64,000 nt of DNA from Mesorhizobium plurifarium (GTDB lineage: Bacteria > Pseudomonadota > Alphaproteobacteria > Rhizobiales > Rhizobiaceae). Below the pieces are notes generated by a model that saw only the letters and a program-made list of their open reading frames with translations, ran no database searches and was not told where the DNA came from. Below are positions 1 to 64,000 of this stretch, one piece after another; the first letter of the stretch is position 1, and each line of letters begins with the position of its first letter. Location of the stretch: NCBI GenBank assembly GCA_000824785.1, contig CCNB01000003.1, forward strand, positions 222,332-286,331, in the 5' to 3' direction. Made by a program: the position numbers and the translations under genes.

Positions 1-77
1 GGGGGTCGACCAGCGCGCCGTTAGACAATGCCCGCGCCAAGCTGCCATCCACGCTATCGTGGGAGAAGGGGAAGTCG

Positions 78-109
78 CACTACCTTGACCCATCCCCCAC
101 CTCCGCTAT
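78..109. repeat. Not a repeat at these bases: upstream of first gene, nothing seen
   Basis: The first 118 bases hold no gene I can support. The hairpin repeat near the first gene lies downstream of it, at 678-709, and is listed separately. Confidence 0.1.
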
Positions 110-118
110 CTTCGCGCC

Positions 119-670
119 ATGCCGAACACCGCTCCCTCCGCCGCCGCGCCGCTGATCATCATCGACCTGCAGACCGGCATGTTCGACGGCCGTTTCGACC
201 CGCCAATCCATGACGCCGACACGATCGCCGAGCGCGCCCGCAGGCTGATCGCCTGGGCGCGGCGTTCCGGCCGCAAGGTGGCGTTCGTGCGTCATGACGG
301 GCCGGAAGGCGACCCGCTGGCGCCGGGCGCCTCCGGCTGGCCGGTCTGGCCGCCGCTCGGCCAGGCGGCCGACGAGCCGACTTTCGGCAAGAATGTCGGC
401 AACGCCTTCTCGAACCCCGACCTCGGCGAATGGGTGGCCGGGCAGGGCGCGAAGGACGTCGTGCTCATCGGCGCTCAGACCGATTTCTGCGTCGCCGCCA
501 CGGTGAAGGGCGCCTTCGCCGAAGGGCTCGGCGTCACGGTAGTTTCCGACGCGCATTCGACGCTGGACAGCGAAAAGGAAAAGGCGTCCGACATCATCAC
601 CCGCCACAACGAGGCGTTCGCCGGGCAGGGCGCACGGATGGCGACGACGGCTGAGCTGACCGAAGGCTGA
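119..670 (+). CDS. Isochorismatase-family cysteine hydrolase
   Basis: A 183-residue cytoplasmic hydrolase of the isochorismatase/nicotinamidase fold. The catalytic triad expected for the family is visible: Asp16 in the strand IIIDLQTGMF, Lys91 in FGKN and the nucleophile Cys124 in GAQTDFCV. Length is normal for the family. Such enzymes hydrolyse amides or vinyl ethers of small molecules, and the substrate cannot be told from sequence. The ATG at 119 is the first start in frame with the conserved N-terminal strand. A GFA-family gene follows 65 bases downstream on the same strand, with a hairpin repeat between them. Confidence 0.85.
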   Translation: MPNTAPSAAAPLIIIDLQTGMFDGRFDPPIHDADTIAERARRLIAWARRSGRKVAFVRHDGPEGDPLAPGASGWPVWPPLGQAADEPTFGKNVGNAFSNPDLGEWVAGQGAKDVVLIGAQTDFCVAATVKGAFAEGLGVTVVSDAHSTLDSEKEKASDIITRHNEAFAGQGARMATTAELTEG

Positions 671-677
671 GCGCACC

Positions 678-709
678 GTCCCTTCTCCCACAACAAGGGG
701 AGAAGGGAC
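678..709. repeat. Short palindromic repeat (TCCCTTCTCC hairpin)
   Basis: An 11-12 bp perfect stem, GTCCCTTCTCC paired with GGAGAAGGGAC, around the loop sequence CAACAA. The same element occurs in reverse orientation at 31866-31898, so this is a dispersed repeat. It may also act as a transcript-end hairpin between the two genes. Confidence 0.75.
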
Positions 710-734
710 GAACCACAACCCAAGGAGTCCCATC

Positions 735-1190
735 TTGCCCACCCTCACTCTTCCCGCCGAAGGAGGCTGCCGCTGTGGCCGCGTGCGACTGAAGATCTCG
801 GCAAGGCCATTGCTCACCATGGCCTGTCACTGCACCGGTTGCCAGTCGATGTCGTCCAGCGCCTATTCATTGAGCGCGGCGGTCCCCTCGGAAGGGTTCG
901 AGGTAACCAAGGGCGAGCCGGTGGTCGGCGGTCTGCACCGCGCGTCGAAACACTATTTCTGCGGCTACTGCATGACCTGGATGTTCACGCGGCCGGAAGG
1001 GATCGACTGGTTCGTCAATCTGCGCCCGACCATGCTCGACGACCACGCCTGGTTCACACCCTTCATCGAAACCTGGACGGCTGAGAAACTGCCCTGGGCG
1101 GAGACATCGGCCGTGCACAGCTACGAAGCGCTGCCCGCCTTCGAGGAATATGAGGGACTGGTCGCCGAATACGCCGGCACCCAGGGTTGA
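735..1190 (+). CDS. GFA family protein (CENP-V/GFA zinc fold)
   Basis: A 151-residue protein of the glutathione-dependent formaldehyde-activating (GFA) family. The zinc-binding cysteines are all present: Cys12 and Cys14 in GCRCG, Cys31, Cys33 and Cys36 in CHCTGC, and Cys76 and Cys79 in CGYC. Few GFA proteins have a proven substrate, so a formaldehyde-glutathione role is only family knowledge. The TTG start at 735 is chosen because a good ribosome site (CAAGGAG, 721-727) sits eight bases upstream and the protein then begins just before the first zinc motif. Confidence 0.85.
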   Translation: MPTLTLPAEGGCRCGRVRLKISARPLLTMACHCTGCQSMSSSAYSLSAAVPSEGFEVTKGEPVVGGLHRASKHYFCGYCMTWMFTRPEGIDWFVNLRPTMLDDHAWFTPFIETWTAEKLPWAETSAVHSYEALPAFEEYEGLVAEYAGTQG

Positions 1191-1518
1191 TCGAGGACTG
1201 TGCAGATAAAAAAGCGGCGACCTAGGGCAAGGTCGCCGTTGCCATCTCCGTACATGGTCGACGCGGCCGTTGGGGGCGCATTGTTGGGGATGTGCTTGGG
1301 CGTCCGCGTCGACCACGGCGGCCTCATACCGCAGGCTTCACCATGGCACATTTGCCGCCCGCTGAAACTTCCGCGAAAACGGTATATTGCGGCGGTTGCA
1401 CTTGCCTTCCTGCACACGGACGAGAAAGCAAGGGCGAAACACTTTCTCCCTCGAACCGCATTGACCTCGTCCGCACGACCGGCGACGACTGACGCTTTCC
1501 TTTTCAAGGGATTGCATC
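1191..1518. other. Intergenic region with a hairpin; no gene seen
   Basis: There is no convincing coding sequence on either strand. A perfect 8-bp stem, CGGCGACC (1215-1222) with GGTCGCCG (1231-1238), is flanked on its left by a run of six A. On the minus strand it therefore reads as hairpin plus T-run, a Rho-independent terminator shape, although no minus-strand gene was found to feed it. Confidence 0.5.
1208..1238 (-). terminator. Minus-strand intrinsic terminator-like hairpin
   Basis: An eight-base stem with an eight-base loop; reading the minus strand, the stem is followed by C and then six T. It could end an unannotated small RNA coming from 1240-1500, or serve weakly as a plus-strand hairpin behind the GFA gene. 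Confidence 0.45.
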
Positions 1519-2715
1519 GTGAACCAGACTCATTTTCTCAACGCCAGGCTTGCCGATGGCACGGTCGCTGACCTCACCGTGGCCGACGGCCGCTTCAGTG
1601 CCATAGTGCCTGCGGCCAATACGATCACGCCGCTGGCCGGCGCTGTCGACCTCGCTGGCCAGCTGGTGCTGCCGGCTTTCGTGGAGGGCCATATCCATCT
1701 CGACACATCCTTCTATGGCGACGTCTGGCGCCCGCACATTCCCTGCACAAACGGTTTTGACGTGCGCGAGCGGGTCGCCTTCCAGATGCGCAACCTCGAG
1801 CAGGCAGCACCCATGGCGGAGCGGGCGAGAAACCAGCTCGAGCTCTGTGTGGCGCATGGCAGCCTCGCCATGCGCAGCCATGTCATGGTCGACGCCGCGG
1901 TCGGGTTGAAGCATGTGGAGACGATCCTTGGGGTGCGTGAGAAATATCGCGACCTGATCGATATCCAGCTTGTCGCCTTCCCGCAGAGCGGCATCCTGTC
2001 CTCGCCAGGCACTGCGGAATTGCTCGACGAGGCGCTTAAGCTCGGCTGCGACCTGATCGGCGGGCTAGATCCGGCAAGCTTCGACCGCGATGTGAACGGA
2101 CACCTCGATGTGGTGTTCGGCCTTGCCGAAAAACGCGGCGCCGGTATCGACATCCACTTGCATGACCGCGGCACGCTTGGCCTGTTCGAGATTGAGGAGA
2201 TCGTCGCCCGGACCATAGCGTCGGGCATGCAAGGAAAGGTCGTTGTCAGCCACGCCTACGGGCTGGGCGATATTTCCGCCGAGGCGCTGGCCGCCGCGGC
2301 CGAGCGCATCGCCGTTGCCGGAGTCGCCATCATGACCAACGCGCCCGGCGATCATCCATTCCCGCCGGTGGCGGCGCTGCGCAAGGCGGGCGTTACCGTC
2401 TTCGCCGGGTCCGACAACATCCGCGATTCCTGGTGGCCCTATGGCGATGGCGACATGCTCAACCGCGCGAACATGATCGGCTATCGCTCCGGCTTCTACG
2501 AGGATTGGGAACTGGAAGCGGCCTATGATGTGGTGAGCCATGCCGGCGCCAAGGTGCTAGGCCTCGAAGGCTACGGCATCGCCGTCGGCGCCAGGGCGGA
2601 TTTCGTCGCGCTGAGGGCCGAGCATGTCCCGGAAGCGGTGGTGGCGGTGCCGAAGGAGCGCACCGTGTATCGGGCCGGCAGGGAAGTAGCCCGGGGTGGG
2701 AAGCTGGCCGCCTAG
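1519..2715 (+). CDS. Amidohydrolase, cytosine deaminase-like
   Basis: A 398-residue metal-dependent amidohydrolase of the CodA/AtzC branch. The metal ligands appear in order: His58 and His60 in EGHIH, His213 and His215 in DIHLHD, His245 in VSHAYG, and Asp299 in AGSDNIRD. Cytosine deaminase has a catalytic Glu shortly after the third ligand. Here the run reads HLHDRG, so true cytosine deaminase activity is not assured and another heterocycle or N-substituted amide may be the substrate. It starts with GTG at 1519 behind AAGGG. A promoter is expected in the empty 330 bases upstream. The next gene, a DJ-1/PfpI protein, is 73 bases downstream. Confidence 0.85.
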   Translation: MNQTHFLNARLADGTVADLTVADGRFSAIVPAANTITPLAGAVDLAGQLVLPAFVEGHIHLDTSFYGDVWRPHIPCTNGFDVRERVAFQMRNLEQAAPMAERARNQLELCVAHGSLAMRSHVMVDAAVGLKHVETILGVREKYRDLIDIQLVAFPQSGILSSPGTAELLDEALKLGCDLIGGLDPASFDRDVNGHLDVVFGLAEKRGAGIDIHLHDRGTLGLFEIEEIVARTIASGMQGKVVVSHAYGLGDISAEALAAAAERIAVAGVAIMTNAPGDHPFPPVAALRKAGVTVFAGSDNIRDSWWPYGDGDMLNRANMIGYRSGFYEDWELEAAYDVVSHAGAKVLGLEGYGIAVGARADFVALRAEHVPEAVVAVPKERTVYRAGREVARGGKLAA

Positions 2716-2788
2716 GTCGCCTTACATATCGCTCGCCTAATATCGCCGGAGAAGCTATATTGCACCCGAGTGGCTTGGAGGGATAGCC

Positions 2789-3511
2789 ATGTCGGAATTC
2801 AATGTCGGCTTCGTGGTTTTCCCGGGCATCACCCAGCTCGATTTCACCGGTCCTTTCGAGGTTTTGAGCCGGCTCGCAACGCCACCCTCTATGTCCGAGC
2901 CGAGCAGGTTTGCTAACGCGCAGAGTTACGTCGCGGCAAAAACCATGGCGCCGGTCGAGAGCGATCGGGGCCTCCTGTTGATGCCCAACTGCACCTTTGA
3001 AGACTGTCCGCCGCTCGATCTGATCTGCGTGCCTGGCGGCGCCGGCATCGTCGAAGCGCTCGCTGACGCGGAGACGCTTGGTTTCATCAGCCGTCAGGCC
3101 GCGGGTGCGCGTTACGTGACATCGGTCTGTATCGGCGCCTTTCTGCTTGGCGCCGTCGGGCTGCTGCGGGGAAAGCGGGCCACCACCCATTGGGCCCACA
3201 CCAGCCTGCTGCCGCTTGTCGGCGCGACTTACGAAAAAGCGCGTATCGTGCGCGACGGCAATGTCTTCACCTCGGCTGGCGTTTCCGCCGGCCTCGACTT
3301 CGCTTTCGCGATCATCGCTGAACTTGCCGGAGTTGACGTTGCAAAAGCCATCCAGCTCTCGATCGAGTACGACCCTGAGCCGCCTTTCGATGCCGGCCAT
3401 CCCGACAAGGCATCCAAAGCGGCAACGGCGCTGATGACACAGCGCAACGCCGCAGCCCGCACAGGGATAGAGCAGGCGCTGGGTGGTAGGCTCGCGTCGT
3501 CGGCCAACTGA
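2789..3511 (+). CDS. DJ-1/PfpI family protein, isonitrile hydratase-like
   Basis: A 240-residue protein of the class I glutamine-amidotransferase-like (DJ-1/PfpI) fold. The nucleophile elbow is TSVCIGAFLLG with Cys114, followed by TTHWAH, the arrangement seen in the isonitrile hydratase (InhA) subfamily. It lacks the C-terminal AraC-type helix-turn-helix of the related GlxA regulators, so an enzyme is more likely than a regulator. The ribosome site GGAGG lies just before ATG 2789. It may be cotranscribed with the preceding amidohydrolase. Substrate unknown. Confidence 0.8.
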   Translation: MSEFNVGFVVFPGITQLDFTGPFEVLSRLATPPSMSEPSRFANAQSYVAAKTMAPVESDRGLLLMPNCTFEDCPPLDLICVPGGAGIVEALADAETLGFISRQAAGARYVTSVCIGAFLLGAVGLLRGKRATTHWAHTSLLPLVGATYEKARIVRDGNVFTSAGVSAGLDFAFAIIAELAGVDVAKAIQLSIEYDPEPPFDAGHPDKASKAATALMTQRNAAARTGIEQALGGRLASSAN

Positions 3512-3928
3512 GCGGCGGCCGGCTTTGCAGCTTGTGCGCCGACGCCGCATGTTTCCACGCGGGCTCGGGATTTGCCATGAAGAGAGAATACTCAAAGCCG
3601 ACGCTCGTCAGCAAAGGCCGGCTTTCGGCACAGACCGCGAGACCAAGTGGTTCGGATGCGCAGGCGCCGGAGTAAGGCGCAGCCCTTAAGGGACGTGAAT
3701 CGCTGCACCAGGCGACAAGCCCAAGCGTCTGACATTGCAGGCTACGCCGCCTGGCAGGCCGCATGCCCGATCCCATAAATTAATTTGCATGCATATGTTT
3801 CAAGCCGCCTCGGCTTCGTGAAGCATTTCACCGTTCGTGCGCAATCCACCGGTTACAGACGCATCGCAAAAGCGGCGCTGGGTGAAGAGGCGGCACCGGT
3901 TTGCGCCGCTGATTTATGGGAGCTTTCC
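3512..3928. other. Intergenic region, no gene seen
   Basis: 417 bases with no supportable coding sequence, RNA or repeat. The AT-rich stretch near 3776-3800 may hold the promoter of the small DUF1127 gene that follows. Confidence 0.4.
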
Positions 3929-4084
3929 ATGTTCAAAAGTCTCAACCGGATCCGCGCCGCCTTCGCGCAGGCAAGCAAGCGCCGCCGCACGACGCGCCAG
4001 CTCAACGAACTGCCGCCGGATATCCGCAAGGATATCGGCTGGCCGCAATCCGCTCAGGACGACGAGATTCGGTTGCCGTTCTGA
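3929..4084 (+). CDS. DUF1127 small protein
   Basis: A 51-residue, very basic protein. Its C-terminal half, TRQLNELPPDIRKDIG, is the DUF1127 (YjiS-like) signature of an Arg-rich helix followed by L-x-x-L-P-x-x-x-x-x-D-I-G. Small DUF1127 proteins in alphaproteobacteria have been linked to RNA metabolism and nutrient responses; no role can be read from this sequence alone. ATG 3929 is chosen over upstream in-frame starts because of GGGAG at 3918-3922 and because the family has this length. Confidence 0.75.
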   Translation: MFKSLNRIRAAFAQASKRRRTTRQLNELPPDIRKDIGWPQSAQDDEIRLPF

Positions 4085-4197
4085 GGCGGACGCAAAGGCG
4101 CCACACCAGCGCGGCCGGCTTCTCGCGGCTTGGTTTCGATGGCGCCGGCTGGCCGCGCATCGCGGCCCGGCCGGCGCCAGATGGCGGCGCCTTCAGC

Positions 4198-4491
4198 CTA
4201 TATTTCCGCAACGACCGTGCCGGACACCGGATCCGTCACGCCGAGATCGCCGCCCAGGTCTTCGAGCATATCGCGGAACGTGTCGAGGATGCCGATCATC
4301 GTCGGGCGCGCCGCGGCGAGGCTATCCATGTCGTCCCATTCGCCGACCATGCAGAATGTGCGCTCGCCGGTCTTGATAAGGGCGCCCTTGCGAAAGCCCT
4401 TGGCGTTCAGCGAGACCTTTTCATGCGCTTCGACGAAGGCGTTCTCCTTGCCTGGCTTGGTGCGAAAGCGGACTACGTTGTAGGCGGTCAT
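4198..4491 (-). CDS. Antibiotic biosynthesis monooxygenase (ABM) domain protein
   Basis: A 97-residue single-domain ferredoxin-like barrel of the ABM/YgiN type, recognised by the opening pattern YNVVRFRTKPGKENAFVEAH and the later MVGEWDDMDSLAAARP. These proteins are usually dimeric and act as cofactor-free oxygenases or haem-degrading or ligand-binding barrels; no specific reaction can be claimed. Start ATG is preceded by GAGGAAGCC. The GYD-domain gene lies just upstream on the same strand (gap 23 bases), so the two are probably one operon of two related alpha-beta barrels. Confidence 0.75.
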   Translation of the reverse strand: MTAYNVVRFRTKPGKENAFVEAHEKVSLNAKGFRKGALIKTGERTFCMVGEWDDMDSLAAARPTMIGILDTFRDMLEDLGGDLGVTDPVSGTVVAEI

Positions 4492-4514
4492 GGCTTCCTC
4501 CGTCCGATGAGATA

Positions 4515-4829
4515 TCAGCCGGCCGGCTTGTAAGCGCCGGCTGCCTTGTTGGCGGCCGCGATCACTGCCTTCATGTCGAGCTCTTCAAGGACGACGAGAT
4601 CGCTTACCGAACCGCTTGCCCGCACCGCGAGCGTCATCCCCATCCCGGCGATCTGGTCCGGCACCTCGCCGTTGACGATGACGTCATAGAGGCCGCGTGT
4701 GAACATCAGGCTGTTCATCTTGCCGCCCACGCTTTCAAACAGCGCTGCGATTGCAACCTCACGGTTCGATCCTTGCATCAGCCCTTTGGCGGCGTGGGGT
4801 TCATAAGTCGCCAATATGGTAACCTTCAT
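4515..4829 (-). CDS. GYD domain-containing protein
   Basis: A 104-residue protein with the GYD-family dimeric alpha-beta barrel. Recognisable parts are the opening strand ILATY, the central FTRGLYDVIVNGEVPDQ and the strand LAVRASGSVSDLVVLEELD. The function of GYD proteins is unknown. It is first in a probable two-gene operon with the ABM protein and has a strong AGGAGAG ribosome site. It is transcribed away from the aminotransferase gene, with a 360-base shared upstream region. Confidence 0.75.
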   Translation of the reverse strand: MKVTILATYEPHAAKGLMQGSNREVAIAALFESVGGKMNSLMFTRGLYDVIVNGEVPDQIAGMGMTLAVRASGSVSDLVVLEELDMKAVIAAANKAAGAYKPAG

Positions 4830-5189
4830 GGGACTCTCCTCCTAATGTCACTGCCTCGGCCACCCAATGATGTGGGCAGCACGGACGTGCCTGTTCTCTC
4901 CTGGCATTTGACTGGTCTGTTAGTGGACCGCTCGGGGGCAGTCCTGGCCAACGGGCGGTTCAACCGGAGCGAGGCTCCGGTCTATTGTAATATGCGCTAT
5001 TTCTAATATAACGACAATCCGCCATCTGCCTGGAGCCGATGGCTGACCTTTCATTAGTATTCGCGAAAATCTGTGGGCCAAATGTCGCCTCGACGATGCG
5101 CCATGACCGATTTGTGTATTCACGCGAAAGGCGCGGCCTGTTAATAGGTCAATGAAGCTGACCTAAATAAGCACTGCGGGAGGTGCGCC
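4830..5189. other. Divergent upstream region
   Basis: 360 bases between the leftward GYD/ABM operon and the rightward aminotransferase, with no gene seen. It presumably contains both promoters. The stretch 4975-5010 is unusually AT-rich (TATTGTAATATGCGC). Confidence 0.4.
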
Positions 5190-6398
5190 TTGACCCTGTT
5201 GAACCTTCTGGCCTCGCGCTCCTCGCGCATGAAGGCTTCGGAAATCCGCGAGCTGTTGAAGCTGCTCGACCAGCCGGACATCATCTCCTTCGCCGGCGGC
5301 ATTCCCGACCCGTCGCTGTTTCCAGCCGAAGCGATCGGCGATGCCTACCAGGCGGTGCTGGGCGGCACGGACGCGGGGGCAGCGCTGCAGTATCAGGTCA
5401 GCGAAGGCTTCCTGCCGCTGCGCAAATGGCTGGCCGCCTATATGGGCAAGCTTGGCGTTCAATGCGACGAAGGCAACATCTTCATCACCTCCGGCTCGCA
5501 GCAGGCGCTCGACTATCTCGGCAAGCTCTTTTTGTCCCCCGGCGACACTGCGCTTGTGACATGGCCGACCTATCTCGGCGCGCTGCAGGCCTTCAACGCC
5601 TATGAGCCGCGCTATGACCGGTTGAACACCGCCGGTGGCAACATGACGCCGGAGGCTTATCGCGCTGCCGCGGCCGCAAATGGCGGCAAGGTGAAGTTCG
5701 CCTATCTGGTGCCGGATTTCGCGAATCCGACCGGCAACACCCTGGACACCAAGCAGCGCGAGGCGGTGCTCGACTTGGCCGGCGAGCTCGACATCGCCGT
5801 CATCGAGGACGCCGCCTATCGCGCGCTGCGTTATGACGGCGAGGGTGTGCCGCCGATCCTGGCGCTCGACTGCGCCCGCTCCGGCGGCATCGATCATGCG
5901 CGCACGCTCTATTGCGGCTCCTTCTCGAAAATCCTGTCGCCCGGCATGCGCGTCGGCTGGGTCTGCGCGCCGCGTCATGTGGTGGAAAAGCTTGTGCTGA
6001 TGAAGCAGGCCTCCGACCTGCACAGCCCCTCGATCAACCAGATGGTCATGCACCGCGTCGCCGAAACCGTCTTCGACGCCCAGGTGGACAAGTTGATCGG
6101 CGCCTACCGCAAGCGGCGCGACGCGCTGCTTGGCGCGCTCGAAGCCAACATGCCCGACGGCATTTCCTGGAGCCGTCCGGACGGCGGCATGTTCGTCTGG
6201 CTGACGCTGCCGGAAGGCACGGACGCCACCGAGCTGCTGGCGCGCTCGGTCAAGGAGGCGCGCGTCGCCTTCGTGCCGGGCAACGCCTTCTACGCCGACG
6301 GCACCGGCCGCAACACGCTGCGCATGTCGTTCACGCTTGCCGACGACCGCGCGGTGAACGAAGGCGTGCCGCGGCTGGCGAAGCTGCTGCGGGGATAA
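5190..6398 (+). CDS. PLP-dependent class I/II aminotransferase (2-aminoadipate/LysN-like)
   Basis: A 402-residue fold-type I aminotransferase. Features seen are the opening RSSRMKASEIRELLKLL, the glycine motif ITSGSQQALD (99-108), Asn179 in DFANPTG, Asp207 in VIEDAAYRALRY, and the PLP lysine Lys247 in CGSFSKILSPGMRVGW. The pattern matches LysN/AAT-like enzymes that transaminate aromatic or 2-amino-dicarboxylic acids. It has no GntR helix-turn-helix domain, so it is not a MocR regulator. TTG at 5190 is the likely start, because GCGGGAGG lies seven bases upstream. A terminator-like hairpin follows at 6550. Confidence 0.85.
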   Translation: MTLLNLLASRSSRMKASEIRELLKLLDQPDIISFAGGIPDPSLFPAEAIGDAYQAVLGGTDAGAALQYQVSEGFLPLRKWLAAYMGKLGVQCDEGNIFITSGSQQALDYLGKLFLSPGDTALVTWPTYLGALQAFNAYEPRYDRLNTAGGNMTPEAYRAAAAANGGKVKFAYLVPDFANPTGNTLDTKQREAVLDLAGELDIAVIEDAAYRALRYDGEGVPPILALDCARSGGIDHARTLYCGSFSKILSPGMRVGWVCAPRHVVEKLVLMKQASDLHSPSINQMVMHRVAETVFDAQVDKLIGAYRKRRDALLGALEANMPDGISWSRPDGGMFVWLTLPEGTDATELLARSVKEARVAFVPGNAFYADGTGRNTLRMSFTLADDRAVNEGVPRLAKLLRG

Positions 6399-6549
6399 GC
6401 CTTCAATCACCGCCGTCTCGCGCAGGCGTGATTGGTAGTGCGCAGGCGTGATTGTTCGCGCGGCCGATTCCTCGGTTAGTGTCGTGATCGATCCAACACC
6501 CCCTGGATCGACCGGCCGTGGGGTCCCACCTCCATAGTCCGAACGAAAG

Positions 6550-6583
6550 AGCCCCGACGCCTCCACCGGCGGGGCTTTTTCTT
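6550..6583 (+). terminator. Rho-independent terminator
   Basis: Stem AGCCCCG (6550-6556) with CGGGGCT (6570-6576), followed by a T-run to 6583. It lies 150 bases after the aminotransferase stop. The sequence before it (6480-6545) is itself rich in short palindromes, so the hairpin could end either the aminotransferase mRNA or a separate small RNA. Confidence 0.7.
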
Positions 6584-6662
6584 TGTCCAGGCAGGCGGTC
6601 GCGCCTGCTTGCCCTTTTTCGGGCCGCTTTTCCGCTACGCTGTGTTGTTCAGGGAGGATCAA

Positions 6663-7208
6663 ATGATCTTGCGCGTCAGCTTCACCATGCTTGCCCTGGT
6701 CGCCTTGGCCACCCAGGCGCAGGCGTTCGAGATATCCAGCCCCTCGGTCTCCGACGGCAAATGGGATGCGAAATATCTCGGCGACAAGGCCGGCTGCGGT
6801 GGGCAGAGCGTCTCGATCGCGCTTGCCTGGAAGGATCCGCCGGCCGGCACGAAGAGCTATGCGCTGACCATGTTCGACACCGACGCCAATGGCGGCAAAG
6901 GGTTCTGGCACTGGCTGGCCTGGAACATCCCGGCGAGCGCCAAGGGACTGCGCGAGGGCGCCGGCGCGCAGGGTGGCAAGCGCATGCCCAAGGGCTCGTT
7001 ACTGGGTAAAGGCGACGTCGGCCGCGTCGGCTATTTCGGCCCGTGCCCGCCGCCCGGCAGCGGCGACCATCACTATGTCTTCACGCTCTATGCGCTGGGC
7101 GAAAAGACGCTGCGCACGCCGGACAATCCGCTGCCGGACATGGTCTCGGTCGCGGCGAAGAGCTCCGCGCTCGGCCAGGCGACGGTGACGTATACTTATG
7201 GGAGGTAG
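6663..7208 (+). CDS. YbhB/YbcL-type Raf-kinase-inhibitor-like (PEBP) protein, exported
   Basis: A 181-residue PEBP-family protein with an N-terminal signal peptide (MILRVSFTMLALVALATQAQA, probable cut after residue 21). The bacterial PEBP core is visible as LTMFDTDANGGKGFWHWLAWNIP, a phosphatidylethanolamine-binding-like pocket, and later GPCPPPGSGDHHYVFTLYAL. The role of bacterial homologues is not settled. ATG 6663 is chosen over an earlier in-frame TTG because of the perfect AGGGAGG at 6651-6657 and because it places the signal peptide at the true N-terminus. Confidence 0.85.
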   Translation: MILRVSFTMLALVALATQAQAFEISSPSVSDGKWDAKYLGDKAGCGGQSVSIALAWKDPPAGTKSYALTMFDTDANGGKGFWHWLAWNIPASAKGLREGAGAQGGKRMPKGSLLGKGDVGRVGYFGPCPPPGSGDHHYVFTLYALGEKTLRTPDNPLPDMVSVAAKSSALGQATVTYTYGR

Positions 7209-7212
7209 CTAA

Positions 7213-7233
7213 TCTCCCCCTTTGATGGGGAGA
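7213..7233. repeat. Short CTCCCC/GGGGAG palindrome
   Basis: TCTCCCCC (7213-7220) pairs with GGGGAGA (7227-7233). It lies between the convergent PEBP and YghU genes, where it can serve as a bidirectional transcript end. It resembles the ends of the larger repeats at 21449 and 55402. Confidence 0.6.
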
Positions 7234-7239
7234 CTACCC

Positions 7240-8109
7240 TCACTCCGCCGCCTCCAGCTTGTCCTGCGTCTTCGTCTCGAAGTCGCTGGCGTCGTGGCGC
7301 TCGCGCAGCTGGAAGGCCGGATCGCCGGACATGCGGTTGACCATGCGCCCGCGGCTCACCGCCGGCCGCGCATCGATCGCGTCGGCCCAGCGCTGGACGT
7401 TCTTGTACTCGTGCACGGACAGGAACTCCGCGGCGTTGTTGTAGCTGCGGCCCTTGGCGAGCCCGCCATACCAGGGCCAAACCGCAATGTCGGCGATGGT
7501 GTAATCGGGGCCTGCGAGATATTCGCTCTCCGCCAGCCTGCGGTCGAGCACGTCCATCTGCCGCTTGGTCTCCATGGCGAAGCGGTCGATCGCATATTCG
7601 ATCTTGTGCGGCGCATAGGCGTAGAAATGGCCAAAGCCGCCGCCGAGATAGGGTGCGGAGCCCATTTGCCAGAACAGCCAGGAGAAGGTTTCCGCGCGCG
7701 CCGCGCGCTCGGTCGGCAGGAATTCGCCGAATTTTTCGGCGAGATAGGTGAGGATCGAGCCGGACTCGAACACGCGCACCGGCTTCGGCTCGCTGCGGTC
7801 CATCAGCGCCGGGATCTTCGAGTTCGGGTTGACCTCGACGAAGCCGCTGCCGAACTGGTCGCCGTCGCCGATCTTGATCAGCCAGGCGTCGTATTCGGCG
7901 CCCTTGTGGCCGAGCGCCAGAAGCTCCTCCAGCATGATCGTCACTTTCTGACCGTTGGGCGTGGCCAGCGAGTAGAGCTGCAGCGGGTGCTTGCCGACCG
8001 GCAATTCCTTCTCATGCGTCGGGCCTGCGATCGGCCGGTTTATCGAAGCGAACTCACCGCCATTCGGCTTGTTCCAGGTCCAGACTTTCGGCGGGATATA
8101 TTCGTCCAT
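7240..8109 (-). CDS. yghU: Glutathione-dependent disulfide-bond oxidoreductase, YghU type
   Basis: A 289-residue protein of the glutathione transferase superfamily closely matching YghU. It has the long YghU N-terminal extension (YIPPKVWTWNKPNGGEFA), a thioredoxin-like domain from about residue 40 with TPNGQKVTIMLEE, the NPNSKIPALMD segment that binds glutathione, ESGSILTYLAEKFG, and an all-helical C-terminal domain ending near VNRMSGDP. YghU binds two glutathiones and reduces disulfides. It converges with the PEBP gene. The ribosome site before ATG 8109 is weak. Confidence 0.88.
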   Translation of the reverse strand: MDEYIPPKVWTWNKPNGGEFASINRPIAGPTHEKELPVGKHPLQLYSLATPNGQKVTIMLEELLALGHKGAEYDAWLIKIGDGDQFGSGFVEVNPNSKIPALMDRSEPKPVRVFESGSILTYLAEKFGEFLPTERAARAETFSWLFWQMGSAPYLGGGFGHFYAYAPHKIEYAIDRFAMETKRQMDVLDRRLAESEYLAGPDYTIADIAVWPWYGGLAKGRSYNNAAEFLSVHEYKNVQRWADAIDARPAVSRGRMVNRMSGDPAFQLRERHDASDFETKTQDKLEAAE

Positions 8110-8333
8110 GTGCGGAGGCCCTGTAGGTTCGGAGAACTGCGACGTCTGCTGATGGCGATAGACTTAGGTGCGGTTGCGCGCGCGTCAAAGAAAAAAGTTC
8201 AATCTTCGTTGAACTAGCGCTTGTGCCAGCATGCAGGGCTTCCCTCCTCCCACGAGGAGAAGGACGAGGGCCCTTGCGCCGCGCGCCTCCGGCCATACTT
8301 AATAGGCGAAGACCCGCAATGCAGGATGGATCG

Positions 8334-9236
8334 ATGACCATCGGGAAAATTTCGCGCTCCGTCGTTGCCGTGCGCGCCATGGTGCCGGACGACGCTTTCA
8401 CCGCTAATGCGCTGGGCACGCGCCGCGAAGGCAGCGGCGTGGTGATCCGCGACAATGGGCTGGTGCTCACCATCGGCTACCTCATCACCGAGGCCGAGGA
8501 GGTGTGGCTGACCGACCAGGACGGCCGCGTGGTCGCGGCCCACGCGCTGGCCTACGACCAGGAGACCGGTTTCGGCCTCGTCCAGGCGCTGGCGCCGCTC
8601 GGCCTGCCGCCCGTCCAGTTCGGCAACGCCAGGAAGGCCAATATCGGCGATGCCGTGACGCTCGCCGACGGCATCGGCCAGCAGGTCGATGCGCATATCG
8701 TCACTAAGCAGGAATTCGCCGGCTACTGGGAATATCTGATCGACGAGGCGATCTTCACGGCGCCCGCGCATCCGTCCTGGGGCGGTGCCGCGCTGTTCGA
8801 CGGCGACGGCAAGCTGCTCGGTGTCGGTTCGCTGCGCCTGCAGATGAGCCGGGCCGGCGAGGTCGCCGACATCAACATGGTGGTGCCCATCGACCTTTTG
8901 ACGCCGATCCTCGACGATCTCATCAAGCGCGGCCAGACCGCGACGGCGCCGCGCCCTTGGCTCGGCGCCTTCTCGGCCGAGTCGAACGGCATGGTGGTGG
9001 TGATGAGCGTGGCGGAAGGTGGCCCGGCCGCCAAGGCGGGCCTGCGTCAGGGCGACATCATCTCCGACGTGCGCGACGGCGAGGTAGACGGTCTGGCGGA
9101 TTTCTACAGAAAGCTCTGGCAGAACCCGGCCGGCTCGGAAATACCGCTGCGCGTCGTGCGCGACGGCCGCGAGACCTGGCTGCGCGTCAAATCCGCCGAC
9201 CGCAATTCCTTTCTGAAAAAGCCGCAACTCCAATAG
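8334..9236 (+). CDS. HtrA/DegP-like protein lacking the catalytic triad, with C-terminal PDZ
   Basis: A 300-residue protein with a chymotrypsin-like HtrA domain (about 1-200) and a PDZ domain (about 205-290, GGPAAKAGLRQGDIIS). Against the HtrA consensus the three catalytic positions are changed. His of TNxHVV reads Tyr49 in LTIGYLI, Asp of TDLAVL reads Gly79 in ETGFGLV, and Ser of GNSGGP reads Trp149 in PSWGGA. It is therefore probably a non-proteolytic binding or scaffold protein. No signal peptide is seen, so it seems cytoplasmic. ATG 8334 is preceded by AGGATGGA; ATG 8319 is an alternative start. A LysR gene follows after 13 bases. Confidence 0.8.
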   Translation: MTIGKISRSVVAVRAMVPDDAFTANALGTRREGSGVVIRDNGLVLTIGYLITEAEEVWLTDQDGRVVAAHALAYDQETGFGLVQALAPLGLPPVQFGNARKANIGDAVTLADGIGQQVDAHIVTKQEFAGYWEYLIDEAIFTAPAHPSWGGAALFDGDGKLLGVGSLRLQMSRAGEVADINMVVPIDLLTPILDDLIKRGQTATAPRPWLGAFSAESNGMVVVMSVAEGGPAAKAGLRQGDIISDVRDGEVDGLADFYRKLWQNPAGSEIPLRVVRDGRETWLRVKSADRNSFLKKPQLQ

Positions 9237-9249
9237 GTTCGGCGCCCTT

Positions 9250-10191
9250 ATGCATCCCAGGCTGCTGAAAACCTTTCTGGCGGTCGCGCGCACCCGCAAC
9301 GTCACGCGCGCGGCGCAACAGGTCAATCTCGCGCAGTCGAGCGTCAGCGACCAGATCCAGGCGCTGGAAACCGAGCTGGGCGCCAACCTCTTCACCCGCT
9401 CGCGGCAGGGGCTTACCCTGACGCCGGCCGGCGAGGCGCTGAAACCCTATGCCGAGGACCTGCTGGCGCTCGCCGACGATGCCCGCGCCGTCATCGATGC
9501 CACCAAAGCCGAGGCGGCCGGCAGCCTGTCGATCGGCGCCCTGGAGACGATCGCCTCGGCAAGGCTTGCCGGCTGGCTCGCCGGTTTCCGCGCCGCGCAT
9601 GCCGGCATCGACATCAAGCTTAAGGTGGCCGGCAGCGGCGAGTTGCTGCGCCGGCTGGAGGACGGCGAGATCGACGTCGCTCTCTGCTTCGAGCGGTCCA
9701 ATATCGGTGAGCCGGACCTGCGCTTTGCCAGGCGCGTCGTGGCGGCCGAGCCGCTTGCGCTGATCGTGCCGCCCGGCGACAACCGCGCGGATGTCGATCT
9801 GGCGGCGCTGGCCGAGAAGCACTTCGTCGCCACCGAGACCGGTTGCGTCTACCGGGCCATGGTCGACAAGGCGTTTGCCGAAGCGGGCCTGGGCAAACCT
9901 AGCCTCGCCGCCGAAGCAGGCAGCATCGATGCCATCGCCGGCCTGGTGGCGGCCGGCGCCGGCTTTGGCCTCGTGCCGCGGCTCGCGGTCGCTGCCGCGA
10001 TCGACCGCGGCGAGGTTGCCGAACTTGCCTGGCCCGGCCCGGTCCGCTCGGCGGACGTCGTGATGATCTGGCGCCGCCGGCGCGTCCAGCCGCCGGCGCT
10101 GAAGGCGCTGCTCACCGCTGTGGGGGAGGGCTTCGTCCCGGTCAAATCAGACGGTGCCCGCCCTCGACATGCAGCGTCTCTCCCGTCGTGA
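9250..10191 (+). CDS. LysR-family transcriptional regulator
   Basis: A 313-residue LTTR with an N-terminal winged helix-turn-helix (residues 2-60: FLAVARTRNVTRAAQQ then SSVSDQIQALETELG) and a periplasmic-binding-like effector domain from about 90 to 295. Its 3' end overlaps the 3' end of the opposite-strand SDR gene by about 50 bases, so the two genes are tail to tail. Target unknown; LysR regulators often control an adjacent gene, and here the SDR or the HtrA-like gene are the nearest candidates. Confidence 0.88.
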   Translation: MHPRLLKTFLAVARTRNVTRAAQQVNLAQSSVSDQIQALETELGANLFTRSRQGLTLTPAGEALKPYAEDLLALADDARAVIDATKAEAAGSLSIGALETIASARLAGWLAGFRAAHAGIDIKLKVAGSGELLRRLEDGEIDVALCFERSNIGEPDLRFARRVVAAEPLALIVPPGDNRADVDLAALAEKHFVATETGCVYRAMVDKAFAEAGLGKPSLAAEAGSIDAIAGLVAAGAGFGLVPRLAVAAAIDRGEVAELAWPGPVRSADVVMIWRRRRVQPPALKALLTAVGEGFVPVKSDGARPRHAASLPS

Positions 10192-10870
10192 AGCCATTGC
10201 CGATCAGGAAGCGGATCGCGTCGGCGATGTCCTCGGGCCTTCCGACCCGCCCCGCAGGCAAGCGCTTCGCCATCGCGGCAAGCGTCTCGTTCTTCGCATC
10301 GCCAACGACGAACCCCCAGATCGGCGTGTCGACCCAACCCGGCGAGACGGCGTTGACGCGGATCGGCGCCAGCTCGACGGCCAAAGCCCGCACCAGCCCT
10401 TCCAGCGCCGCGTTGACCGCGGCGACCACCGAGCCGCGCGCCGCCGGCCTGTAGGCGGCAATGCCCGAGACGAAGGTGAGCGAACCGGACGGAGGCAGTA
10501 TCGGCGCTCCATGCTTGGCAAGCAGCAGCGGTCCGTAGAACTTGCTTTCCACCACACGCTGCGCGGCTGAAAGCTCGACCTCGGGCAGCAGCCGGTAGGC
10601 GCCCTCGATTGCAGCGGCGGTGCTGACGATATGGTCGAGCCGGCCGATGCGCTGAAACAGTGCGGCGACCTCATCCTCGCGGCCGATGTCGGCCACCGCC
10701 GTTTCAAGCGTGTCCCGACGGCCGAGCGCTTCCCGCGCCGCGCTCAGCTTCGCTTCGCCGCGCCCGGCGATGATGACGTGCGCGCCTTCCGCGAGGCACT
10801 GTCTGGCGAGCGCCAGCCCCATGCCCGAACTGCCGCCGACGATAAGGATTCTTTGCTTGTCCATGTCCAT
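10142..10870 (-). CDS. SDR-fold protein without the YxxxK catalytic pair
   Basis: A 242-residue short-chain dehydrogenase/reductase fold protein. The cofactor glycine motif is GGSSGMG (12-18), the catalytic-type Ser is Ser135 in FVSGIA, and the end (ITGETLHVEGG-like) matches the family. The canonical Tyr-x-x-x-Lys is absent: by alignment of AAVNAALEGLVRALA with the usual SKAALEGL, Tyr is Val149 and Lys is Asn153. It may be a divergent enzyme or a regulator that binds a nucleotide. Two start codons lie six bases apart (10870 and 10864); the second has the better spacing to AGGAAAGG. Confidence 0.8.
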   Translation of the reverse strand: MDMDKQRILIVGGSSGMGLALARQCLAEGAHVIIAGRGEAKLSAAREALGRRDTLETAVADIGREDEVAALFQRIGRLDHIVSTAAAIEGAYRLLPEVELSAAQRVVESKFYGPLLLAKHGAPILPPSGSLTFVSGIAAYRPAARGSVVAAVNAALEGLVRALAVELAPIRVNAVSPGWVDTPIWGFVVGDAKNETLAAMAKRLPAGRVGRPEDIADAIRFLIGNGFTTGETLHVEGGHRLI

Positions 10871-11197
10871 ACCTTTCCTTTGCATGGAGAGGGTTTGGCA
10901 GGTCGCAGCGCGAAGCGGAAACGGAAGAAACCGATGGCGCCATCGGAAACTCCGATGGCGAAGCCGACGGGCTCGCCGGCTGCCAGCGCAGGCTCTGGCA
11001 TAAACGGTCGCGAGAACCTGGCCGCGCGGGAACCCGGCTCCTCGCGGTCCTGCGCGAGGAAACCGCAATTTCGGCAGCCTTGACTTGGGCGCTGCCCGTT
11101 CCAGATGCACAGTACGGGCTCCGAGTTCATGCATTGCGCGCACTCCTGATCGTCGACGTATTTCAGGCTGACGAATGCCCGCCGAAAGGAGATATCT
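10871..11197. other. Divergent upstream region
   Basis: 327 bases between the leftward SDR gene and the rightward amino-acid ABC operon. No gene could be supported. A minus-strand frame through 11050-11170 encodes two CxxC pairs but has no ribosome site and overlaps the ABC gene start (see rejected items). Confidence 0.4.
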
Positions 11198-12013
11198 GTG
11201 AACAACAAGTCGCTTATCATGCTGGCCACGTCGCTGGTTTCCGGCCTCCTATTCTCGTTCGGCGCAACGCCCATGGCGGCGGCGCAAAGTGCTGCAACCA
11301 ACATAGTGGTCGGCGCCGACACGACCTTCCCGCCATTCGAGACCGAGACGAATGGCGAGGTCACGGGCTTCGACATCGACATGATCAAGGCGATCGCCAA
11401 GGCCGAGGACATGACGGTCAGCCTGAAAACGCTGCCGTTCAACGGCATCATCCCAAGCCTGCAGGCCGGCTCGATCGATGCCGCGGTTGCAGGGATAACC
11501 ATCAAGACCAGCCGCATGCAGAACGTCGATTTCAGCGACGCCTACTATAAATCCGGCTTGTCGGTGCTGGTGAAGAAGGACTCCGGCATCAAGGGCTTCG
11601 ACGACCTCAAGGGCCATGTGGTCGCCACCAAGAAGGCAACCTCGTCCGTCGATTATCTGACCAGCCACGGCTTCGCGGCGGATTATGTGAAGCAGTTCCA
11701 GAGCATCGATGCCGCCTACCAGGCGCTCGAGACCGGCGGCGCGGACGCGGTCATCTTCGACAATCCCGTCAACGTCAACTTCAAGGCCGGCCACGACAAT
11801 GTCGAGACCGTCGGCCCGCTGCTGACCGGCGAATATTACGGCATCGCCATCAGCAAGCAGAAGCCGGAGCTGGTCGAGAAGATCAATGCCGGCCTCGCCA
11901 AGATCAAGCAGAACGGTGAATACCAGAAGCTTTTCGAGAAATATTTTGGAGGCGACACCAGCGGCGTCGTCAATGAGGTGCAAAAACCGGCCTCCGTTGC
12001 GATTTCGGGCTGA
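11198..12013 (+). CDS. Amino-acid ABC transporter, periplasmic binding protein
   Basis: A 271-residue family 3 solute-binding protein. It has a signal peptide of about 30 residues, then the family opening NIVVGADTTFPPFETETNGEVTGFDIDM and the later DAAVAGITIKTSRMQNVDFSDAYY, typical of polar/glutamine-type amino-acid binders. It is first in a three-gene operon with a permease and an ATPase. The GTG start at 11198 is supported by AAAGGAGA upstream. The ligand cannot be read from sequence. Confidence 0.9.
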   Translation: MNNKSLIMLATSLVSGLLFSFGATPMAAAQSAATNIVVGADTTFPPFETETNGEVTGFDIDMIKAIAKAEDMTVSLKTLPFNGIIPSLQAGSIDAAVAGITIKTSRMQNVDFSDAYYKSGLSVLVKKDSGIKGFDDLKGHVVATKKATSSVDYLTSHGFAADYVKQFQSIDAAYQALETGGADAVIFDNPVNVNFKAGHDNVETVGPLLTGEYYGIAISKQKPELVEKINAGLAKIKQNGEYQKLFEKYFGGDTSGVVNEVQKPASVAISG

Positions 12014-12143
12014 GGACCGTTCGGATCGACCGAACGACGGATTCCCTCAGCTTCCCGGCCTGTCCGGCCGGAGGGAGCGCATGGCGCGAGCCATGCGCAC
12101 CGCCGGCGAGGCAGGCGGGAAATAGCATTCCAAGGCACGGTCC

Positions 12144-12812
12144 ATGGGCTCGATCTGGCAAAACCTACCCGTCATCCTTGATGGCCTGCGGCTCACCATC
12201 CAGTATTCGATCGTCGCTATCCTCCTGATGGTGGTCATCGGCCTGTTCGCGGCGCTGATGCGCCTGTCGACAATCGCGCCGCTGCGCTGGATCGCCACCG
12301 GCTATGTCGAGATTTTTCGATCCACCCCGCTGTTGGTGCAGCTTTTCTTCATCGTGCTCGGCCTGCCGGCGATCCTGCCCGTCAACCAGTGGTTCGGTCA
12401 GCTCACCTATCCCATCCTCGCCGCCGCCTTCACGCTCAGCCTCAACGAGGGCGCCTATGTCACCGAGATCATTCGCGCCGGCATTCTCGGCGTCGACCGG
12501 GGCCAGAAGGAGGCGGCGCAGTCGATCGCCATGAACGGCTTCCAGACGATGCGCTATATCGTCCTGCCCCAGGCGTTCAAGCGGATGATTCCGCCGCTGG
12601 TCAACCAGGCTGCGCAAACGATCAAGGACACCTCGCTGCTGGCGCCGGTCGGCATCGCCGAGCTGGTCTACAAGGGCGAGATCGTGATCGCCGAGACCTT
12701 CGCGTCCTTCGCCATCTGGGGGCTGATCGCCGCCCTCTACTTCGTCCTCATCTTCTCGCTGTCGAAGTTCTCGTCCTACCTGGAGAGGAGGCTTCAAGTT
12801 GATAAACGTTAA
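12144..12812 (+). CDS. Amino-acid ABC transporter permease
   Basis: A 222-residue inner-membrane permease of the HisMQ/GlnP type with about five transmembrane segments. The family's ATPase-contact loop (EAA motif) is seen as [22 protein letters not shown]. It overlaps the downstream ATPase gene by 14 bases, showing translational coupling. A 130-base spacer separates it from the binding-protein gene and contains GC-rich palindromic sequence, a common way to give the binding protein more transcript than the membrane parts. Confidence 0.9.
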
Positions 12813-13521
12813 GGACCTTCACAAGTCCTTCGGCCACAACGAGATCCTCAAGGGGATAACCACCCATGTGGAGGAAAAGGAGGTCGTCGTCGTCATCGGC
12901 CCGTCGGGAAGCGGCAAAAGCACGTTCCTGCGCTGCCTGAACGGGTTGGAGAAGGCAACCAGCGGCGAGATCGAAATCGCTGGCATGGTGCTGACCGATC
13001 CGAAGACGAACATCCACCAGCTGCGCCAGCATGTCGGCATGGTGTTCCAGCAGTTCAACCTGTTCAAGCACCTGACCATTCTGGAGAACGTCACGATCGG
13101 CCCGCGCAAGGTCAAGAAGATCCCTGTCGAGGAGGCCAACAGGGTCGCGCGCGAATTGCTGGCCAAGGTCGGCCTCGTCGGCAAGGAACAAAGTTACCCC
13201 GACGAGCTTTCCGGCGGCCAGCAGCAGCGCGTGGCGATCGCGCGCTCCCTGGCGATGGGACCGGCGGTCATGCTCTTCGACGAGCCGACCTCTGCGCTCG
13301 ATCCCGAAATGGTGGGCGAGGTGCTTCAGGTCATGAAGACCCTCGCCGTCGAGGGCATGACGATGGTCGTCGTCACCCATGAGATGGGTTTTGCCCGCGA
13401 GGTCGGGCACCGGGTGATCTTCATGGATGACGGCATGATCGTCGAGGAGGGGGCGCCGAAGGCGCTTTTCTCGGATCCGCAGAGGGAGCGCACGAAGAGC
13501 TTCCTGGCGAAGATCCTGTAG
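12799..13521 (+). CDS. Amino-acid ABC transporter ATP-binding protein
   Basis: A 240-residue ABC ATPase of the GlnQ/HisP type. It has Walker [11 protein letters not shown]-loop VFQQFNLF, signature [17 protein letters not shown], Walker [12 protein letters not shown] and switch His in VVTHEMGFA. It starts at TTG 12799 inside the permease gene, with GGAGG in front. It completes the transporter with the two upstream genes. Confidence 0.92.
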
Positions 13522-13654
13522 CGCCAGACCGCCGGATTCCCCTCCATCGGCCTTAGTGCCTGCTTCTGCTGACAGAAACTGGCAACAGAGGAGGCTACAT
13601 GGGCCGCGGAATCGGCGAGACTGTCTCCCGGTCAGCAATGCGGCAGAGGTGGCG

Positions 13655-14251
13655 ATGGCCCCGATCAAGGTCGATCCGGACAAGGTGCGCGAGTTCCGCG
13701 ATGCCGACAGCTTCTATGCGTGGCTGGCCGAAAACCATGCCGGCGAAAGCGAGATCTGGATCAAGGTTCACAAGGTCGGCTCGGGGCTACCATCGATCAC
13801 GCCGAAGGAAGCGATCGACGTCGTGCTTTGCTTCGGCTGGATCGACGCGGTTCGCAAATCGCTCGACGACAAGAGTTTCCTGCAGCGCTACACGCCGCGC
13901 GGCAGGAAAAGCATCTGGAGCAAGATCAACATCGACAATGTCGCGCGCCTGATCGAGGCGGGCCGCATGACCGAGCATGGCCTGCGCGAGGTCGACGCCG
14001 CCAAGGCCGACGGTCGCTGGGACCGCGCTTATGCCGGCTCGAGGGAGATGACCATCCCGCCCGACCTGCAGGCAGCAATCGATGCCGAGCCGAAGGCGAA
14101 AGCGATGCTGGAGAAGCTCTCGGCGCAGAACCGCTTCGCGCTCGCTTTCCGCACCCAGAACATGAAGACCGAAGCGGGACGCAGGAAGAAGATCGCCGAT
14201 CTCGTCGCTATGCTGGCGCGTGGCGAAACGATCCACCCGCAGAAGAAGTAA
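13655..14251 (+). CDS. YdeI/OmpD-associated family protein
   Basis: A 198-residue cytoplasmic protein of the YdeI family (bacteriocin-protection/OmpD-associated domain). Recognisable parts are FYAWLAENHAGESEIWIKVHK, FGWIDAVRKSLDDKSFLQRYTPR, SIWSKINIDNVARLI and the family C-terminus AQNRFALAFRTQNMKTEAGR. Its biochemical role is unknown. ATG 13655 is chosen because AGAGGTGGCG lies just before it and it gives the family's usual N-terminus. A bidirectional hairpin follows its stop. Confidence 0.8.
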   Translation: MAPIKVDPDKVREFRDADSFYAWLAENHAGESEIWIKVHKVGSGLPSITPKEAIDVVLCFGWIDAVRKSLDDKSFLQRYTPRGRKSIWSKINIDNVARLIEAGRMTEHGLREVDAAKADGRWDRAYAGSREMTIPPDLQAAIDAEPKAKAMLEKLSAQNRFALAFRTQNMKTEAGRRKKIADLVAMLARGETIHPQKK

Positions 14252-14305
14252 GGGATGATCCCGGACCGTGGTTGCTGGTTTGCCCCACTGAGACCGCGAA
14301 CAAAA

Positions 14306-14332
14306 GACGCCGCCCTGAGGGAGGGCGGCGTC
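14306..14332. terminator. Bidirectional intrinsic terminator
   Basis: A perfect 11-bp stem GACGCCGCCCT / AGGGCGGCGTC with a five-base loop, preceded by AAAA and followed by TTC. On the minus strand the hairpin runs into TTTTG, so it can end the His/Lys-rich gene as well as the YdeI gene. Confidence 0.75.
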
Positions 14333-14409
14333 TTCGGGAAGCGATGATCCTGAACCCTTTGCAAGCGGTCCCGGATCATCCGGTCATGAAGTTCGAAACG
14401 TGTCGGGCC

Positions 14410-14751
14410 TTACGCGGCCTTCTTCGCAACATGCTTCTTCGCACGGTGCTTGCGCACGTGGTGCTTCTTCACGTGGTGCTTCTTGGCGTGATGCTTCGAG
14501 TGCTTCCTCACGTGATGATGCTTGCGAGCATGATGACGGTGATGCTTGCGGTGATGCTTCTTGTGCGGGCCGTTGGCGGCCGGCTTGGCGGCATCGGTCG
14601 CCGCCGGCTTCGCGGCTTCGGTGGTGGCAGCCGGAGCCGTGGTCGTCGCCGGAGCCGTGGTCGTCGTCGTGGTGGTCTGGGCATTGGCGGCCGGCACCGC
14701 GAAAGCGAGCGCGACGGCAAGGCCGAGTGCGGAAAGAAGGGTCTTTTTCAT
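14410..14751 (-). CDS. Exported His/Lys-rich repeat protein
   Basis: A 113-residue protein with a clear signal peptide (MKKTLLSALGLAVALAFA, cut after PAANA near residue 24). A Thr/Ala-rich linker of about 40 residues follows, then a C-terminal tail made almost only of Lys, His, Arg and Ala in units like KKHHVRKH. The tail could bind metals such as nickel, copper or zinc, or polyanions; this is inference from composition. ATG 14751 is preferred because AAGGA lies nine bases upstream and the signal peptide then begins correctly. No family is recognised. Confidence 0.7.
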   Translation of the reverse strand: MKKTLLSALGLAVALAFAVPAANAQTTTTTTTAPATTTAPAATTEAAKPAATDAAKPAANGPHKKHHRKHHRHHARKHHHVRKHSKHHAKKHHVKKHHVRKHRAKKHVAKKAA

Positions 14752-15063
14752 AATCGGCAATCCTTGGGTTTAAGATCGATGTCTTTGTCGCGCGCCGCAA
14801 ATTCGGCTGCTCCGGTACCGCTTATGACAGCCGCTTTTTTCGCGAGTTTTTCCCGACTGTTGAATCTTGTTTCCAGATTGTGTCTGACGCTTTCCCTTGC
14901 GGAAAGAGATGGCCGCTTGCGATGAAGGCGACCGTGCATCCGGCTGGTTTGGAGGCAGGCCTTTCATGAGCCCGATCGCACGATGCGTGCGAATTGCGCG
15001 TCCTAATCATTCGATCCGATCGATGCCATCTTGCTGCCGACATACCGAACGGGAGCAGGAGCA
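14752..15063. other. Divergent upstream region
   Basis: 312 bases between the leftward His-rich gene and the rightward SDR pseudogene. No gene, repeat or RNA is seen. Confidence 0.4.
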
Positions 15064-15770
15064 ATGACCACCAACACAGATCACTCCGGCAAGGTGGCGC
15101 TCGTCACCGGCGGCAACCGGGGCATCGGCCTGGAAACGGCGCGCCAGCTTGCGGAACTCGGCTTCAGCGTCCTCATCGGCGTGCGTGATCTTGCCAAGGG
15201 CGAGGCAGCGGCGAAGACGCTTGGCGGCAAGGTCGAAGCCATCGAGCTGGATGTCGCCGCGCCCGAGGCGGCAGCCCGCGCCGCGGCCGAGGTCGAACGC
15301 CGGTTCGGACGGCTCGACGTTTTGGTCAACAACGCCGCCATCCACTACGACCCTTCGGCGCGGGCGCTCAAGCCCGACTGGACGGTGATCCGCGAGGCCT
15401 TCGAGACCAATGTCTTCGGCGCCTGGCGTGTGGCGGTGGCTTTCGCGCCGCTGCTTCGCGCCTCCGGTCACGGCCGGCTGGTCAACGTCTCGTCGGAAGG
15501 CGGCTCGCTCGCTTCGATGGCGCCGGCGCGCCGGCCTATTCGACCAGCAAGGCGACGCTCAACGCGCTGACCCGCATCCTGGCGGCCGAGCTGCGCGGCG
15601 CGGGCGTGCTGGTCAATTCGATCTGCCCCGGCTGGGTCGCGACCGACATGGGCGGTCCCGGCGGGCGCCCGGTCGAGAAAGGAGCGGCCGGCATCGTCTG
15701 GGCCGCGACCTTGCCCGACGATGGTCCGACCGGCGGCTTTTTCCGCGATGGCAAAAGGCTGCCGTGGTGA
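15064..15770 (+). pseudogene. SDR family oxidoreductase, frameshifted
   Basis: A short-chain dehydrogenase reading frame broken near 15520. The first frame gives VTGGNRGIGLETARQLAE, NNAAIHYD and VNVSSEGGS, then runs into an Arg/Pro-rich tail and a stop at 15568-15570. From about 15525 the next frame continues exactly where the family should: PAYSTSKATLNALTRILAAE with the YxxxK pair, then SICPGWVATDMGGP to a stop at 15768-15770. The total length is one base short of a multiple of three, which fits a single-base deletion, perhaps a lost G after ATGG at 15519-15522. It could also be a sequencing error. Confidence 0.8.
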
Positions 15771-15792
15771 GCAGGCATCGATGGGGCGGATA

Positions 15793-15835
15793 TTTCCCAA
15801 ATTGGGTAAATCCTTCTTGTTCCCGCTTTGGGAAA
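15793..15835. promoter_or_regulatory. Probable HigA operator pair
   Basis: TTTCCCAAATTGGGTAAA (15793-15810) is a near-perfect palindrome, and TTTGGGAAA (15827-15835) is the reverse complement of its left half. The pair sits 16-58 bases before the higB start. HigA antitoxins commonly autoregulate by binding such palindromes; here this is inference from position. Confidence 0.55.
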
Positions 15836-15850
15836 TGGCTATATGGGTGC

Positions 15851-16147
15851 ATGCAAATCGTCAGCAGGAAAGCGCTCGTCACCTTCTGGACAACGCACCC
15901 GCAATCAAAAATGCCGCTGACGGCCTGGTTCAATGCATCGAGCAAGGCCGAGTGGAAGGGACCGGCTGACATCAAGGAACAGTTCGGCACAAACGTCGAT
16001 TTCGTAGCTGACAATCGAGTGGTGTTCGACATTGCGGGCAACAAGTACCGGCTGATTGTGCATGTCAGCTATACGTTCAAGAGGGCGCTCATTAAGTTCG
16101 TCGGCACCCACGCGGAGTACGACAAGATAGACGCGGAGAAGGTGTGA
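15851..16147 (+). CDS. higB: HigB-type toxin (mRNA interferase family)
   Basis: A 98-residue toxin of the HigB family (RelE-like fold). Family features are SRKALVTFWTTHPQ at the start, LTAWFNASSKAEWKGPADIKEQF, RVVFDIAGNKYRLIVHVSY and IKFVGTHAEYDKIDA near the end. HigB toxins cleave mRNA on the ribosome. The ATG at 15851 gives the normal family start. Its stop overlaps the antitoxin start by one base (TGATG), the usual toxin-first arrangement of higBA. Confidence 0.88.
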   Translation: MQIVSRKALVTFWTTHPQSKMPLTAWFNASSKAEWKGPADIKEQFGTNVDFVADNRVVFDIAGNKYRLIVHVSYTFKRALIKFVGTHAEYDKIDAEKV

Positions 16148-16563
16148 TGGACAACATCCGACCCATCAGGAACGAAGCCGATTACGATTGGGCGATTGCG
16201 GAGATCACTCGCTATTTTGACAAGGAGCCGGTTCCCGGCACGCCTGACGCCGATCGTTTCGATGTTCTTGCTGAACTCATCGAAGCATACGAGGCAAAGA
16301 ACTACCCTATCGCGGAGACCGACCCGGTGGACGCGATCACTGCTCATATGGAGATGGCCAATCTCGGCAGGCACGCGCTGGTAAAGCTGCTCGGGTCAGC
16401 GTCGCGCGCATCTGAGATTCTAGCCCGCAAGCGAGCGCTGACGATGGATATGGCTTTCAAGCTCAATCGTGAATGGCATATCCCCGCAGAGGTTCTGATC
16501 GCCCCTTATCACTTGGCCGACCAGGGCAACAAAAAGCATAAAAAAGCCGCCGCTCGTGCTTGA
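16147..16563 (+). CDS. higA: HigA-type antitoxin
   Basis: A 138-residue antitoxin of the COG5499 HigA family. It opens IRPIRNEADYDWAIAEI and has FDVLAELIEAYEAKNYPI, then a C-terminal XRE-like helix-turn-helix around residues 75-125 (LVKLLGSASRASEILARKRALTMDMAFKLNREW). It should neutralise HigB and repress the operon through the palindromes at 15793-15835. The pair follows a broken SDR gene, so this may be an insertion-prone spot. Confidence 0.88.
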   Translation: MDNIRPIRNEADYDWAIAEITRYFDKEPVPGTPDADRFDVLAELIEAYEAKNYPIAETDPVDAITAHMEMANLGRHALVKLLGSASRASEILARKRALTMDMAFKLNREWHIPAEVLIAPYHLADQGNKKHKKAAARA

Positions 16564-16851
16564 TTGCCGAGGTATCTCATCCCCGTGCGACCGCCTCTTG
16601 GTCGTTTCCGGCAACTGGTCATCCCATTCATCCGCCATGCTACGAAAATAGCATTCCAGCCTCGCGAAATGTGATGCTAGGCTCGCGCCCGTGCACCCAA
16701 GGCACACTGCGGCGCAGTCCGCAGACAGGAGGGCCCGCAAGAGGAGGAGCGCAGAGCGGGATCGAGGCTCCAATCCAAAATCCGAAAGAACCATTGAACC
16801 ATCGCGAGGCCGCCGCGTTTCCTGTGGTTGGCCATCAGGGAGGAACCACCA

Positions 16852-18060
16852 GTGAAAGCATCCTGTCTCGTCGCGGCCGCGCTCCTTGCGGCATCTGCAA
16901 TGCCGGCGGCGGCCGGCCAGATTTCCGACGGCAAGGTCAAGATCGGCATCCTGAACGACCAGTCGGGCGTCTATGCCGATTTCGGCGGCAAGTGGTCGGT
17001 CGAGGCTGCCAAGATGGCGGTGGAGGATTTCGGCGGCAAGGTGCAGGGCGCGCCGATCGAGATCGTCAGCGCCGACCACCAGAACAAGCCCGACATCGCC
17101 TCCAACATCGCGCGCCAGTGGTACGACACCGAGCAGGTCGACGCGATCATGGAGCTCACGACATCCTCCGTGGCCTTGGCCGTCCAGGGGCTTTCCAAGG
17201 AAAAGAAGAAGATCGACATCGTCACGGGTGCCGCCGCCACCGACCTGACCGGCAAGCAGTGCTCGCCCTACGGCTTCCACTGGGCCTATGACACCCATTC
17301 GCAGGCCGTCGGCACCGGCGGCGAGCTGGTCAAACAGGGCGGCGACAGCTGGTATTTCATCACCGTCGACTATGCTTTCGGCTATTCGCTGAAGGACCAG
17401 ACCGCCAAGCTCGTCGAGGCGAGCGGCGGCAAGGTGCTGGGGGAGGTGCGCTATCCGCTGGGCTCAACCGACTATTCCTCCTTCCTTTTGCAGGCGCAGT
17501 CTTCCGGCGCCAAGATCGTCGGGCTCGCCAATGCCGGCCTCGACACGTCGAACTCGATCAAGCAGGCGGCCGAATTCGGCATCGTCGCCGGCGGCCAGCG
17601 ACTTGCAGCACTTCTCTTCACCCTCGCCGAAGTGCATGGCCTGGGCCTGCAGGCGGCGCAGGGCGTTGTGCTGACCGAGGGCTTCTACTGGGATCGCGAC
17701 GACAAGAGCCGCGAATTCGCCCAACGCTTCTTCAAGCGCACCAACCGCATGCCGAACATGATCCAGGCCGGCACCTATTCGGCGGTGACGCAGTATCTCA
17801 AGGCCATCGACAAGGCCGGCACCGATGAGACAGAGGCGGTGGCCAAGGAACTGCATGAAATGCCGGTCAACGACGTCTTCACCGCCAACGGCAAGGTGCA
17901 GGCCGACGGCTCGATGGTGCACGACATGTATCTCTACCAGGTCAAGAAGCCGGAAGAGTCGAAGAAGGACTGGGACTACTACACCTACCTGGCGACCATT
18001 CCGGGCGACAAGGCTTTCATGAAGGCCGAGGACAGCGGCTGCCCGCTCGTCACCAAGTGA
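16852..18060 (+). CDS. Branched-chain amino-acid-type ABC transporter, substrate-binding protein
   Basis: A 402-residue LivK-type type I periplasmic binding protein with a signal peptide (KASCLVAAALLAASAMPAAA). The mature part opens ISDGKVKIGILNDQSGVYADFGGK, and later has SADHQNKPDIASNIARQWYD, VDYAFGYSL and GFYWDRDDKSREFAQRF. The GTG start at 16852 is chosen over upstream starts because GGGAGGAACC lies before it. It is the first gene of a five-gene liv-type operon. The ligand is probably an amino acid or related amide, not necessarily a branched one. Confidence 0.9.
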   Translation: MKASCLVAAALLAASAMPAAAGQISDGKVKIGILNDQSGVYADFGGKWSVEAAKMAVEDFGGKVQGAPIEIVSADHQNKPDIASNIARQWYDTEQVDAIMELTTSSVALAVQGLSKEKKKIDIVTGAAATDLTGKQCSPYGFHWAYDTHSQAVGTGGELVKQGGDSWYFITVDYAFGYSLKDQTAKLVEASGGKVLGEVRYPLGSTDYSSFLLQAQSSGAKIVGLANAGLDTSNSIKQAAEFGIVAGGQRLAALLFTLAEVHGLGLQAAQGVVLTEGFYWDRDDKSREFAQRFFKRTNRMPNMIQAGTYSAVTQYLKAIDKAGTDETEAVAKELHEMPVNDVFTANGKVQADGSMVHDMYLYQVKKPEESKKDWDYYTYLATIPGDKAFMKAEDSGCPLVTK

Positions 18061-18869
18061 CGCTCGGAACCGCCGCCGCCGTCCGGTCGGACGGCAAGGA
18101 ACAGACGCCGCGGGTGGTGCTTTCCGCCCGCGGTTTGCGGCGCGACTTCGCCGGCTTCGTCGCGGTCAAGGATGTCGACCTTGACGTTCATCATGCCAGG
18201 ATCCATGCGCTCATCGGCCCGAACGGCGCCGGCAAGACGACCATTTTCAACCTGCTGACCAAGTTCCTGCAGCCGACCAGCGGCAGGATCGAATTGCTCG
18301 GCACCGACATCACCCGCACGCCGCCGGCAAGAGTGGCGCGCATGGGCCTCGTGCGCTCCTTCCAGATCTCCGCGATTTTTCCGCACCTTTCGGTGCTCGA
18401 CAATGTGCGCGTCGCGCTGCAGCGCCCAAGCGGGCTGGGCTACCAGTTCTGGCGCTCTCTCTCCGCACTCGACCAGCTCACGCCAAGGGCGCGCGAGCTG
18501 CTCGCCATCGTCGGGCTGGACGAAGCGGCGCATCGCCTGGCCGGCGATCTCTCCTATGGCAGGAAGCGCGTGCTGGAGATAGCCACCACGCTGGCTCTCG
18601 ATCCGAAAGTGCTTCTGCTCGACGAGCCGATGGCCGGCATGGGGCATGAGGATGTCGGCATGATCTCCGGCATCATCCGCTCGCTGGCGAAGGATCGCGC
18701 CGTGCTGATGGTCGAGCACAACCTCACCGTCGTTGCCGATCTTTGCGACTGGATCACCGTCATGCAGCGCGGCCAGGTGCTTGCCGCCGGCGACTACGCC
18801 ACCGTGAGTCGGGACGAGCGCGTGCGCGTCGCTTACATGGGGACGGAGCATGAAGAGGGTCGGGCATGA
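18057..18869 (+). CDS. LivG-type ABC ATP-binding protein
   Basis: A 270-residue ATPase with Walker A GPNGAGKTT, signature LSYGRKRVLEIA, Walker B VLLLDEPMAGMG and a C-terminal LivG-type end. It overlaps the binding-protein stop by four bases (GTGA). LivG-type ATPases pair with LivF in a heterodimer under the LivH/LivM permeases. Confidence 0.9.
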   Translation: MTLGTAAAVRSDGKEQTPRVVLSARGLRRDFAGFVAVKDVDLDVHHARIHALIGPNGAGKTTIFNLLTKFLQPTSGRIELLGTDITRTPPARVARMGLVRSFQISAIFPHLSVLDNVRVALQRPSGLGYQFWRSLSALDQLTPRARELLAIVGLDEAAHRLAGDLSYGRKRVLEIATTLALDPKVLLLDEPMAGMGHEDVGMISGIIRSLAKDRAVLMVEHNLTVVADLCDWITVMQRGQVLAAGDYATVSRDERVRVAYMGTEHEEGRA

Positions 18870-19570
18870 GTGAGCCGCTGCTTGCCGTGCGCGACCTGCA
18901 CGCCTGGTATGGCGAGGGCCATGCGCTGCACGGCGTCAACCTCGACGTCATGCGCGGCGAGACCGTGACGCTGCTAGGCCGCAACGGCGTCGGCAAGACG
19001 ACGACGCTGCGCGCCATCATGGGGCTAATCCGCAAGCGGACGGGAAGCGTCACCTTCAACGGCAAGGAACTGATCGGCCTGCCGCTGCACCGCGTCGCCC
19101 ACCAGGGCATCGGCTTCGTGCCGGAGGAACGCGGGATCTTTGCCACCCTTACCGTCGACGAGAACCTCATCCTGCCGCCGGTCGTCGCCAAGGGCGGCAT
19201 GAGCGTGGAAGAGATCTTCGAGCTGTTCCCCAATCTCAAGGAGCGCCGCAACAGTCAGGGAACGAAGCTTTCCGGCGGCGAGCAGCAGATGCTGGCCATC
19301 GCCCGCATTCTTCGGACCGGCGTCGAAGTGCTTCTGCTCGACGAGCCGACCGAAGGGTTGGCGCCGGTCATCGTGCAACGCATCGGCGACTTGCTGGCCA
19401 CGCTGAAGAAGCGCGGCATGACCATCCTTTTGGTCGAGCAGAACTTCCGCTTCGCCGCCCGCATTGCCGACCGCTTCTATCTGATGGACCATGGCAAGGT
19501 GGTCGAAGGCTTCCCGGTCGGCCAGCTTTCCGCGCACACCGACAAGCTGCACGAGGTGCTGGGGGTATGA
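18866..19570 (+). CDS. LivF-type ABC ATP-binding protein
   Basis: A 234-residue ATPase with Walker A GRNGVGKTTT, signature LSGGEQQMLAIARIL, Walker B VLLLDEPTEGLAP and switch VEQNFRFA. It overlaps livG by four bases (ATGA). It forms the ATPase pair of this transporter. Confidence 0.9.
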   Translation: MSEPLLAVRDLHAWYGEGHALHGVNLDVMRGETVTLLGRNGVGKTTTLRAIMGLIRKRTGSVTFNGKELIGLPLHRVAHQGIGFVPEERGIFATLTVDENLILPPVVAKGGMSVEEIFELFPNLKERRNSQGTKLSGGEQQMLAIARILRTGVEVLLLDEPTEGLAPVIVQRIGDLLATLKKRGMTILLVEQNFRFAARIADRFYLMDHGKVVEGFPVGQLSAHTDKLHEVLGV

Positions 19571-19577
19571 TCGCGCC

Positions 19578-20465
19578 ATGTTGACGGTCTTCGGCATCCC
19601 CATCCAGGCGCTTCTCGGCCAGCTCCTTGTCGGCCTGATCAACGGCTCCTTCTATGCCATGCTCAGCCTCGGCCTCGCCGTCATCTTCGGCCTGTTGCGC
19701 ATCATCAACTTCGCCCATGGCGCGCTCTATATGCTGGGCGCTTTCATCGGCTACCTGCTGCTGGTGCATCTCGGCATCGGCTACTGGCCGGCGCTGGTCC
19801 TGGTGCCGCTGATCGTCGGTCTGTTCGGCATGGCGGTGGAGCGCGTGGCGCTGTCGCACCTCTACCGTCTCGACCCGCTTTACGGCCTGCTCTTTACCTT
19901 TGGCCTCGCCTTGGTCATCGAAGGCGTGTTCCGCTACTATTACGGCGTCTCCGGCAATCCCTACGCCGTGCCGACGCTGCTTGCCGGCGGCACCAATCTC
20001 GGCTTCATGTTCCTGCCCAATTATCGCGGCTGGGTGGTGGTCGCCTCGCTCATCGTCTGCATCGGCACCTGGCTTTTGATCGAGAAAACCAGGCTCGGCT
20101 CATATCTGCGCGCCGCCACCGAGAACCCGGAACTGGTTCAGGCCTTCGGCGTCAACGTTCCGCTGCTGCTCACGCTCACCTACGGGCTGGGCGCGGCCCT
20201 TGCAGGCCTTGCCGGCATTCTCGCCGCGCCCGTCTATCAGGTCAGCCCGCTGATGGGCTCGGACCTGATCATCGTCGTCTTCGCCGTCGTGGTGGTCGGC
20301 GGCATGGGCTCGATCCTCGGCGCCATCGTCACCGGCTACATGCTTGGCCTCGCCGAGGGCCTGACCAAGGTTTTCTATCCCGAGGCATCGAACCTGGTCG
20401 TCTTCGTCATCATGGCGATCGTGCTTTTGCTCAGGCCCGCCGGCCTGTTCGGAAGGGACGCGTGA
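19578..20465 (+). CDS. LivH-type ABC permease
   Basis: A 295-residue inner-membrane permease with about eight transmembrane segments. Family marks are GLINGSFYAMLSLGLAVIFG, LRIINFAHGALYMLGAF and the loop RAATENPELVQAFGVNV. ATG 19578 is chosen; the frame extends upstream but overlaps livF. Confidence 0.88.
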   Translation: MLTVFGIPIQALLGQLLVGLINGSFYAMLSLGLAVIFGLLRIINFAHGALYMLGAFIGYLLLVHLGIGYWPALVLVPLIVGLFGMAVERVALSHLYRLDPLYGLLFTFGLALVIEGVFRYYYGVSGNPYAVPTLLAGGTNLGFMFLPNYRGWVVVASLIVCIGTWLLIEKTRLGSYLRAATENPELVQAFGVNVPLLLTLTYGLGAALAGLAGILAAPVYQVSPLMGSDLIIVVFAVVVVGGMGSILGAIVTGYMLGLAEGLTKVFYPEASNLVVFVIMAIVLLLRPAGLFGRDA

Positions 20466-20466
20466 G

Positions 20467-21432
20467 ATGAGCGAGGCGACCCTGCACCAGGAACGCGCCG
20501 CCGCCTCCGTCAGGCTGGAACGGGCGCTGGTGGCACTGGGCATCGTGGCGCTGATCACCGCGCCCTTCGTCATCTACCCGATCTTCGTCATGAAGATGCT
20601 GTGCTTCGCGCTTTTCGCCTGCGCCTTCAACCTGCTGCTCGGCTACACGGGCCTGCTCTCCTTCGGCCACGCCGCCTTCTTCGGCGGTGCCGCCTATTTC
20701 TGCGCCTATGCGGTGAAAGCCTGGGGCTGGCCGCCGGAAGCCGGCATCCTGCTCGGCACCGCGGGCGCCGCCTTGATGGGCCTCGTGATGGGCTTCCTCG
20801 CCATCCGCCGCCAGGGCATCTATTTCGCCATGATCACGCTGGCGCTGGCGCAGATGTTCTATTTCTTCTGCGTGCAGGCGTCCTTCACCGAAGGCGAGGA
20901 CGGCATCCAGGGCGTTGCGCGTGGAACGCTCTTCGGGGTGATCGACCTCAATGCGCCGATGACCATGTATTTCTTCGTGCTGGCGATCTACCTGCTCGGC
21001 ATCTTCGCCATCTGGCGCATCGTCAACTCGCCCTTCGGCATGATCCTGCGCTCGATAAGGGAGAACGAGAACCGCGCCATTTCGCTCGGCTATTCCGTCG
21101 GCCGCTACAAGCTCGCCGCCTTCGTCATGTCGGCCGCGCTCGCCGGTCTTGCAGGGGCTACGAAGGCGATCGTCTTCCAGTTCGCCACGCTCACCGACGT
21201 CACCTGGCAGATGTCGGGCGAGGTGATCCTGATGACGCTGCTCGGCGGCATCGGCACCATGGTCGGCCCGGTGGTGGGAGCGGGGCTGGTGGTCGGGCTG
21301 GAGAACACGCTGGCCACGTCCGGCTTCCCGGTGACCATCGCCACCGGCCTGATCTTCATGGTCTGCGTGTTGATCTTCCGGCGCGGGATCGTCGGCGAGA
21401 TCTATGTGCGGTGGTTGGGGCGCGGAGGTTGA
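20467..21432 (+). CDS. LivM-type ABC permease
   Basis: A 321-residue permease, last of the liv-type operon. The LivM signature is LLLGYTGLLSFGHAAFFGGAAY and the ATPase-contact loop is RSIRENENRAISLGYSVGRYK. It starts one base after livH. A large palindromic repeat follows its stop. Confidence 0.88.
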   Translation: MSEATLHQERAAASVRLERALVALGIVALITAPFVIYPIFVMKMLCFALFACAFNLLLGYTGLLSFGHAAFFGGAAYFCAYAVKAWGWPPEAGILLGTAGAALMGLVMGFLAIRRQGIYFAMITLALAQMFYFFCVQASFTEGEDGIQGVARGTLFGVIDLNAPMTMYFFVLAIYLLGIFAIWRIVNSPFGMILRSIRENENRAISLGYSVGRYKLAAFVMSAALAGLAGATKAIVFQFATLTDVTWQMSGEVILMTLLGGIGTMVGPVVGAGLVVGLENTLATSGFPVTIATGLIFMVCVLIFRRGIVGEIYVRWLGRGG

Positions 21433-21448
21433 GTGCGGCGCGCTTCTC

Positions 21449-21601
21449 CCCCCTTGAGGGGGAGATGGCCGCGAAGCGGCCAGAGGGGGGCCTCGCGCGT
21501 GGAGTGCCAACGCCCTTTGCTCGATGTTAGACGGCGTTGCGCTCTATGTGAGACGACCCCCTCTGTCGCCTTCGGCGACATCTCCCCCTCAAGGGGGGAG
21601 A
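21449..21601. repeat. Palindromic intergenic repeat, long form
   Basis: About 150 bases. It begins with a CTCCCCCCTTGAGGGGGAG palindrome, passes a GGCCGCGAAGCGGCC palindrome, and ends with GCCTTCGGCGAC and CTCCCCCTCAAGGGGGGAG. The two ends are inverted copies of each other. It separates the convergent livM and Lrp genes. This is a rhizobial repeat style that I recognise; related copies lie at 55402-55590, 56103-56250 and 59862-60006. Confidence 0.75.
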
Positions 21602-22078
21602 TTAGCGGCCCACCGGCACTTCCATCCCAACCTTCACGCGGTCCATCGCCACGAAAGTCCGAAACCGCTTCACATTGTTGTTCGCGAAGAACAGTCGCCT
21701 GGTCAGTGCCTCGTAGTCGGCCATGGTGGCCACCGTGACGACGAGGATGAAGTCGGCCTCGCCGGTGACGTAGTAGCATTGCTGCACTTCCGGGACCGCC
21801 GCGAAGCCGCGCTTGGCGGCATCGATCAACTCGGCGCGCTCGCTCTCCACCTCGACCTCGACGAATATGGTGATCGGGTGGCCGACCTTGGCCGGGTCGA
21901 CCAACGCGACATTGGCGCGGATGATGCCCGTCTCCTCCATGCGCTTGATGCGTCGCTGCACGGCTGGCGCCGAGAGGTTCACCGCCTCGCCGATGGTACG
22001 TTGCGGCATGGCGTTATCCTTCTGCAGGAGGGCGAGGATGGCACGGTCGAAGGCGTCGAGGTCGGGCGAAATAGACAT
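21602..22078 (-). CDS. Lrp/AsnC-family transcriptional regulator
   Basis: A 158-residue Lrp-type regulator: N-terminal helix-turn-helix (LDAFDRAILALLQKDNAMPQRTIGEAVNLSAPAVQRRIKRME in outline) and C-terminal RAM ligand-binding domain with VQQCYYVTGEADFILVV. It is divergent from the first diaminopropionate lyase gene and is its likely local regulator. ATG 22078 is chosen because the protein then opens just before the DNA-binding domain. Confidence 0.9.
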   Translation of the reverse strand: MSISPDLDAFDRAILALLQKDNAMPQRTIGEAVNLSAPAVQRRIKRMEETGIIRANVALVDPAKVGHPITIFVEVEVESERAELIDAAKRGFAAVPEVQQCYYVTGEADFILVVTVATMADYEALTRRLFFANNNVKRFRTFVAMDRVKVGMEVPVGR

Positions 22079-22092
22079 GGCAGCGTTCCAAA

Positions 22093-22104
22093 CGAAACAA
22101 ACTT
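22093..22104. promoter_or_regulatory. Shared 12-base motif upstream of lyase gene 1
   Basis: CGAAACAAACTT occurs here, between the Lrp gene and the first lyase gene, 77 bases before the lyase start. The identical 12 bases occur at 24721-24732, about 87 bases before the second lyase start. A shared operator, perhaps for the adjacent Lrp protein, is the simplest reading. Confidence 0.5.
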
Positions 22105-22180
22105 GCATTTCAAGCGCCAAAACAGAGCGCCTTTCTCGCCTGGCTTGCAATAAATTTCAGCCATCAAGACGGAGAAACCC

Positions 22181-23383
22181 ATGTTCCTGCTCAACCGCCA
22201 CCCCGATCATCGCCAGCCGCTGGCCGAGGAAGACGCCGCGACGCTCGGGCTCGCCGGCGCCGGGGAGGCCGGGCGCTTCCTTGCCGCGCGCGACAACCAT
22301 GCCGAGACGCCGCTTCATGCCTTGCCCTCGCTGGCGGCCGAACTCGGCATCGGTGCGCTCCACATCAAGGACGAGGGCAAGCGCCTCGACCTCGGCAGCT
22401 TCAAGGCCCTGGGCGGCGCTTACGCTGTCATGCATCTCGTGCTGGAGGAGGCCGGCAGGCGGCTTGGCCGCGCCGTCGCGGTCGAAGAGCTGCCCAAGGC
22501 TGAGGTGAAGGCGATCGCCGCGCAGATGACCTTCGCCTGCGCCACCGACGGCAATCACGGACGCTCGGTGGCGCAGGGCGCCAGCCTTGTCGGCGCGCGC
22601 TCGGTCATCTTTGTCCATTCGGGCGTCAGCAACGAACGCGTGGCGGCCATCGCCCGCTTCGGCGCCGAGATGGTGCGCGTCGCCGGCGATTACGACCAGT
22701 CGGTCAGGGAAGCCGCCCGCGTCGCCGCCGAGCGCGGCTGGACCGTCGTCTCCGACACGTCCTGGCCGGGCTACGAACGCATCCCGGGACTGGTGATGCA
22801 GGGCTACACGGTGATCGTGCGCGAAGCGCTGAAGCGTTTGGCTCAGCCGCCCACCCACGTCTTCCTGCAGGCCGGCGTCGGCGGCTTCGCCGCGGCCGTC
22901 GCCGGTCATCTCGCCATCAGGCTTGGCGAGGATCGGCCGAAAACAATCGTGGTTGAGCCCGCGCGGGCGGCGTGCGTCTACGCCACCGCGAGGGCCGGGC
23001 GCCCGGTCGCGATCGCGCACAGCAAGCCGACCATCATGGCGATGCTCGAATGCTACGAGCCGTCGCTGGTCGCCTGGCGCGTTCTGTCGCGCCTCGGCGA
23101 CGCGTTCATGACCGTGGACGAGGAGGACGCGATTTCTGTGATGAACCGCCTGGCGCGGCCTTCCGGCAATGATCCGGCGATCGTCTCCGGCGAGAGCGGC
23201 GGGGCAGGGCTCGCCGGGCTGATCCGCGCTGCCGGCGATAACAAGGTGCGCGCTGCGCTCGGCCTCGACGCCAATTCGCGCGTGCTCATCATCAACTCCG
23301 AAGGCGCGACGGATCCTGGCCGCTATGCCGAACTGGTCGGCATGGCGCCGGACGAGGTCGCAAACGCGAGGCAGCCGGCATGA
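22181..23383 (+). CDS. Diaminopropionate ammonia-lyase family PLP enzyme (copy 1)
   Basis: A 400-residue fold-type II PLP enzyme. The PLP lysine is Lys75 in LGSFKALGGAYA; Asp123 lies in ATDGNHGRSVA and Asp192 in SDTSWPGYERIPG. The last two match the pair of acidic residues assigned as general bases in E. coli diaminopropionate ammonia-lyase. That enzyme turns 2,3-diaminopropionate into pyruvate and two ammonia. It overlaps the next gene (ATGA) and is 60 percent or more similar by eye to the copy at 24819. It is likely controlled by the divergent Lrp regulator. Confidence 0.83.
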   Translation: MFLLNRHPDHRQPLAEEDAATLGLAGAGEAGRFLAARDNHAETPLHALPSLAAELGIGALHIKDEGKRLDLGSFKALGGAYAVMHLVLEEAGRRLGRAVAVEELPKAEVKAIAAQMTFACATDGNHGRSVAQGASLVGARSVIFVHSGVSNERVAAIARFGAEMVRVAGDYDQSVREAARVAAERGWTVVSDTSWPGYERIPGLVMQGYTVIVREALKRLAQPPTHVFLQAGVGGFAAAVAGHLAIRLGEDRPKTIVVEPARAACVYATARAGRPVAIAHSKPTIMAMLECYEPSLVAWRVLSRLGDAFMTVDEEDAISVMNRLARPSGNDPAIVSGESGGAGLAGLIRAAGDNKVRAALGLDANSRVLIINSEGATDPGRYAELVGMAPDEVANARQPA

Positions 23384-24615
23384 GCAATCTGACCATCAAC
23401 GCCGACCGGCTTCTCAGCCGCATCCAGGAACTCGGCGGAATCGGCCGCGACGCGCAGGGCAGGCTGCTCCGTGTCGCCGCCTCCGACATGGACAAGCTCG
23501 GCCGCGACCGCCTCGTCGGCTGGCTAAGAGAGGCGGGGCTCGAAATCGCCGTCGACCGCATCGGCAACATCTTCGGCATCTGGAAGACCGGCGCCAACGA
23601 AAGCCAGGCGCCGGTCATGCTCGGCTCGCATATCGATACGGTGATCGACGCCGGCATCTATGACGGCTGCTATGGCGTGCTTGCCGGCCTCGAAGCGATC
23701 GAGAGCCTGAAGGAGGCCGGCTTCGCGCCGGCCCGTCCGCTCGTGGTCGCCGCCTTCACCAATGAGGAGGGGGTGCGCTTTTCGCCCGACATGATGGGCT
23801 CGCTGGTCTTTGCCGGCGGCCGCGACCTCGAGGAAGCGCTGGCCTCGGTCGGCACCGACGGCACGGTGCTGGGCAAGGAGCTGGAGCGCATCGGCTATGC
23901 CGGCAGCCACGAGCCCGGCTTCTTTAAGCCGCATGCCTATGTCGAATTGCACGTCGAGCAGGGGCCGGTGCTCGAGCGCGAAGGCATCGCCGTGGGCGCG
24001 GTCGAAAACCTGCAGGGCATTTCCTGGCAGCGCATCACGATCGACGGGGAGGCCAACCATGCCGGAACCACGCCGATGTCGATGCGCCGGGATGCCGGCG
24101 TCGCCGCGGCGCGGGTGATCGGCTTCCTTGCGGACCGTGCCGGCGCCTCGTCGACGCGCACGGTCGCGACTGTGGGCACCATCGCCTTCGAGCCCAACGC
24201 CATCAACGTCATTCCGTCGCGGGCGACCTTCACCATCGACCTTCGCGACCCCGACGAGATGCACCTTCGCGAAATGGAAGCGGCGCTCGTCCTCTTCCTC
24301 GACAAGTTGGCCGCAAGCGCCGGCGTCACCGTCCAAGCCGAAAGCCTGGCGCGTTTCGAGCCGGTGACCTTCGATGCCCGCATCGTCTCGCTGATCGAGG
24401 ATCGCGCCAGGGCCGCCGGCCTTTCGTGCCGGCGCATGACCTCGGGCGCCGGCCACGACGCGCAGATGATCGCGCGCATCGCGCCGTCGGCGATGATCTT
24501 CGTGCCAAGCCGGGGCGGCATCAGCCACAGCCCCGCCGAATTCACCGCTCCCGACCAGCTGGTTGCCGGCGCCAACATCCTGCTCGGCGTCGCCGCCCGG
24601 CTGGCGGCCGACTGA
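23380..24615 (+). CDS. Zn-dependent hydrolase (N-carbamoyl-amino-acid hydrolase/allantoate amidohydrolase family)
   Basis: A 411-residue M20-related amidase of the AmaB/HyuC type. Metal and substrate residues are seen in GSHIDTVIDAGIYDGCYGVLAGLE, FTNEEGVRFSPDMMGS, ELHVEQGPVLE and SGAGHDAQMIARIAPS. Such enzymes remove carbamoyl or related groups from N-substituted amino acids. It overlaps the lyase gene by four bases, so the two are translated together. The likely job is freeing an amino acid that the lyases then deaminate; this is inference from context. Confidence 0.85.
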   Translation: MSNLTINADRLLSRIQELGGIGRDAQGRLLRVAASDMDKLGRDRLVGWLREAGLEIAVDRIGNIFGIWKTGANESQAPVMLGSHIDTVIDAGIYDGCYGVLAGLEAIESLKEAGFAPARPLVVAAFTNEEGVRFSPDMMGSLVFAGGRDLEEALASVGTDGTVLGKELERIGYAGSHEPGFFKPHAYVELHVEQGPVLEREGIAVGAVENLQGISWQRITIDGEANHAGTTPMSMRRDAGVAAARVIGFLADRAGASSTRTVATVGTIAFEPNAINVIPSRATFTIDLRDPDEMHLREMEAALVLFLDKLAASAGVTVQAESLARFEPVTFDARIVSLIEDRARAAGLSCRRMTSGAGHDAQMIARIAPSAMIFVPSRGGISHSPAEFTAPDQLVAGANILLGVAARLAAD

Positions 24616-24720
24616 TCGCGGGAGGAACGCAGATGGGTGCAGCGGCAGCGAAATGCCACCAAAAATAGTCATGTTGGCTGTGTCGGGTGCTTCCGAACCG
24701 AACATTCGGCGACATCCAAT

Positions 24721-24732
24721 CGAAACAAACTT
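24721..24732. promoter_or_regulatory. Shared 12-base motif upstream of lyase gene 2
   Basis: An exact copy of CGAAACAAACTT at 22093-22104. It lies in the 200-base gap between the hydrolase and the second lyase gene, suggesting the second lyase has its own promoter with the same regulation. Confidence 0.5.
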
Positions 24733-24818
24733 CAATCACTTAGCCAATTAAAGCGCGCGCAGAATCGCGCCGGAGTCGCGCCCGCCAAAAGAGTTCAGTG
24801 CCTCGCAGGAAGACTAGC

Positions 24819-26015
24819 ATGCTGCTTCTCAACCAACGTCCCGAACACAACCAGCCGTTGGTTGCCGCCGATGCGGAGGCACTCGGCATGGCTGGCGGCG
24901 AGCGGGCCGAGCATTACCTCAAGGCGCGCCACGACCATGCCGAGACACCGCTGCACGCCTTGCCGGCGTTGGCCGACGGGCTCGGCATCGCGGCGCTTCA
25001 TGTCAAGGATGAAGGCCAGCGTCTGGGCCTGGGCAGCTTCAAGGCGCTGGGCGGCGCCTATGCCGTCATGCGGCTGGTGCTGGAGGAGGCCGGCAAGTGG
25101 CTCGGGCGCGATGTCGATATCGGCGAGATAAACGACGCCAGAGTGCGCCAGATCGCGTCCGGCATGATCTTCGTCTGCGCCACCGACGGCAACCATGGCC
25201 GCTCCGTGGCGCAGGGCGCCAGCCTCGTCGGCGCGCGTTCTGTGATCTTCGTCCATGCCGGTGTCAGTGCTGAGCGCGTCGCGGCCATCGCCCGCTTCGG
25301 CGCCGAGATCGTCGAGGTCGAGGGCGGCTATGACCATGCGGTGCGCGAAGTCGCGCGCGTCGGCGCCGAGCGCGGCTGGAAGATCATCTCCAACACGTCC
25401 TGGCTCGGCTATGAGCGCGTCCCTGGGCTCGTCATGCAGGGCTATACCGTGATCGTGCGCGAGACGCTGCGGCGCATGGCCGAGCCACCAACGCATGTCT
25501 TCCTGCAGGCCGGCGTCGGTGGCTTCGCGGCGGCGATCGCCGGCCATATGGCCGTCATGCTTGGCTCCAGGCGGCCGAAGGCCGTGGTCGTCGAGCCGCG
25601 GCGCTCGGCTTGCATCTACGCATCGGCTGAGGCCGGACGTCCGGCGACGGTCGCAAAGCAGGAGCCGACCGTGATGACGATGCTCGAATGCGCCGAGCCC
25701 TCTCTCGTCGCCTGGCGCGTGCTGGCGCGCGTCGGCGATGCCTTCATGACGGTGGACGAAGAGGACGCGGTCGCGGTGATGAAGCGGCTGGCGCGGCCCC
25801 TGGGCGGCGATCCGGCGATCGTCTCCGGAGAGAGCGGCGGGGCAGGCCTGGCCGGGCTGGTCCGCGCCGCCGGCGACCGGCGTATACGTGCCGCACTCGG
25901 CCTCGATACGCACTCGCGCGTGCTCGTCATCAACTCCGAGGGCGCGACTGACCATGGCCGCTTTGCCGAACTGGTCGGGATGGCGCCGGAAGAGGTGTTC
26001 CTGCAGAGTGCCTGA
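24819..26015 (+). CDS. Diaminopropionate ammonia-lyase family PLP enzyme (copy 2)
   Basis: A 398-residue paralogue of the enzyme at 22181, colinear over its whole length. Lys75 (LGSFKALGGAYA) and Asp123 (ATDGNHGRSVA) are kept, but the second acidic residue is Asn192 (SNTSWLGYERVPG) where copy 1 has Asp. In the E. coli enzyme the two Asp residues are thought to serve the D- and L-substrates respectively, so this copy may have narrowed or changed stereospecificity. ATG 24819 is supported by GCAGGAAGA upstream; an in-frame start at 24798 is less likely. Confidence 0.83.
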   Translation: MLLLNQRPEHNQPLVAADAEALGMAGGERAEHYLKARHDHAETPLHALPALADGLGIAALHVKDEGQRLGLGSFKALGGAYAVMRLVLEEAGKWLGRDVDIGEINDARVRQIASGMIFVCATDGNHGRSVAQGASLVGARSVIFVHAGVSAERVAAIARFGAEIVEVEGGYDHAVREVARVGAERGWKIISNTSWLGYERVPGLVMQGYTVIVRETLRRMAEPPTHVFLQAGVGGFAAAIAGHMAVMLGSRRPKAVVVEPRRSACIYASAEAGRPATVAKQEPTVMTMLECAEPSLVAWRVLARVGDAFMTVDEEDAVAVMKRLARPLGGDPAIVSGESGGAGLAGLVRAAGDRRIRAALGLDTHSRVLVINSEGATDHGRFAELVGMAPEEVFLQSA

Positions 26016-26060
26016 GAGCAATTCCGGTTCTCCCTGTTAAGAAGAGGCTTGGAGCGGCCG

Positions 26061-27221
26061 ATGGCTGAACTCGACCAACAGGCACTGCACAGCGAGATGA
26101 CGGCGTGGCGGCGCGATCTCCACGCTCATCCGGAGTTCGGCTTCGAGGAAAGACGCACCGCCGCGTTCGTGGCGGAAAAACTCCGCGCGTTCGGACTGGA
26201 GGTGGCCGAAGGCGTCGGCGGCACCGGCGTCGTCGGCACGCTGACCCGCGGCAGCGGCAACCGGGCCATCGCGCTGCGCGCCGACATGGATGCGCTGCGC
26301 ATCGCCGAGCAGGGCAAGCAAGCCTGGCGCTCGCAGACGCCCGGCACCATGCATGCCTGTGGCCACGATGGCCACACCTCGATGCTGCTCGGCGCGGCCA
26401 AGCTGCTCGCCAACGAAGGCGGCTTCGATGGTACGGTGCGCTTCATCTTCCAGCCGGCCGAGGAATGGGGCAGGGGCGCGCTGGCCATGCTGGACGACGG
26501 CCTGCTCGAGCGCTTTCCCTTCGAGGAGATCTTCGGGCTGCACAACATGCCGGGCCTTCCCATCGGCCATTTCGAGACCCGCAGCGGCCCGGTCATGTCG
26601 GCCGAGGACAATTTCGAGATCGTGCTCAAAGGCCTCGGCGGCCACGCGGCGCGGCCGCATGCCGGCCAGGAGACGCTGGTCGCCGCCTGCGCGCTGGTGG
26701 TCAACCTGCAGACCATCGTCTCGCGGCGCCTGAGTCCAGCCGATGTCGGTGTCGTCTCGGTGACCGAGCTCATCACTGACGGCACCCGCAATGCGCTGCC
26801 GGGGCTGGCGCGCATCCTGGGCGATTGCCGCAATTTCCGGTCCGAGGTGAGCGCCGCGATCGAAAAGGAGATGCGCCGCATCGCGGAGGGCACCGCCCAG
26901 GCCTATAACGTTGCTGCCGAAATCACTTACACGCGCGAGTTCGTGCCGTTGATCAACGACGCGGCGCTTGTCGACGAGGCATTCGCTGCCGCGCGCATGG
27001 TGCTGGCGAACAATGGTGTTCACGTTGCGGCGGAGCCGATGACCGCGTCGGAGGATTTCGCCCGCTTCCTCGACCATGTCCCTGGCTGCTTCGTCTTCAT
27101 GGGCAATGGCGACACCGCGCCGCTGCACAATCCTGCCTATGATTTCGACGACGAAGGCCTGCTGCACGGCGCGCGGTTCCATGCGGCGGTGGTGAGGCGG
27201 CGGTTGGCGCTGGGCAGTTAG
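26061..27221 (+). CDS. M20-family amidohydrolase (aminoacylase/hippurate hydrolase-like)
   Basis: A 386-residue metallo-amidase. Metal ligands and catalytic parts are seen in HACGHDGHTSMLLGAAK, FQPAEEWGRGA, GLHNMPGLP and the C-terminal ASEDFARFL with GCFVFMGNG. Such enzymes cleave N-acyl amino acids. ATG 26061 is chosen because TTGGAG lies ten bases before it. It follows the second lyase gene by 45 bases on the same strand and likely belongs to the same catabolic operon. Confidence 0.85.
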   Translation: MAELDQQALHSEMTAWRRDLHAHPEFGFEERRTAAFVAEKLRAFGLEVAEGVGGTGVVGTLTRGSGNRAIALRADMDALRIAEQGKQAWRSQTPGTMHACGHDGHTSMLLGAAKLLANEGGFDGTVRFIFQPAEEWGRGALAMLDDGLLERFPFEEIFGLHNMPGLPIGHFETRSGPVMSAEDNFEIVLKGLGGHAARPHAGQETLVAACALVVNLQTIVSRRLSPADVGVVSVTELITDGTRNALPGLARILGDCRNFRSEVSAAIEKEMRRIAEGTAQAYNVAAEITYTREFVPLINDAALVDEAFAAARMVLANNGVHVAAEPMTASEDFARFLDHVPGCFVFMGNGDTAPLHNPAYDFDDEGLLHGARFHAAVVRRRLALGS

Positions 27222-27225
27222 CAAT

Positions 27226-27250
27226 CCCCGCAAGGGGGAGATTAGCTGCC
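27226..27250. repeat. Short CCCC/GGGG palindrome
   Basis: AATCCCCGCAAGGGGGAGATTAGC after the M20 gene resembles the right end of the repeat at 21449-21601. It may act as a transcript-end hairpin. Confidence 0.5.
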
Positions 27251-27320
27251 CCCCCACCCGGTAACTCTTTCTTCTCTGCTTTCATGCAGTATTGCCGGGA
27301 CAGGACGGCAAGAACAAAGA

Positions 27321-29414
27321 ATGGCGGACGACAATAAACGCAACGGCAAGTTCTGGGCGCTGGCGCTTGACCGGGCTCAACTCGGCCTGTGGGACTGGAA
27401 TCTGTCGACCGGCGATTGCTATTATTCGCCGACCTGGTCGAAGATGCTGGGCTATGAAGCGGGCGAGCTTGCCAACACGTCCGATCTCTGGCTGAAGCTG
27501 ACCCATCCCGACGATCGCCAGCGCGCGCAGGAAAGCGGCGACCGGCATATTGCGGGCCTCGTCGATTCCATCGAGACGGAGCTGCGCCTGCGCCACAAGG
27601 ACGGCCACTGGGTCTGGGTGCTCGACCGCGGCGGCATCGTCGAGCGCGACGCTGACGGTAAGCCGCTCAGGCTGATGGGCGTGCAGACCGACATCACCCG
27701 GCAGAAGGAGGCCGAAGCGGCGCTGGAGCAGATCAACGTCCGCTTCCGTCTCGCGCTCGCCGCCAGCGGCACGGGCATCTGGCACTTCGATATCGGCACC
27801 CAGAAAAGCTATTGGGACGCCCGCACGCGCGAGATATTCGGCGTCGTCACTGACCACGACGAGGTGGCCGCCGACTTCTGGCACACTTTCCTGCATCCGC
27901 AGGACAAGGAAGTCGCCGAGCGTGCCCACGATGTGCCGGTCGGCTCTGAGGGCGTCGCGGCCGTGCAATATCGCATCGTCCGCCGCGACGGTGAAATCCG
28001 TCACGTCGAGTCGCTTGTGCGCTTCATCGCTGCGGGTTCAGCCGGCCAGATTCTGGGCACTGTTCGCGACATCACTGAGGAGAAGAAGCGCGCCGAGGAG
28101 CTTGCCTTCGCCGCGCGCCACGACGCGTTGACCGGGCTGCTCAACCGCGCGGCCTTCGACCGGCTGCTTGCCGAGAACATCGCCATGGCCGAGCGGCTGC
28201 CACTCGCCGTATTCTATGTCGACCTCGACTACTTCAAGGCGCTCAACGACTATGCCGGCCATGCCGCCGGCGACGTGGCGCTGAAGAGCGTCGCGGCGGG
28301 CATCCTCGCCAACCTGCCCGCTTCGGCGCATGCGGCGCGGCTTGGCGGGGACGAATTCGCGCTTTTGGTGCCGAACTGCAATGACGCTTGCGCCGAGCGT
28401 CTTGCCCGCGCCGTGCTTGCCGCTGTGCGCGACGCCGATCTCGGCCCGGCCGTCACTTCGCGCAGGCTTGCCGCCAGCATCGGCATCGCCTTCGTGCGCG
28501 ACCGCAACCTGAGCGTGGCCGATGCGCTCGCTTGCGCCGACGATGCCTGCTACGCCGCCAAGGCCGGCGGTCGCAACCGCTTCGCGGTGTTCTCGCCGGA
28601 GACCACGTCGGGTGCCGGCGGCCTCAACGCCGCACGGCTGGCGGCTGACCTTGTCGATGCGATGGAGGACGGCCGGCTGAAGCTGTTCGGTCAGGAAATC
28701 CACCGGCTCGGCCAGCCATGGGAAGACAGCCGCCATGTCGAAGTGCTGGCCAGGCTCGAGGCTCGCACCGGCAACATGATTCCACCCGGCGATTTCATGC
28801 CGGTCGCCGAACGCTTCGGCCTTGCTGCCCGGCTCGATCGTTGGATCATCCGCACCGCGCTGACGCGCCATGGCGATGCGATGCGAGCGGGGGCCATCGC
28901 GCTCGACTTCAATTTGTCGGCGCAGACGCTTTCCGATCCGCAACTTTGGGATTTCGTCGACGAGGCCATCGCCGAGAGCGGCGCGTCACCGTCGGCCGTC
29001 GGCTTCGAGATCACCGAGACGGCCGCCGTCACCAATTTCGACGCGGCGGCGGAGTTCGTGCGCCGGGCGCGCGAACGCCATTGCCGCGTCAGTCTCGACG
29101 ACTTCGGCGCCGGCATGAGCTCCTTCGAATATCTCAGGCGCTTTCCCATAGATGCGATCAAGATCGACGGTTCGTTCGTCGAGCACATCGCCGACAGCCC
29201 GTTCGATCGCGAGATCGTCTCGGCGATCACCGGCATCGCCCGATCGATGGGCGCCGCTGTGGTGGCCGAAAAGGTCGAGGAGAAAAACGCGCTGGAGATC
29301 CTTATGGGCATGGGCGTCGCCTATGGCCAGGGCTATTTCCTGCACCGGCCCGAGCCGCTGGAGGCGATCGTGGCGAGGGCGAGGGGCGGCGCGCGGGAGA
29401 TGCGGGCAGGCTGA
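27321..29414 (+). CDS. PAS-PAS-GGDEF-EAL cyclic-di-GMP protein
   Basis: A 697-residue soluble protein. Two PAS domains (about 10-130 and 140-257) each end in a PAC-like strand followed by DITRQKE or DITEEKK. The GGDEF domain (262-425) has intact GGDEF (342-346) and no obvious RxxD inhibitory site. The EAL domain (435-690) opens HVEVLARLEAR and has DDFGAGMSSFEYL, IKIDGSFV and YGQGYFLHRPEPLE. The EAL core reads EVL. Both diguanylate cyclase and phosphodiesterase motifs look largely kept, so net activity cannot be predicted. It stands alone, with no partner gene. Confidence 0.9.
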   Translation: MADDNKRNGKFWALALDRAQLGLWDWNLSTGDCYYSPTWSKMLGYEAGELANTSDLWLKLTHPDDRQRAQESGDRHIAGLVDSIETELRLRHKDGHWVWVLDRGGIVERDADGKPLRLMGVQTDITRQKEAEAALEQINVRFRLALAASGTGIWHFDIGTQKSYWDARTREIFGVVTDHDEVAADFWHTFLHPQDKEVAERAHDVPVGSEGVAAVQYRIVRRDGEIRHVESLVRFIAAGSAGQILGTVRDITEEKKRAEELAFAARHDALTGLLNRAAFDRLLAENIAMAERLPLAVFYVDLDYFKALNDYAGHAAGDVALKSVAAGILANLPASAHAARLGGDEFALLVPNCNDACAERLARAVLAAVRDADLGPAVTSRRLAASIGIAFVRDRNLSVADALACADDACYAAKAGGRNRFAVFSPETTSGAGGLNAARLAADLVDAMEDGRLKLFGQEIHRLGQPWEDSRHVEVLARLEARTGNMIPPGDFMPVAERFGLAARLDRWIIRTALTRHGDAMRAGAIALDFNLSAQTLSDPQLWDFVDEAIAESGASPSAVGFEITETAAVTNFDAAAEFVRRARERHCRVSLDDFGAGMSSFEYLRRFPIDAIKIDGSFVEHIADSPFDREIVSAITGIARSMGAAVVAEKVEEKNALEILMGMGVAYGQGYFLHRPEPLEAIVARARGGAREMRAG

Positions 29415-29510
29415 TATCGCCATGTTCCCATGTTGCGAAGGCGCCTGGGCGGGGGCGGTGCTGCCTTGCCGGGACGGCGATCTTGCATAGGCTCCGTCCG
29501 GGATTTTGCC

Positions 29511-29556
29511 AAACAAAGCGATAGACCGGTTCGCCATTTCGTTAAATGATGAACGG
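29511..29556. repeat. Partial rhizobial intergenic repeat
   Basis: ACAAAGCGATAGACCGGTTC and the following 25 bases resemble the right half of the repeat at 46779-46876 (ACAAAGGGATAGAGCGGTTC and on). It is probably a diverged partial copy. Confidence 0.5.
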
Positions 29557-29680
29557 TTGCTCTGTCGAATTCTTAGGACAACTGGGTTACTGGCTGCGAA
29601 CTGTTCCGCTCGGGACATGATGTCTTGGGTCGACCGCCCGGCGTCCGAATCATGATGGACTGGCGCCTGCGAGACCGGCA

Positions 29681-30187
29681 ATGTCTTCACCGCTCAACAG
29701 CACCAGGCTTGTGATCCTGCAGCGGCAACGCCTGCCTTCGACTCCCGGAGCGGCGGCAAGCATCGGCATCGCCTCCAGGCTCACGACTTCACCTCTGCTG
29801 CCGGCCGAGCCCGCAGCATCGCCATCCATGTTCAGCGTCGACAACCTCAACATCACAGCCATGAAGGTCCGGCTGATGGAGCGCGCTGGCAAGGAGTTTG
29901 GCGTCGATCAGACCGACTACGAGTCCGTGTCTTCCTATGGGGCGGCGATCAAGAACGCCATCGAAGCGTTGAAAGGACAATCTCCATCGGCGATTGCCGA
30001 AATCGAGAGACAGCTTGGGCTGGATCAACTTGGCGTTTCTCTCGATACGCTTGTCCATGCCATAGTCGATCCGCGAGGCAGCGACAGCGAAAGGCTGGAT
30101 GCCGCGCTGAAGCGGCATGCGGGCGGGCAGGGCGAAGGCGACGCCGCTCCGGTCCAGCCGGACGAACTCGGACTTTACGGCGGCTGA
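29681..30187 (+). CDS. Hypothetical protein
   Basis: A 168-residue protein not matched to any family I know. The first 45 residues are Pro/Ala/Ser-rich and low-complexity. Residues 50-135 look like a helical domain (MFSVDNLNITAMKVRLMERA, then SSYGAAIKNAIEALKGQ and IAEIERQLGLDQLGVSLDTLVHAI). The real start may be further in, at the ATG near 29828 that begins MFSVDN. Its codon use fits its neighbours. Confidence 0.5.
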   Translation: MSSPLNSTRLVILQRQRLPSTPGAAASIGIASRLTTSPLLPAEPAASPSMFSVDNLNITAMKVRLMERAGKEFGVDQTDYESVSSYGAAIKNAIEALKGQSPSAIAEIERQLGLDQLGVSLDTLVHAIVDPRGSDSERLDAALKRHAGGQGEGDAAPVQPDELGLYGG

Positions 30188-30193
30188 GGCCCG

Positions 30194-30493
30194 CTAACCG
30201 ATCAGCCACCGCAACGCTCCCGCCGAGCCAACCCCGATCACCACCGTCGGCAGCATCGACAGCCTTGTCGCGGCGAGCACGGTTATGGCCAGTGCCGCGA
30301 GGTCGGCCGGGTTCTTCGAGACGAAGTCCGGCGCGATCACCGAGATCAGCACGCAGCCGGGCGCCGCCTCCATCACCGCCGTGGCGCGGGGACTGAGCGT
30401 GCGGTTCCTCAGCACCAGATAGCCGCCGATGCGGGTGAGATATGTCACGCCGGCCATCGCCAGGATGGCGAGCACGGTCATCGGGTCGATCAT
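30194..30493 (-). CDS. azlD: AzlD-type branched-chain amino-acid export subunit
   Basis: A 99-residue membrane protein with about three to four transmembrane segments, matching AzlD (MTVLAILAMAGVTYLTRIGGY and the conserved ALAITVLAATRLSMLPTVVIG). It works with AzlC as an amino-acid exporter. Its start overlaps the azlC stop by four bases. Confidence 0.85.
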   Translation of the reverse strand: MIDPMTVLAILAMAGVTYLTRIGGYLVLRNRTLSPRATAVMEAAPGCVLISVIAPDFVSKNPADLAALAITVLAATRLSMLPTVVIGVGSAGALRWLIG

Positions 30494-31233
30494 TTCTCAC
30501 CTGCCAGGAACCACGCGGCCACCAGGCCGGAAAGCGCGCCGGCCGCCACATACCAGGCACCGGGCACGGTGAGATAGACGAGAGCCGCCACGACCAGGCT
30601 GACCAGCCAGGGCCGCGCCGCGCCAAAGCCCTTCCACATGCCGCGCAGCAGAACCAGGAAGACGGCCGGGAAGGCCATCGCGAAACCATATGTCTGGACG
30701 TCGCCGAGCACCGGACCGAGCGCCGCGCCGCAGGTCGTGAACGCCACCCAGGCGAGATAGAAAGGCAGGCCGGCGCCCAGGTAAAAAGCCAGGCTGAAAG
30801 CCGGCCGCAGGCCGGAGGCGGCGCGGCATTGCGCGTCGGCCAGGCCCACCGCCCAGCTCTCGTCGCACATCAGGAACAGCGCAGGAAACACCGTTCGCTT
30901 CGGCAGGCGCTTGATGAAGGGCGCAAGTGCGGCGCCCATCAGGAAATGCCGGCTGTTGACCAGAAGCGTGATGGCGGCGATCAACAATACATGCGGCGGC
31001 GAGGACCAGAGCTGGATCGCGGCGAATTCGGAGCCGCCGGCGAAGTTGAGGCCGGTCATCAGCGGCACCTCGGCCATGCTCAGGCCTTTCTGCGCGGCCT
31101 GCGCGCCAAGAACCAGCGCATAGGGGATGATGCCGAGCAGCACCGGCGTCGAGGCGGCAAGCCCGCGCCTGAACTCGGCGCCGCGCCCATAGGTGGTCTG
31201 GCCCTCGGTGAGGGCGATCTCCGAAATGCTCAT
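30490..31233 (-). CDS. azlC: AzlC-type branched-chain amino-acid export protein
   Basis: A 247-residue membrane protein of the AzlC family, seen in EFRRGLAASTPVLLGIIPYALVLG, LMTGLNFAGGSEFAAIQLW and NSRHFLMGAALAPFIKRLP. AzlCD exports branched-chain or similar amino acids. ATG 31233 is chosen as the family start. It is divergent from an Lrp-type regulator, the classic azl arrangement, so that regulator probably controls it. Confidence 0.87.
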   Translation of the reverse strand: MSISEIALTEGQTTYGRGAEFRRGLAASTPVLLGIIPYALVLGAQAAQKGLSMAEVPLMTGLNFAGGSEFAAIQLWSSPPHVLLIAAITLLVNSRHFLMGAALAPFIKRLPKRTVFPALFLMCDESWAVGLADAQCRAASGLRPAFSLAFYLGAGLPFYLAWVAFTTCGAALGPVLGDVQTYGFAMAFPAVFLVLLRGMWKGFGAARPWLVSLVVAALVYLTVPGAWYVAAGALSGLVAAWFLAGEK

Positions 31234-31402
31234 GGCTTCGCCTTCGGCGGCCTCGCGGCCCGCCATTCTCCCGGTCGGTTGTGGGTTGTCGATTGGCGCA
31301 CAATAGCCGAAACGCCCGGCAATCGGGTTGCGAAGATGCGTCGCTTCTGCCACGATTTGGCACTGGGTAGCGCATTCAGGCAAAAGATTGGAATTCTGGG
31401 CC

Positions 31403-31861
31403 ATGAAGCTGGACGAGATCGACAGACGTATCCTGCGCGCGCTGCAGCGCGACGGGCGCATGGCGAACAACGATCTGGCGAAGGAAGTCGGCCTGTCGCC
31501 GTCACCTTGCCTGCGGCGCGTGAAACTGCTGGAGGAGGCGGGCGTCATCGACCGCTATGTCGCGGTGCTGAACCCGGCCAAGATCGGCCGCGGCCAGACC
31601 TTCTTCACCCGCATCTGGCTGAAGCAGCAGGACGAGGACACGATCGAGCATTTCGCCGCCGAGGTGGCAAAATTCCCGGAAGTGATGGAATGCTATCTGA
31701 TGCTGGGCGATTGCGATGCCATGGTGCGGATCGTGGCGGCCGGCATCGACGACTACCGCCGCTTCCAGTCGGAGCATCTGAGCCGGATCAAGGGTGTGCA
31801 GAACGTCAAGACGGACGTGCCCAGCCAGACAATCAAGCAGACTTCGGAAATGCCGCTGTAG
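31403..31861 (+). CDS. Lrp/AsnC-family regulator (AzlB-like)
   Basis: A 152-residue regulator: helix-turn-helix (DEIDRRILRALQRDGRMANN, then LAKEVGLSPSPCLRRVKLLEE) and a RAM domain with VMECYLMLGDCDAMVRIVA. It is divergent from azlCD, with 170 bases between the starts. ATG 31403 gives the standard N-terminus for the family. Confidence 0.9.
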   Translation: MKLDEIDRRILRALQRDGRMANNDLAKEVGLSPSPCLRRVKLLEEAGVIDRYVAVLNPAKIGRGQTFFTRIWLKQQDEDTIEHFAAEVAKFPEVMECYLMLGDCDAMVRIVAAGIDDYRRFQSEHLSRIKGVQNVKTDVPSQTIKQTSEMPL

Positions 31862-31865
31862 GGTG

Positions 31866-31898
31866 TTCCCTTCTCCCCTTGTTGTGGGAGAAGGGGAG
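31866..31898. repeat. Short palindromic repeat, second copy
   Basis: CTCCCCTTGTTGTGGGAGAAG is the reverse complement of the element at 678-709. It lies between the convergent Lrp gene and the small basic-protein gene, and can fold into a 10-bp stem. Confidence 0.75.
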
Positions 31899-31905
31899 GT
31901 CCTCA

Positions 31906-32223
31906 CTAATGCGCGTGGTGCTCGGCATTTCTCTTGCGCGTCGCAGCCGCCTTCTTGGCCGACGCCGAACGCGCGGCCGCGGATCGCTCGCCCGACGCCT
32001 TGCCGCCAGCCTTGCCGCCCTTGTGCGCCGCCGGATGGCCGGTGTGTTTGCCCCGGCCGGAGCCGCCCTCCTTCTTGCCGCCGGCGTCGTCCTTGTTGAC
32101 TGTCGCCCAAGCGCGGCGCTCTGCTTCCTTCTCGGAGACGCCGCGCTTCTCATAGCCTTCGGCGATATGGTCCGCCTTGCGTTCCTGCTTGTCAGTGTAT
32201 TTGGATTTGTCTCCGCGTGGCAT
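31906..32223 (-). CDS. Small basic protein, plasmid-stabilisation-like
   Basis: A 105-residue, very hydrophilic protein. It opens MPRGDKSKYTDKQERKADHI, has EGYEKRGVSEKEAERRAWATV (a pattern often labelled plasmid stabilisation protein in rhizobia, with no proven role), then a Gly/Lys-rich KGGKAGGKASG stretch and an Ala/Lys tail like histone H1. Binding to nucleic acid is a guess from composition. It is last of three small genes on this strand (32699 to 31906), the first of which has an EcfG-type promoter. Confidence 0.65.
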   Translation of the reverse strand: MPRGDKSKYTDKQERKADHIAEGYEKRGVSEKEAERRAWATVNKDDAGGKKEGGSGRGKHTGHPAAHKGGKAGGKASGERSAAARSASAKKAAATRKRNAEHHAH

Positions 32224-32265
32224 TGTCTTGCTCCTTGTTGCGCTGAGTGAAGCCGCAGACCGGCT

Positions 32266-32463
32266 TCAGGAACCCTTTTTCTTGGCGACGTCGCTGAGGT
32301 CGGACCGTTCCGGATCCTTGTTGTTCTCGCCGGCGGCGTCCCGATCCTCGTCGGGATCGTCCTTGGGTGGCAGGTAGCCGCGCGGCTTGTTGGCCTTCGG
32401 GCCTTCCCAGCGCGGCCATTGATCGGAGGTTCCGGGGCGTCCTGTGTTCGGTGAATTGCTCAT
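32266..32463 (-). CDS. Small hydrophilic hypothetical protein
   Basis: A 65-residue protein rich in Asp, Lys, Pro and Asn, probably disordered, with no family recognised. A GAGG ribosome site precedes ATG 32463. It lies between two similar small genes, 26 bases from the previous one, so a shared transcript is likely. Confidence 0.55.
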   Translation of the reverse strand: MSNSPNTGRPGTSDQWPRWEGPKANKPRGYLPPKDDPDEDRDAAGENNKDPERSDLSDVAKKKGS

Positions 32464-32489
32464 CTCAACCTCGCTTGCTTCTCGGGCGG

Positions 32490-32699
32490 TCAGCCCTCCG
32501 CTTTCATGGTCCGGGCGATCCTCAGGAGCTTGTCCCGGTCATGCCCGTGCTCCCGGATCAATTCCCGCGCCTGCTTTGGCGATAGATCGGTGTTCTCCGC
32601 CAGGAAGCGCACATCGGGATCGTCGCCGCCCTTGGTCGGCAGGTTACCTGACGGAGTTCCTGCTGGGCCTGGGCGGTTGGGAAGTTCGCTTTTCTGCAT
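32490..32699 (-). CDS. Small hypothetical protein with helical C-terminus
   Basis: A 69-residue protein. The first 28 residues are Pro/Gly-rich; the rest, DVRFLAENTDLSPKQARELI then REHGHDRDKLLRIARTM, looks like a helix-turn-helix-sized bundle, loosely DUF3606-like. ATG 32699 is chosen over an earlier start for its AAGGAC site. An EcfG-type promoter match lies 26 bases upstream. Confidence 0.6.
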   Translation of the reverse strand: MQKSELPNRPGPAGTPSGNLPTKGGDDPDVRFLAENTDLSPKQARELIREHGHDRDKLLRIARTMKAEG

Positions 32700-32724
32700 G
32701 GTTTTGTCCTTCCAATACTGAACC

Positions 32725-32749
32725 AACCCTTCGCGGCGAGGCTGGTTCC
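32725..32749 (-). promoter_or_regulatory. EcfG-type promoter match
   Basis: Read on the minus strand: GGAAC (32749-32745), 16 bases, then GGTT (32728-32725). This matches the alphaproteobacterial general stress sigma factor consensus GGAAC-N16/17-cGTT. It precedes the 32699 gene closely. Confidence 0.6.
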
Positions 32750-32895
32750 TTTTCGTTCGCGAGTTTGGCGAGCCGTCTTCATATCGGGGGGCTCCGGCGA
32801 GAGTGCGCTACGCGCGCCGTAAGCCCCTCAGCTGCTGCCTGATTTTCGTAATCAGCCCGTTGCCTTGCTCGAATGGCACGGCATCACTCCGGCGA

Positions 32896-33393
32896 TCAGG
32901 TTTCCTGCTTTTCCTGGCGGCGCGCGGACGCTTCTTTCTTGCGGCGCAATACCTCGTCGGTGCCGACGATGTCCTTGGCACCGCCGGTGATCGCTGTCGA
33001 AACGACGGCCGGCGGATCGCTGGCCGGAAAACTGTCCTCGAGCCCGGACTGCAACTGCTCTTCCAGCGTGTCCGGGTCTTCCGAGCGCCCTTCGGCACGA
33101 CGCTCGTCGATCTCTTCCAGATCCTTCTTGGCGTCAGGGTGCTCTCGCACGTTGCGCAGCGTGGACACGACAAGCTCGACGGCGAACTCCTTCATCGCTT
33201 CCGAATCCGGCGCGGCGATATCCGTCTCCTCGACCAGCCGGACCAACGATGCCTCGAGTTTATCCAGCTCCTTCATTCCCTGTTGGCGCGCGAGTTTCTG
33301 TGCGAGCGAATTGATAAGAATTGGCGCAAAAGCCGAATAGGCCTGCAAGCGGGTCTCGTCGACTCGCTCAGGATGAAGCGTATGCGTGGACAT
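32896..33393 (-). CDS. Hypothetical acidic protein
   Basis: A 165-residue protein, mostly helical and acidic. It has a region ILINSLAQKLARQQGMKELD, then LVVSTLRNVREHPDAKKDLEE, and a C-terminal DSFPASDPPAVVSTAITGG. That last motif recurs in many small rhizobial stress proteins. No biochemical role is known to me. ATG 33393 has a GGAGGGCAACTG site. An EcfG-type promoter lies 54 bases upstream. Confidence 0.65.
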   Translation of the reverse strand: MSTHTLHPERVDETRLQAYSAFAPILINSLAQKLARQQGMKELDKLEASLVRLVEETDIAAPDSEAMKEFAVELVVSTLRNVREHPDAKKDLEEIDERRAEGRSEDPDTLEEQLQSGLEDSFPASDPPAVVSTAITGGAKDIVGTDEVLRRKKEASARRQEKQET

Positions 33394-33446
33394 CAGTTGC
33401 CCTCCATTAGAATGCCGGCCTGCATTCTGCGGCGCGGCATCTAAGC

Positions 33447-33471
33447 AACCGGGAGGAGCCGAACTGGTTCC
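33447..33471 (-). promoter_or_regulatory. EcfG-type promoter match
   Basis: Minus strand: GGAAC (33471-33467), 16 bases, GGTT (33450-33447). It lies upstream of the 33393 gene. Confidence 0.55.
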
Positions 33472-33630
33472 ATGCGGCATCGGCGGATAACGGTTTGAAG
33501 TTCCGTTCTACAGGTACGACCGACTCCCCCGACGGTTCGGATTCCAGCCTACGGCCCCGGCGTTGAACCGGGGCCGCTTCATCAGGCCAGGCGATGGTAT
33601 GCGAACCGAAGCCATGGCCTCTGGCGCCTT

Positions 33631-34149
33631 CTATGCGGCCTGCAACGCTCGCTCGTTCGCCCCGCTTTCGCCCAGCTTGGTGAGCGCTTCGTCCGTTGCG
33701 GACTCTTCCTTGAGCGTGTCGCGAAGCAACGGCAGCGCGTCCTTCAGGCCGAGTTGCTCTGCCCAGGCGATCAGCGTGCCGTAGCGCGCAATCTCGTAGT
33801 GTTCGACCGCTTGGGCAGCCGCTACAAGGCCGGCATCGAGAGCCGGCTCATCTTTGTATTCCTCGAGGATCTCCGAACCTTCTTCAATGATGCCATCGAT
33901 CGCCGGGCAGGTCTTGCCGCGCGCAGGTTTGCCGAGGATTTCGAAAACCTTTTCCAGTCGATCGACATGACCCTCGGTCTCGACACGATGCTTCTCGAAA
34001 GCCGCGCCTACTTCTTCCGCTGACGCGGCTTTGGCCATTTTCGGCAGCGTCTTCAGGATTTTCTTTTCCGCATAGTAAATGTCCTTGAGGCCATCTACGA
34101 ACAGGCTTTCCAGGCCGTTCGCGGGTTCGGACGAACGCTTCGTCGCCAT
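33631..34149 (-). CDS. DUF892 ferritin-like protein (YciE/YciF type)
   Basis: A 172-residue ferritin-like four-helix protein. The family opening LESLFVDGLKDIYYAEKKIL, FEKHRVETEGHVDRLEKVFE, and QAVEHYEIARYGTLIAWAEQLG carry the conserved Glu/His carboxylate-bridge ligands. E. coli YciE and YciF are stress-induced; the iron role is family-level inference. ATG 34149 is chosen for the TGGAG site. It follows the KGG gene (34228-34443) by about 80 bases on the same strand, echoing the E. coli yciGFE group. Confidence 0.88.
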   Translation of the reverse strand: MATKRSSEPANGLESLFVDGLKDIYYAEKKILKTLPKMAKAASAEEVGAAFEKHRVETEGHVDRLEKVFEILGKPARGKTCPAIDGIIEEGSEILEEYKDEPALDAGLVAAAQAVEHYEIARYGTLIAWAEQLGLKDALPLLRDTLKEESATDEALTKLGESGANERALQAA

Positions 34150-34227
34150 CGATTTCTCCATGATTTGAAAAGGCACAACTCCAAAACGAAAGCGGCGCGG
34201 TGCAAAGCACCGACGCCACCTTTTAAC

Positions 34228-34443
34228 TCAGCGCTGGCCGCCCTTGCGGCCGGCTTCCGAGGCACGCTGGCGGTCTTCGGCGAAGTTGCCGCTGCCGCCC
34301 CTGTGCTGACCCGCACCGCGCTGATCCATGTTGCGGTCCTCGGCCTGCTGCTGCTCACTGCCGCGATGCCGGTCGTCGCGGTTCTTGTGGCTCTGCTGGC
34401 CGGCCTTGACGTGCTGTTCGTGGCTTCCGCCTTGATTGGGCAT
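34228..34443 (-). CDS. KGG-motif stress protein (YciG-like)
   Basis: A 71-residue, hydrophilic protein with the stress-protein motif GNFAEDRQRASEAGRKGGQ at its end, as in E. coli YciG and fungal con-10. The rest is Gln/His/Arg-rich. It lies just upstream of the DUF892 ferritin-like gene, and an EcfG-type promoter match is at 34516-34542, so stress induction is likely. Confidence 0.8.
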   Translation of the reverse strand: MPNQGGSHEQHVKAGQQSHKNRDDRHRGSEQQQAEDRNMDQRGAGQHRGGSGNFAEDRQRASEAGRKGGQR

Positions 34444-34515
34444 GTCGACTTCTCCGTCGGTTGGGATTCTTCTTCAGGGTGAATTCAAGGACGCGTTCGG
34501 CATCCTTGAGTAAAA

Positions 34516-34542
34516 GGAACAGGCGCGAACTGGCTATGTTCC
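34516..34542. promoter_or_regulatory. Two-way EcfG-type promoter match
   Basis: GGAAC (34516-34520), 16 bases, TGTTCC (34537-34542). Because it is palindromic, the same site reads GGAAC-N16-TGTT on both strands. It could serve the KGG/ferritin genes leftward and the 34772 gene rightward. Confidence 0.5.
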
Positions 34543-34771
34543 GGCTGAAACATTTCGTGACCGCCTCGGACTGAAGTCCGACCTGACCGACGCATTGGGC
34601 CGGCATGTGCAACCAATCCGCTTTTTGCGAATTGGGGAGCGGCCGTCGAGAAAAGCCCCCTCCATCGCCGGCCGTCCTGGTGCCCGCCGATCGCCCCCGC
34701 GCGCATTTCGGCGGGCACCAATATCCATGAACAAGAAGGCCGCTTAACCGGCTTCGGAGCGAGACGACGTT

Positions 34772-34996
34772 TTGACCTATATCTCTGCAAAACCCGCCCG
34801 GCAGGACGCCGAAAGCCTGCCTGCCAACGATAATCAACCTGCCACCCTTGCCGATCTTTCCTTCCTCGACGTCATCAATGACGAGGATGAGGTCGCCGAT
34901 ATCGCCAGGCGCGCTGAACGTCTCGGCCACGCCACGCTCATTGCAATGGCGGCCGGCCTGGCGGCCCTGCCGCTGCTCTACCTGATGCTAGCGTGA
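34772..34996 (+). CDS. Small single-span membrane protein
   Basis: A 74-residue protein with an acidic soluble part (NDEDEVADIARRAERLGHAT) and one C-terminal transmembrane helix ending LPLLYLMLA. No family is known. The TTG start at 34772 has GGAGCGAG upstream. Confidence 0.5.
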   Translation: MTYISAKPARQDAESLPANDNQPATLADLSFLDVINDEDEVADIARRAERLGHATLIAMAAGLAALPLLYLMLA

Positions 34997-35041
34997 GCCG
35001 GGCCTGCCCGCGCTGGGGGCGGTATCCGGAAAGGACTGTGT

Positions 35042-35935
35042 CTATCTTCCGGAAAAGAAGGCGTCGAGCGTGGCCGCCGTTTCGATCGGCGACTCCTCCG
35101 GAAAGAAGTGACCGCCGGGCAGGGCGACGCCGCTGACGTCGTCCGCCCAGTTCCGCCACATCGCTTCCGGGCCGCCTTCCTGCGCGTACCATTCGGCCAG
35201 CGCCCCATGCTCGCTCCATAGCGCCAGCAGTGGGCAGGCGATGCGCCGGCCGGCCTCCCTGTCGGCACGGTCATGCTCGCGGTCGAGGGAAGCCGCCGCG
35301 CGATATTCTTCGCAAATAGCATGGATATGCGCGGCATCACGCAGCGCATCGATATAGAGCTGCCGCACTCCGGGCGGAAACGCGTCGGGCGACGATCCCC
35401 AGCCGGAGAGCGCATTGTCGACGACGGCATCGGCGGCGGCCGCAAGCATCGTCTCCGGCAGCGGCCAGGGTTGCGATAGCAACGACCAGGGCCAGTAGCC
35501 TAGCGCCAGGCGGTCGTCCGCCCGGTCCCAGGCATCGCCTGTCGGGATGATGTCCAGCACTGCAAGCTTCTCGACTCGGTCCGGGTGGTCGAGCGCCAGC
35601 CGGTAGGCAACGCGCCCGCCGCGATCGTGACCCGCGACCATGAAGCATCGAAAGCCGAATGTCTCCATCAGCATGACCATGTCGGCGGCCATGGCGCGCT
35701 TGGCATAGGGCGCATGGTCGCTGGTCGATGGCGGGCAGGAGCTTTGTCCATAGCCGCGCAGATCGGCGCAGACGACGGTGAAATCCCGTGCCAGGCCGGG
35801 AGCCACCTCGCGCCACATCGCATGGGTCTCGGGAAAACCGTGCAGCAGGAGCAGACCGGGCCCGCTGCCAGCGCGGCGGGCGAAGATCCTTGCTTCGCCG
35901 GTATCAATCTCGCGACTGTCGAAATTCTCAAACAT
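35042..35935 (-). CDS. Alpha/beta hydrolase, haloacetate dehalogenase-like
   Basis: A 297-residue alpha/beta-fold hydrolase. Family parts are LLLLHGFPETHAMWREVAP, DLRGYGQSS, nucleophile Asp in AGHDRGGRVAYRLALDHP and the catalytic His in LPGGHFFPEESP. The Asp nucleophile and GHDRGGR elbow match fluoroacetate/haloacetate dehalogenases and epoxide-hydrolase-like enzymes. A natural substrate cannot be named. Confidence 0.85.
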   Translation of the reverse strand: MFENFDSREIDTGEARIFARRAGSGPGLLLLHGFPETHAMWREVAPGLARDFTVVCADLRGYGQSSCPPSTSDHAPYAKRAMAADMVMLMETFGFRCFMVAGHDRGGRVAYRLALDHPDRVEKLAVLDIIPTGDAWDRADDRLALGYWPWSLLSQPWPLPETMLAAAADAVVDNALSGWGSSPDAFPPGVRQLYIDALRDAAHIHAICEEYRAAASLDREHDRADREAGRRIACPLLALWSEHGALAEWYAQEGGPEAMWRNWADDVSGVALPGGHFFPEESPIETAATLDAFFSGR

Positions 35936-35974
35936 GGCTTGTCTCCGGCGGCTGGCGCCGACAGCGTCGACCGC

Positions 35975-36208
35975 TCACGTCCAGGCGGAGTCCAATATCA
36001 GCGACGCTTCGAAAATCTGGTCGCGCTTTTCATCCAGCACCTTGACGGTGATGGTCAGATGCCTGCCGCCCGGCATTTCGTCGCGGGCGACGTCGTGCAG
36101 GATGCGCAACGCCTCCATGCCGGCGCGCTCGCGGCTGGCGAAGAGCTGTCCCTCGGTGTCTTCCTGGCTGTGCTCGGTGTTGTAGAGGTTGAAGTAAAAG
36201 CGCTGCAT
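35975..36208 (-). CDS. DUF6894 family protein
   Basis: A 77-residue protein with the small-domain pattern of DUF6894: RFYFNLYNTE, then DTEGQLFASRERAGMEALRI, and a C-terminal strand LTITVKVLDEKRDQIFEASL. The function is unknown; such genes are common in rhizobial stress and symbiosis regions. ATG 36208 gives the family N-terminus; an in-frame start at 36220 is possible. Confidence 0.65.
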   Translation of the reverse strand: MQRFYFNLYNTEHSQEDTEGQLFASRERAGMEALRILHDVARDEMPGGRHLTITVKVLDEKRDQIFEASLILDSAWT

Positions 36209-36369
36209 GGACAGGTCCATCCCCGGAAATTTCGAAGGTCAATTCGCCAGCGCGGTCGTGGTTCCAAGCCGCTGATCCGGAGAGAAGAATCCGCGCGGTG
36301 CCACCTGTCGGCTGGTGGCCGCCTGCAACCAGCTCCACCTTGCAGCGTTAGCAGTCTCCAACGGAGAAC

Positions 36370-37095
36370 GTGCAATTGCTGGAATCGCTTTACCTCAATC
36401 TCGGCCAGCATGACGCCTTGTCGGAAGAAGAGAAGGCTTTGCTCACATCGACTTTGTCGATCGAGAAATATGTTGGCACCGGCGAGGATATCGTCTCTGA
36501 AGGAACCAGGCCGACCTATAGCACGCTGATCATCGACGGGTTTGCCGCTCGTTACAAAGTTTTGGAGGATGGCGGCCGTCAGTTCACCTCGCTGCAGGTC
36601 CCGGGGGATTTCGTCGATCTCCATGCCTTCCTGCTGAAGACGATGGATCACGGCATCACTGCCTTGTCGCCTTGCCATGTGGCTGCTGCCGAGCACAGCA
36701 AGCTCAAGACGATCACCGAACAGGCGCCGCATCTCACCCGGCTTTTGTGGCTCGACACGCTCGTCGACGGCGCCATTCATCGCGAGTGGATCGTGGCGAT
36801 GGGACGCCGCTCCAAGCTCTCCCACCTCGCACATCTGATATGCGAGCTGTTTATCCGGCTACAGGTGGTGAAGAAGACGCGCGACATGGGTTTTTACTTG
36901 CCGCTGTCGCAGGCTCAACTGGCCGACGTGCTCGGCCTGTCCGTTGTCCATATGAACCGGGTGATCGGCACGCTGCGACGCATGAACGTCATCAACTGGA
37001 CGAACCATATGATCACGATCCTCGACTGGGAGCGGCTGGTTACGATCGCGGAGTTCGATCCGACCTATCTCAGCATGACGCGCGAGCCGAGATAG
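36370..37095 (+). CDS. Crp/Fnr-family regulator (paralogue A)
   Basis: A 241-residue regulator: cyclic-nucleotide-binding-like beta barrel (about 15-120, with GTRPTYSTLIIDGFAARYKV) and a C-terminal winged helix (QAQLADVLGLSVVHMNRVIGTLRRMNVI). There are no Fnr-type N-terminal cysteines. The gene at 43532-44251 encodes a close paralogue, with long identical blocks such as HLTRLLWLDTL and EFDPTYLSMTREPR. GTG 36370 is the start. Its ligand is unknown. Confidence 0.88.
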   Translation: MQLLESLYLNLGQHDALSEEEKALLTSTLSIEKYVGTGEDIVSEGTRPTYSTLIIDGFAARYKVLEDGGRQFTSLQVPGDFVDLHAFLLKTMDHGITALSPCHVAAAEHSKLKTITEQAPHLTRLLWLDTLVDGAIHREWIVAMGRRSKLSHLAHLICELFIRLQVVKKTRDMGFYLPLSQAQLADVLGLSVVHMNRVIGTLRRMNVINWTNHMITILDWERLVTIAEFDPTYLSMTREPR

Positions 37096-37099
37096 GTCT

Positions 37100-37399
37100 C
37101 TAGCCAGGCGGCTTCTTGGAGCGCGACCAGAGCTCGTCCAGCATGGTCAGGGCCGCGCTTGGCTGCGCGGATTTCAGCAGCCCCTGCTGCGCGGCGGCTT
37201 TCTTGAAGGCGGCAAAGGCGACGGCCGGCCGGCAGGTGCCCGCGATTGCGTCGTCCACCAGCCGCGCCGCCTTGAGATAATCCGGCGCTTCCTTGTTCTT
37301 CCAGGCCCCGGCAAGCGCCTTCTTCGCCTCTGCGACCGTGGTGACGACCATCGTGCCGCCGCTGACGAAGCGGATGGTGAGCGGCAGGAAACGGCTCAT
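37100..37399 (-). CDS. DUF982 family protein
   Basis: A 99-residue protein with the DUF982 core: VVTTVAEAKKALAGAWKNKE, then YLKAARLVDDAIAGTCRPAVAFAAFKKAA. DUF982 proteins are numerous in rhizobia and have no known role. ATG 37399 follows GGATGGTGACG. It is convergent with the Crp-type gene. Confidence 0.8.
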   Translation of the reverse strand: MSRFLPLTIRFVSGGTMVVTTVAEAKKALAGAWKNKEAPDYLKAARLVDDAIAGTCRPAVAFAAFKKAAAQQGLLKSAQPSAALTMLDELWSRSKKPPG

Positions 37400-37589
37400 C
37401 GGTTCGTCACCATCCGAACCATTCGCGCGTTCGCCAGGCAAGGCCGACAAAGGGTGCGGCCGTGATCATGGCGGCTACAAGGGCAAGGAGCGGATTCACA
37501 GGCAAGGATTTCATGGTGCACCACAAGATTGGGAATGGCCGTAAACGATGACCTAGCCAGTCGGTTGCATTCGCCCAGCGGTTCGGAGG

Positions 37590-37766
37590 CTACATGTTGC
37601 TCGCGGGCCTGGCGGGAGGCGCCGGCCGATGTGGCGGACGCGGCCGCGGCCTTAGCGGGATATCCGCCAGCGAGGCGCGGATTACCCTGGCGGGAATCGG
37701 CGGTGCTGCGGCACGCCGGCGCAGCAAAGCGGCCGAGAGAGTGCCGATGAGAGTTCGAACGTCCAT
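37590..37766 (-). CDS. Possible small Arg/Pro-rich protein
   Basis: A 58-residue reading frame (MDVRTLIGTLSAALLRRRAA at its start) behind an excellent AGGAGG site. The sequence is Arg/Pro/Ala-rich and no family is seen. Only the ribosome site argues for it, so it is weakly supported. Confidence 0.35.
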   Translation of the reverse strand: MDVRTLIGTLSAALLRRRAAAPPIPARVIRASLADIPLRPRPRPPHRPAPPARPASNM

Positions 37767-38101
37767 GGGACTCCTCCTGAAGAGTCCCCCCAACGATGGA
37801 ATCTAGCATCACGCTCGGGTGGTCCGCATTTAACTTTGATGCATGCCGAAGGGTCTTGGCCAAGCGCGACGAACCGAGCCAACCTTTTCTGGCGATATGC
37901 GTTGTCCCTTGGAAATTCGCTTCAGCGCGGTGGCGCCGGCCGGCTTTCACGCCGCTCGACCCGCCTGAAAGGCAAGCGGAGGATATTTCGCAGTTCCGAC
38001 CGAGACGCCAAATACTGCCCGCTGAATGAGACTGCGCCGGCCCCATGCGTTTCTAGCCTGGCCGGGGCGCTCTCACGAGCACTGACCATGAGGAGGATCC
38101 C
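37767..38101. other. Intergenic region, no gene seen
   Basis: 335 bases between the leftward doubtful small gene and the rightward secreted-protein gene. No repeat or RNA is recognised. A strong AGGAGG site at its end belongs to the 38102 gene. Confidence 0.35.
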
Positions 38102-38419
38102 ATGAAGAAAGCGCTTCTCATCGCGGCTTTCGCTCTGATCCCGGCTCTGCCGGCGGTTGCGCAGACCGCCCAGCAGGGGGACGAGCAACCGACGGATCAG
38201 CAGACGCATAACTGTCAGGCCAAGCCCGACGCCAACGATCAGCAGCAGAAACAGAAGCAAGAGGCCGATACGGATGAACTGTCGAAACAGCTCGGCAATT
38301 GCGGCGGCGTGCTGAAGCCGCCGCCGACCGGCGACAAGAACGCAACGCCGCCGCCGCCGACCGGCAGCGAGATGCCGGTGATCAAGCCCGGCCAGGTGCC
38401 GCCGCAGACGGGCCAATGA
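38102..38419 (+). CDS. Exported Gln/Pro-rich hypothetical protein
   Basis: A 105-residue protein with a clear signal peptide (MKKALLIAAFALIPALPAVA) and a Gln/Asp/Pro-rich mature part holding two cysteines (NCQAKP and LGNCGGV) that may form a disulfide. No family is known. AGGAGGATCCC precedes ATG 38102. Confidence 0.7.
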   Translation: MKKALLIAAFALIPALPAVAQTAQQGDEQPTDQQTHNCQAKPDANDQQQKQKQEADTDELSKQLGNCGGVLKPPPTGDKNATPPPPTGSEMPVIKPGQVPPQTGQ

Positions 38420-38440
38420 GAACTGATCGGTCGACCAAGG

Positions 38441-38623
38441 TCAGTGTTTGCGCTTTCCGCTTTCTACCGGCTTGACGGTCGAGCCGTGGGCTTCGCGGAT
38501 CATCTGTAATGCTTCGTCGCGGGTGAGCCCGCATTTGCGGGCAAAATAGGCCGCCTCGAGGATTTCAGCGCGAGATGCCGCCGAAACGCCTGCGGGAGTC
38601 TGCCTGTTCTTCTTCTTGGCCAT
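38441..38623 (-). CDS. Small hypothetical protein (helix-turn-helix-sized)
   Basis: A 60-residue protein with a helical core SRAEILEAAYFARKCGLTRDEALQMIREAHG between Lys-rich ends. Small proteins with this type of core, near DUF3606, are frequent in rhizobia. No role is known. It is convergent with the exported Gln/Pro-rich gene. Confidence 0.6.
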   Translation of the reverse strand: MAKKKNRQTPAGVSAASRAEILEAAYFARKCGLTRDEALQMIREAHGSTVKPVESGKRKH

Positions 38624-38927
38624 CGGCTCACCGTGCCATGAATCACTTAGTCAGCTAATTATATGTCCGTCGTTTCTTATTGCAAATTCGCCACCGTTTT
38701 TGACAGCATCTTCGGGGACCATTGCGCCGGCATCGAATTGTGACTTGCCGGCCGCGCGAGCCACCGGCTGCCGAACATGTTGAGTCGCCGCTTGTTCCGA
38801 AGATTTCCGCGGCGGCATCGCCGGCATCAGCGGGCTCAAAGTCCCGTCGATCTCCCTCACTAAACCTTAGGAACGAAAGCCAGTTCTGCGAATTGGTATT
38901 CCGTCTCGACAGCAACAGGAGGTTACT
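38624..38927. other. Divergent upstream region
   Basis: 304 bases between the leftward 38623 gene and the rightward microprotein/membrane operon. No coding sequence is supported. GGAAC at 38869-38873 is not followed by GTT at the EcfG spacing. Confidence 0.35.
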
Positions 38928-39005
38928 ATGGGACGAGGTATATTGCTTTGGCTGCTGGGGGTTCCAATCCCGATCATCATCCTGCTTATGCTGTTCGCGC
39001 GGTAG
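38928..39005 (+). CDS. 25-residue membrane microprotein
   Basis: An ORF of 25 residues starting MGRGILLWLLGVPIPIIILL and ending LFAR, i.e. a single transmembrane helix with a Gly/Pro bend. ACAGGAGGT (38916-38924) is a near-perfect ribosome site. I recall very similar tiny proteins (MGRGILLWLLGIPIPIIILL-like) across alphaproteobacteria. It is ten bases upstream of the next membrane-protein gene and surely shares its transcript. No role is known. Confidence 0.72.
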   Translation: MGRGILLWLLGVPIPIIILLMLFAR

Positions 39006-39015
39006 GAGATGGGTG

Positions 39016-39924
39016 ATGAATTCCGCTGTAACTGACGTCGAACTTTACGGCGCGACCGAGTCTTCGTCTTCCGCCGTGAGTTGGGGTCCGATCGTTGCGG
39101 GAGCCTTCGCCGCGGCGACCCTGACAGTGGTCTTGATGCTGATCGGCTCCGGGTTGGGGCTAACCATGGTTTCGCCCTGGACCGGCGCCAGCGCCTCGAC
39201 CACCACTTTCGCGGTTTCGGCCGCCGTGTGGCTGATCGTCGTGCAGTGGCTGTCGGCCGGGCTGGGCGGCTACTTGACCGGCCGGCTACGGACGAAATGG
39301 GTCGGCATTCACGACAATGAAGTCTACTTCCGCGACACCGCGCATGGCTTTCTGGCCTGGGCACTGGCGACGCTGCTGGTTGCCGGCGTGTTCGGCTCTG
39401 CCTTGTCCGCAACAATCGGGGCGGGCGTGCAAGCGGGGTCCAACGTTGCGGCGGGCGCGGCGGCGGGTGCTTCGACGGCAGCCGCGAATGGCGCCGCCGC
39501 AACCGACAACAACACCTTGGGTTATTTCATCGACCAGCTCTTCCGCCCTGCCGACACAGGTAACGTCGCCCCAGCCGGCCAGAATGACGCCGGCATGACG
39601 GCGCAGGCAACACGCATCCTGGTGGCAAGCGCCGCCAAGGGCGAGGTGTCGGCCGACGACAAAGCCTATCTTGCGAAGCTGGTAGCCTCCCGCACCGGGC
39701 TTTCTCAGGCCGATGCCGCCAAGCGCGTCGATACTGTGCTTGCCGGCATTGAAGACGCCAAGAACAAGGCGAAGGCGGCCGCCGACACCGCCAGAAAGGC
39801 AGGTGCCACCTTCGCGCTCGTCGGCGCCCTGTCGATGATCGTTGGAGCTTTCATTGCCAGCGTTGCCGGCGCTCTCGGCGGCAGGCAGCGCGACGAAGAC
39901 GAAGCGCTCTTCGTTCGGGGCTGA
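39016..39924 (+). CDS. Multi-span membrane protein, hypothetical
   Basis: A 302-residue protein with about four transmembrane helices: one near 20-50 (GPIVAGAFAAATLTVVLMLIG), two more by 130, and the last near 275 (FALVGALSMIVGAFIASVAG). Between them is an Ala/Gly/Asn-rich soluble loop and a helical AKGEVSADDKAYLAKLVASR segment. Similar proteins are common in rhizobia, often beside the microprotein upstream. The true start is ATG 39016 behind TAGGAGATGGG. Confidence 0.7.
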   Translation: MNSAVTDVELYGATESSSSAVSWGPIVAGAFAAATLTVVLMLIGSGLGLTMVSPWTGASASTTTFAVSAAVWLIVVQWLSAGLGGYLTGRLRTKWVGIHDNEVYFRDTAHGFLAWALATLLVAGVFGSALSATIGAGVQAGSNVAAGAAAGASTAAANGAAATDNNTLGYFIDQLFRPADTGNVAPAGQNDAGMTAQATRILVASAAKGEVSADDKAYLAKLVASRTGLSQADAAKRVDTVLAGIEDAKNKAKAAADTARKAGATFALVGALSMIVGAFIASVAGALGGRQRDEDEALFVRG

Positions 39925-40052
39925 CACCCCCCGGCTGCCTTCGGCATCCCTCGTCAGGTGCGCCCGCTGGCCTTGCCGGCGGGCGTCTATTGTCGGTGGA
40001 TGCGTCACCAGCCTGGGCGCGATTCCTTCGACAAACGCGGGTGCGAACGGCC

Positions 40053-40283
40053 TCACCGAGCCTGCTGATTCTCCCGCCGCTCTTCCTGCCGTTTCTCGAT
40101 CTCGTAGGAGAGCCAGCGACAGAACATGCCGATGATCGAGGTGGCCGCTCCTCCGAGCAGACAGGCCGTCAGCAAAGGACTTTTCGAGGCGCTGTCCCAA
40201 CTTACGGTCGCCAGCAGGATCACGCTCACGGTGGAGATCAGATAGCCGGTGCCCTTGAGCAGATGAAGCGAAGATTTGGTCAT
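40053..40283 (-). CDS. Small two-span membrane protein
   Basis: A 76-residue protein with two likely transmembrane helices (LISTVSVILLATVSW and LLTACLLGGAATSIIGMFC) and a charged C-terminal tail (EIEKRQEERRENQQ). No family is known. Convergent with the 39016 gene. Confidence 0.55.
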   Translation of the reverse strand: MTKSSLHLLKGTGYLISTVSVILLATVSWDSASKSPLLTACLLGGAATSIIGMFCRWLSYEIEKRQEERRENQQAR

Positions 40284-40413
40284 GTTTGCCCGCCTTCAAA
40301 ATGAATAATCAATGCTGACCGAAGTCGCGCACTGTCCCTCCAGATGACCGGTTGGGTGCAGCTCAGGCGTTGACCGCCTTCTCGTCTTAGGTGCCGCGCA
40401 GCGGGCGCAGCAC

Positions 40414-41724
40414 TCACAAGAACCATTGAGCGACCAGACCGAGCGACGACATACCCATTGCCAATGTCGATAGCCAACCCAGCGCGCGCAGCCAGCCCTG
40501 GACCGGGAATTCTCCCATGATGTCCTTACGGGCAGCCATCAGCATCATCACGACCATGACCGGCACAGCGCACATGCCGTTTATCACGGCGCTCCAGTAA
40601 AGCGCCTTGATCGGGTCGATTGGGGTGAACATGATCCCAGTGCCAAGAGCGGTCGCCGCGGCGAGCGTGGCGTAGAAGGCGGCGGCTTCCTTCGGCTTGC
40701 GCTGAAGGCCGACCGGCCAGCGCAGCGCTTCGCCTACTGCGAATGCCGCCGAACCCGCCAGCACCGGCACCGCCAGAAGTCCGGTGCCGATGATGCCCGC
40801 CGAGAAGACGATGAAAGCGAATTCTCCAGCCGCCGGTTCCAGCGCCTTTGCCGCGTCCGTTGACGAGGCGATGTCCGTCACCCCCGCCTTGTGAAGGGTC
40901 GCGGCGGTGGTGAAGATGATCGCGACGGCGATCAAATTCGAGAACGCCATTCCGACCAGCGTGTCGGCGCGTATCCGCCCGAACGCCCGTGTGGCTTGCC
41001 AGGGCGCCCATCGCAGCGGCTCGGCGGTCAGCTTGAGCTCCTCCTCTTCGACCTCCTGCGAGGCCTGCCAGAAGAACAGATACGGCGAGATCGTCGTGCC
41101 AAGGATCGCCAGCAATGTCGTGAAGAAAGCCCCGCTCCATTCGAGGTGCGGAATTAACAGGCCTTTGGCCGCGTCGATCCAGGGCACATTGGCCGCGAAC
41201 ATCGCGATGACGTAGGCAAAAAGGCTCAAGGTGGTCCATTTGAGGACCGTCACGTAGCGGGTGTAGTCGAGGAACACGATCGCCGAGACACAGATGATCG
41301 CGAAAGCGACGACATAGAGGGAACTCGGCCCGCCAACGAGCAGTTTCAACGCGTCGGCCATGGCGCTGAGATCGGCGCCGATGTTGATGACGTTGGCAAC
41401 GAACAGCAGCATCACCACAACGGAAAGCAGCGGGGCCGGATAGTGCCGGCTGAGGTTGCCTGAAATACCCTTGCCCGTGGTGCGGCCAATGCGAGCGGCG
41501 ATCTCCTGGATTGCCGCCATCAGCGGGAAGGTGAACAGCATGGACCAGCCGATATCGAATCCGAGTTGGGCTCCAGCCTGGCTGTAAGTTCCGATGCCGG
41601 AGGGATCGTCATCGGACGCACCGGTGATGAATCCGGGCCCGATCGTGCGAAGGAACCGTTGGAAAGGACCTTTCGCCAACGTGCTGCTTTGTTCTCTATC
41701 GATTTGCGAACCGATCCCGGTCAT
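40414..41724 (-). CDS. Nramp-family divalent metal transporter, atypical
   Basis: A 436-residue protein with about eleven transmembrane helices and the Nramp fold. In helix 1 the metal motif DPGN reads DPSG (Asp40-Gly43, in GASDDDPSGIGTYSQAG). In helix 6 the canonical A-x-x-M site reads TTISPYLFFWQASQEVEEE, with no Met. Loss of the Met is seen in Nramp-related magnesium transporters, so Mg2+ or another hard cation is a possible substrate rather than Mn2+/Fe2+. An EcfG-type promoter match lies at 41828-41852. Confidence 0.85.
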   Translation of the reverse strand: MTGIGSQIDREQSSTLAKGPFQRFLRTIGPGFITGASDDDPSGIGTYSQAGAQLGFDIGWSMLFTFPLMAAIQEIAARIGRTTGKGISGNLSRHYPAPLLSVVVMLLFVANVINIGADLSAMADALKLLVGGPSSLYVVAFAIICVSAIVFLDYTRYVTVLKWTTLSLFAYVIAMFAANVPWIDAAKGLLIPHLEWSGAFFTTLLAILGTTISPYLFFWQASQEVEEEELKLTAEPLRWAPWQATRAFGRIRADTLVGMAFSNLIAVAIIFTTAATLHKAGVTDIASSTDAAKALEPAAGEFAFIVFSAGIIGTGLLAVPVLAGSAAFAVGEALRWPVGLQRKPKEAAAFYATLAAATALGTGIMFTPIDPIKALYWSAVINGMCAVPVMVVMMLMAARKDIMGEFPVQGWLRALGWLSTLAMGMSSLGLVAQWFL

Positions 41725-41827
41725 AGGAAGGCCGCCGGCGCGGGGTCGGCCGTGAGCGCGAGGTGCGCCAAGGATTTGGGGCGGCTCTTCCGCATTGCAT
41801 AAGCACCTGCTAACGAAGGCATAAGGT

Positions 41828-41852
41828 AACCGGCGGATGAACGATCGGTTCC
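41828..41852 (-). promoter_or_regulatory. EcfG-type promoter match
   Basis: Minus strand: GGAAC (41852-41848), 16 bases, GGTT (41831-41828), about 104 bases before the Nramp start. Confidence 0.5.
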
Positions 41853-41965
41853 AGAGTGACGGTCACCTGGGCATGGCCAGCCGAGGTTCCCACCGCATTC
41901 GTTCATGGCCCAGAGGTTCTCACCGACGGTCAGAAAACCGTGCGAGGCAGGCATCCGCTGTCCCC

Positions 41966-42505
41966 TCAATGCGAGAATTTTCGCTTGAAAATTTTCATCC
42001 CCTCCACAAGCGAAGCCCTGGCCTCGGCGGCGTTTTGCCAACCCTTAAGCTTGATCTTCTTGCCGGTGCCCAATACCGACGAAAGAAAAAACTGCTCTAT
42101 CTCCCGGCGAAGATCCTGTGGGACATCGGCGATAGCGACGGGCTCGTCCTGCGCGTCTTCCTTGTGCGGGCAGAAGATATACCTGTCGTTACGAACCTTC
42201 GAGCCATCGGGGTCCTGCTGCTTCACGCGAAGCGCGCCAAGTAGGTCGCATTTAATAACAACGCCCGGGGCGGCGGCGGCCTGATGGATGACGAGCCCGT
42301 CCAGGGGATCGCCATCGTCCCCCAACGTGGACGGCACGAAACCCCAATCATAGGGGTAGGTATTTCCCACCGGAAGAGGGCGGGAGTATTCGAACACGCG
42401 GGTCTTCCGTTCATAGGCTAGTTTCGCGGCCGATCCCCGCGGCGTCTCGACGACCACACGGAATAGTTTACCAGAGATTGCCGGAAGTTTGAGGTAATCA
42501 GCCAT
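41966..42505 (-). CDS. Inorganic pyrophosphatase-like protein
   Basis: A 179-residue protein of the family I pyrophosphatase type. The metal motif is seen as PYDWGFVPSTLGDDGDPLDGL, the equivalent of the usual NYGFIPQT...DGDPLD, and the later KVRNDRYIF replaces the usual KDEK-type segment. It is a divergent member and may act on another diphosphate. ATG 42505 is chosen for the family length; the ribosome site is weak. Confidence 0.8.
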   Translation of the reverse strand: MADYLKLPAISGKLFRVVVETPRGSAAKLAYERKTRVFEYSRPLPVGNTYPYDWGFVPSTLGDDGDPLDGLVIHQAAAAPGVVIKCDLLGALRVKQQDPDGSKVRNDRYIFCPHKEDAQDEPVAIADVPQDLRREIEQFFLSSVLGTGKKIKLKGWQNAAEARASLVEGMKIFKRKFSH

Positions 42506-42617
42506 TTCAAATCGGGAGCCGCGCCGAGTCAGTTGCGCAAAGTGAACTTTCACCGGCAGGGGAAGGTTCCAGGGCGAGGATGCGTTGCGGATCGTTGAGA
42601 TCAACCGCGAGCCGATT

Positions 42618-42863
42618 TTAGCAAACCGATGGCAAAGGATAACTCGTACGACCGACAACCCTGAACTCGAAAACGCCAGGGCGCAGCCGCGTCGGCGGCC
42701 TGTCGGTCAGCTCGACGACCCGAATCCATCTGTCGGCACCGGCGCGTAGCGTGACCTCGACGCCGAGCGCCTTTCGGGCCGCCTCGTACGGCGCCATCGC
42801 CTCGACGGCATGGCTTGCAAGGACGGTCTCGCCATCCATCTCTTCGACGCGATAGGCCTTCAT
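42618..42863 (-). CDS. Hypothetical protein
   Basis: An 81-residue protein with a small mixed fold: MKAYRVEEMDGETVLASHAV, then APYEAARKALGVEVTLRAG and DRWIRVVELTDRP. The pattern recurs in rhizobia without a named family or role. ATG 42863 follows GGGGATTCGATGA. Confidence 0.55.
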   Translation of the reverse strand: MKAYRVEEMDGETVLASHAVEAMAPYEAARKALGVEVTLRAGADRWIRVVELTDRPPTRLRPGVFEFRVVGRTSYPLPSVC

Positions 42864-43089
42864 TCATCGAATCCCCGCCCTCAGTTTGGCCGACCGCGGG
42901 GCAGAGCAAAATTACATTTGATATTTTGCGCCATGCTGGCGCGTCCTCGGCGCAGCCGGCGCGCTTCCCACCGGCTTATCGGCCGAAGAGGAGGAAGGCC
43001 GGCAGCGCGACGAAGATCGGAACCGCAGCGGCTGTCGCGCGGAATGTCTCGGCCCCGTCGGGAAATTCCGTCGCTTTCGCTCCGGCAAT

Positions 43090-43114
43090 GGAACATAAGC
43101 GCCGGTGGCCGGTT
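43090..43114 (+). promoter_or_regulatory. EcfG-type promoter match
   Basis: GGAAC (43090-43094), 16 bases, GGTT (43111-43114). It lies about 120 bases before the 43235 gene, with a hairpin in between. Confidence 0.45.
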
Positions 43115-43159
43115 CGGTGCGCGGCGGCTCCCCCGCCGCCATCGGGGTCCCTCCCGATA

Positions 43160-43193
43160 GAAGCCCGCCCGCTCACCCCTCCGGACGGGCTTC
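43160..43193 (+). terminator. Hairpin in leader of the 43235 gene
   Basis: GAAGCCCG (43160-43167) pairs with CGGGCTTC (43186-43193). There is no strong T-run. It may be an attenuator or RNA-processing signal in the leader. Confidence 0.4.
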
Positions 43194-43234
43194 TCTGTGG
43201 GGGAGAATTTCTTTCAGCCGTGGGAAAGACCGGC

Positions 43235-43477
43235 ATGGCAGGCAAGACAACGCATGATCAGCAGCAGCGCATCATCGAGGAGCGCGTCAACACCAAGAAT
43301 GCCGGCAAGGATTTCAATGCCGAGGAGGAACTGAAGCGGCCGCATCAGGAGCGGGCTGCCCGCGCGAAGGACAATACGTTGAAGCCTGCCGAGAGCGACC
43401 TGACCGATCCCGACGACCGGCAGATGCTGCGCGGCGAGAACCAGGAATCCCCGCACCGGAAACGGCGTTCTGAATGA
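43235..43477 (+). CDS. Small hydrophilic protein
   Basis: An 80-residue, highly charged protein (QQQRIIEERVNTKNAGKDFN, then LTDPDDRQMLRGENQESPH). No family is recognised. It fits the style of the other stress-island proteins and has an EcfG-type promoter match upstream. Confidence 0.55.
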   Translation: MAGKTTHDQQQRIIEERVNTKNAGKDFNAEEELKRPHQERAARAKDNTLKPAESDLTDPDDRQMLRGENQESPHRKRRSE

Positions 43478-43531
43478 TGCATGTCGCTCGAAAACTGCGC
43501 AGCGGTTTTGGCAAGCTGCCTTCAGCGGCGA

Positions 43532-44251
43532 TCAGCGCGGCTCGCGCGTCATTGAAAGATAGGTCGGGTCGAACTCGGCGATCTGCTGCAGCTTCTGCCA
43601 GTCGAGGATCGTCACCGTATGGTTTGCCCAGGCGATCACGCCGCTGTTGCGCAGCGCGCTGATGACACGGTTCATATGCACCACCGACAGGCCCAGCACG
43701 TCGGCGAGCTCGGCTTGCGAAACGGGCAAATGGAAGCTCATGCCGTTGGTGCGCTTCACCACTTGCAGCCTGACGAACAGCTCGCAGAACAGATGCGCCA
43801 GATGGGAGACTTTCGAGCGCCGCCCCATGGCGACGATCCACTCGCGGTGGATGGCGCCGTCGATCAGCGTGTCGAGCCACAAGAGCCGCGTCAGGTGCGG
43901 AGCCCGCTCGGTGATGCTACGCAGCTTCGAATGGTCGGCCAGGATGACGCGGCAGGGCGAGAGCGCGATGACGCCGTGGTCCATCGTCTTCAGCAGAAAG
44001 GCATAGAGGTCGACGAAATCGCCTGGAATCTGCAGCGATGTGAATTGCCGGCCGCCATCGGCAAGCACCTTGTAACGCGCGGCGAGCCCGTCGAGGATGA
44101 GCGTGCTGTAGGCCGGCCGCGATCCGGACGCGACGATGTCCTGCCCGGCGGCGAAGCTGCGCTCGCCCGTCATCAAATTGCCGAGCAGGGATTGCTCATC
44201 ATCCGACAGGCTGTCGTGCTGGCCGAGATTCAGGAAAAGCGATTCAAGCAT
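43532..44251 (-). CDS. Crp/Fnr-family regulator (paralogue B)
   Basis: A 239-residue paralogue of the regulator at 36370-37095, with the same domain plan: nucleotide-binding barrel (SRPAYSTLILDGLAARYKV) and winged helix (QAELADVLGLSVVHMNRVIS). Differences cluster in the N-terminal barrel, so the two may answer different signals while binding similar DNA. It is divergent from the MttB-like gene. Confidence 0.88.
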   Translation of the reverse strand: MLESLFLNLGQHDSLSDDEQSLLGNLMTGERSFAAGQDIVASGSRPAYSTLILDGLAARYKVLADGGRQFTSLQIPGDFVDLYAFLLKTMDHGVIALSPCRVILADHSKLRSITERAPHLTRLLWLDTLIDGAIHREWIVAMGRRSKVSHLAHLFCELFVRLQVVKRTNGMSFHLPVSQAELADVLGLSVVHMNRVISALRNSGVIAWANHTVTILDWQKLQQIAEFDPTYLSMTREPR

Positions 44252-44553
44252 TCATGTCTTCCATGAGCGGGCCGAGCGGCCCGGTCACAGGGGATGTCAC
44301 AAGTGATTCAAAACAGGCGCGTTTGACGAGGTATGGGGTTGTTAGACACAGTGCGCTAACATTTGATAACTCGGCGCTTTTTCTCTGGCGAAATGCCGAT
44401 TGACGCATTGCGGCCGGTGCCGCCGGATCGCTCGGCCGCCGCGCCTTTCTGGAAGCGACGCAAGGTGGCGCGCCGGGAGCGTCGCGAAGGCAAGCCGATC
44501 CGGATATTCCGGCGTGCCGGCCTCATCGAACCTTGCGCCGGCCGAGGAGTTGC
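44252..44553. other. Divergent upstream region
   Basis: 302 bases between the leftward Crp-type gene and the rightward MttB-like gene. No gene is seen. The AT-rich part at 44280-44380 likely holds both promoters. Confidence 0.35.
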
Positions 44554-45801
44554 ATGCCGGCTTCATGGCCAAAGGAATATCGCGCGGCGGCGGATTTTGT
44601 CGCCGCGGCCTATCGTCCCGAACAGGACGAGGCCGGGCTGGAGACGATCGAGAGGGCGGCCGACCGGGTTCTTGAGGAAACCGGCATCCGCTTTCTGGAC
44701 GATCCGCAGACCATCGACGTTCTCAAGCAGGCCGGTGGCGTGGCGACCGGGGATGTCGTGCGCCTGGACGGGGCCGAGTTGCGCCGCATCATACGCCGGC
44801 ATGCGCCGGCAAAGTTTCTGCTGCGCGGCAGGAATCCGGCGCGGGATACGCCGGTCGGCGCAGGCGCACCGCCGGTCTTCGCGCCGATCTACGGCGCGCC
44901 CAATGTCGTGCTCGACAACGGGGCGAGAGAGGCGGGAAGCCGGCGGATCTACGGCGAACTTGTCGCCGCCGCGCATGCCGCGCCGGGGCTCACCAACACC
45001 GGGCAGATGATCTGCGTCATGGAGGACATCCCCGAGGATCGGCGGCCGTTGGAGATGCTGCTTGCGCATCTCGGCCGCTCCGACAAGCCGTTCATGGGCA
45101 ACATCGCTTCGCCGGCGGTCGCCGAAGCGGTAATCGACCTGACCGCCGCGGCAGTCGCGCGGCCGGCCTCTGCCGGCGAGTGCAACCTTCTCCACCTGAT
45201 CAACGCCACGCCGCCGCTCACCTATTGGCCGAACCCATTGAAGTGCCTGCGGGCAATCGCGCTGAAGGGCGAGGCGAGCATGGTTTCGTCCTACATGATG
45301 ATGGGCGCGACGTCGCCCGTCACCGTGGCCGGCGCGCTTATCCAGGGCTATGCGGAGGTGCTTGCCGGACTTGCGCTGGCGCAGATCTGGCGTCCGGGCG
45401 CGCCGGTCGTGATGGGCATCCTAGCCTATCCTTTTGATATGCGCCGGATGCTGCCCAGCTTCGGCGATCCGGCCTCCCAGCTCGTTCAGTTCTACGCGGC
45501 CGAGCTGGGCAGGCGGCTTGGCGTGCCGATACGGGGCGACGGCGCGATCACCTCGGCCAAGATCGACGACGCGCAATCCGGTGCCGAAGGGGGCAGGGTA
45601 CTCTCGGCCTCGATGGCCTCCGGCGCGAGCTTCATCCTCCACGCCTCCGGTTGGCTGGAGCAGGGCCGCACAGTGTCGTTCGAAAAATTCGGTCGCGATG
45701 CCGCTGCTCTGGCTGAACTCGGCAAGCCGACCGAGCCGCCGCCCCTGCCGCTTAACCGGGACATCGAGACTGAAATATGCAGCCGCATTACGCGGCTTTG
45801 A
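44554..45801 (+). CDS. Trimethylamine methyltransferase (MttB) family protein without pyrrolysine
   Basis: A 415-residue member of the MttB superfamily: ETGIRFLDDPQTIDVLKQAG at the start, FAPIYGAPNVVLDNG, and later ATPPLTYWPNPLKC and MLPSFGDPASQLVQFYAAELG. No in-frame amber codon occurs, so it is a non-pyrrolysine type like the glycine-betaine methyltransferases. No corrinoid protein gene is adjacent, so its acceptor is unknown. ATG 44554 has GAGGAGTTGC upstream. Confidence 0.85.
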   Translation: MPASWPKEYRAAADFVAAAYRPEQDEAGLETIERAADRVLEETGIRFLDDPQTIDVLKQAGGVATGDVVRLDGAELRRIIRRHAPAKFLLRGRNPARDTPVGAGAPPVFAPIYGAPNVVLDNGAREAGSRRIYGELVAAAHAAPGLTNTGQMICVMEDIPEDRRPLEMLLAHLGRSDKPFMGNIASPAVAEAVIDLTAAAVARPASAGECNLLHLINATPPLTYWPNPLKCLRAIALKGEASMVSSYMMMGATSPVTVAGALIQGYAEVLAGLALAQIWRPGAPVVMGILAYPFDMRRMLPSFGDPASQLVQFYAAELGRRLGVPIRGDGAITSAKIDDAQSGAEGGRVLSASMASGASFILHASGWLEQGRTVSFEKFGRDAAALAELGKPTEPPPLPLNRDIETEICSRITRL

Positions 45802-45813
45802 CCTGCCAAAGAA

Positions 45814-45841
45814 AAGGGCGCCGTCGCGAGACAGCGCCCTT
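45814..45841. terminator. Hairpin terminator between convergent genes
   Basis: AAGGGCGC (45814-45821) pairs with GCGCCCTT (45834-45841) between the MttB-like gene and the oppositely oriented CsbD gene. It reads AAAA-stem on the left, so it suits the minus-strand gene best. Confidence 0.6.
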
Positions 45842-45861
45842 CCTGGTTACGCAGTCGGCTT

Positions 45862-46065
45862 TTACCATCCTTGGCGGTCGTACCAGTCGTCGATGTCGCG
45901 GCGCACGCGATCCTTCTCGAGGCCGTAGCGTTCCTGGATCTTCCCTTCAAGCTGATCGCGTTTTCCCGCGATGCGGTCGAGGTCATCGTCGGTTAGCTTG
46001 CCCCACTGTTCCTTGACCTTGCCCTTCATCTGTTTCCAATTGCCTTCGACGCGGTTCCAATCCAT
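45862..46065 (-). CDS. CsbD-family stress protein
   Basis: A 67-residue protein with the CsbD signature: MDWNRVEGNWKQMKGKVKEQ followed by GKLTDDDLDRIAGKRDQLEG. CsbD proteins are stress-induced in many bacteria; their role is unknown. AGGAGGTAAGGCA precedes ATG 46065, and the best EcfG-type promoter of the window lies just upstream. Confidence 0.9.
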   Translation of the reverse strand: MDWNRVEGNWKQMKGKVKEQWGKLTDDDLDRIAGKRDQLEGKIQERYGLEKDRVRRDIDDWYDRQGW

Positions 46066-46095
46066 TGCCTTACCTCCTGTTGAACACGAGTGGCT

Positions 46096-46120
46096 AACGA
46101 TGGCGCGGTCGCGAGGTTCC
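46096..46120 (-). promoter_or_regulatory. EcfG-type promoter, full match
   Basis: Minus strand: GGAAC (46120-46116), 16 bases, CGTT (46099-46096). It matches the general-stress consensus exactly and precedes the csbD-like gene by 31 bases. Confidence 0.7.
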
Positions 46121-46211
46121 TGCCGCAAAACGTTTGTTGGCCGGCAGGCTTGGCAGCGTCACGGGTCTGCCGGCGCGGCGACCGCGCTAGTGAAAATTGC
46201 AGGGCGTTGCG

Positions 46212-46236
46212 GGAACATTCGGCTTGCGCGGATGTT
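46212..46236 (+). promoter_or_regulatory. EcfG-type promoter match
   Basis: GGAAC (46212-46216), 16 bases, TGTT (46233-46236), about 130 bases before the HD-domain gene. Confidence 0.45.
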
Positions 46237-46366
46237 CTTGGATGCAGATGGCGCGCAGCCCCGCTCCCCCCCGCGAAAAGCGCGCCACCGACCGGGTTCA
46301 GACCCGAGCAGCCCGCCTCGGCCGTCCCTCGCCGGGGCGGGCTTCATATTGATGATTGGAAGGATC

Positions 46367-46780
46367 ATGCTTCACCGGGCAGCCAAGATCGCTGAGCAGG
46401 CTCATAGCGGCCAGAAAGACAAGACCGGACGACCCTACATCGAGCATTTGAGGCGGGTCGCCGATGCCGTCGAGACGCTGGACGAAAAGACCGTCGCCTA
46501 TCTGCATGATGTCGTCGAGAAAGGTGAGGGTTGGAGCCTCGAGCGGCTCGAACAGGCCGGCTTCAGTTCATCCGTTGTCGCGGCCGTCGACGCGCTGACG
46601 AAACGGATGGACGAAAGCGAGCAGGGGTTCATCTGCCGCGCAGCCTCGAACGCGCTCGCCAGGTCGGTCAAGGAAGCTGATCTGAAAGATAATCTATGGC
46701 AGGCACATCAGGCAGGGCTTTCTCCAGCCAGATATGAAACCGGCCTCGTGGTGCTCCATGGATTGAACGCCAGCGCCTAG
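46367..46780 (+). CDS. HD-domain protein, RelA/SpoT hydrolase-like
   Basis: A 137-residue protein consisting only of an HD domain like the hydrolase part of RelA/SpoT: AEQAHSGQKDKTGRPYIEHL, ADAVETLDEKTVAYLHDVVE and later SVKEADLKDNLWQ. This resembles stand-alone MESH1-like ppGpp hydrolases, but it could be another phosphohydrolase. ATG 46367 has GGAAGGATC before it. A GC-rich palindrome (46309-46344) lies in its leader. Confidence 0.75.
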   Translation: MLHRAAKIAEQAHSGQKDKTGRPYIEHLRRVADAVETLDEKTVAYLHDVVEKGEGWSLERLEQAGFSSSVVAAVDALTKRMDESEQGFICRAASNALARSVKEADLKDNLWQAHQAGLSPARYETGLVVLHGLNASA

Positions 46781-46876
46781 AGCAATTCCAGGAAAAGTAC
46801 GAAGCGGTTTTCCGTCCGGAATTGCGTAAGAACAAAGGGATAGAGCGGTTCGCCGTTTCCGTGAACGGTGGAACGC
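46779..46876. repeat. Rhizobial intergenic repeat (AGCAATTCC...GGAATTGCG)
   Basis: AGCAATTCCAGGAAAAGT pairs imperfectly with GGTTTTCCGTCCGGAATTGC to form a long hairpin, followed by a tail ACAAAGGGATAGAGCGGTTC. I recognise this as a very common intergenic repeat in Mesorhizobium and relatives. Partial copies lie at 29511-29556 and perhaps 26022-26040. Confidence 0.75.
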
Positions 46877-47091
46877 ACCAAGCCCTGTCGAAGGCTGATG
46901 TAACGAGTATTATTTCGGAATCCCTTGCGAATGTCCGAATTAAGCGCTATCTATCAACAATCGATCTTGTTGAACGAACGTTGTTTTCGCGCCAAAGCGC
47001 CCGACGATATTCCCTCTCAATTTCGAAGAATACGGCGTTTGGTCAGGTGGCCAAGCGACGATAATTTACGTCGATTTGAAAGGAAATCGCA

Positions 47092-47301
47092 ATGAGCTCT
47101 GGGACCGTGAAGTTTTTCAATGCCACCAAGGGCTTCGGCTTTATCGAGCAGGGCGGCGGCCAGCCCGACGTGTTCGTGCACATCTCGGCCGTGGAGCGCG
47201 CTGGACTGCGCTCGCTGGTCGAGGGCCAGAAGGTCAGCTTCGACATCGTGAAGGATGCTCGCAACGGCAAAAGTTCTGCCGAAAACCTGCAAGCCGCCTA
47301 A
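47092..47301 (+). CDS. cspA: Cold-shock protein, CspA family
   Basis: A 69-residue single cold-shock domain with RNP-1 KGFGFI and RNP-2 VFVHIS. It binds single-stranded nucleic acid and acts as an RNA chaperone. A small hairpin CGACG/CGTCG lies at 47056-47073 in its leader and AAAGGAAA is the ribosome site. Two hairpins follow the gene. A small gene is next on the same strand. Confidence 0.93.
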
Positions 47302-47364
47302 ACATAACGCCTCCGGGTTCTTGACCACGGATGTACTGGCACCAGCCTCGGAGGCGCGTTGGAG

Positions 47365-47391
47365 AAGGTCGGGCTTTGCCCGGCCTTTTTT
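47365..47391 (+). terminator. Rho-independent terminator after cspA
   Basis: AAGGTCGGGC TTT GCCCGGCCTT with a six-T run ending at 47391. A second hairpin (CGCCTCCG/CGGAGGCG, near 47309-47355) lies before it. Confidence 0.8.
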
Positions 47392-47406
47392 GATCAAGGA
47401 GAAGAA

Positions 47407-47628
47407 ATGAAGTCCCTATCGGATAGCAGTCTGTTCAAGCCGGTTCCGTCTCGAACGGAAGCCAAAACCGACATGACATCTCGCGTCGCGCGGCAGATCC
47501 TGGACTTGGAAGCAACTGCCAGGGAGGCCAAGACGAAGCGATTGCGCGCTGCCAGGCTGGCGCAGGAAGCCGACGCGCCCGCGGTCCCGCCGAAGAAAGC
47601 CGTTTCGAAGCGAAACAAGAAGGCGTGA
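47407..47628 (+). CDS. Small hypothetical protein behind cspA
   Basis: A 73-residue protein, MKSLSDSSLFKPVPSRTEAK at its start, then DMTSRVARQILDLEATAREA and a Lys-rich tail. Similar genes often follow cspA in rhizobia, but no role is known. AAGGAGAAGA precedes ATG 47407. The terminator at 47365 lies between it and cspA, so it may be transcribed by read-through or on its own. Confidence 0.6.
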   Translation: MKSLSDSSLFKPVPSRTEAKTDMTSRVARQILDLEATAREAKTKRLRAARLAQEADAPAVPPKKAVSKRNKKA

Positions 47629-47662
47629 GCACGAGTCTAGCGCGTGCTTAGATGATCCTGCG

Positions 47663-47998
47663 CTATTTCCGCGTCAACTGCAGCAGATCGCTGGTGACAT
47701 CGCCGCAAGTGTGACCATCCAACATCTTCTCGAGATCGTTGCGGTTGTCTTGGCTAAAGTCGCCGGGCATATCAAGCGCCGCCAGGCCATCGTCATCGAA
47801 CTCGATCGGCGCAGCGTAAAGCTGCGCGATCTGTAACACCAGGTCCTCGATGTCTTCGCGGGCGATGTTCTCGGCCAGGTTGTTCAGCCTAATCTCTTCC
47901 GAAAGCCGGATGATGTTGACGATGCCTTTGATCCGCAGGGCCTGTTGGACCCTGCGGTGCGCATCATCGCGCAACTGAATGGAGAATCGTCGGAACAT
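47663..47998 (-). CDS. Hypothetical protein
   Basis: A 111-residue protein with no family that I know. Residues 10-60 look helical (AHRRVQQALRIKGIVNIIRL, then EEIRLNNLAENIAREDIEDL), followed by an acidic segment (IEFDDDGLAALDMPGDFSQD). AAAGGAGGCATTCC is an excellent ribosome site before ATG 47998. It is divergent from the ribbon-helix-helix gene, with 267 AT-rich bases between. Confidence 0.65.
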   Translation of the reverse strand: MFRRFSIQLRDDAHRRVQQALRIKGIVNIIRLSEEIRLNNLAENIAREDIEDLVLQIAQLYAAPIEFDDDGLAALDMPGDFSQDNRNDLEKMLDGHTCGDVTSDLLQLTRK

Positions 47999-48265
47999 GG
48001 AATGCCTCCTTTCTTGGAGGATATCCCTCGATCGCCATCATGCGTCCCACAGCCGCAAATGGCAAGAAAAAAAGTAAAAAAAGAAAAAATAATCAATAAG
48101 TTAGCATAGAGCAACAAATGTGGTTTCGACCCATCGTTGGTATGGTTAGTTTGTGCCCTCTTTCACAGCTTAAGCATCCTTGACGTGCTATGCGGCGAAC
48201 CCTACTTCTACTCACAGCGAGGCATTTACTCATTCTTGGCATTTTTGTCAGTGAGAGAGGCAGGC

Positions 48266-48511
48266 ATGGCTGAACTCGAACGGCCGCAAAGATTGCAGAT
48301 CATGCTGACCGACGAGGAATTGGCGGCGCTGGAGAACTGGCGTTTCGAAAAGCGCATGCCAAGCCGATCGGCTGCGGTGCGTGAGCTTTTGCGCCGCGGG
48401 CTTGCATCGGATGGGTTCTTGACTGCCGGCGCAGGCGCGAAGTCGCAGGATTTTGGCGTGATAGCCCAGGACAGGAAGGTCGGCAGTGGCTCCAGCGACT
48501 CTAAGCCATAA
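48266..48511 (+). CDS. Ribbon-helix-helix DNA-binding protein
   Basis: An 81-residue protein with a ribbon-helix-helix pattern: LQIMLTDEELAALENWRFEK, then MPSRSAAVRELLRRGLAS. The tail is Gly/Ser-rich and probably disordered. It may be a small transcriptional regulator. ATG 48266 follows GAGAGAGGCAGGC. Confidence 0.75.
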   Translation: MAELERPQRLQIMLTDEELAALENWRFEKRMPSRSAAVRELLRRGLASDGFLTAGAGAKSQDFGVIAQDRKVGSGSSDSKP

Positions 48512-48557
48512 GCAGATGCACCCGAGCCGTTGCCTTGATGTCTATCGGCCCTAGCTA

Positions 48558-49613
48558 ATGCACATGACCGATCCGGGGGGGATTTTCCGACAGAATGCCA
48601 ATGCCGATGCGCGCCTCGCGGCGATCGTCGATTCATCCTACGACGCCATCATCGGCAAGAATCTCAACAGCATCATCACCGATTGGAACCAGGCGGCCGA
48701 GCGTATGTTCGGCTACAGCGCCGAGGAGGCCGTGGGCCAATCCATACTGATGCTGCTCCCCGAGCATATGCACAACGAAGAAGCCGAAATCATCGGCCGC
48801 ATCCGTCGGGGCGAGGGGGTGGGGAGCCACGAGACGACGCGCAAGCGCAAGGATGGCTCGCTGATCGCCGTGTCGATCACCGTCTCGCCGATCAGGAACA
48901 ACACAGGCGAGATCATCGGCGCCTCGCAGATCGCCCGCGATATCTCCGCCGCCAAGGAAAGCGAGCGCCGCATCCGCCTCCTGATGCGCGAGGTCAACCA
49001 CCGCGTGAAGAACCAGTTCGCGGTGATCCTGTCGATGGTCAGGGAAACCAGCAAGCGCTCGACCGACCCCCGCGAGTTCGAGGAAATGATCCGCGCCCGC
49101 ATCATGGCGCTGTCGCGCTCGCACGACCTTCTGGTCACCACGGAATGGGCCGGCGCCAGCCTGTTCGACCTTGTCCAGGAACATTTGAAGCCCTTCGGCC
49201 ATGAAGACCGCATCTCGCTTTCCGGACCGCTTCTAACGCTGCAGTCGAATGCCGTGCAGAATCTTGGCATGGCCTTCCATGAACTCGGCACCAACTCGTC
49301 CAAATATGGCGCGCTGGCCTCGGAGGGCGGCCATATCGAAATCACCTGGAAGGTTAAAACCGGCCCCGAAGCGCAGCGACGCTTTCATCTTGTCTGGCAC
49401 GAGACATCCGCGGGGGCGGCAACCGCGCGGAAGGCGCCCGAACGCAAGGGGTTCGGCACCGTGGTGCTGCAGCGGGTGGCCCCGCAGTCGCTGAGCGGTT
49501 CCTCCAGCCTCGAACGCTCGCCCGAGGGTGTGAAGTGGGCACTTGAGGCGCCGCTCGAGGCGATCGTCGTGCCGCAGCTCGGCGCTGAAGATGGCAGTGA
49601 TTTCAAGGGCTAA
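48558..49613 (+). CDS. PAS-domain HWE-family histidine kinase
   Basis: A 351-residue soluble kinase with an N-terminal PAS domain (residues 20-130: IVDSSYDAIIGKNLNSIITD, MFGYSAEEAVGQS) and an HWE kinase domain. The phospho-accepting His148 is in EVNHRVKNQFAVILSM. The HWE/HisKA2 N-box is FHELGTNSSKYGAL and the WxE motif is LVWHETSA. Such kinases can feed the PhyR-NepR-EcfG general stress cascade in alphaproteobacteria, which fits the stress genes around it, but no phyR is seen here. Confidence 0.9.
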   Translation: MHMTDPGGIFRQNANADARLAAIVDSSYDAIIGKNLNSIITDWNQAAERMFGYSAEEAVGQSILMLLPEHMHNEEAEIIGRIRRGEGVGSHETTRKRKDGSLIAVSITVSPIRNNTGEIIGASQIARDISAAKESERRIRLLMREVNHRVKNQFAVILSMVRETSKRSTDPREFEEMIRARIMALSRSHDLLVTTEWAGASLFDLVQEHLKPFGHEDRISLSGPLLTLQSNAVQNLGMAFHELGTNSSKYGALASEGGHIEITWKVKTGPEAQRRFHLVWHETSAGAATARKAPERKGFGTVVLQRVAPQSLSGSSSLERSPEGVKWALEAPLEAIVVPQLGAEDGSDFKG

Positions 49614-49734
49614 GGTGCCTGCGCGGGCGGTCCTCCCTTGTAGCTCTGTAAAGTTGGATTACATCATGTAACAGAGCGTGTGATCGCACGCTCAGGTAGG
49701 TTGCTTTGGTCAAGCTTCATCCATGGAGGTTGTC

Positions 49735-50088
49735 ATGGCAATGATGGAAGCAAGAAAGAGTCTCGACTGGATCACTCTGGTCCTCGCGATCTGCCTGTTC
49801 ATCTCACCCTGGGTCATCGGATTCACCGCGGCGATGGTGCCCGCGTGGAACGCCTGGATTGTCGGCGTTCTTCTCGGCGCGCTGGCGCTGGCGACGCTTT
49901 CGGTGTTCGCCGAGTGGGAAGAATGGGCAAGTGTGGTCCTTGGGCTTTGGCTGATCGTGTCGCCCTGGTTGCTACGCTTCGCGGCTGACACGCATGTCAT
50001 GGCCACGCATGTCGTCCTCGGCGTGCTGGTGGTCGCGGCATCGGCTTGGGCCGTCTGGGACTTCCGTCATCCCCACGCGCATGCGTGA
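49735..50088 (+). CDS. SPW-repeat membrane protein
   Basis: A 117-residue membrane protein with two copies of the SPW motif, FISPWVIGF and IVSPWLLRF, each within a pair of transmembrane helices. About four spans in all. The role is unknown. ATG 49735 is chosen over 49723 because GGAGG lies six bases before it. Confidence 0.85.
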   Translation: MAMMEARKSLDWITLVLAICLFISPWVIGFTAAMVPAWNAWIVGVLLGALALATLSVFAEWEEWASVVLGLWLIVSPWLLRFAADTHVMATHVVLGVLVVAASAWAVWDFRHPHAHA

Positions 50089-50224
50089 GGGGTGACTGAA
50101 TGGGAGCCCGCCGCGTGAGCGGCGAGCTCCTCGGACTTTGATCTCTTGGGCATGGGGCAAGGCGGCTGTTGCGGTGGCTTCACGCAATTGCTGCAACCGG
50201 AAACCTTTTCGTGCATTCTTGGGA

Positions 50225-50404
50225 ATGGCCCCGATGCTCCAGCCCGACACCCCCGCCAAATGCTGCTCCTATTGCGGCGGCCGCGACCATGATTTCGAGG
50301 AATGTCCGAAACGCAAAGCCGACGCCGAAAGGGAGCGCGAGACGGCGCGGGTTGCCGGCGTTAAGCCTCCGCTCGCCGAGGAAGATGTATCGGCAAAGTC
50401 CTGA
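50225..50404 (+). CDS. Small CCHC zinc-knuckle protein
   Basis: A 59-residue protein whose centre, CSYCGGRDHDFEEC, fits C-x2-C-x4-H-x4-C exactly, the retroviral-type zinc knuckle. The rest is charged and probably disordered. Zinc knuckles bind single-stranded nucleic acid in eukaryotes and viruses; they are rare in bacteria. ATG 50225 or ATG 50234 may be the true start; the second is better placed behind GGGAA. Confidence 0.55.
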   Translation: MAPMLQPDTPAKCCSYCGGRDHDFEECPKRKADAERERETARVAGVKPPLAEEDVSAKS

Positions 50405-50518
50405 GGCTGCGGTCCTCCAGCGCTGCGATCATTCCGCACTTTAACCTTAAGCGCACGCCATTGAGGTCAGGGCGGTCGCGCCAAGCCCCGACTTTTTCTG
50501 GGACGATCGAAGAACGGC

Positions 50519-50556
50519 GTTGAACCGGTCTATAGTCTCGGACCGGGGGTGCGCGG
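50519..50556 (+). promoter_or_regulatory. Promoter shared with the 53909 gene
   Basis: TTGAACCGGTCTATAGTCTC and the following 20 bases up to the GTG start resemble, position by position, the sequence before the GTG at 53909. TTGAAC and TATAGT fit -35 and -10 boxes. The leader would be about 15 bases long with no clear ribosome site. Confidence 0.6.
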
Positions 50557-50997
50557 GTGGCGGACATCGTCTCAATAGGAACAGGTGCGGAGTCTGCTTG
50601 GCGGCTGTCGGCGGGGCGCTTGCGGCTGATTGCCTTCACGGCGCTCGCCGCCTTCATGATCGCCGGTCCGGTCGCCGAGCAGATATTCGGTGTGCGAACG
50701 GCATTGCTGCGCTCCTGGACGATGTTCAGCGCCATCGGGCTCGGCGTGATCGACGCTTCCTTCGAAATCCGACGGCCCGACGGCGCGCTTGTTCCGCTCG
50801 ACCGGTTCGAGATGCTTGGCGCGCCTCGCAACGGGGGGCTGAAATGGATCCAAAGCCGCGAGGACCTGGCGTCCGTCATCAAACGGCTCTGCGCGGTCGC
50901 CGGGCAGGGCGCCGACATCCGCGTGCGCGCCAGGCTTGGCATTCGCGGCGGGTGGCAGACCATCCATACCGATGACCAAAATGCCTGCGCGGACTGA
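50557..50997 (+). CDS. Hypothetical membrane-anchored protein with shared N-terminal leader
   Basis: A 146-residue protein. The first 24 residues, MADIVSIGTGAESAWRLSAG and on, align with those of the Gly/Asn-rich protein at 53142-53909. A transmembrane helix follows (LIAFTALAAFMIAGPVA), then a soluble domain with FEIRRPDGALVPLDRFEMLG. No family is known. The GTG start is supported by the shared promoter and leader. It overlaps the HTTM gene by about 26 bases. Confidence 0.6.
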   Translation: MADIVSIGTGAESAWRLSAGRLRLIAFTALAAFMIAGPVAEQIFGVRTALLRSWTMFSAIGLGVIDASFEIRRPDGALVPLDRFEMLGAPRNGGLKWIQSREDLASVIKRLCAVAGQGADIRVRARLGIRGGWQTIHTDDQNACAD

Positions 50998-51886
50998 CTT
51001 GATCGCCGACTGGCGGAACTGGCGTTCGGCATCCGCCTGGGCCGCGCGCTTCGTTGGCTGGGCGGTCGAGACGGAGGGCTCGTCGCGTTCGTCCGCGTTG
51101 ATCCGCATCGGCCTGGCAATGCTGTTCTGGTCGCGCTGGGCCGGCGAGTTGCTGCTCTATATGGACCGATCGCCGGCCGGCCTGTTTCTGGCGGCCAACT
51201 TCTTCGTCGCCACCGCGCTGCTCTTCATCGGCTATCACAGCCGCGCCGCCGCCGTCTGGGCGGGCGCGGTCGGACTGGCGATGTACTATTATTTCGGCTT
51301 CCAGCTTGGCCGCGAGCCCTGGACCCACCACCATACCTATCTGCTTGCCGTCGCGGCGCTCCTGATCGCGCTCACCCCTTGCGGCCGCTCCTATTCGCTG
51401 GATCGCTATCTGGCGGTGATGCACGCCGAGCGTATGGGTGGTCCGCCGCCGGCGGAGCGCGGCAATCTATGGGGGCTACGACTGATCGTGGTGCAGCTCT
51501 CGGTGCTCTATTTCTTCGCCGCCTTCGACAAGTCGAACCACGCTTTTCTCAGCGGCGCGCGCCTCGAGCAGATATTCCTCTGGTACTATGCGGGTTCGGA
51601 TTACCCGGCCGGCCTTGCCTGGCCGGCCACCATGGCGTCCGTCGCCGTGGTCGCGCTTGAATATTGCTTGGCTCTTGGCCTGCCGTTTCGCCGCAGCAGG
51701 CGCTTTCTGGTCGTGCCTGGCCTGGCGTTTCATGCCATCCTCTACCTGACGCTGCCGGTCTATACATTCAGCGCCACCATGGCGTTGCTCTATCTCGCCT
51801 ATTTCGACACGGATGCCGTCGACGAGGTCATCGCGCGTCTCCACGGAACCGGACCGGCACCGACTGCCAGAGGGGAAGTTTCGTGA
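50972..51886 (+). CDS. HTTM-domain (vitamin-K-carboxylase-like) membrane protein
   Basis: A 304-residue protein with the HTTM arrangement of transmembrane helices: ALIRIGLAMLFWSRWAGELL, then the family's HHHTYLLAVAALLIALTPCGRSYSLD and FFAAFDKSNHAFLSG. HTTM domains occur in vitamin-K-dependent gamma-carboxylases and in many bacterial proteins of unknown reaction. Two start codons (50972, 50981) are possible. It overlaps the secreted-protein gene by four bases (GTGA), so they are coupled. Confidence 0.8.
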   Translation: MTKMPARTDLIADWRNWRSASAWAARFVGWAVETEGSSRSSALIRIGLAMLFWSRWAGELLLYMDRSPAGLFLAANFFVATALLFIGYHSRAAAVWAGAVGLAMYYYFGFQLGREPWTHHHTYLLAVAALLIALTPCGRSYSLDRYLAVMHAERMGGPPPAERGNLWGLRLIVVQLSVLYFFAAFDKSNHAFLSGARLEQIFLWYYAGSDYPAGLAWPATMASVAVVALEYCLALGLPFRRSRRFLVVPGLAFHAILYLTLPVYTFSATMALLYLAYFDTDAVDEVIARLHGTGPAPTARGEVS

Positions 51887-53055
51887 GGCGTGGTTTGTTG
51901 TTTTCGGGCGCCGTCGCCGTCGCGGTGGCCATGAGCCTGGCCATGGACTGCAGCGTGGCGCATGCTGGCGGTGCCGAGGACTATTATCCCAAGCGCGTAT
52001 GGGGTTCCTTCGAAGGCGGGCAGATGAACACCTCGCTGCTTGTGTTCCGCGACCTTAACAGGAACGGCGTCTACGATCTGGGCGACCGGCCGATGTCGCG
52101 CGTGGCCGTCGAGCTCGACAAGCCGAACGGCAGCACGATCATGCGCCTGACCAATGTCGACGGCTTCGCGAATTTCCGCATGTCGGTCAGCCAGCGTGAT
52201 TTCGAAGTTGTCGATCCCGGGCACTATGCGTTCCGCGTCGTGCCACCGCCGGGGTATACTGTCACCACCGGCAATGCCTCGCAGGAAAGCGACTATGTCG
52301 TTTCGCCCGGATCGCCGGGCGACATGATTGCAAGGACCACCACGCATCCGGTCGGTCTCGCGGCGGACCTGACGATGGGCGGCGCGGCCGCCGCCGGATC
52401 GCGCGTGTCCCTCACGGGGCCCGACGGCGTAACGTCCGCCGCCAAGGTCGGCCTCGACGGGCGCTTCAGCGCAGCCGTCACGCCAGGCGAATGGCTGGTC
52501 GATTTTTCGGCCGGCGGAGCGACTGAGCGGAGGCATGTCGTCGTCGGCTCGGCGCCGGTAATACTCTCGGCGTTTTCCGGCCTGGGCAGATCGGCCGAGG
52601 CGCCGCTGCCCAACCAGCATGTCGTCGGCTTCGACGACTTGATGACGTCGCCCGGCGTGTTCGAAATTCCGTCCGGTTACGGCGGGCTCAACTGGTACAA
52701 CCTCGTTGCCATGCACCAAAGCTTCACCGCTGGCCCGGGCTACGTCAACACCACCATGTCGGGCGAGTTCATCGCCTATAACAGCTCCGGCCACCCGGCG
52801 CAGGTGTTCAGCGACAAGCCGTTCGATTTCACCGGCGCCTATTTCGGCGCCGGCTGGGACGATGCGGAGGGCGAGACGCTGATCCTCAAAGCATGGCGGG
52901 GCGATGAGCCCGCCTATGAGGACCAACTGGCGCTGTCCGCCAACGGCCTTGTCTATTTCGCGGCCGACTACAGCCGCATAACGAGGCTTGAGATCCGCAC
53001 GCTGCATTACTGGCAGGCCGCGATCGACGATTTCGCTTACCGCACCGGGCCGTAG
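51883..53055 (+). CDS. Exported protein with Cna/SdrD-like domains
   Basis: A 390-residue protein with a signal peptide (MRRGLLFSGAVAVAVAMSLA, cut near the AHAGG site). Residues 40-140 look like a Cna-B/SdrD beta-sandwich (VFRDLNRNGVYDLGDRPMSR and GYTVTTGNASQESDYVV). A second carboxypeptidase-regulatory-like module and a C-terminal all-beta domain (DFTGAYFGAGWDDAEGETL, then LEIRTLHYWQAAIDDFAY) follow. It is likely a surface or periplasmic binding protein and could be a substrate of the HTTM protein. Start GTG 51883. Confidence 0.75.
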   Translation: MRRGLLFSGAVAVAVAMSLAMDCSVAHAGGAEDYYPKRVWGSFEGGQMNTSLLVFRDLNRNGVYDLGDRPMSRVAVELDKPNGSTIMRLTNVDGFANFRMSVSQRDFEVVDPGHYAFRVVPPPGYTVTTGNASQESDYVVSPGSPGDMIARTTTHPVGLAADLTMGGAAAAGSRVSLTGPDGVTSAAKVGLDGRFSAAVTPGEWLVDFSAGGATERRHVVVGSAPVILSAFSGLGRSAEAPLPNQHVVGFDDLMTSPGVFEIPSGYGGLNWYNLVAMHQSFTAGPGYVNTTMSGEFIAYNSSGHPAQVFSDKPFDFTGAYFGAGWDDAEGETLILKAWRGDEPAYEDQLALSANGLVYFAADYSRITRLEIRTLHYWQAAIDDFAYRTGP

Positions 53056-53141
53056 CGCGATCAGCAGAGTGGCCGCTGCGTTCAGGCATGAAGCGCGTCC
53101 TTTGGTCGGCTTCTGCGCGAGTGCGTAAAGGCCACGCCGCG

Positions 53142-53909
53142 TCAGCAGGACGATCTCGGAGAAGTTCCGCAGGAACGCGGGCCGCCGTCCGAATGCCCGG
53201 CGCCGTCGTTGTGATGGCCGGTGCCGCCATTGCCTCCGGAACTGCCGTTCCCGCCGGAGCTGCCGTTTCCACCCGAGCTGCCGTTGCCACCGGAGCCGCC
53301 ATTGCCTCCCGAGCCGTTGCCACTGGAACCGCCATTCCCAGCAGAGCCGCCGTTGCCCCCTGAACCGTTCCCGCCGGAACCACCGTTCCCGCCACCATTT
53401 CCAGCGCCGCCGTTTCCAGCGGATCCGCCATCGCCGCCGGAGCCGCCGTTGCCGCCATTCCCTCCGTTGCCGCCAGCGGAACCACCGTTGCCGCCATTCC
53501 CTCCGTTGCCGCCAGCGGAACCACCGTTGCCGCCGTTCCCGCCAGCGGAGCCGCCGTTCCCGCCATTTCCTCCGTTGCCGCCATTCCCTCCGTTTCCGCC
53601 AGCGGAGCCGCCATTGCCGCCGTTGCCGCCATTTCCGCCGGTGGCCTGGGCCAGAAGAGCGCGCTTGGCCTCCTGCAGCAGGGCTTTCCGATCTATGGAC
53701 TGGTGGAGCCCGTCTCGCGACTCCGGCAGGACCGACACCGCGCGCGTTGTGATCGGCAGCAGCATGGTCGATGCCAGCACCGCCGCTGCCACAATGGGAA
53801 GGGATCGCCGCCTTATGCCGGCATTGCCCGTGAAGGCCAAACCGAAGCGTCCTGCCGACACTCGCCTGGCAGGCTCGGAACCTGTTTCGATCGACATGAT
53901 ACCAGTCAC
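53142..53909 (-). CDS. Gly/Asn-rich repeat protein (PGRS-like) with shared leader
   Basis: A 255-residue protein. Residues 1-24 (MTGIMSIETGSEPARRVSAG and on) match the leader of the 50557 protein. Residues 30-60 hold a hydrophobic segment (RSLPIVAAAVLASTMLLPI). Residues 90-240 are a long run of GGNGGNGG, GGSAGGN and similar units, like mycobacterial PE_PGRS or glycine-rich cell-surface proteins. The end has two cysteines. Its GTG start at 53909 is supported by the shared promoter. Surface adhesion or matrix roles are speculation. Confidence 0.72.
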   Translation of the reverse strand: MTGIMSIETGSEPARRVSAGRFGLAFTGNAGIRRRSLPIVAAAVLASTMLLPITTRAVSVLPESRDGLHQSIDRKALLQEAKRALLAQATGGNGGNGGNGGSAGGNGGNGGNGGNGGNGGSAGGNGGNGGSAGGNGGNGGNGGSAGGNGGNGGNGGSGGDGGSAGNGGAGNGGGNGGSGGNGSGGNGGSAGNGGSSGNGSGGNGGSGGNGSSGGNGSSGGNGSSGGNGGTGHHNDGAGHSDGGPRSCGTSPRSSC

Positions 53910-53947
53910 CCGCGTAACCCGGGCGGGACTATAGACGGGTTGAACCT
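53910..53947 (-). promoter_or_regulatory. Promoter shared with the 50557 gene
   Basis: Minus strand: TTCAACCCGTCTATAGTCCC and following bases, aligned with 50519-50556 (TTGAACCGGTCTATAGTCTC). The spacing from TATAGT to the GTG start is nearly the same. Confidence 0.6.
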
Positions 53948-54014
53948 TTGTTCTCGACCATCCCAGAAATAGTCATCTGGTCGACGCGGCGGCCGCTCGT
54001 CCGGCGTCCTCGGT

Positions 54015-54497
54015 TCATTTGTCGTGCGCGCCTCTCACCCGCGCTGCCGCCTCGGCAAAGGAGATCTCGCCCTTGATCTCGCGCATCGCCATCGAGGTCA
54101 CTGTGCGGCGCACGCCGGGCAGGCGGCTGAGCTCCTCGCGCAGCATGCGATCGAGCGCCATCATGTCGACGGTGACGATCTGGAGCAGATAATCGGCTTC
54201 GCCCGTGGTGGCGTAGCAGCGGCGGATCAGCGGGTGCTTCTTCACCGCCGCCTCGAAGGCATCCGACACCTCGAAGTCGATCGACACCTGGATGAAGGCC
54301 TCGATGCCGAAGCCGATCCCGGCCGGGTCGACGCGGGTCGAATATCCGCGGATAATGCCGGCCTCTTCCAGCGCCTTCACCCGTTTCCAGCAAGGCGTCT
54401 TGCTCAATCCGACCTCCTCGGCGAGCGCGCCGAAGGAGATGCGAGCGTCGCGCTCAAGCGCAGCGACTATTCTGCGGTCGAGTGCATCCAACGTCAT
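54015..54497 (-). CDS. Lrp/AsnC-family regulator
   Basis: A 160-residue regulator: helix-turn-helix (LDALDRRIVAALERDARISF, then LAEEVGLSKTPCWKRVKALEE) and RAM domain with IRRCYATTGEADYLLQIVTVD. It is divergent from the tryptophan-dioxygenase-like gene, probably regulating it. ATG 54497 is the natural start; the frame extends upstream through the promoter region. Confidence 0.88.
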   Translation of the reverse strand: MTLDALDRRIVAALERDARISFGALAEEVGLSKTPCWKRVKALEEAGIIRGYSTRVDPAGIGFGIEAFIQVSIDFEVSDAFEAAVKKHPLIRRCYATTGEADYLLQIVTVDMMALDRMLREELSRLPGVRRTVTSMAMREIKGEISFAEAAARVRGAHDK

Positions 54498-54549
54498 TCG
54501 TTCTCCAATATGGCAGAAGATGTCGACAATCGTCCTTCGTTTTTTGCCA

Positions 54550-54579
54550 CTTGAACAACAGAAAGGAACAATGTTCAAG
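54550..54579. promoter_or_regulatory. Inverted repeat upstream of the dioxygenase-like gene
   Basis: CTTGAAC (54550-54556) and GTTCAAG (54573-54579) form perfect seven-base inverted arms with a 16-base A-rich spacer, about midway between the Lrp gene and the dioxygenase gene. An Lrp operator is likely. Confidence 0.5.
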
Positions 54580-54633
54580 CCGAAAGCGCTATCCTTGTCG
54601 CCAAGTCGAAACCCGACGCGAGGAGGACGAGCC

Positions 54634-55389
54634 ATGGACAAGACGGACTATCACGCCCGCATCGAGGCGCCCGAAATGCGCGACTACGGCGTTTATCTGA
54701 AATGCGACCAGCTGCTCGCCTGCCAGAAGCCGCTCGCCGAGATGGTCAATGCCGACGAATTGCAGTTCCAGATCGTGCATCAGGTCGAGGAGCTTTGGAT
54801 GAAGCTTATCGCCTACACGCTGGTCGACGTGCTCGACTATCTGGAGAGGCAGGACACCCACCGCATCGTCACGCTGATGGGCCGCGTGCACCGGTTGATG
54901 CGCATGATGACGGCGCAGCTCGATCTCCTGGAGACGATGTCGCCCAAGGAGTATCAGCAGATCCGCCTGCAGCTCGGCAATGGCAGCGGCCAGGAGTCAC
55001 CCGGTTTCAAGCTCTTGCTGCGCCTGCCGCCGGATCTTTGGCGGGCCTTCAAGCGTGCCTATTGCGACGGCCGCGGGCTGACCGTGGAGGATATCTATGA
55101 CGAGCATTACGACCACGGTGATTCCTATGTCGTGGCCGAGGCGCTGATCGAGTTCGACGAGCTGTTCCAGAAATTCCGCGCCAACCACCTTTATCTGATC
55201 CACCGCTCGATCGGGCTGGGCGCCAAGTCGCTGAAGGGACGGCCGGTGGAAATCCTCGAAGGCGGCGCCCGCCATCGCTTCTTCCCCGAGCTCTGGGACA
55301 TACGCTGCGACATGACCGACCGCTGGGGCGCCGAATACGGCACCGTGCGGGATTCAATCAGCCATCCGCCGCAAGCAAAGGCGGGGTAA
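54634..55389 (+). CDS. Tryptophan 2,3-dioxygenase family protein, divergent
   Basis: A 251-residue protein of the haem dioxygenase family. Seen are LQFQIVHQVEELWMKLI (with the distal-side His), LGNGSGQESPGFKLLL, and FFPELWDIRCD near the end. The haem-ligand region keeps a His (RANHLYLIHRSIG). The usual GTGGSSG loop that binds the substrate carboxylate is replaced by AKSLKGRPVE. Tryptophan oxidation to N-formylkynurenine is the family reaction; this member may differ. Length is a little short. GAGGAGGACGAGCC precedes ATG 54634. Confidence 0.8.
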   Translation: MDKTDYHARIEAPEMRDYGVYLKCDQLLACQKPLAEMVNADELQFQIVHQVEELWMKLIAYTLVDVLDYLERQDTHRIVTLMGRVHRLMRMMTAQLDLLETMSPKEYQQIRLQLGNGSGQESPGFKLLLRLPPDLWRAFKRAYCDGRGLTVEDIYDEHYDHGDSYVVAEALIEFDELFQKFRANHLYLIHRSIGLGAKSLKGRPVEILEGGARHRFFPELWDIRCDMTDRWGAEYGTVRDSISHPPQAKAG

Positions 55390-55401
55390 GGGCGCAACCT
55401 T

Positions 55402-55590
55402 CCTCGCCCCGCGCGAAGCGGGGGGAGAGGTGGCCGCGCAGCGGCCGGAGAGGGGCCCTCGTAGAGTGCCGACTAGATGGGGTTCGCCGCTTGGCGTTTG
55501 TCCCACCATCGCTGGCGCAGCCCCCTCTCCGTCGCGGCTTCGCCGCGCCACCTCTCCCCCGCCTGTGGCGGGGGAGAGGAAAAGGGCGCC
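55402..55590. repeat. Palindromic intergenic repeat, long form
   Basis: About 190 bases after the dioxygenase gene. They hold CCCCGCGCGAAGCGGGG, GGTGGCCGCGCAGCGGCC, CGTCGCGGCTTCGCCGCG and CCCCCGCCTGTGGCGGGGG palindromes. The middle closely resembles 59862-60006, including GGCCGGAGAGGGGCC and CTCCGTCGCGGCTTCGCCG. Confidence 0.8.
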
Positions 55591-55678
55591 TCGAAAAATC
55601 TTCCCCACCCCTGTCGGAATCCTCTCCCTCCGCCCGTCCTTGGGGCATCGACCGCTTCAACCATCCGGAGGGAAACTC

Positions 55679-56101
55679 GTGGAAAACACTCAATCGACCT
55701 GGCAGACCGTCGCCATTCTCATCGCCCGCCTGATCTTCGCCGCCATGTTCGCGATGGGCGTCGCCTTCAAGCTCATGGATATGGGCGCCACTGCCGGCTA
55801 CATCGCCGCCGCGGGCTTTGCGTTCCCGCTGTTCCTGGCCTGGTGTGCGGCGATCCTCGAAACGCTGCTGGTGATATCCTTCCTCACCGGCGCTTATCTG
55901 ACACCGTTGGCGCTGATCGGCGCGGTTTACGTCACCTTCCTTGGCTTTGCCTTCCACGGCCCGTCGCACTGGGCCGGAAACCAGGCCGAGTTCGGCGCCT
56001 TCATGTCGCATTTCCCCTTCGCCGCCGGCCTGCTCTACGCCGCGGCGCACGGCCCCGGCAGCGTTCTTGCGCTGCGCCAGGGCTGGCCGGGCAGAGCATG
56101 A
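55679..56101 (+). CDS. DoxX-family membrane protein
   Basis: A 140-residue, four-span membrane protein of the DoxX family: ILIARLIFAAMFAMGVAFKL, FAFPLFLAWCAAILETLLVI and FHGPSHWAGNQAEFGAFMSH. DoxX proteins are linked to quinone/thiol redox chemistry; function here is unknown. Start GTG 55679 has CCGGAGGGAAA before it. Long palindromic repeats lie on both sides. Confidence 0.85.
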   Translation: MENTQSTWQTVAILIARLIFAAMFAMGVAFKLMDMGATAGYIAAAGFAFPLFLAWCAAILETLLVISFLTGAYLTPLALIGAVYVTFLGFAFHGPSHWAGNQAEFGAFMSHFPFAAGLLYAAAHGPGSVLALRQGWPGRA

Positions 56102-56102
56102 T

Positions 56103-56250
56103 CCTTTCCTTCTCCCCGTTCCACGGGGGTGAGGCGTGGTCCGCGTTAGCGGACGAAAAGCCAATTGCTTGGCTTTTCGAACAACGAACGCCCGGAGCGA
56201 AAGCGCAGGGCTGTCGTGCCCCGAAGGGGCGGATAAGGGGCGGCGCCCAC
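56103..56250. repeat. Palindromic intergenic repeat
   Basis: After the doxX gene: CTTCTCCCCGTTCCACGGGG, GTCCGCGTTAGCGGAC, AAAAGCCAATTGCTTGGCTTTT and GCCCCGAAGGGGC palindromes in series. It is a different arrangement from 55402-55590 but the same general type. Confidence 0.65.
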
Positions 56251-56277
56251 ATTTCAAGGCAAGGCGCCTGCCCGCCC

Positions 56278-56583
56278 TCACATCTGATCGTTATACGGCT
56301 CCTTCATCTGCCCGACCATGCGCGCCAGCTTGGAGAAGGACGGCATGTCCGCTTCCGGCTGGCACTGGTTGGCGAGCTCGAGCAGCCGGATTGGGAAGTT
56401 GACGGCGTCACGGCTCGATGCCGACATGCCTTCCGACCGGTCCTCACCCGTCTCGGCAGCCTCGGCTTTACGCAATGCGATGTCGATTTCCTCGACGGTG
56501 AGCACACCTTTCTTGACGAGCACGTGGTTGATCGCGGCGACGGCCATCAGCAGGCCCTCGAGTTGCAGATTGGCGACGTTCAT
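56278..56583 (-). CDS. Hypothetical protein
   Basis: A 101-residue, mainly helical protein (MNVANLQLEGLLMAVAAINH, then LVKKGVLTVEEIDIALRKAE). A similar small protein recurs in rhizobia without a named role. The ribosome site is AGGAACGCC before ATG 56583. Confidence 0.6.
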   Translation of the reverse strand: MNVANLQLEGLLMAVAAINHVLVKKGVLTVEEIDIALRKAEAAETGEDRSEGMSASSRDAVNFPIRLLELANQCQPEADMPSFSKLARMVGQMKEPYNDQM

Positions 56584-56655
56584 GGCGTTCCTCCCATTGA
56601 CCTCGCCTCAAGAACGCATGAGGGGCGTTTCCGATCCGGGTGGAAGCCTATGCGG

Positions 56656-56925
56656 CTAAGCCTCCATCCACCGCTCGCCATATTCGCTCCAAAGCTGCCT
56701 GATCTCGCGATTGCCGAGCGGCGGCGTCTGGCGGTCGCCATAGAAAACGGCGACGGCACTGAGGTCGTACTGGCCCTCGGCCTGGGCGATGAGGCGGATC
56801 GCTTCGCCGAGTGGTCTCGAATGGAAGATCGGATCGGCCTGGCCCCGGCCCAGGCTGCGAACGCCCGAAATGCTTGCAGGCACATGCCGCATCCGAAAGA
56901 CGGATGCCATGGCAGGTCTGTCCAT
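56656..56925 (-). CDS. Hypothetical protein
   Basis: An 89-residue protein with GQADPIFHSRPLGEAIRLIA and QYDLSAVAVFYGDRQTPPLG, ending in a Trp-rich helix. No family is known to me. ATG 56925 follows GGAGAGCAGC; the frame extends upstream through a TTCCCTCAGGGAA palindrome. Confidence 0.55.
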   Translation of the reverse strand: MDRPAMASVFRMRHVPASISGVRSLGRGQADPIFHSRPLGEAIRLIAQAEGQYDLSAVAVFYGDRQTPPLGNREIRQLWSEYGERWMEA

Positions 56926-57151
56926 GCTGCTCTCCGCGATTCCCTGAGGGAATGATCCCATAAGCTCCGGCTAATGACCAGCCCGGGACAACCAGCCACA
57001 GCAGAGGGCAGGGAGCAGCACAACCTTGAAACGAAAAGATCTGATATAGAAAGAAAAAGGCCGAGCGCGACGGCCTTTGCCTCCGCGCGGCCGCCGCGAG
57101 GCGCTCACCGCCATTGCTCGGTTCGGCCGCTGCAGCCGGGACCGGAAAGGT

Positions 57152-57625
57152 CTACCTGTGCCAGCGACGCAGCCAGTCCGGCTCGGGGTCGGCGTTTCGG
57201 CTGATCGCCATGCCGGCCAGCAATCCGACCAGTCCGCCGATCAGCATTGCCGTCGAGAAGGTGCCGGGGTTCTGCTGCACCGTTTCCGAAACGCTATGTG
57301 CCTGGGTGCGCAACTGGCTCGCCGCGCGCGACGCGCGATCGGAGGCGCCGCTGTAGAGGGACGAGGCACGATCGGCCGCGCTTCGGTACCAGCCCTGCGC
57401 GGTCTCGGCAGCATCCTCGGCCTGTTCGGCAAGCGCGCGGTTCAGCCGGTTCACCTCGCGCTTCAGCTCGGCGATCTGCTTTTTCATCGCGTCTTCGGAC
57501 GCTTTCGCGGCCCGCGTGTTGCCACGCGACGCGGCGCTGCTGCGCGATGCGCTGCTGCTGCGCGCGGCCGTGGTTTTCGGATTGCCGTCGGCTGAATTGG
57601 CGGTGCTAGTGTCGTTGTCTGCCAT
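57152..57625 (-). CDS. DUF883 (ElaB/YqjD-like) membrane-anchored protein
   Basis: A 157-residue protein: Ser/Ala-rich N-terminus, a long amphipathic coiled-coil-like region (IAELKREVNRLNRALAEQAE, then YRSAADRASSLYSGASDRAS) and one C-terminal transmembrane helix (STAMLIGGLVGLLAGMAIS). E. coli YqjD/ElaB anchor ribosomes to the membrane in stationary phase; this gene may act likewise. AAAAAGGAGAAACC precedes ATG 57625, and a full EcfG-type promoter is upstream. Confidence 0.82.
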   Translation of the reverse strand: MADNDTSTANSADGNPKTTAARSSSASRSSAASRGNTRAAKASEDAMKKQIAELKREVNRLNRALAEQAEDAAETAQGWYRSAADRASSLYSGASDRASRAASQLRTQAHSVSETVQQNPGTFSTAMLIGGLVGLLAGMAISRNADPEPDWLRRWHR

Positions 57626-57649
57626 CGGTTTCTCCTTTTTGCCTCCTGG

Positions 57650-57674
57650 AACGGCCAAGGCGTCGCATGGTTCC
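57650..57674 (-). promoter_or_regulatory. EcfG-type promoter, full match
   Basis: Minus strand: GGAAC (57674-57670), 16 bases, CGTT (57653-57650), 25 bases before the DUF883 gene. Confidence 0.7.
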
Positions 57675-57720
57675 GCGCCGCATGATCCGAGCCCCGTGCC
57701 CGCCCGGCCAGAAAACAGAG

Positions 57721-57740
57721 CCGCGGAGCGTGCTCCGCGG
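57721..57740 (-). terminator. Rho-independent terminator
   Basis: CCGCGGAGC (57721-57729), two bases, GCTCCGCGG (57732-57740). On the minus strand the stem is followed by CTCTGTTTTC, so it ends the 57765-58088 gene. Confidence 0.8.
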
Positions 57741-57764
57741 CCCTTGCTTCAAGCCCGGCGCCCG

Positions 57765-58088
57765 TTACTTGCCGCAATTCTTGTCATTGACGTTCGGCTC
57801 CATCGTGCCGGCGGTCGAGTTGTTCGCATCGCCCACCGTGCCCTGCGGGCTGTTCGGGCAGTTCTTGTCGGCGTTCGAATTCATGTCGCCGCCACTGATG
57901 CTGCCGGTCGTGCCGGTGTCAGGCGGCCCCATCTGGTCAGGCGATGGCGTGGCCGGCGTCTTCGGGTCGACGGTGATGGTCTGGCCGCTGCCGCCGCCAT
58001 TGTTTCCGGCGGTGCCGGCGGTCTGGCCCATCGCCGCCGTGGCGAGACCGATCGTCAGGGCCGAAGCTGCAAGGATCTTCATAAGCAT
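57765..58088 (-). CDS. Exported Gly/Asn/Thr-rich hypothetical protein
   Basis: A 107-residue protein with a signal peptide (MLMKILAASALTIGLATAAM) and a low-complexity mature part rich in Gly, Asn, Thr and Pro, with two cysteines in the repeated motif DKNCPN and DKNCGK. It recalls the exported 38102 protein. An EcfG-type promoter match precedes it. Confidence 0.65.
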   Translation of the reverse strand: MLMKILAASALTIGLATAAMGQTAGTAGNNGGGSGQTITVDPKTPATPSPDQMGPPDTGTTGSISGGDMNSNADKNCPNSPQGTVGDANNSTAGTMEPNVNDKNCGK

Positions 58089-58141
58089 GATCTTCTCCTC
58101 TGTGCGAGACGGTTCGTCTGTCGCGTTGCGACTAAGGGTGG

Positions 58142-58166
58142 AACCCGTCGGACTAAGGTTGGTTCC
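58142..58166 (-). promoter_or_regulatory. EcfG-type promoter match
   Basis: Minus strand: GGAAC (58166-58162), 16 bases, GGTT (58145-58142), about 54 bases before the 58088 gene. Confidence 0.6.
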
Positions 58167-58344
58167 GACAAAATTCCCTTCGGCTTTCGGCTGCAGGGCT
58201 CGATCCGTGGCTGTGGCGGGCGTGCCTCGCCCACAGAGGTCGGGCCAAGCGGATTTGGAGAAATAGGAAAGTTTGCCTAAACCCTATTGCCGGGTGAGGG
58301 CAGCTATGCTACTATTCTGTCCATGGTGCTGATTTGCGCCAACG

Positions 58345-58367
58345 GCCCGCCGCAAGGCGGTTTTTTT
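58345..58367 (+). terminator. Hairpin plus T-run at the prophage edge
   Basis: CCGCC GCAA GGCGG followed by seven T (58361-58367). It precedes the first prophage-like gene and may mark the left edge of the prophage remnant. Confidence 0.6.
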
Positions 58368-58442
58368 GTTTCAAGCACTGGCGGGACAGAGGGGCGCGAG
58401 GGAACGCCGCCTCATCCATTCCATCTGCACATCGAGGCCTTC

Positions 58443-58811
58443 ATGCCACGTTACGCTACCATCGTCACCGCCGATGACGGCGCCGAGATCGTCAGCGCCA
58501 TCGGCGAGTTCGAGAGCGCAAGCCTGCCGCTCAGTTCAGGCCGCATTGAGCAGGTCGCGCCCGGCGTGCGCATCGGCATGGTGCGTGGCGGCATGGTCGA
58601 TGCCGTCGCCGGTTTCGGCTTTCCGCGCCAGGGCCCCAGCCCCTCGGTAGCTCGCGTTGCCATCGCGACGTTGGCGGCAATGACCGCGCCGGCGGCCGAC
58701 GGCGAGCCCGCCAGGCCGGCACGTGCCAAGCCGCGCAGGAAACCCGCGCGCAAGGTCCGCAAGGCGAAGGCGGCAAAGGCCGCGTCATCCGTTCCGGCTG
58801 CCCATGGCTGA
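58443..58811 (+). CDS. Prophage-associated hypothetical protein
   Basis: A 122-residue protein: N-terminal beta-rich domain (MPRYATIVTADDGAEIVSAI, then LPLSSGRIEQVAPGVRIGMV) and a very basic Ala/Lys/Arg tail. It lies just before the terminase genes and overlaps the next gene by eight bases. The basic tail suggests nucleic-acid binding. No family is known. Confidence 0.6.
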   Translation: MPRYATIVTADDGAEIVSAIGEFESASLPLSSGRIEQVAPGVRIGMVRGGMVDAVAGFGFPRQGPSPSVARVAIATLAAMTAPAADGEPARPARAKPRRKPARKVRKAKAAKAASSVPAAHG

Positions 58812-59238
58812 CGAAAACGAGGCCCGCCGCAAGCCCGCTGGCGCGAAGCGGGCAGGGCGAAAGCCGCAGGCTCGCCGCGTCGATGTTGCTTCGCCCAATT
58901 GCCCGAAGCGCTCGCGAAAGACGCTCGTCGACGACTTCGCCGCTGCGCTGCGCGCCGACTTCCGCGCCCATGGCGCCGGCGTCATCGCCGCGGTGCGGGC
59001 CGAAAAGCCGGAGCAATACCTGAAGGTCGTGCTGACGCTGCTGCCCAAGGATTTTTCGCAGGATTTCGATGCCGATAAGAAGAGTCTCGACCGGTTGAGT
59101 GATGACGAGATCAAGAGCCGAATCCGCGGCCTCGAAGCGAGTCTGCGGCCTTTCCTCAAAGAAGATGCCGGCCTCGAAGGAGATGCGGGCGTATCTGGCC
59201 CTTCTGGAGGAACTGGAACGGCGGCGGCGCGGCAATAG
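58804..59238 (+). CDS. Possible terminase small subunit
   Basis: A 144-residue protein with a basic N-terminus (ARRKPAGAKRAGRKPQARR) and a helical part VDDFAAALRADFRAHGAGVI followed by KPEQYLKVVLTLLPKDFS. Proteins with this pattern precede large terminase genes in related prophages. It overlaps the terminase large-subunit gene. The small-subunit role is inferred from position. Confidence 0.6.
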   Translation: MADENEARRKPAGAKRAGRKPQARRVDVASPNCPKRSRKTLVDDFAAALRADFRAHGAGVIAAVRAEKPEQYLKVVLTLLPKDFSQDFDADKKSLDRLSDDEIKSRIRGLEASLRPFLKEDAGLEGDAGVSGPSGGTGTAAARQ

Positions 59239-59893
59239 CCTAGCGGTCTACAAGCCCTACGACAGGCAGGCCGAATTTCACGCAGCAGGAGCAACGAACC
59301 GCGAGCGCCTGTTCATGGCCGGCAACCAGCTTGGCAAGACCAGGGCGGGGGGCGCGGAATGGGCCATGCACCTCACCGGCCGCTATCCCGACTGGTGGGT
59401 GGGCAAGGTGTTCGACCAACCCGTCAGGCTGTGGGCCGCCGGTGTCACCGGCGAAGGCACGCGCGACAACCCGCAGCGCGTGCTGGTCGGCCCGCCACAA
59501 CAGCAGGGCGAATGGGGCACCGGCATGATCCCGGCCGACGCCATCGCCGACACGGTGATGGGCCGCGGCGCGCCTGGTGCGCTGGACAGCGTCGTCGTGC
59601 GCTGGGGTGGCGGCGGTGACGTCCAGGCCGGCGAAAGCGTGCTCTCCTTCAAGAGCTACGAGAAGGGCCGCGAGAAATGGCAGGGCGAGACGCTGCATGG
59701 CGTCTGGTTCGACGAGGAACCGCCGCTGGACATCTATTCGGAAGGCCTGACCCGCACGAATGCGACGGATGGCATCACGATCGTGACGTTCACGCCGCTG
59801 CTCGGCATGAGCGATGTGGTGCTCAGGTTTTTGAGCGCGGAGGCGATTCAGGGCCTGGGTTCCTCGCCTCCGCAAGGCGGGGTGGCCGCGTAG
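59165..59893 (+). pseudogene. Terminase large subunit, N-terminal (ATPase) part
   Basis: The ATPase half of a phage large terminase: Walker A GNQLGKTRAG, coupling region SFKSYEKGREKWQGETLHG and Walker B GVWFDEEPPLD, then TIVTFTPLLGMSDVVLRFLS. After VVLRFLS (about 59838) the reading frame runs into a palindromic repeat and stops. The nuclease half resumes at 60406 in the same strand. The gene is therefore split by about 540 bases. ATG 59165 is the probable start. Confidence 0.85.
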
Positions 59894-60006
59894 CGGCCGG
59901 AGAGGGGCCTTCGTAGGGCGAAAGCTCTACGAATGGCTTTCCGCTTTTGCATCAAATGCCGGCGCTGTCCCCGCTCCGTCGCGGCTTCGCCGCGCCACCT
60001 CCCTCA
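59862..60006. repeat. Palindromic repeat inserted in the terminase gene
   Basis: CCTCCGCAAGGCGGGGTGGC, GTGGCCGCGTAGCGGCC, GGCCGGAGAGGGGCC and CTCCGTCGCGGCTTCGCCG are shared with the repeat at 55402-55590. It begins where the terminase homology ends. Confidence 0.8.
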
Positions 60007-60055
60007 CTTGCATGGAGGCGAGGAATCTGGAGCTCAAAGGGCAGATGGAGCCGGA

Positions 60056-60328
60056 TCAGGGGTAATGGCTGCCCGCAAGCTGCCTGGCGCGAGCCTTAGG
60101 ATCGGTTGCTTTACGGGTGAGCGGTTGACACCATATCCTTTCGTCGCCCGTGATCTGATTGAACCAGACATTGCATACTTTGTTCGGTGTGTCCGGGGTG
60201 CAGACTTTGCGTTGGAACCCCCTCAGCTCATACATCCTGCAAGTCTGCTTGCTCGTGTCATAAGGCACGTTCGATTGGCAAGCCGAGGCGCTTGCGGCAA
60301 TGGCTATTACGATTGCTATGCGGATCAT
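60056..60328 (-). CDS. Small exported or lipoprotein-like protein
   Basis: A 90-residue protein with a signal sequence (MIRIAIVIAIAASASACQSN) whose ASAC fits a weak lipobox, and a Cys-rich mature part (TCRMYELRG, KVCTPDT, KVCNVWFN, WCQPLTR). GGGGGA precedes ATG 60328. It lies inside the split terminase gene, on the opposite strand. No family is known. Confidence 0.6.
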   Translation of the reverse strand: MIRIAIVIAIAASASACQSNVPYDTSKQTCRMYELRGFQRKVCTPDTPNKVCNVWFNQITGDERIWCQPLTRKATDPKARARQLAGSHYP

Positions 60329-60405
60329 GTTTCCCCCAAGTCCCAAGCCAACGTCGCACTCATTCGCTGAGTTATCAACTCCGAATCTCTACTTGAGCCA
60401 TAATA

Positions 60406-61161
60406 ATGACGCGCCACGTTACCTTCATGACCATTGATGATGCCGGGCACTATTCGCCCGAGCAGCGCGCCGAGATCATCGCGGCATACCCCGAGCATGA
60501 GCGTGAAGCCCGCGCGAAAGGCATCCCTATTCTCGGGTCAGGCCGGATCTTTCCGGTGCCTGACGAGCTGATCGCCTGCGAACCGTTCAAGCTGCCCCGC
60601 TGGTGGCCGCGCATCGGCGCCCTCGATTTCGGCTGGGACCATCCTTCCGCCGCCATCGAGCTTGCCTGGGATACCGAGGCCGACGTCGTTTACGTGACCA
60701 AGGCCCATCGCGCGTCCCAGCAAACGCCGGCGATGCAGGCGCTGGCGCTGAAGGCGTGGGGCGAATGGCTGCCCTTCGCCTGGCCGCGCGACGGCCGCCG
60801 CGAAACGCTGGAAGGCGCCGGCGTGGCGCTCGCCAAACAATACGCTGCGCATGGGCTGAACATGCTGACCGGCCACGCCCGCTTCGCGGATGGCTCCGTC
60901 TCGGTCGAGGCCGGCCTGATGGACATGCTCGACCGCATGCAGACTGGCCGCTTCAAGGTGTTTTCCACGCTCCACGCCTGGTTCGAGGAATTCCGGCTCT
61001 ACCATCGCAAGAACGGCCAGGTGGTCAAATTGCGCGACGACCTGATGGCCGCGACGCGCTACGGCGTGATGATGCTGCGGCAAGCGGCGGTGGACCCGGC
61101 GGAGTTCAAGGCGGCGCGGCGTCCGGTGGGACAGAGCGATCCGCTGGGGGCGTTTCGCTAG
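60406..61161 (+). pseudogene. Terminase large subunit, C-terminal (nuclease) part
   Basis: The rest of the large terminase: VTFMTIDDAGHYSPEQRAEI, then YPEHEREARAKGIPILGSGR, the RNase-H-like nuclease motif GALDFGWDHPSAAIELAWD and the late Asp in DDLMAATRYGVMML. The codons join in sense with the end of the ATPase part at about 59838. It may be made from an internal start, but a working terminase from two pieces is unlikely. Confidence 0.85.
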
Positions 61162-61182
61162 AGGGATTCGCCCTCTCACTTC

Positions 61183-61345
61183 GTGATACTCAGGCTTGAC
61201 CAGAGTATCCATGCCGTGACCCTGCCGTGGAGCACAACGGCGCAGAATTCTGTAACCGTAGCAACGCCTTAGCGTCATGGCATGGATCCTAGGGTCTGCG
61301 CGCGTCGCTTCGCTCCTTGCTTCGCCCTAGGATGACGAAGCACGG
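61183..61345. repeat. Intergenic repeat (CCTAGGATGACG type)
   Basis: GGCATGGATCCTAGGGTCTG, CGCGTCGCTTCGCTCCTTGC and CGCCCTAGGATGACGAAG form a hairpin-rich element that I recognise from Mesorhizobium genomes; TATCCATGCCGTGACC at its left is an inverted partner of GTCATGGCATGGAT. No gene lies in 61162-61533 apart from it. Confidence 0.7.
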
Positions 61346-61533
61346 TTCCGGTCACCTATAATACCAGTAGTTTGGGCCCCTCTGGCCGTGGTTCTGGCCG
61401 CCCGCAATGCCGGCAATCCCGGCCTCCCCAAAATCCTCAATCCGATCAGCCGCGAACGCCGCCGCCGACGCCTTGCGACCGGCCGCGACGTGATCGCCTG
61501 CGCCCTTTTTAGCCAGCCGTGCCGGAGCAGCCG

Positions 61534-62706
61534 ATGGTCCACATCATCCCTCTCTTCGCTGATCAGCGCCGCCTCGATCCCGGCAATGCCCCGCCACCTG
61601 AGGCAGCCGGCCCGCTCGATCCTTACTGGCAGGAGGTTGCCGCTCATTACGAACTGCGCATGGCGCAGCAGCAGGCTTTCGACACCGAGATCGCCGCGCG
61701 CAGGCTGGATGGCGAGATCGCGCGCGCTGAGGCCGATGTCGCGGCCAACGCGCCGGCCGACGGCGAGGGCCTACACCACGCCATGTATGGCGAGGTCGAT
61801 CCGCATACCGGGCGCGTCCTGCTCGAAGGCCGGTTCGACACGCTGTTCGACAATTTCCTGAAGCAGGCGCCGCCCGAGCTGCGCGCCGGCCTCGCCAGAC
61901 GCAAGCCGGCCCTGCGAGAGGCAGGCTCGGTGCGCATGGCGATGCAGCAAAATCAGCGCCGCGCCCAGTATGAGCAAGACCAGTTGTCGGCGGCCCAGGC
62001 CGAAGAGCTCGACACGATCGCGAAGAGCGACCCGGACGACCACGTCGCCTTCGATGCAGCGCGTTACGCCGGCCTCGACCTCATCGGCAAGATGAACCTC
62101 GACCCTGAGAGCAGGCTGCGGGCCGAGGCCGCCTGGCGCGAGCGCGCGGCGACGGCGCGTATCGAGGCGCTGATCGCGCGGGATCCCCAGCGCGCGTTGG
62201 AAATGCTGGGCGGCGCAGGGGTGACCCGCGATGACCAGCCTTCAAGCCTGTCCGATAGGATCAACCGAAATATGCCTGCCTATGGCAACTACGGCGGTCG
62301 TGGCTGGACCGGCGGGACATGGGGTGGCGGTTTTGGCGTGCCGCCCATTGATATTCAGGACGGGTTTTACAAACAGCATGACGCGGACTACCATGACGCG
62401 AAAACGCCGGGCGATACAATTTTAGCGGATAGGAAACTTGCAGCATCATTGAAGTCATATCTCGACAATGAGGTTTACGCCACGGATCCAGCCTTGAAGA
62501 CCGACGAGGAGCGCAGGGACGCATCCAAATACGCTCGACTGGCGCTCAGGGCTTTCCGGATTAAGATTGCCGGCGATGTGGCGCTCCATCCGTTGAGCGC
62601 GGCGGAGATTTCTGGCCGAGATGAAGCGCAAAGGGCTTACGACGATGCGCAAGCGGCTGTTGGAAGGGCGCGGTTTGAAAGCGGCATGTCATTCGGCAAT
62701 TGGTAG
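61534..62706 (+). CDS. Virion-type protein with C-terminal phospholipase-A2-like domain
   Basis: A 390-residue protein. Residues 1-228 are Ala/Arg/Glu-rich helices like internal or injected virion proteins of rhizobial prophages (FDNFLKQAPPELRAGLARR, ARIEALIARDPQRALEMLGG). Residues 248-295 change character: GNYGGRGWTGG, then PPIDIQDGFYKQHDADYHD. That combines the glycine-rich Ca-loop-like turn and the His-Asp catalytic pair (His282-Asp283) of phospholipase-A2-like domains. Codon GC drops from about the same point. GGAG precedes ATG 61534. The tail may be a toxin or membrane-opening enzyme. Confidence 0.68.
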   Translation: MVHIIPLFADQRRLDPGNAPPPEAAGPLDPYWQEVAAHYELRMAQQQAFDTEIAARRLDGEIARAEADVAANAPADGEGLHHAMYGEVDPHTGRVLLEGRFDTLFDNFLKQAPPELRAGLARRKPALREAGSVRMAMQQNQRRAQYEQDQLSAAQAEELDTIAKSDPDDHVAFDAARYAGLDLIGKMNLDPESRLRAEAAWRERAATARIEALIARDPQRALEMLGGAGVTRDDQPSSLSDRINRNMPAYGNYGGRGWTGGTWGGGFGVPPIDIQDGFYKQHDADYHDAKTPGDTILADRKLAASLKSYLDNEVYATDPALKTDEERRDASKYARLALRAFRIKIAGDVALHPLSAAEISGRDEAQRAYDDAQAAVGRARFESGMSFGNW

Positions 62707-62782
62707 TCGCGATCCGGAATGAGATCTGAGCGTTCATTTTGCCTCCGGTTTTGACTCGGAGCCGGCGTTAAGGGCTTAGCCG

Positions 62783-62974
62783 ATGGGGTTTTACTTTCTT
62801 GGTTCTATCTCACTTGTGGTAGCGATATTGCTGGCGTCTTTTGGCGTAATCTGCAGTGATCGCTGGCCGAAGATTGGTCGATACACCATCTATATATCAG
62901 CTTTTTTGAGTTTGCCGGGCTTCTTCGTTATTTGGGATTTTGCTGTATACAGAATTGTCTGGATTTTCCATTGA
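62783..62974 (+). CDS. Small two-span membrane protein, possible immunity protein
   Basis: A 63-residue protein with two transmembrane helices (GSISLVVAILLASFGVI and YISAFLSLPGFFVIWDF). Its DNA is much lower in GC than its surroundings. It is the first gene after the phospholipase-like tail, the place where an immunity gene would be expected. No family is known. Confidence 0.5.
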   Translation: MGFYFLGSISLVVAILLASFGVICSDRWPKIGRYTIYISAFLSLPGFFVIWDFAVYRIVWIFH

Positions 62975-63006
62975 ATTGACTTATATATACTGCTGAAGTC
63001 GGAGAT

Positions 63007-63207
63007 GTGAAGGTGGATGTTTTAATATTCTTACTGGGAGTCCCCAGTTTTGCATTCGCCATGTTCCTGTTGGTGAAGGGCGTCAAGTCGCAACAGCTTA
63101 CACCGCTCCGGCGAGCCCTCGTTCTTTTTGGCGCAGCCGCGTTCAGTGTTCCCGGATTTATGTCTTTGTATATGGTGTTTCTAATTTTCCAACTGACGCC
63201 AGCCTGA
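63007..63207 (+). CDS. Small two-span membrane protein, possible immunity protein
   Basis: A 66-residue protein (GTG start) with two helices (VLIFLLGVPSFAFAMFLLVK and LVLFGAAAFSVPGFMSLYMV). The second helix shares a F-x-x-x-x-LPGF/VPGF turn with its upstream neighbour, so the two may be tandem paralogues. It is also low in GC and follows 32 bases later. Confidence 0.5.
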   Translation: MKVDVLIFLLGVPSFAFAMFLLVKGVKSQQLTPLRRALVLFGAAAFSVPGFMSLYMVFLIFQLTPA

Positions 63208-63256
63208 TGGCGAACAGAAGGCAGAGGGCCCGGGTCCTCATCGCAAATCCCATATC

Positions 63257-63333
63257 GAGGCCGCCTGACGCTCCGGCGCCGCGAATGCGTGCCTGGAAGC
63301 GCTGATCGCGCAGGACCCCAGGCGCCTCCGCCG
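63257..63333 (+). pseudogene. Degenerate copy of codons 198-222 of the 61534 gene
   Basis: GAGGCCGCCTG, 31 bases, then GCGCTGATCGCGC recurs with exactly the spacing found at 62125-62179 in the upstream gene. In the matching frame it reads EAA-stop, then LEALIAQDPRR, against EAAW and IEALIARDPQR upstream. It is a broken remnant of the original gene lying beyond the two membrane genes. Confidence 0.7.
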
Positions 63334-63405
63334 GGCGCGATCGTCAGGCGAGGCAAGGTCTTGCCAGGCCGGCAAACATTTTCAAGCAACAAGAGGTCAG
63401 GACAA

Positions 63406-64000
63406 ATGGAGCGTAACGCTGGCAGCGGCATCGCCCTCGACCCCGTCGACGACCAGACCGAAGGCACCGGCGAGAATGCCGGCGCCAGCGACAAGTCCGC
63501 CGAGCTCGCGCCGCTCTATGACAGGGTGGAGCAGGCGCTGAAGGACCGACCGGTCGATGCCCTGGCGGACAAGGATCGGCCGCTCGCGGCGGTGCTTGCC
63601 GATCTCACACCGGGCTCCGTCGCCGCTCTTGCCCAGCGGGCGCGCGCCGCCAATGTCTCGCAGCTGGTCGGCGCGCGGGCCAACATCTCGCTCGCCTTTC
63701 AGAACGCCCCGAAAGCTTTCGCGGACACCGGCAGCTATGCCGGCGTGATGCCCAAGCCGGAGGACTTCGCCTATGTCTTCGGCGTCGAGGAAGGCCGCCG
63801 GCAGCTGGCGAAATTCGACCAGAGCGTAGAGACCGGCAAGCAGGCCTTCGACATGCGTGTCATGCCGGCCCGGGACCTAAACAGCCAGCTTCTGGACGCA
63901 GCGGTCGGCGCGGCAAATTCGCCGGAGGGCCAGTCGCGCTACCGGATAACCGCCGCTGCCGCCCAACACGTGCTGGAAGCCAGGCAGAACGATCCTGCCG
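63406..64000 (+). CDS. Virion-type protein, partial (runs off the window)
   Basis: An open frame from ATG 63406 to the last base (198 codons so far). Parts include DRVEQALKDRPVDALADKDR, LADLTPGSVAALAQRARAAN and DFAYVFGVEEGRRQLAKFDQ. The helical Ala/Arg-rich style matches the N-terminal part of the 61534 protein. It may be the continuation of one ancestral long virion protein that was split by the phospholipase-like cassette. GAGGTCAGGA precedes the ATG. Confidence 0.65.
   Translation, partial: MERNAGSGIALDPVDDQTEGTGENAGASDKSAELAPLYDRVEQALKDRPVDALADKDRPLAAVLADLTPGSVAALAQRARAANVSQLVGARANISLAFQNAPKAFADTGSYAGVMPKPEDFAYVFGVEEGRRQLAKFDQSVETGKQAFDMRVMPARDLNSQLLDAAVGAANSPEGQSRYRITAAAAQHVLEARQNDPA

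Follow-up and report, generated by a model that had tools for sequence, protein, structure and literature searches.

Inverted copies of a putative promoter and leader bracket an HTTM-protein locus in Mesorhizobium

Two inward-facing copies of a block of about 150 bp bracket four genes in the window analysed here, a stretch of 64,000 nucleotides from Mesorhizobium plurifarium. Copy A lies at 50490-50641 on the forward strand and copy B at 53974-53828 on the reverse strand, and in a comparison against the whole window they align over 153 columns with 74.5% identity (E 6e-19). A preliminary description of this DNA had placed a shared promoter and N-terminal leader on two oppositely oriented genes starting at 50557 and 53909. 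Both elements are present at these sites, but the block is about 150 bp, rather than the approximately 40 bases of common promoter estimated then. The genes do face each other, in a convergent arrangement in which an HTTM gene and an SdrD-type gene follow the 50557 gene. The locus is probably the outcome of an old duplication of a promoter and translation start, which now stands at both ends of a four-gene Mesorhizobium envelope module and would co-express its convergent units. What is observed is that there are two copies, that they point inward and recur across genomes, that the leader is constrained in frame, and that HTTM is linked to them.

Each copy runs from a 20-bp box through TATAGT and a GTG start codon to an end about 22 codons inside the gene. 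When each of 21 A copies is paired with each of 19 B copies, A-B identity averages 0.91 over the box, against 0.48 over the 25 nt that precede it and 0.55 past the leader; both block boundaries are sharp. Within each copy set, conservation of the box is 0.92 (A) and 0.91 (B), against 0.79 (A) and 0.74 (B) for the leader DNA. Box A (CGACTTTTTCTGGGACGATC, 50489-50508, forward strand) may act as an activator site or promoter element for the gene 1-HTTM-SdrD operon and shares an exact 16-bp core with box B (TGACTATTTCTGGGATGGTC, 53956-53975, reverse strand). In this genome, the exact core occurs in these two boxes only. The box fits no known regulator and offers no good -35 hexamer. The putative -10 element of copy A (TATAGT, 50531-50536, forward strand) aligns across the 21 A copies, some of which carry TATGAT, TATACT or other variants. 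That of copy B (TATAGT, 53928-53933, reverse strand) is part of a sigma-70-like pair, TCGAGA-18-TATAGT, matching 9 of 12 positions. A sigma-70 scan of the region returned two sites, compared with a shuffle average of 0.3, and matched site B but not site A, where no -35/-10 pair was found with hexamers 16-18 nt apart. Rfam gave no match at gathering score between 49500 and 55000.

Both GTG codons had been described as almost without a ribosome site. This holds for the GTG at 53909 (duplex energy -3.7 kcal/mol) but not for the gene at 50557, whose GTG is preceded by GGGGGTGCGCGG, with a GGGGG Shine-Dalgarno-like stretch (50545-50559 including the GTG, forward strand) and a pairing energy of -14.0 kcal/mol with what we take to be the 16S tail; 2000 random 20-mers from the window average -4.7 kcal/mol, with a 5th percentile of -10.2 kcal/mol. 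An in-frame ATG at 53897, four codons past the GTG at 53909, may be the true start of that gene.

The forward-strand unit begins with gene 1 (50557-50997, 146 aa), which comprises the leader, a membrane helix (residues 19-44 in the structure model), the motif SWTMF (53-57) and a small α/β domain (61-146). It overlaps the gene for an HTTM membrane protein (50972-51886, forward strand, 304 aa; PF05090, 42.2 bits against a cut-off of 27.7), whose stop is in turn overlapped by the GTG of an SdrD_B-type protein (51883-53055, forward strand, 390 aa; PF17210, 37.6 bits against a cut-off of 29.7). By hydropathy, the SdrD-type protein has a signal-peptide-like N terminus, and it carries no leader. Facing this unit is the Gly/Asn protein (53142-53909, reverse strand, 255 aa), formed by the leader, a signal-peptide-like helix, the conserved pre-repeat stretch LLQEAKRALLAQ, GGN/GGS repeats and a C terminus with two Cys. 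It was assigned to no Pfam family and has weak compositional matches to collagen chains. The Gly/Asn protein is found in all 19 assessable loci, and its C terminus is similar in 18 and lost in locus L094.

Copy A is present in 21 of 21 genomes with gene 1, and copy B in all 19 whose contig extends that far. The leader thus recurs in related genomes, and half of what the preliminary description had named as counting against it falls away. Its suggested link with HTTM genes also stands: 18 of 19 two-copy loci have HTTM between the copies, and the remaining one, L094, has lost it. Gene 1 is immediately before HTTM in 20 of 21 loci, these being the 20 that hold HTTM. In L094, a truncated gene 1 is fused to the Gly/Asn repeat region and the HTTM and SdrD genes are absent, apparently from one deletion, and L071 retains no more than promoter A and about 22 codons. 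A gene 1 profile had four matches at E<=0.01 in 347 genomes of the order: the window's own genome and one congener, both full-length, plus L097 (E 7.8e-5) and L098 (E 0.005), whose matches were short and weak. A scan of genome contigs found 17 loci, 15 labelled Mesorhizobium (one a MAG) and two from MAGs of broader label. Alignment A2 contains 13 proteins; A3 contains the window and 15 of the 17 contig-search loci (L092 and L094 omitted); A4 contains the window and 14 of the 17, leaving out L082 (two frames), L086 (contig end) and L094 (lacking HTTM). No HTTM was found in viral contigs.

Zero-mismatch boxes in 146 congeners, among the matches listed, comprise inverted pairs at the locus and a single box in genome G106, which is a relic. 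At two or fewer mismatches the box occurs in at least 120 of the 146; among the loci inspected, many two-mismatch matches look by eye to be coding (L044-type and L045-type). A few apparently noncoding ones precede PqqD/transglutaminase-like genes in other species, where a broader box regulon may exist. DNA searches of the window's own genome with each copy found no more, and were insensitive, each missing its sister copy. A protein search of the same genome with the leader recovered only copy A, at E 0.455, below four unrelated-looking matches.

The leader peptides themselves (MADIVSIGTGAESAWRLSAGRL, 50557-50622, forward strand; MTGIMSIETGSEPARRVSAGRF, 53844-53909, reverse strand; the first 22 codons of each gene) bear on the common export or anchoring route proposed earlier. 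Such a route would make the leader a targeting tag, a cytosolic N-terminal peptide that directs the two proteins to one membrane site, for example an HTTM complex. From its substitution pattern, the leader is translated and constrained as protein: dN/dS is 0.32 (A-A), 0.62 (B-B) and 0.42 (A-B), as opposed to 0.93 and 1.37 for A-B in shifted frames (21 A and 17 of 19 B rows; L076_B and L089_B dropped). The gene 1 leader, at 0.30, falls inside the 0.23-0.35 of the remainder of gene 1 (13 of 21 sequences). By hydropathy, a hydrophobic segment follows both leaders, at residues ~24-40 of gene 1 and ~37-53 of the Gly/Asn protein, so that the leader is added length ahead of a usable signal or anchor helix. 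These points, together with the HTTM gene between the copies, agree with the tag. However, in both copies the box is better conserved than the leader DNA, and leader dN (0.152) is double the value for codons 47-90 of gene 1 (0.076; 13 of 21 sequences). A 1-nt deletion shifts the first B-leader codons out of frame in L076 and L089, the SdrD-type protein does without a leader, and the HTTM partners L104, L106, L108 and L111 start near their hydrophobic stretch. We consider a dedicated tag unlikely; of the route proposed earlier, the hydrophobic segment and in-frame constraint hold up, and the better fit is co-expression, brought about by duplicating a promoter together with its translation start.

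The sharp boundaries would also suit a short repeat, mobile or prone to recombination, with two chance insertions and only incidental promoter activity. Same-genome A-B identity averages 0.759, compared with 0.748 between genomes (permutation p 0.0016 and 0.0019, relatedness ignored), and is high in L092 (0.905) and L094 (0.887). The signal is owed in good part to these two genomes: p weakens to 0.026 without them and to 0.069 without four further genomes. A FastTree tree of 40 copies intermixes A and B, with many nodes poorly supported. The elevated same-genome identity suggests occasional gene conversion. Against chance insertion, the box search of the own genome shows no third copy, wherever the locus was seen the copies occupy homologous places ahead of the same gene pair, and the leader is under in-frame coding constraint, which together make a mobile repeat very improbable. 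True paralogy of gene 1 and the Gly/Asn gene, with bodies diverged past recognition, is extremely improbable: the two have promoter, start, leader and a following hydrophobic helix in common, but identity falls directly past the leader and the bodies are wholly different in make-up.

Profile alignment (hhalign) of the HTTM protein with sets of GGCX, the vitamin K-dependent gamma-glutamyl carboxylase, gave E 1.2e-6 and 7.8e-9. K187 aligns with the second residue of the KK pair in GGCX, and H121 with the His of its NNH; both are invariant in 15 of 15 HTTM sequences. Lys218 and His160 of GGCX are reported to be catalytic residues (PMC12589487). By alignment, the HTTM protein retains this catalytic Lys and His. 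Its structure model (pLDDT 46.5) was too poor for an informative fold search, and its profile had no match at E<=1 to solved structures.

Gene 1 had no match at E<=1 in Pfam or NCBIfam, and its structure model is weak (pLDDT 54). GGCX takes ranks 1-6 in a Foldseek search with this model, with a best E of 0.26 and none at E<=0.001. In VIA-align, ranks 1-11 are GGCX residues ~405-491 (Z 5.5-6.2, 79-80 residues, 3.1-3.3 Å), followed at rank 12 by an unrelated designed ferredoxin-fold protein (Z 5.2) and further unrelated rows at 4.0-4.5; fold-alignment Z scores below 8 can reflect a common arrangement. As a lumenal-domain homolog by sequence, gene 1 was significant in no test. PF22777 (VKGC_lumenal_dom) matched 0 of 16 gene 1 orthologs at E<=10, a family above cut-off in only 1 of 349 genomes of the phylum. 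The hhalign score against the VKGC lumenal domain was 9.9 (60 column-shuffled controls: mean 11.6, maximum 18.8), and hmmsearch for VKGC lumenal likeness placed gene 1 among decoys. A weak LAL_C2 match was seen in 3 of the 16 orthologs (best E 0.03). SWTMF of gene 1 resembles SWDMM of human GGCX and the motifs of VKGC-like proteins L102 (AWRMM), L113 (SWRMR) and L103 (a fragment, AWRMK). At short-HTTM loci elsewhere in the class, a 142-179 aa ORF with PSWRFF ends at or just before HTTM in 6 of 6 inspected; because only ORFs with a W..F motif were shown, the evidence is the exact shared PSWRFF and the position. An hhalign comparison of gene 1 with six other HTTM partners gave P 0.2. Considered together, the low-confidence model and the short motif, which come with no significant sequence similarity, are the basis for proposing gene 1 as a possible detached lumenal partner of HTTM, of the GGCX/SdpA type.

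In the mechanism we propose, one regulator would read both boxes, such that the products of the gene 1-HTTM-SdrD operon and of the opposing Gly/Asn gene are produced jointly. A less certain part is that gene 1 would combine with HTTM in a two-piece membrane enzyme of GGCX/SdpAB type, HTTM supplying the membrane core with the catalytic Lys and His and gene 1 the linker and outer domain. Also less surely, the exported Gly/Asn protein, the SdrD-type protein or both would be substrate or partner of the enzyme. The leader would for the most part be the end of the duplicated start region that is translated. It would be tolerated, and conserved to a mild degree, as a basic cytosolic extension in front of each membrane or signal helix. 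A more specific version, in which gene 1 and HTTM are a split, quinol-using relative of the vitamin K carboxylase that chemically matures an exported polyglycine-type Gly/Asn protein in rhizobia, with the leader common to the small subunit and its substrate serving their joint production and their meeting at one membrane site, is quite unlikely.

To our knowledge, the function of bacterial HTTM proteins is largely open. In this compact locus, what may be a two-piece HTTM enzyme is found next to proteins that are likely its partners, and the common promoter and leader mark the genes as belonging together. It is a concrete rhizobial genetic system for asking what HTTM enzymes target, and a clear case of a promoter and leader copied onto an unrelated gene and then retained, with hints of occasional gene conversion. 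Judged by titles and abstract openings, the papers listed on HTTM (with SdpA/SdpB, vitamin K or Mesorhizobium), SdpAB maturation, GGCX residues, bacterial VKD carboxylase and polyglycine II do not describe the locus.

Like GGCX, the locus has an HTTM protein above the Pfam cut-off with the Lys and His aligned and invariant, a weak gene 1 model resembling GGCX ~405-491, and a SWxM motif like that of the GGCX membrane-to-lumen linker. Here, however, the two parts are separate genes in reverse order, gene 1 has no PF22777 sequence match, and, judged by eye and by count, gene 1 does not conserve Tyr395 of GGCX. The window's Gly/Asn repeat contains no Glu, so classic carboxylation is impossible there. 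The genome has no menD above cut-off, and vitamin K may therefore be absent, judging by menD and leaving aside the futalosine route.

The small membrane-anchored protein directly upstream of an HTTM-type protein, accompanied by genes for exported partners, recalls SdpA-SdpB, for which we assume the B. subtilis sdpABC/yitPOM gene order and SdpB assignment. PF17418 (SdpA) and PF05090 both match in the B. subtilis control, and PF17418 has no match at E<=10 in the window's own genome. Unlike SdpABC, this locus has as partners a Gly/Asn repeat protein and one of SdrD type, with no SdpC-like precursor seen by eye, and no immunity-like gene was recognized at the locus. The long GGN/GGS triplets of the Gly/Asn protein resemble PE_PGRS-type and collagen-like surface proteins. 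A PE domain was not seen by Pfam; in contrast to these surface proteins, the Gly/Asn protein has a signal-peptide-like helix, a conserved pre-repeat stretch and a Cys-bearing C terminus.

Gene 1 (50557-50997), an HTTM gene (PF05090, above its Pfam cut-off; 50972-51886) and a gene for an SdrD_B-type protein assigned by Pfam (51883-53055) lie on the forward strand with overlapping ends, and converge with a Gly/Asn repeat gene on the reverse strand (53909-53142). Gene 1 (copy A) and the repeat gene (copy B) open with an inverted block: in a BLAST comparison within the window, 50490-50641 (+) pairs with 53974-53828 (-) over 153 columns at 74.5% identity (E 6e-19), which bears out the earlier suggestion of a common promoter and leader. 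Each copy comprises a 20-bp box (50489-50508, +; 53956-53975, -), a putative -10 element (TATAGT), a G-rich stretch and a GTG codon, and ends ∼22 codons inside its gene. The edges are sharp, since mean A-B identity over all pairs falls from 0.91 inside the box to 0.48 over the 25 nt preceding it and 0.55 past the leader. The GTG starts had been described as almost without a ribosome site; computed ribosome binding is weak at window copy B, as claimed, and strong at copy A. The best-supported reading is an old duplication of promoter plus start that links the two convergent units of a single envelope module.

On the A side, the neighbours of the locus are an SPW-repeat protein and a small ORF that matches no Pfam family; on the B side they are an Lrp/AsnC regulator (PF01037) and what we take to be tryptophan 2,3-dioxygenase. 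At 57765-58088 (-), a small ORF of 107 aa looks exported and contains a brief NNGGGSG run.

The leader recurs in related genomes. Copy A is present in each of 21 different genomes that carry gene 1 (the window, L029, L073, L076 and L080-L096, including L086, a MAG titled only Alphaproteobacteria), and copy B in 19/19 whose contig extends to its site, the contigs of L081 and L086 stopping short of it. Wherever flank genes matched, copy A had the kinase/SPW/small-ORF flank and copy B the Lrp flank, so at these loci no inversion between the repeats was seen. The locus is patchy even inside the genus, since gene 1 was matched in only 7 of 36 congeners; across 61 genomes (own, of 7.1 Mb, plus 60 relatives) there were nine with matches, the ninth being short and weak, in one genome of another family. 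Among the matches listed for 146 congeners, exact boxes form ten inverted pairs ∼3.3-3.8 kb apart and one pair 1.2 kb apart (genome G098), with a single box in G106 and one of the own genome's two. In L087 the A box has diverged; this strain also carries an extra Lrp/AsnC-like stretch just upstream of gene 1 (L087:5413-5739, 37% identity to the window Lrp), seen at none of the other loci compared.

In other congeners, near-copies of the box, CGACTATTTCTGGGACGATT and TGACTATTTCTGGGACGAAT, lie upstream of genes for a PqqD-like protein (PF05402) and a Transglut_core3 protein (PF13471) at L057:1501-2425 and L046:1052-1520, both family assignments having been tested in L057; a RiPP-like cluster might there be under the same regulator. 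Two other congeners have two near-copies each, on the same strand and ∼335 bp apart (L078:3825 and 4156; L079:2581 and 2919).

Relic loci and genes matched in two frames suggest that the module tends to be kept or lost as one. In L094 (genome G098), gene 1 and the Gly/Asn gene are joined tail to tail (L094:6001-7144), apparently by a single deletion that took out both C-termini along with HTTM and SdrD but kept both promoters. The remnant in L071 (G106) is promoter A plus ∼22 codons, adjoining Lrp. Two-frame matches to HTTM in L082, gene 1 in L076 and SdrD in L090 may reflect decay or assembly error.

Codon comparisons indicate that the leader is translated as protein under moderate constraint, since A-B dN/dS is 0.42 in frame against 0.93 and 1.37 in shifted frames (A-A 0.32, B-B 0.62). 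Within gene 1, leader dN/dS (0.30) falls inside the range of the remainder (0.23-0.35), with dN and dS each higher in the leader. Of the 19 B copies, eight lack an in-frame ATG, and in the others it falls at codon 5 (six, including the window), codon 7 (four) or codon 9 (one); among the eight without it, L076 and L089 carry a 1-nt deletion and may start at the ATG right behind it. The preliminary description saw in the shared leader a hint of a common export or anchoring route: the sharing stands, and a role as export tag is possible but secondary. A-B identity is 0.759 within genomes against 0.748 between them (19 genomes, p ∼0.002), an excess that comes mainly from L092 (0.905) and L094 (0.887) and has p 0.026 with these two removed; occasional gene conversion between A and B is plausible, though not proven.

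The Gly/Asn protein starts with the leader and a signal-peptide-like helix, followed by a conserved stretch (LQEAKRALLAQA or similar), by GGN/GGS repeats that vary in length and by a C-terminus alike in 18/19; intact proteins span 205-346 aa, and counted over the full protein there are two Cys in 14/19 and three in 5/19. The 140-residue window repeat contains 84 Gly, 28 Asn, 19 Ser, 7 Ala, 1 Thr, 1 Asp and no Glu, ruling out Glu carboxylation within that repeat. A 237-aa Pro-rich ORF runs opposite to its tandem-repeat DNA (53217-53640). A search of the own genome for menD gave nothing above cut-off and nine matches below.

HTTM occurs in 10 of 190 Alphaproteobacteria genomes, own included. Elsewhere in the class, six short HTTM genes are preceded by a 142-179 aa gene with PSWRFF, so a small partner next to HTTM is a recurring arrangement, the partner fold not being proven; gene 1 gave no profile match to these six partners (P 0.2). 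Among the other loci, L102 encodes a full HTTM-plus-lumenal protein carrying PF22777, the lumenal domain of vitamin K-dependent gamma-glutamyl carboxylase (GGCX); L103 was read as a protein fragment, and L110 and L112 were left out.

Aligned as a profile to human GGCX and relatives, HTTM has K187 on K218, the second Lys of the KK pair (numbered after the K217A/K218A naming in PDB entries), and its H121 aligns with the His of NNH; each is invariant in 15/15 orthologues. According to PMC12589487, vitamin K hydroquinone is deprotonated by K218 acting as base, H160 contributes to holding Glu, and the active site is lined by M401/M402 of the membrane-to-lumen linker. In the predicted gene 1 structure (pLDDT 54), a single membrane helix is followed by a further helix bearing SWTMF and by a small α/β domain. 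GGCX is its top Foldseek row at a non-significant E of 0.26, and takes VIA-align ranks 1-11 (Z 5.5-6.2, the next row being an unrelated designed protein at 5.2), with model residues ∼61-146 on GGCX ∼405-491; no sequence-profile test of gene 1 against the lumenal domain was significant. The HTTM match, the two conserved catalytic residues, the gene order and the weak gene 1 model together suggest, as a working model, a split GGCX-like enzyme formed by gene 1 and HTTM. By eye, the gene 1 model and GGCX share the order helix, SWxM, strand, helix, strands, and SWTMF would sit on GGCX SWDMM, which by our own count contains M401/M402.
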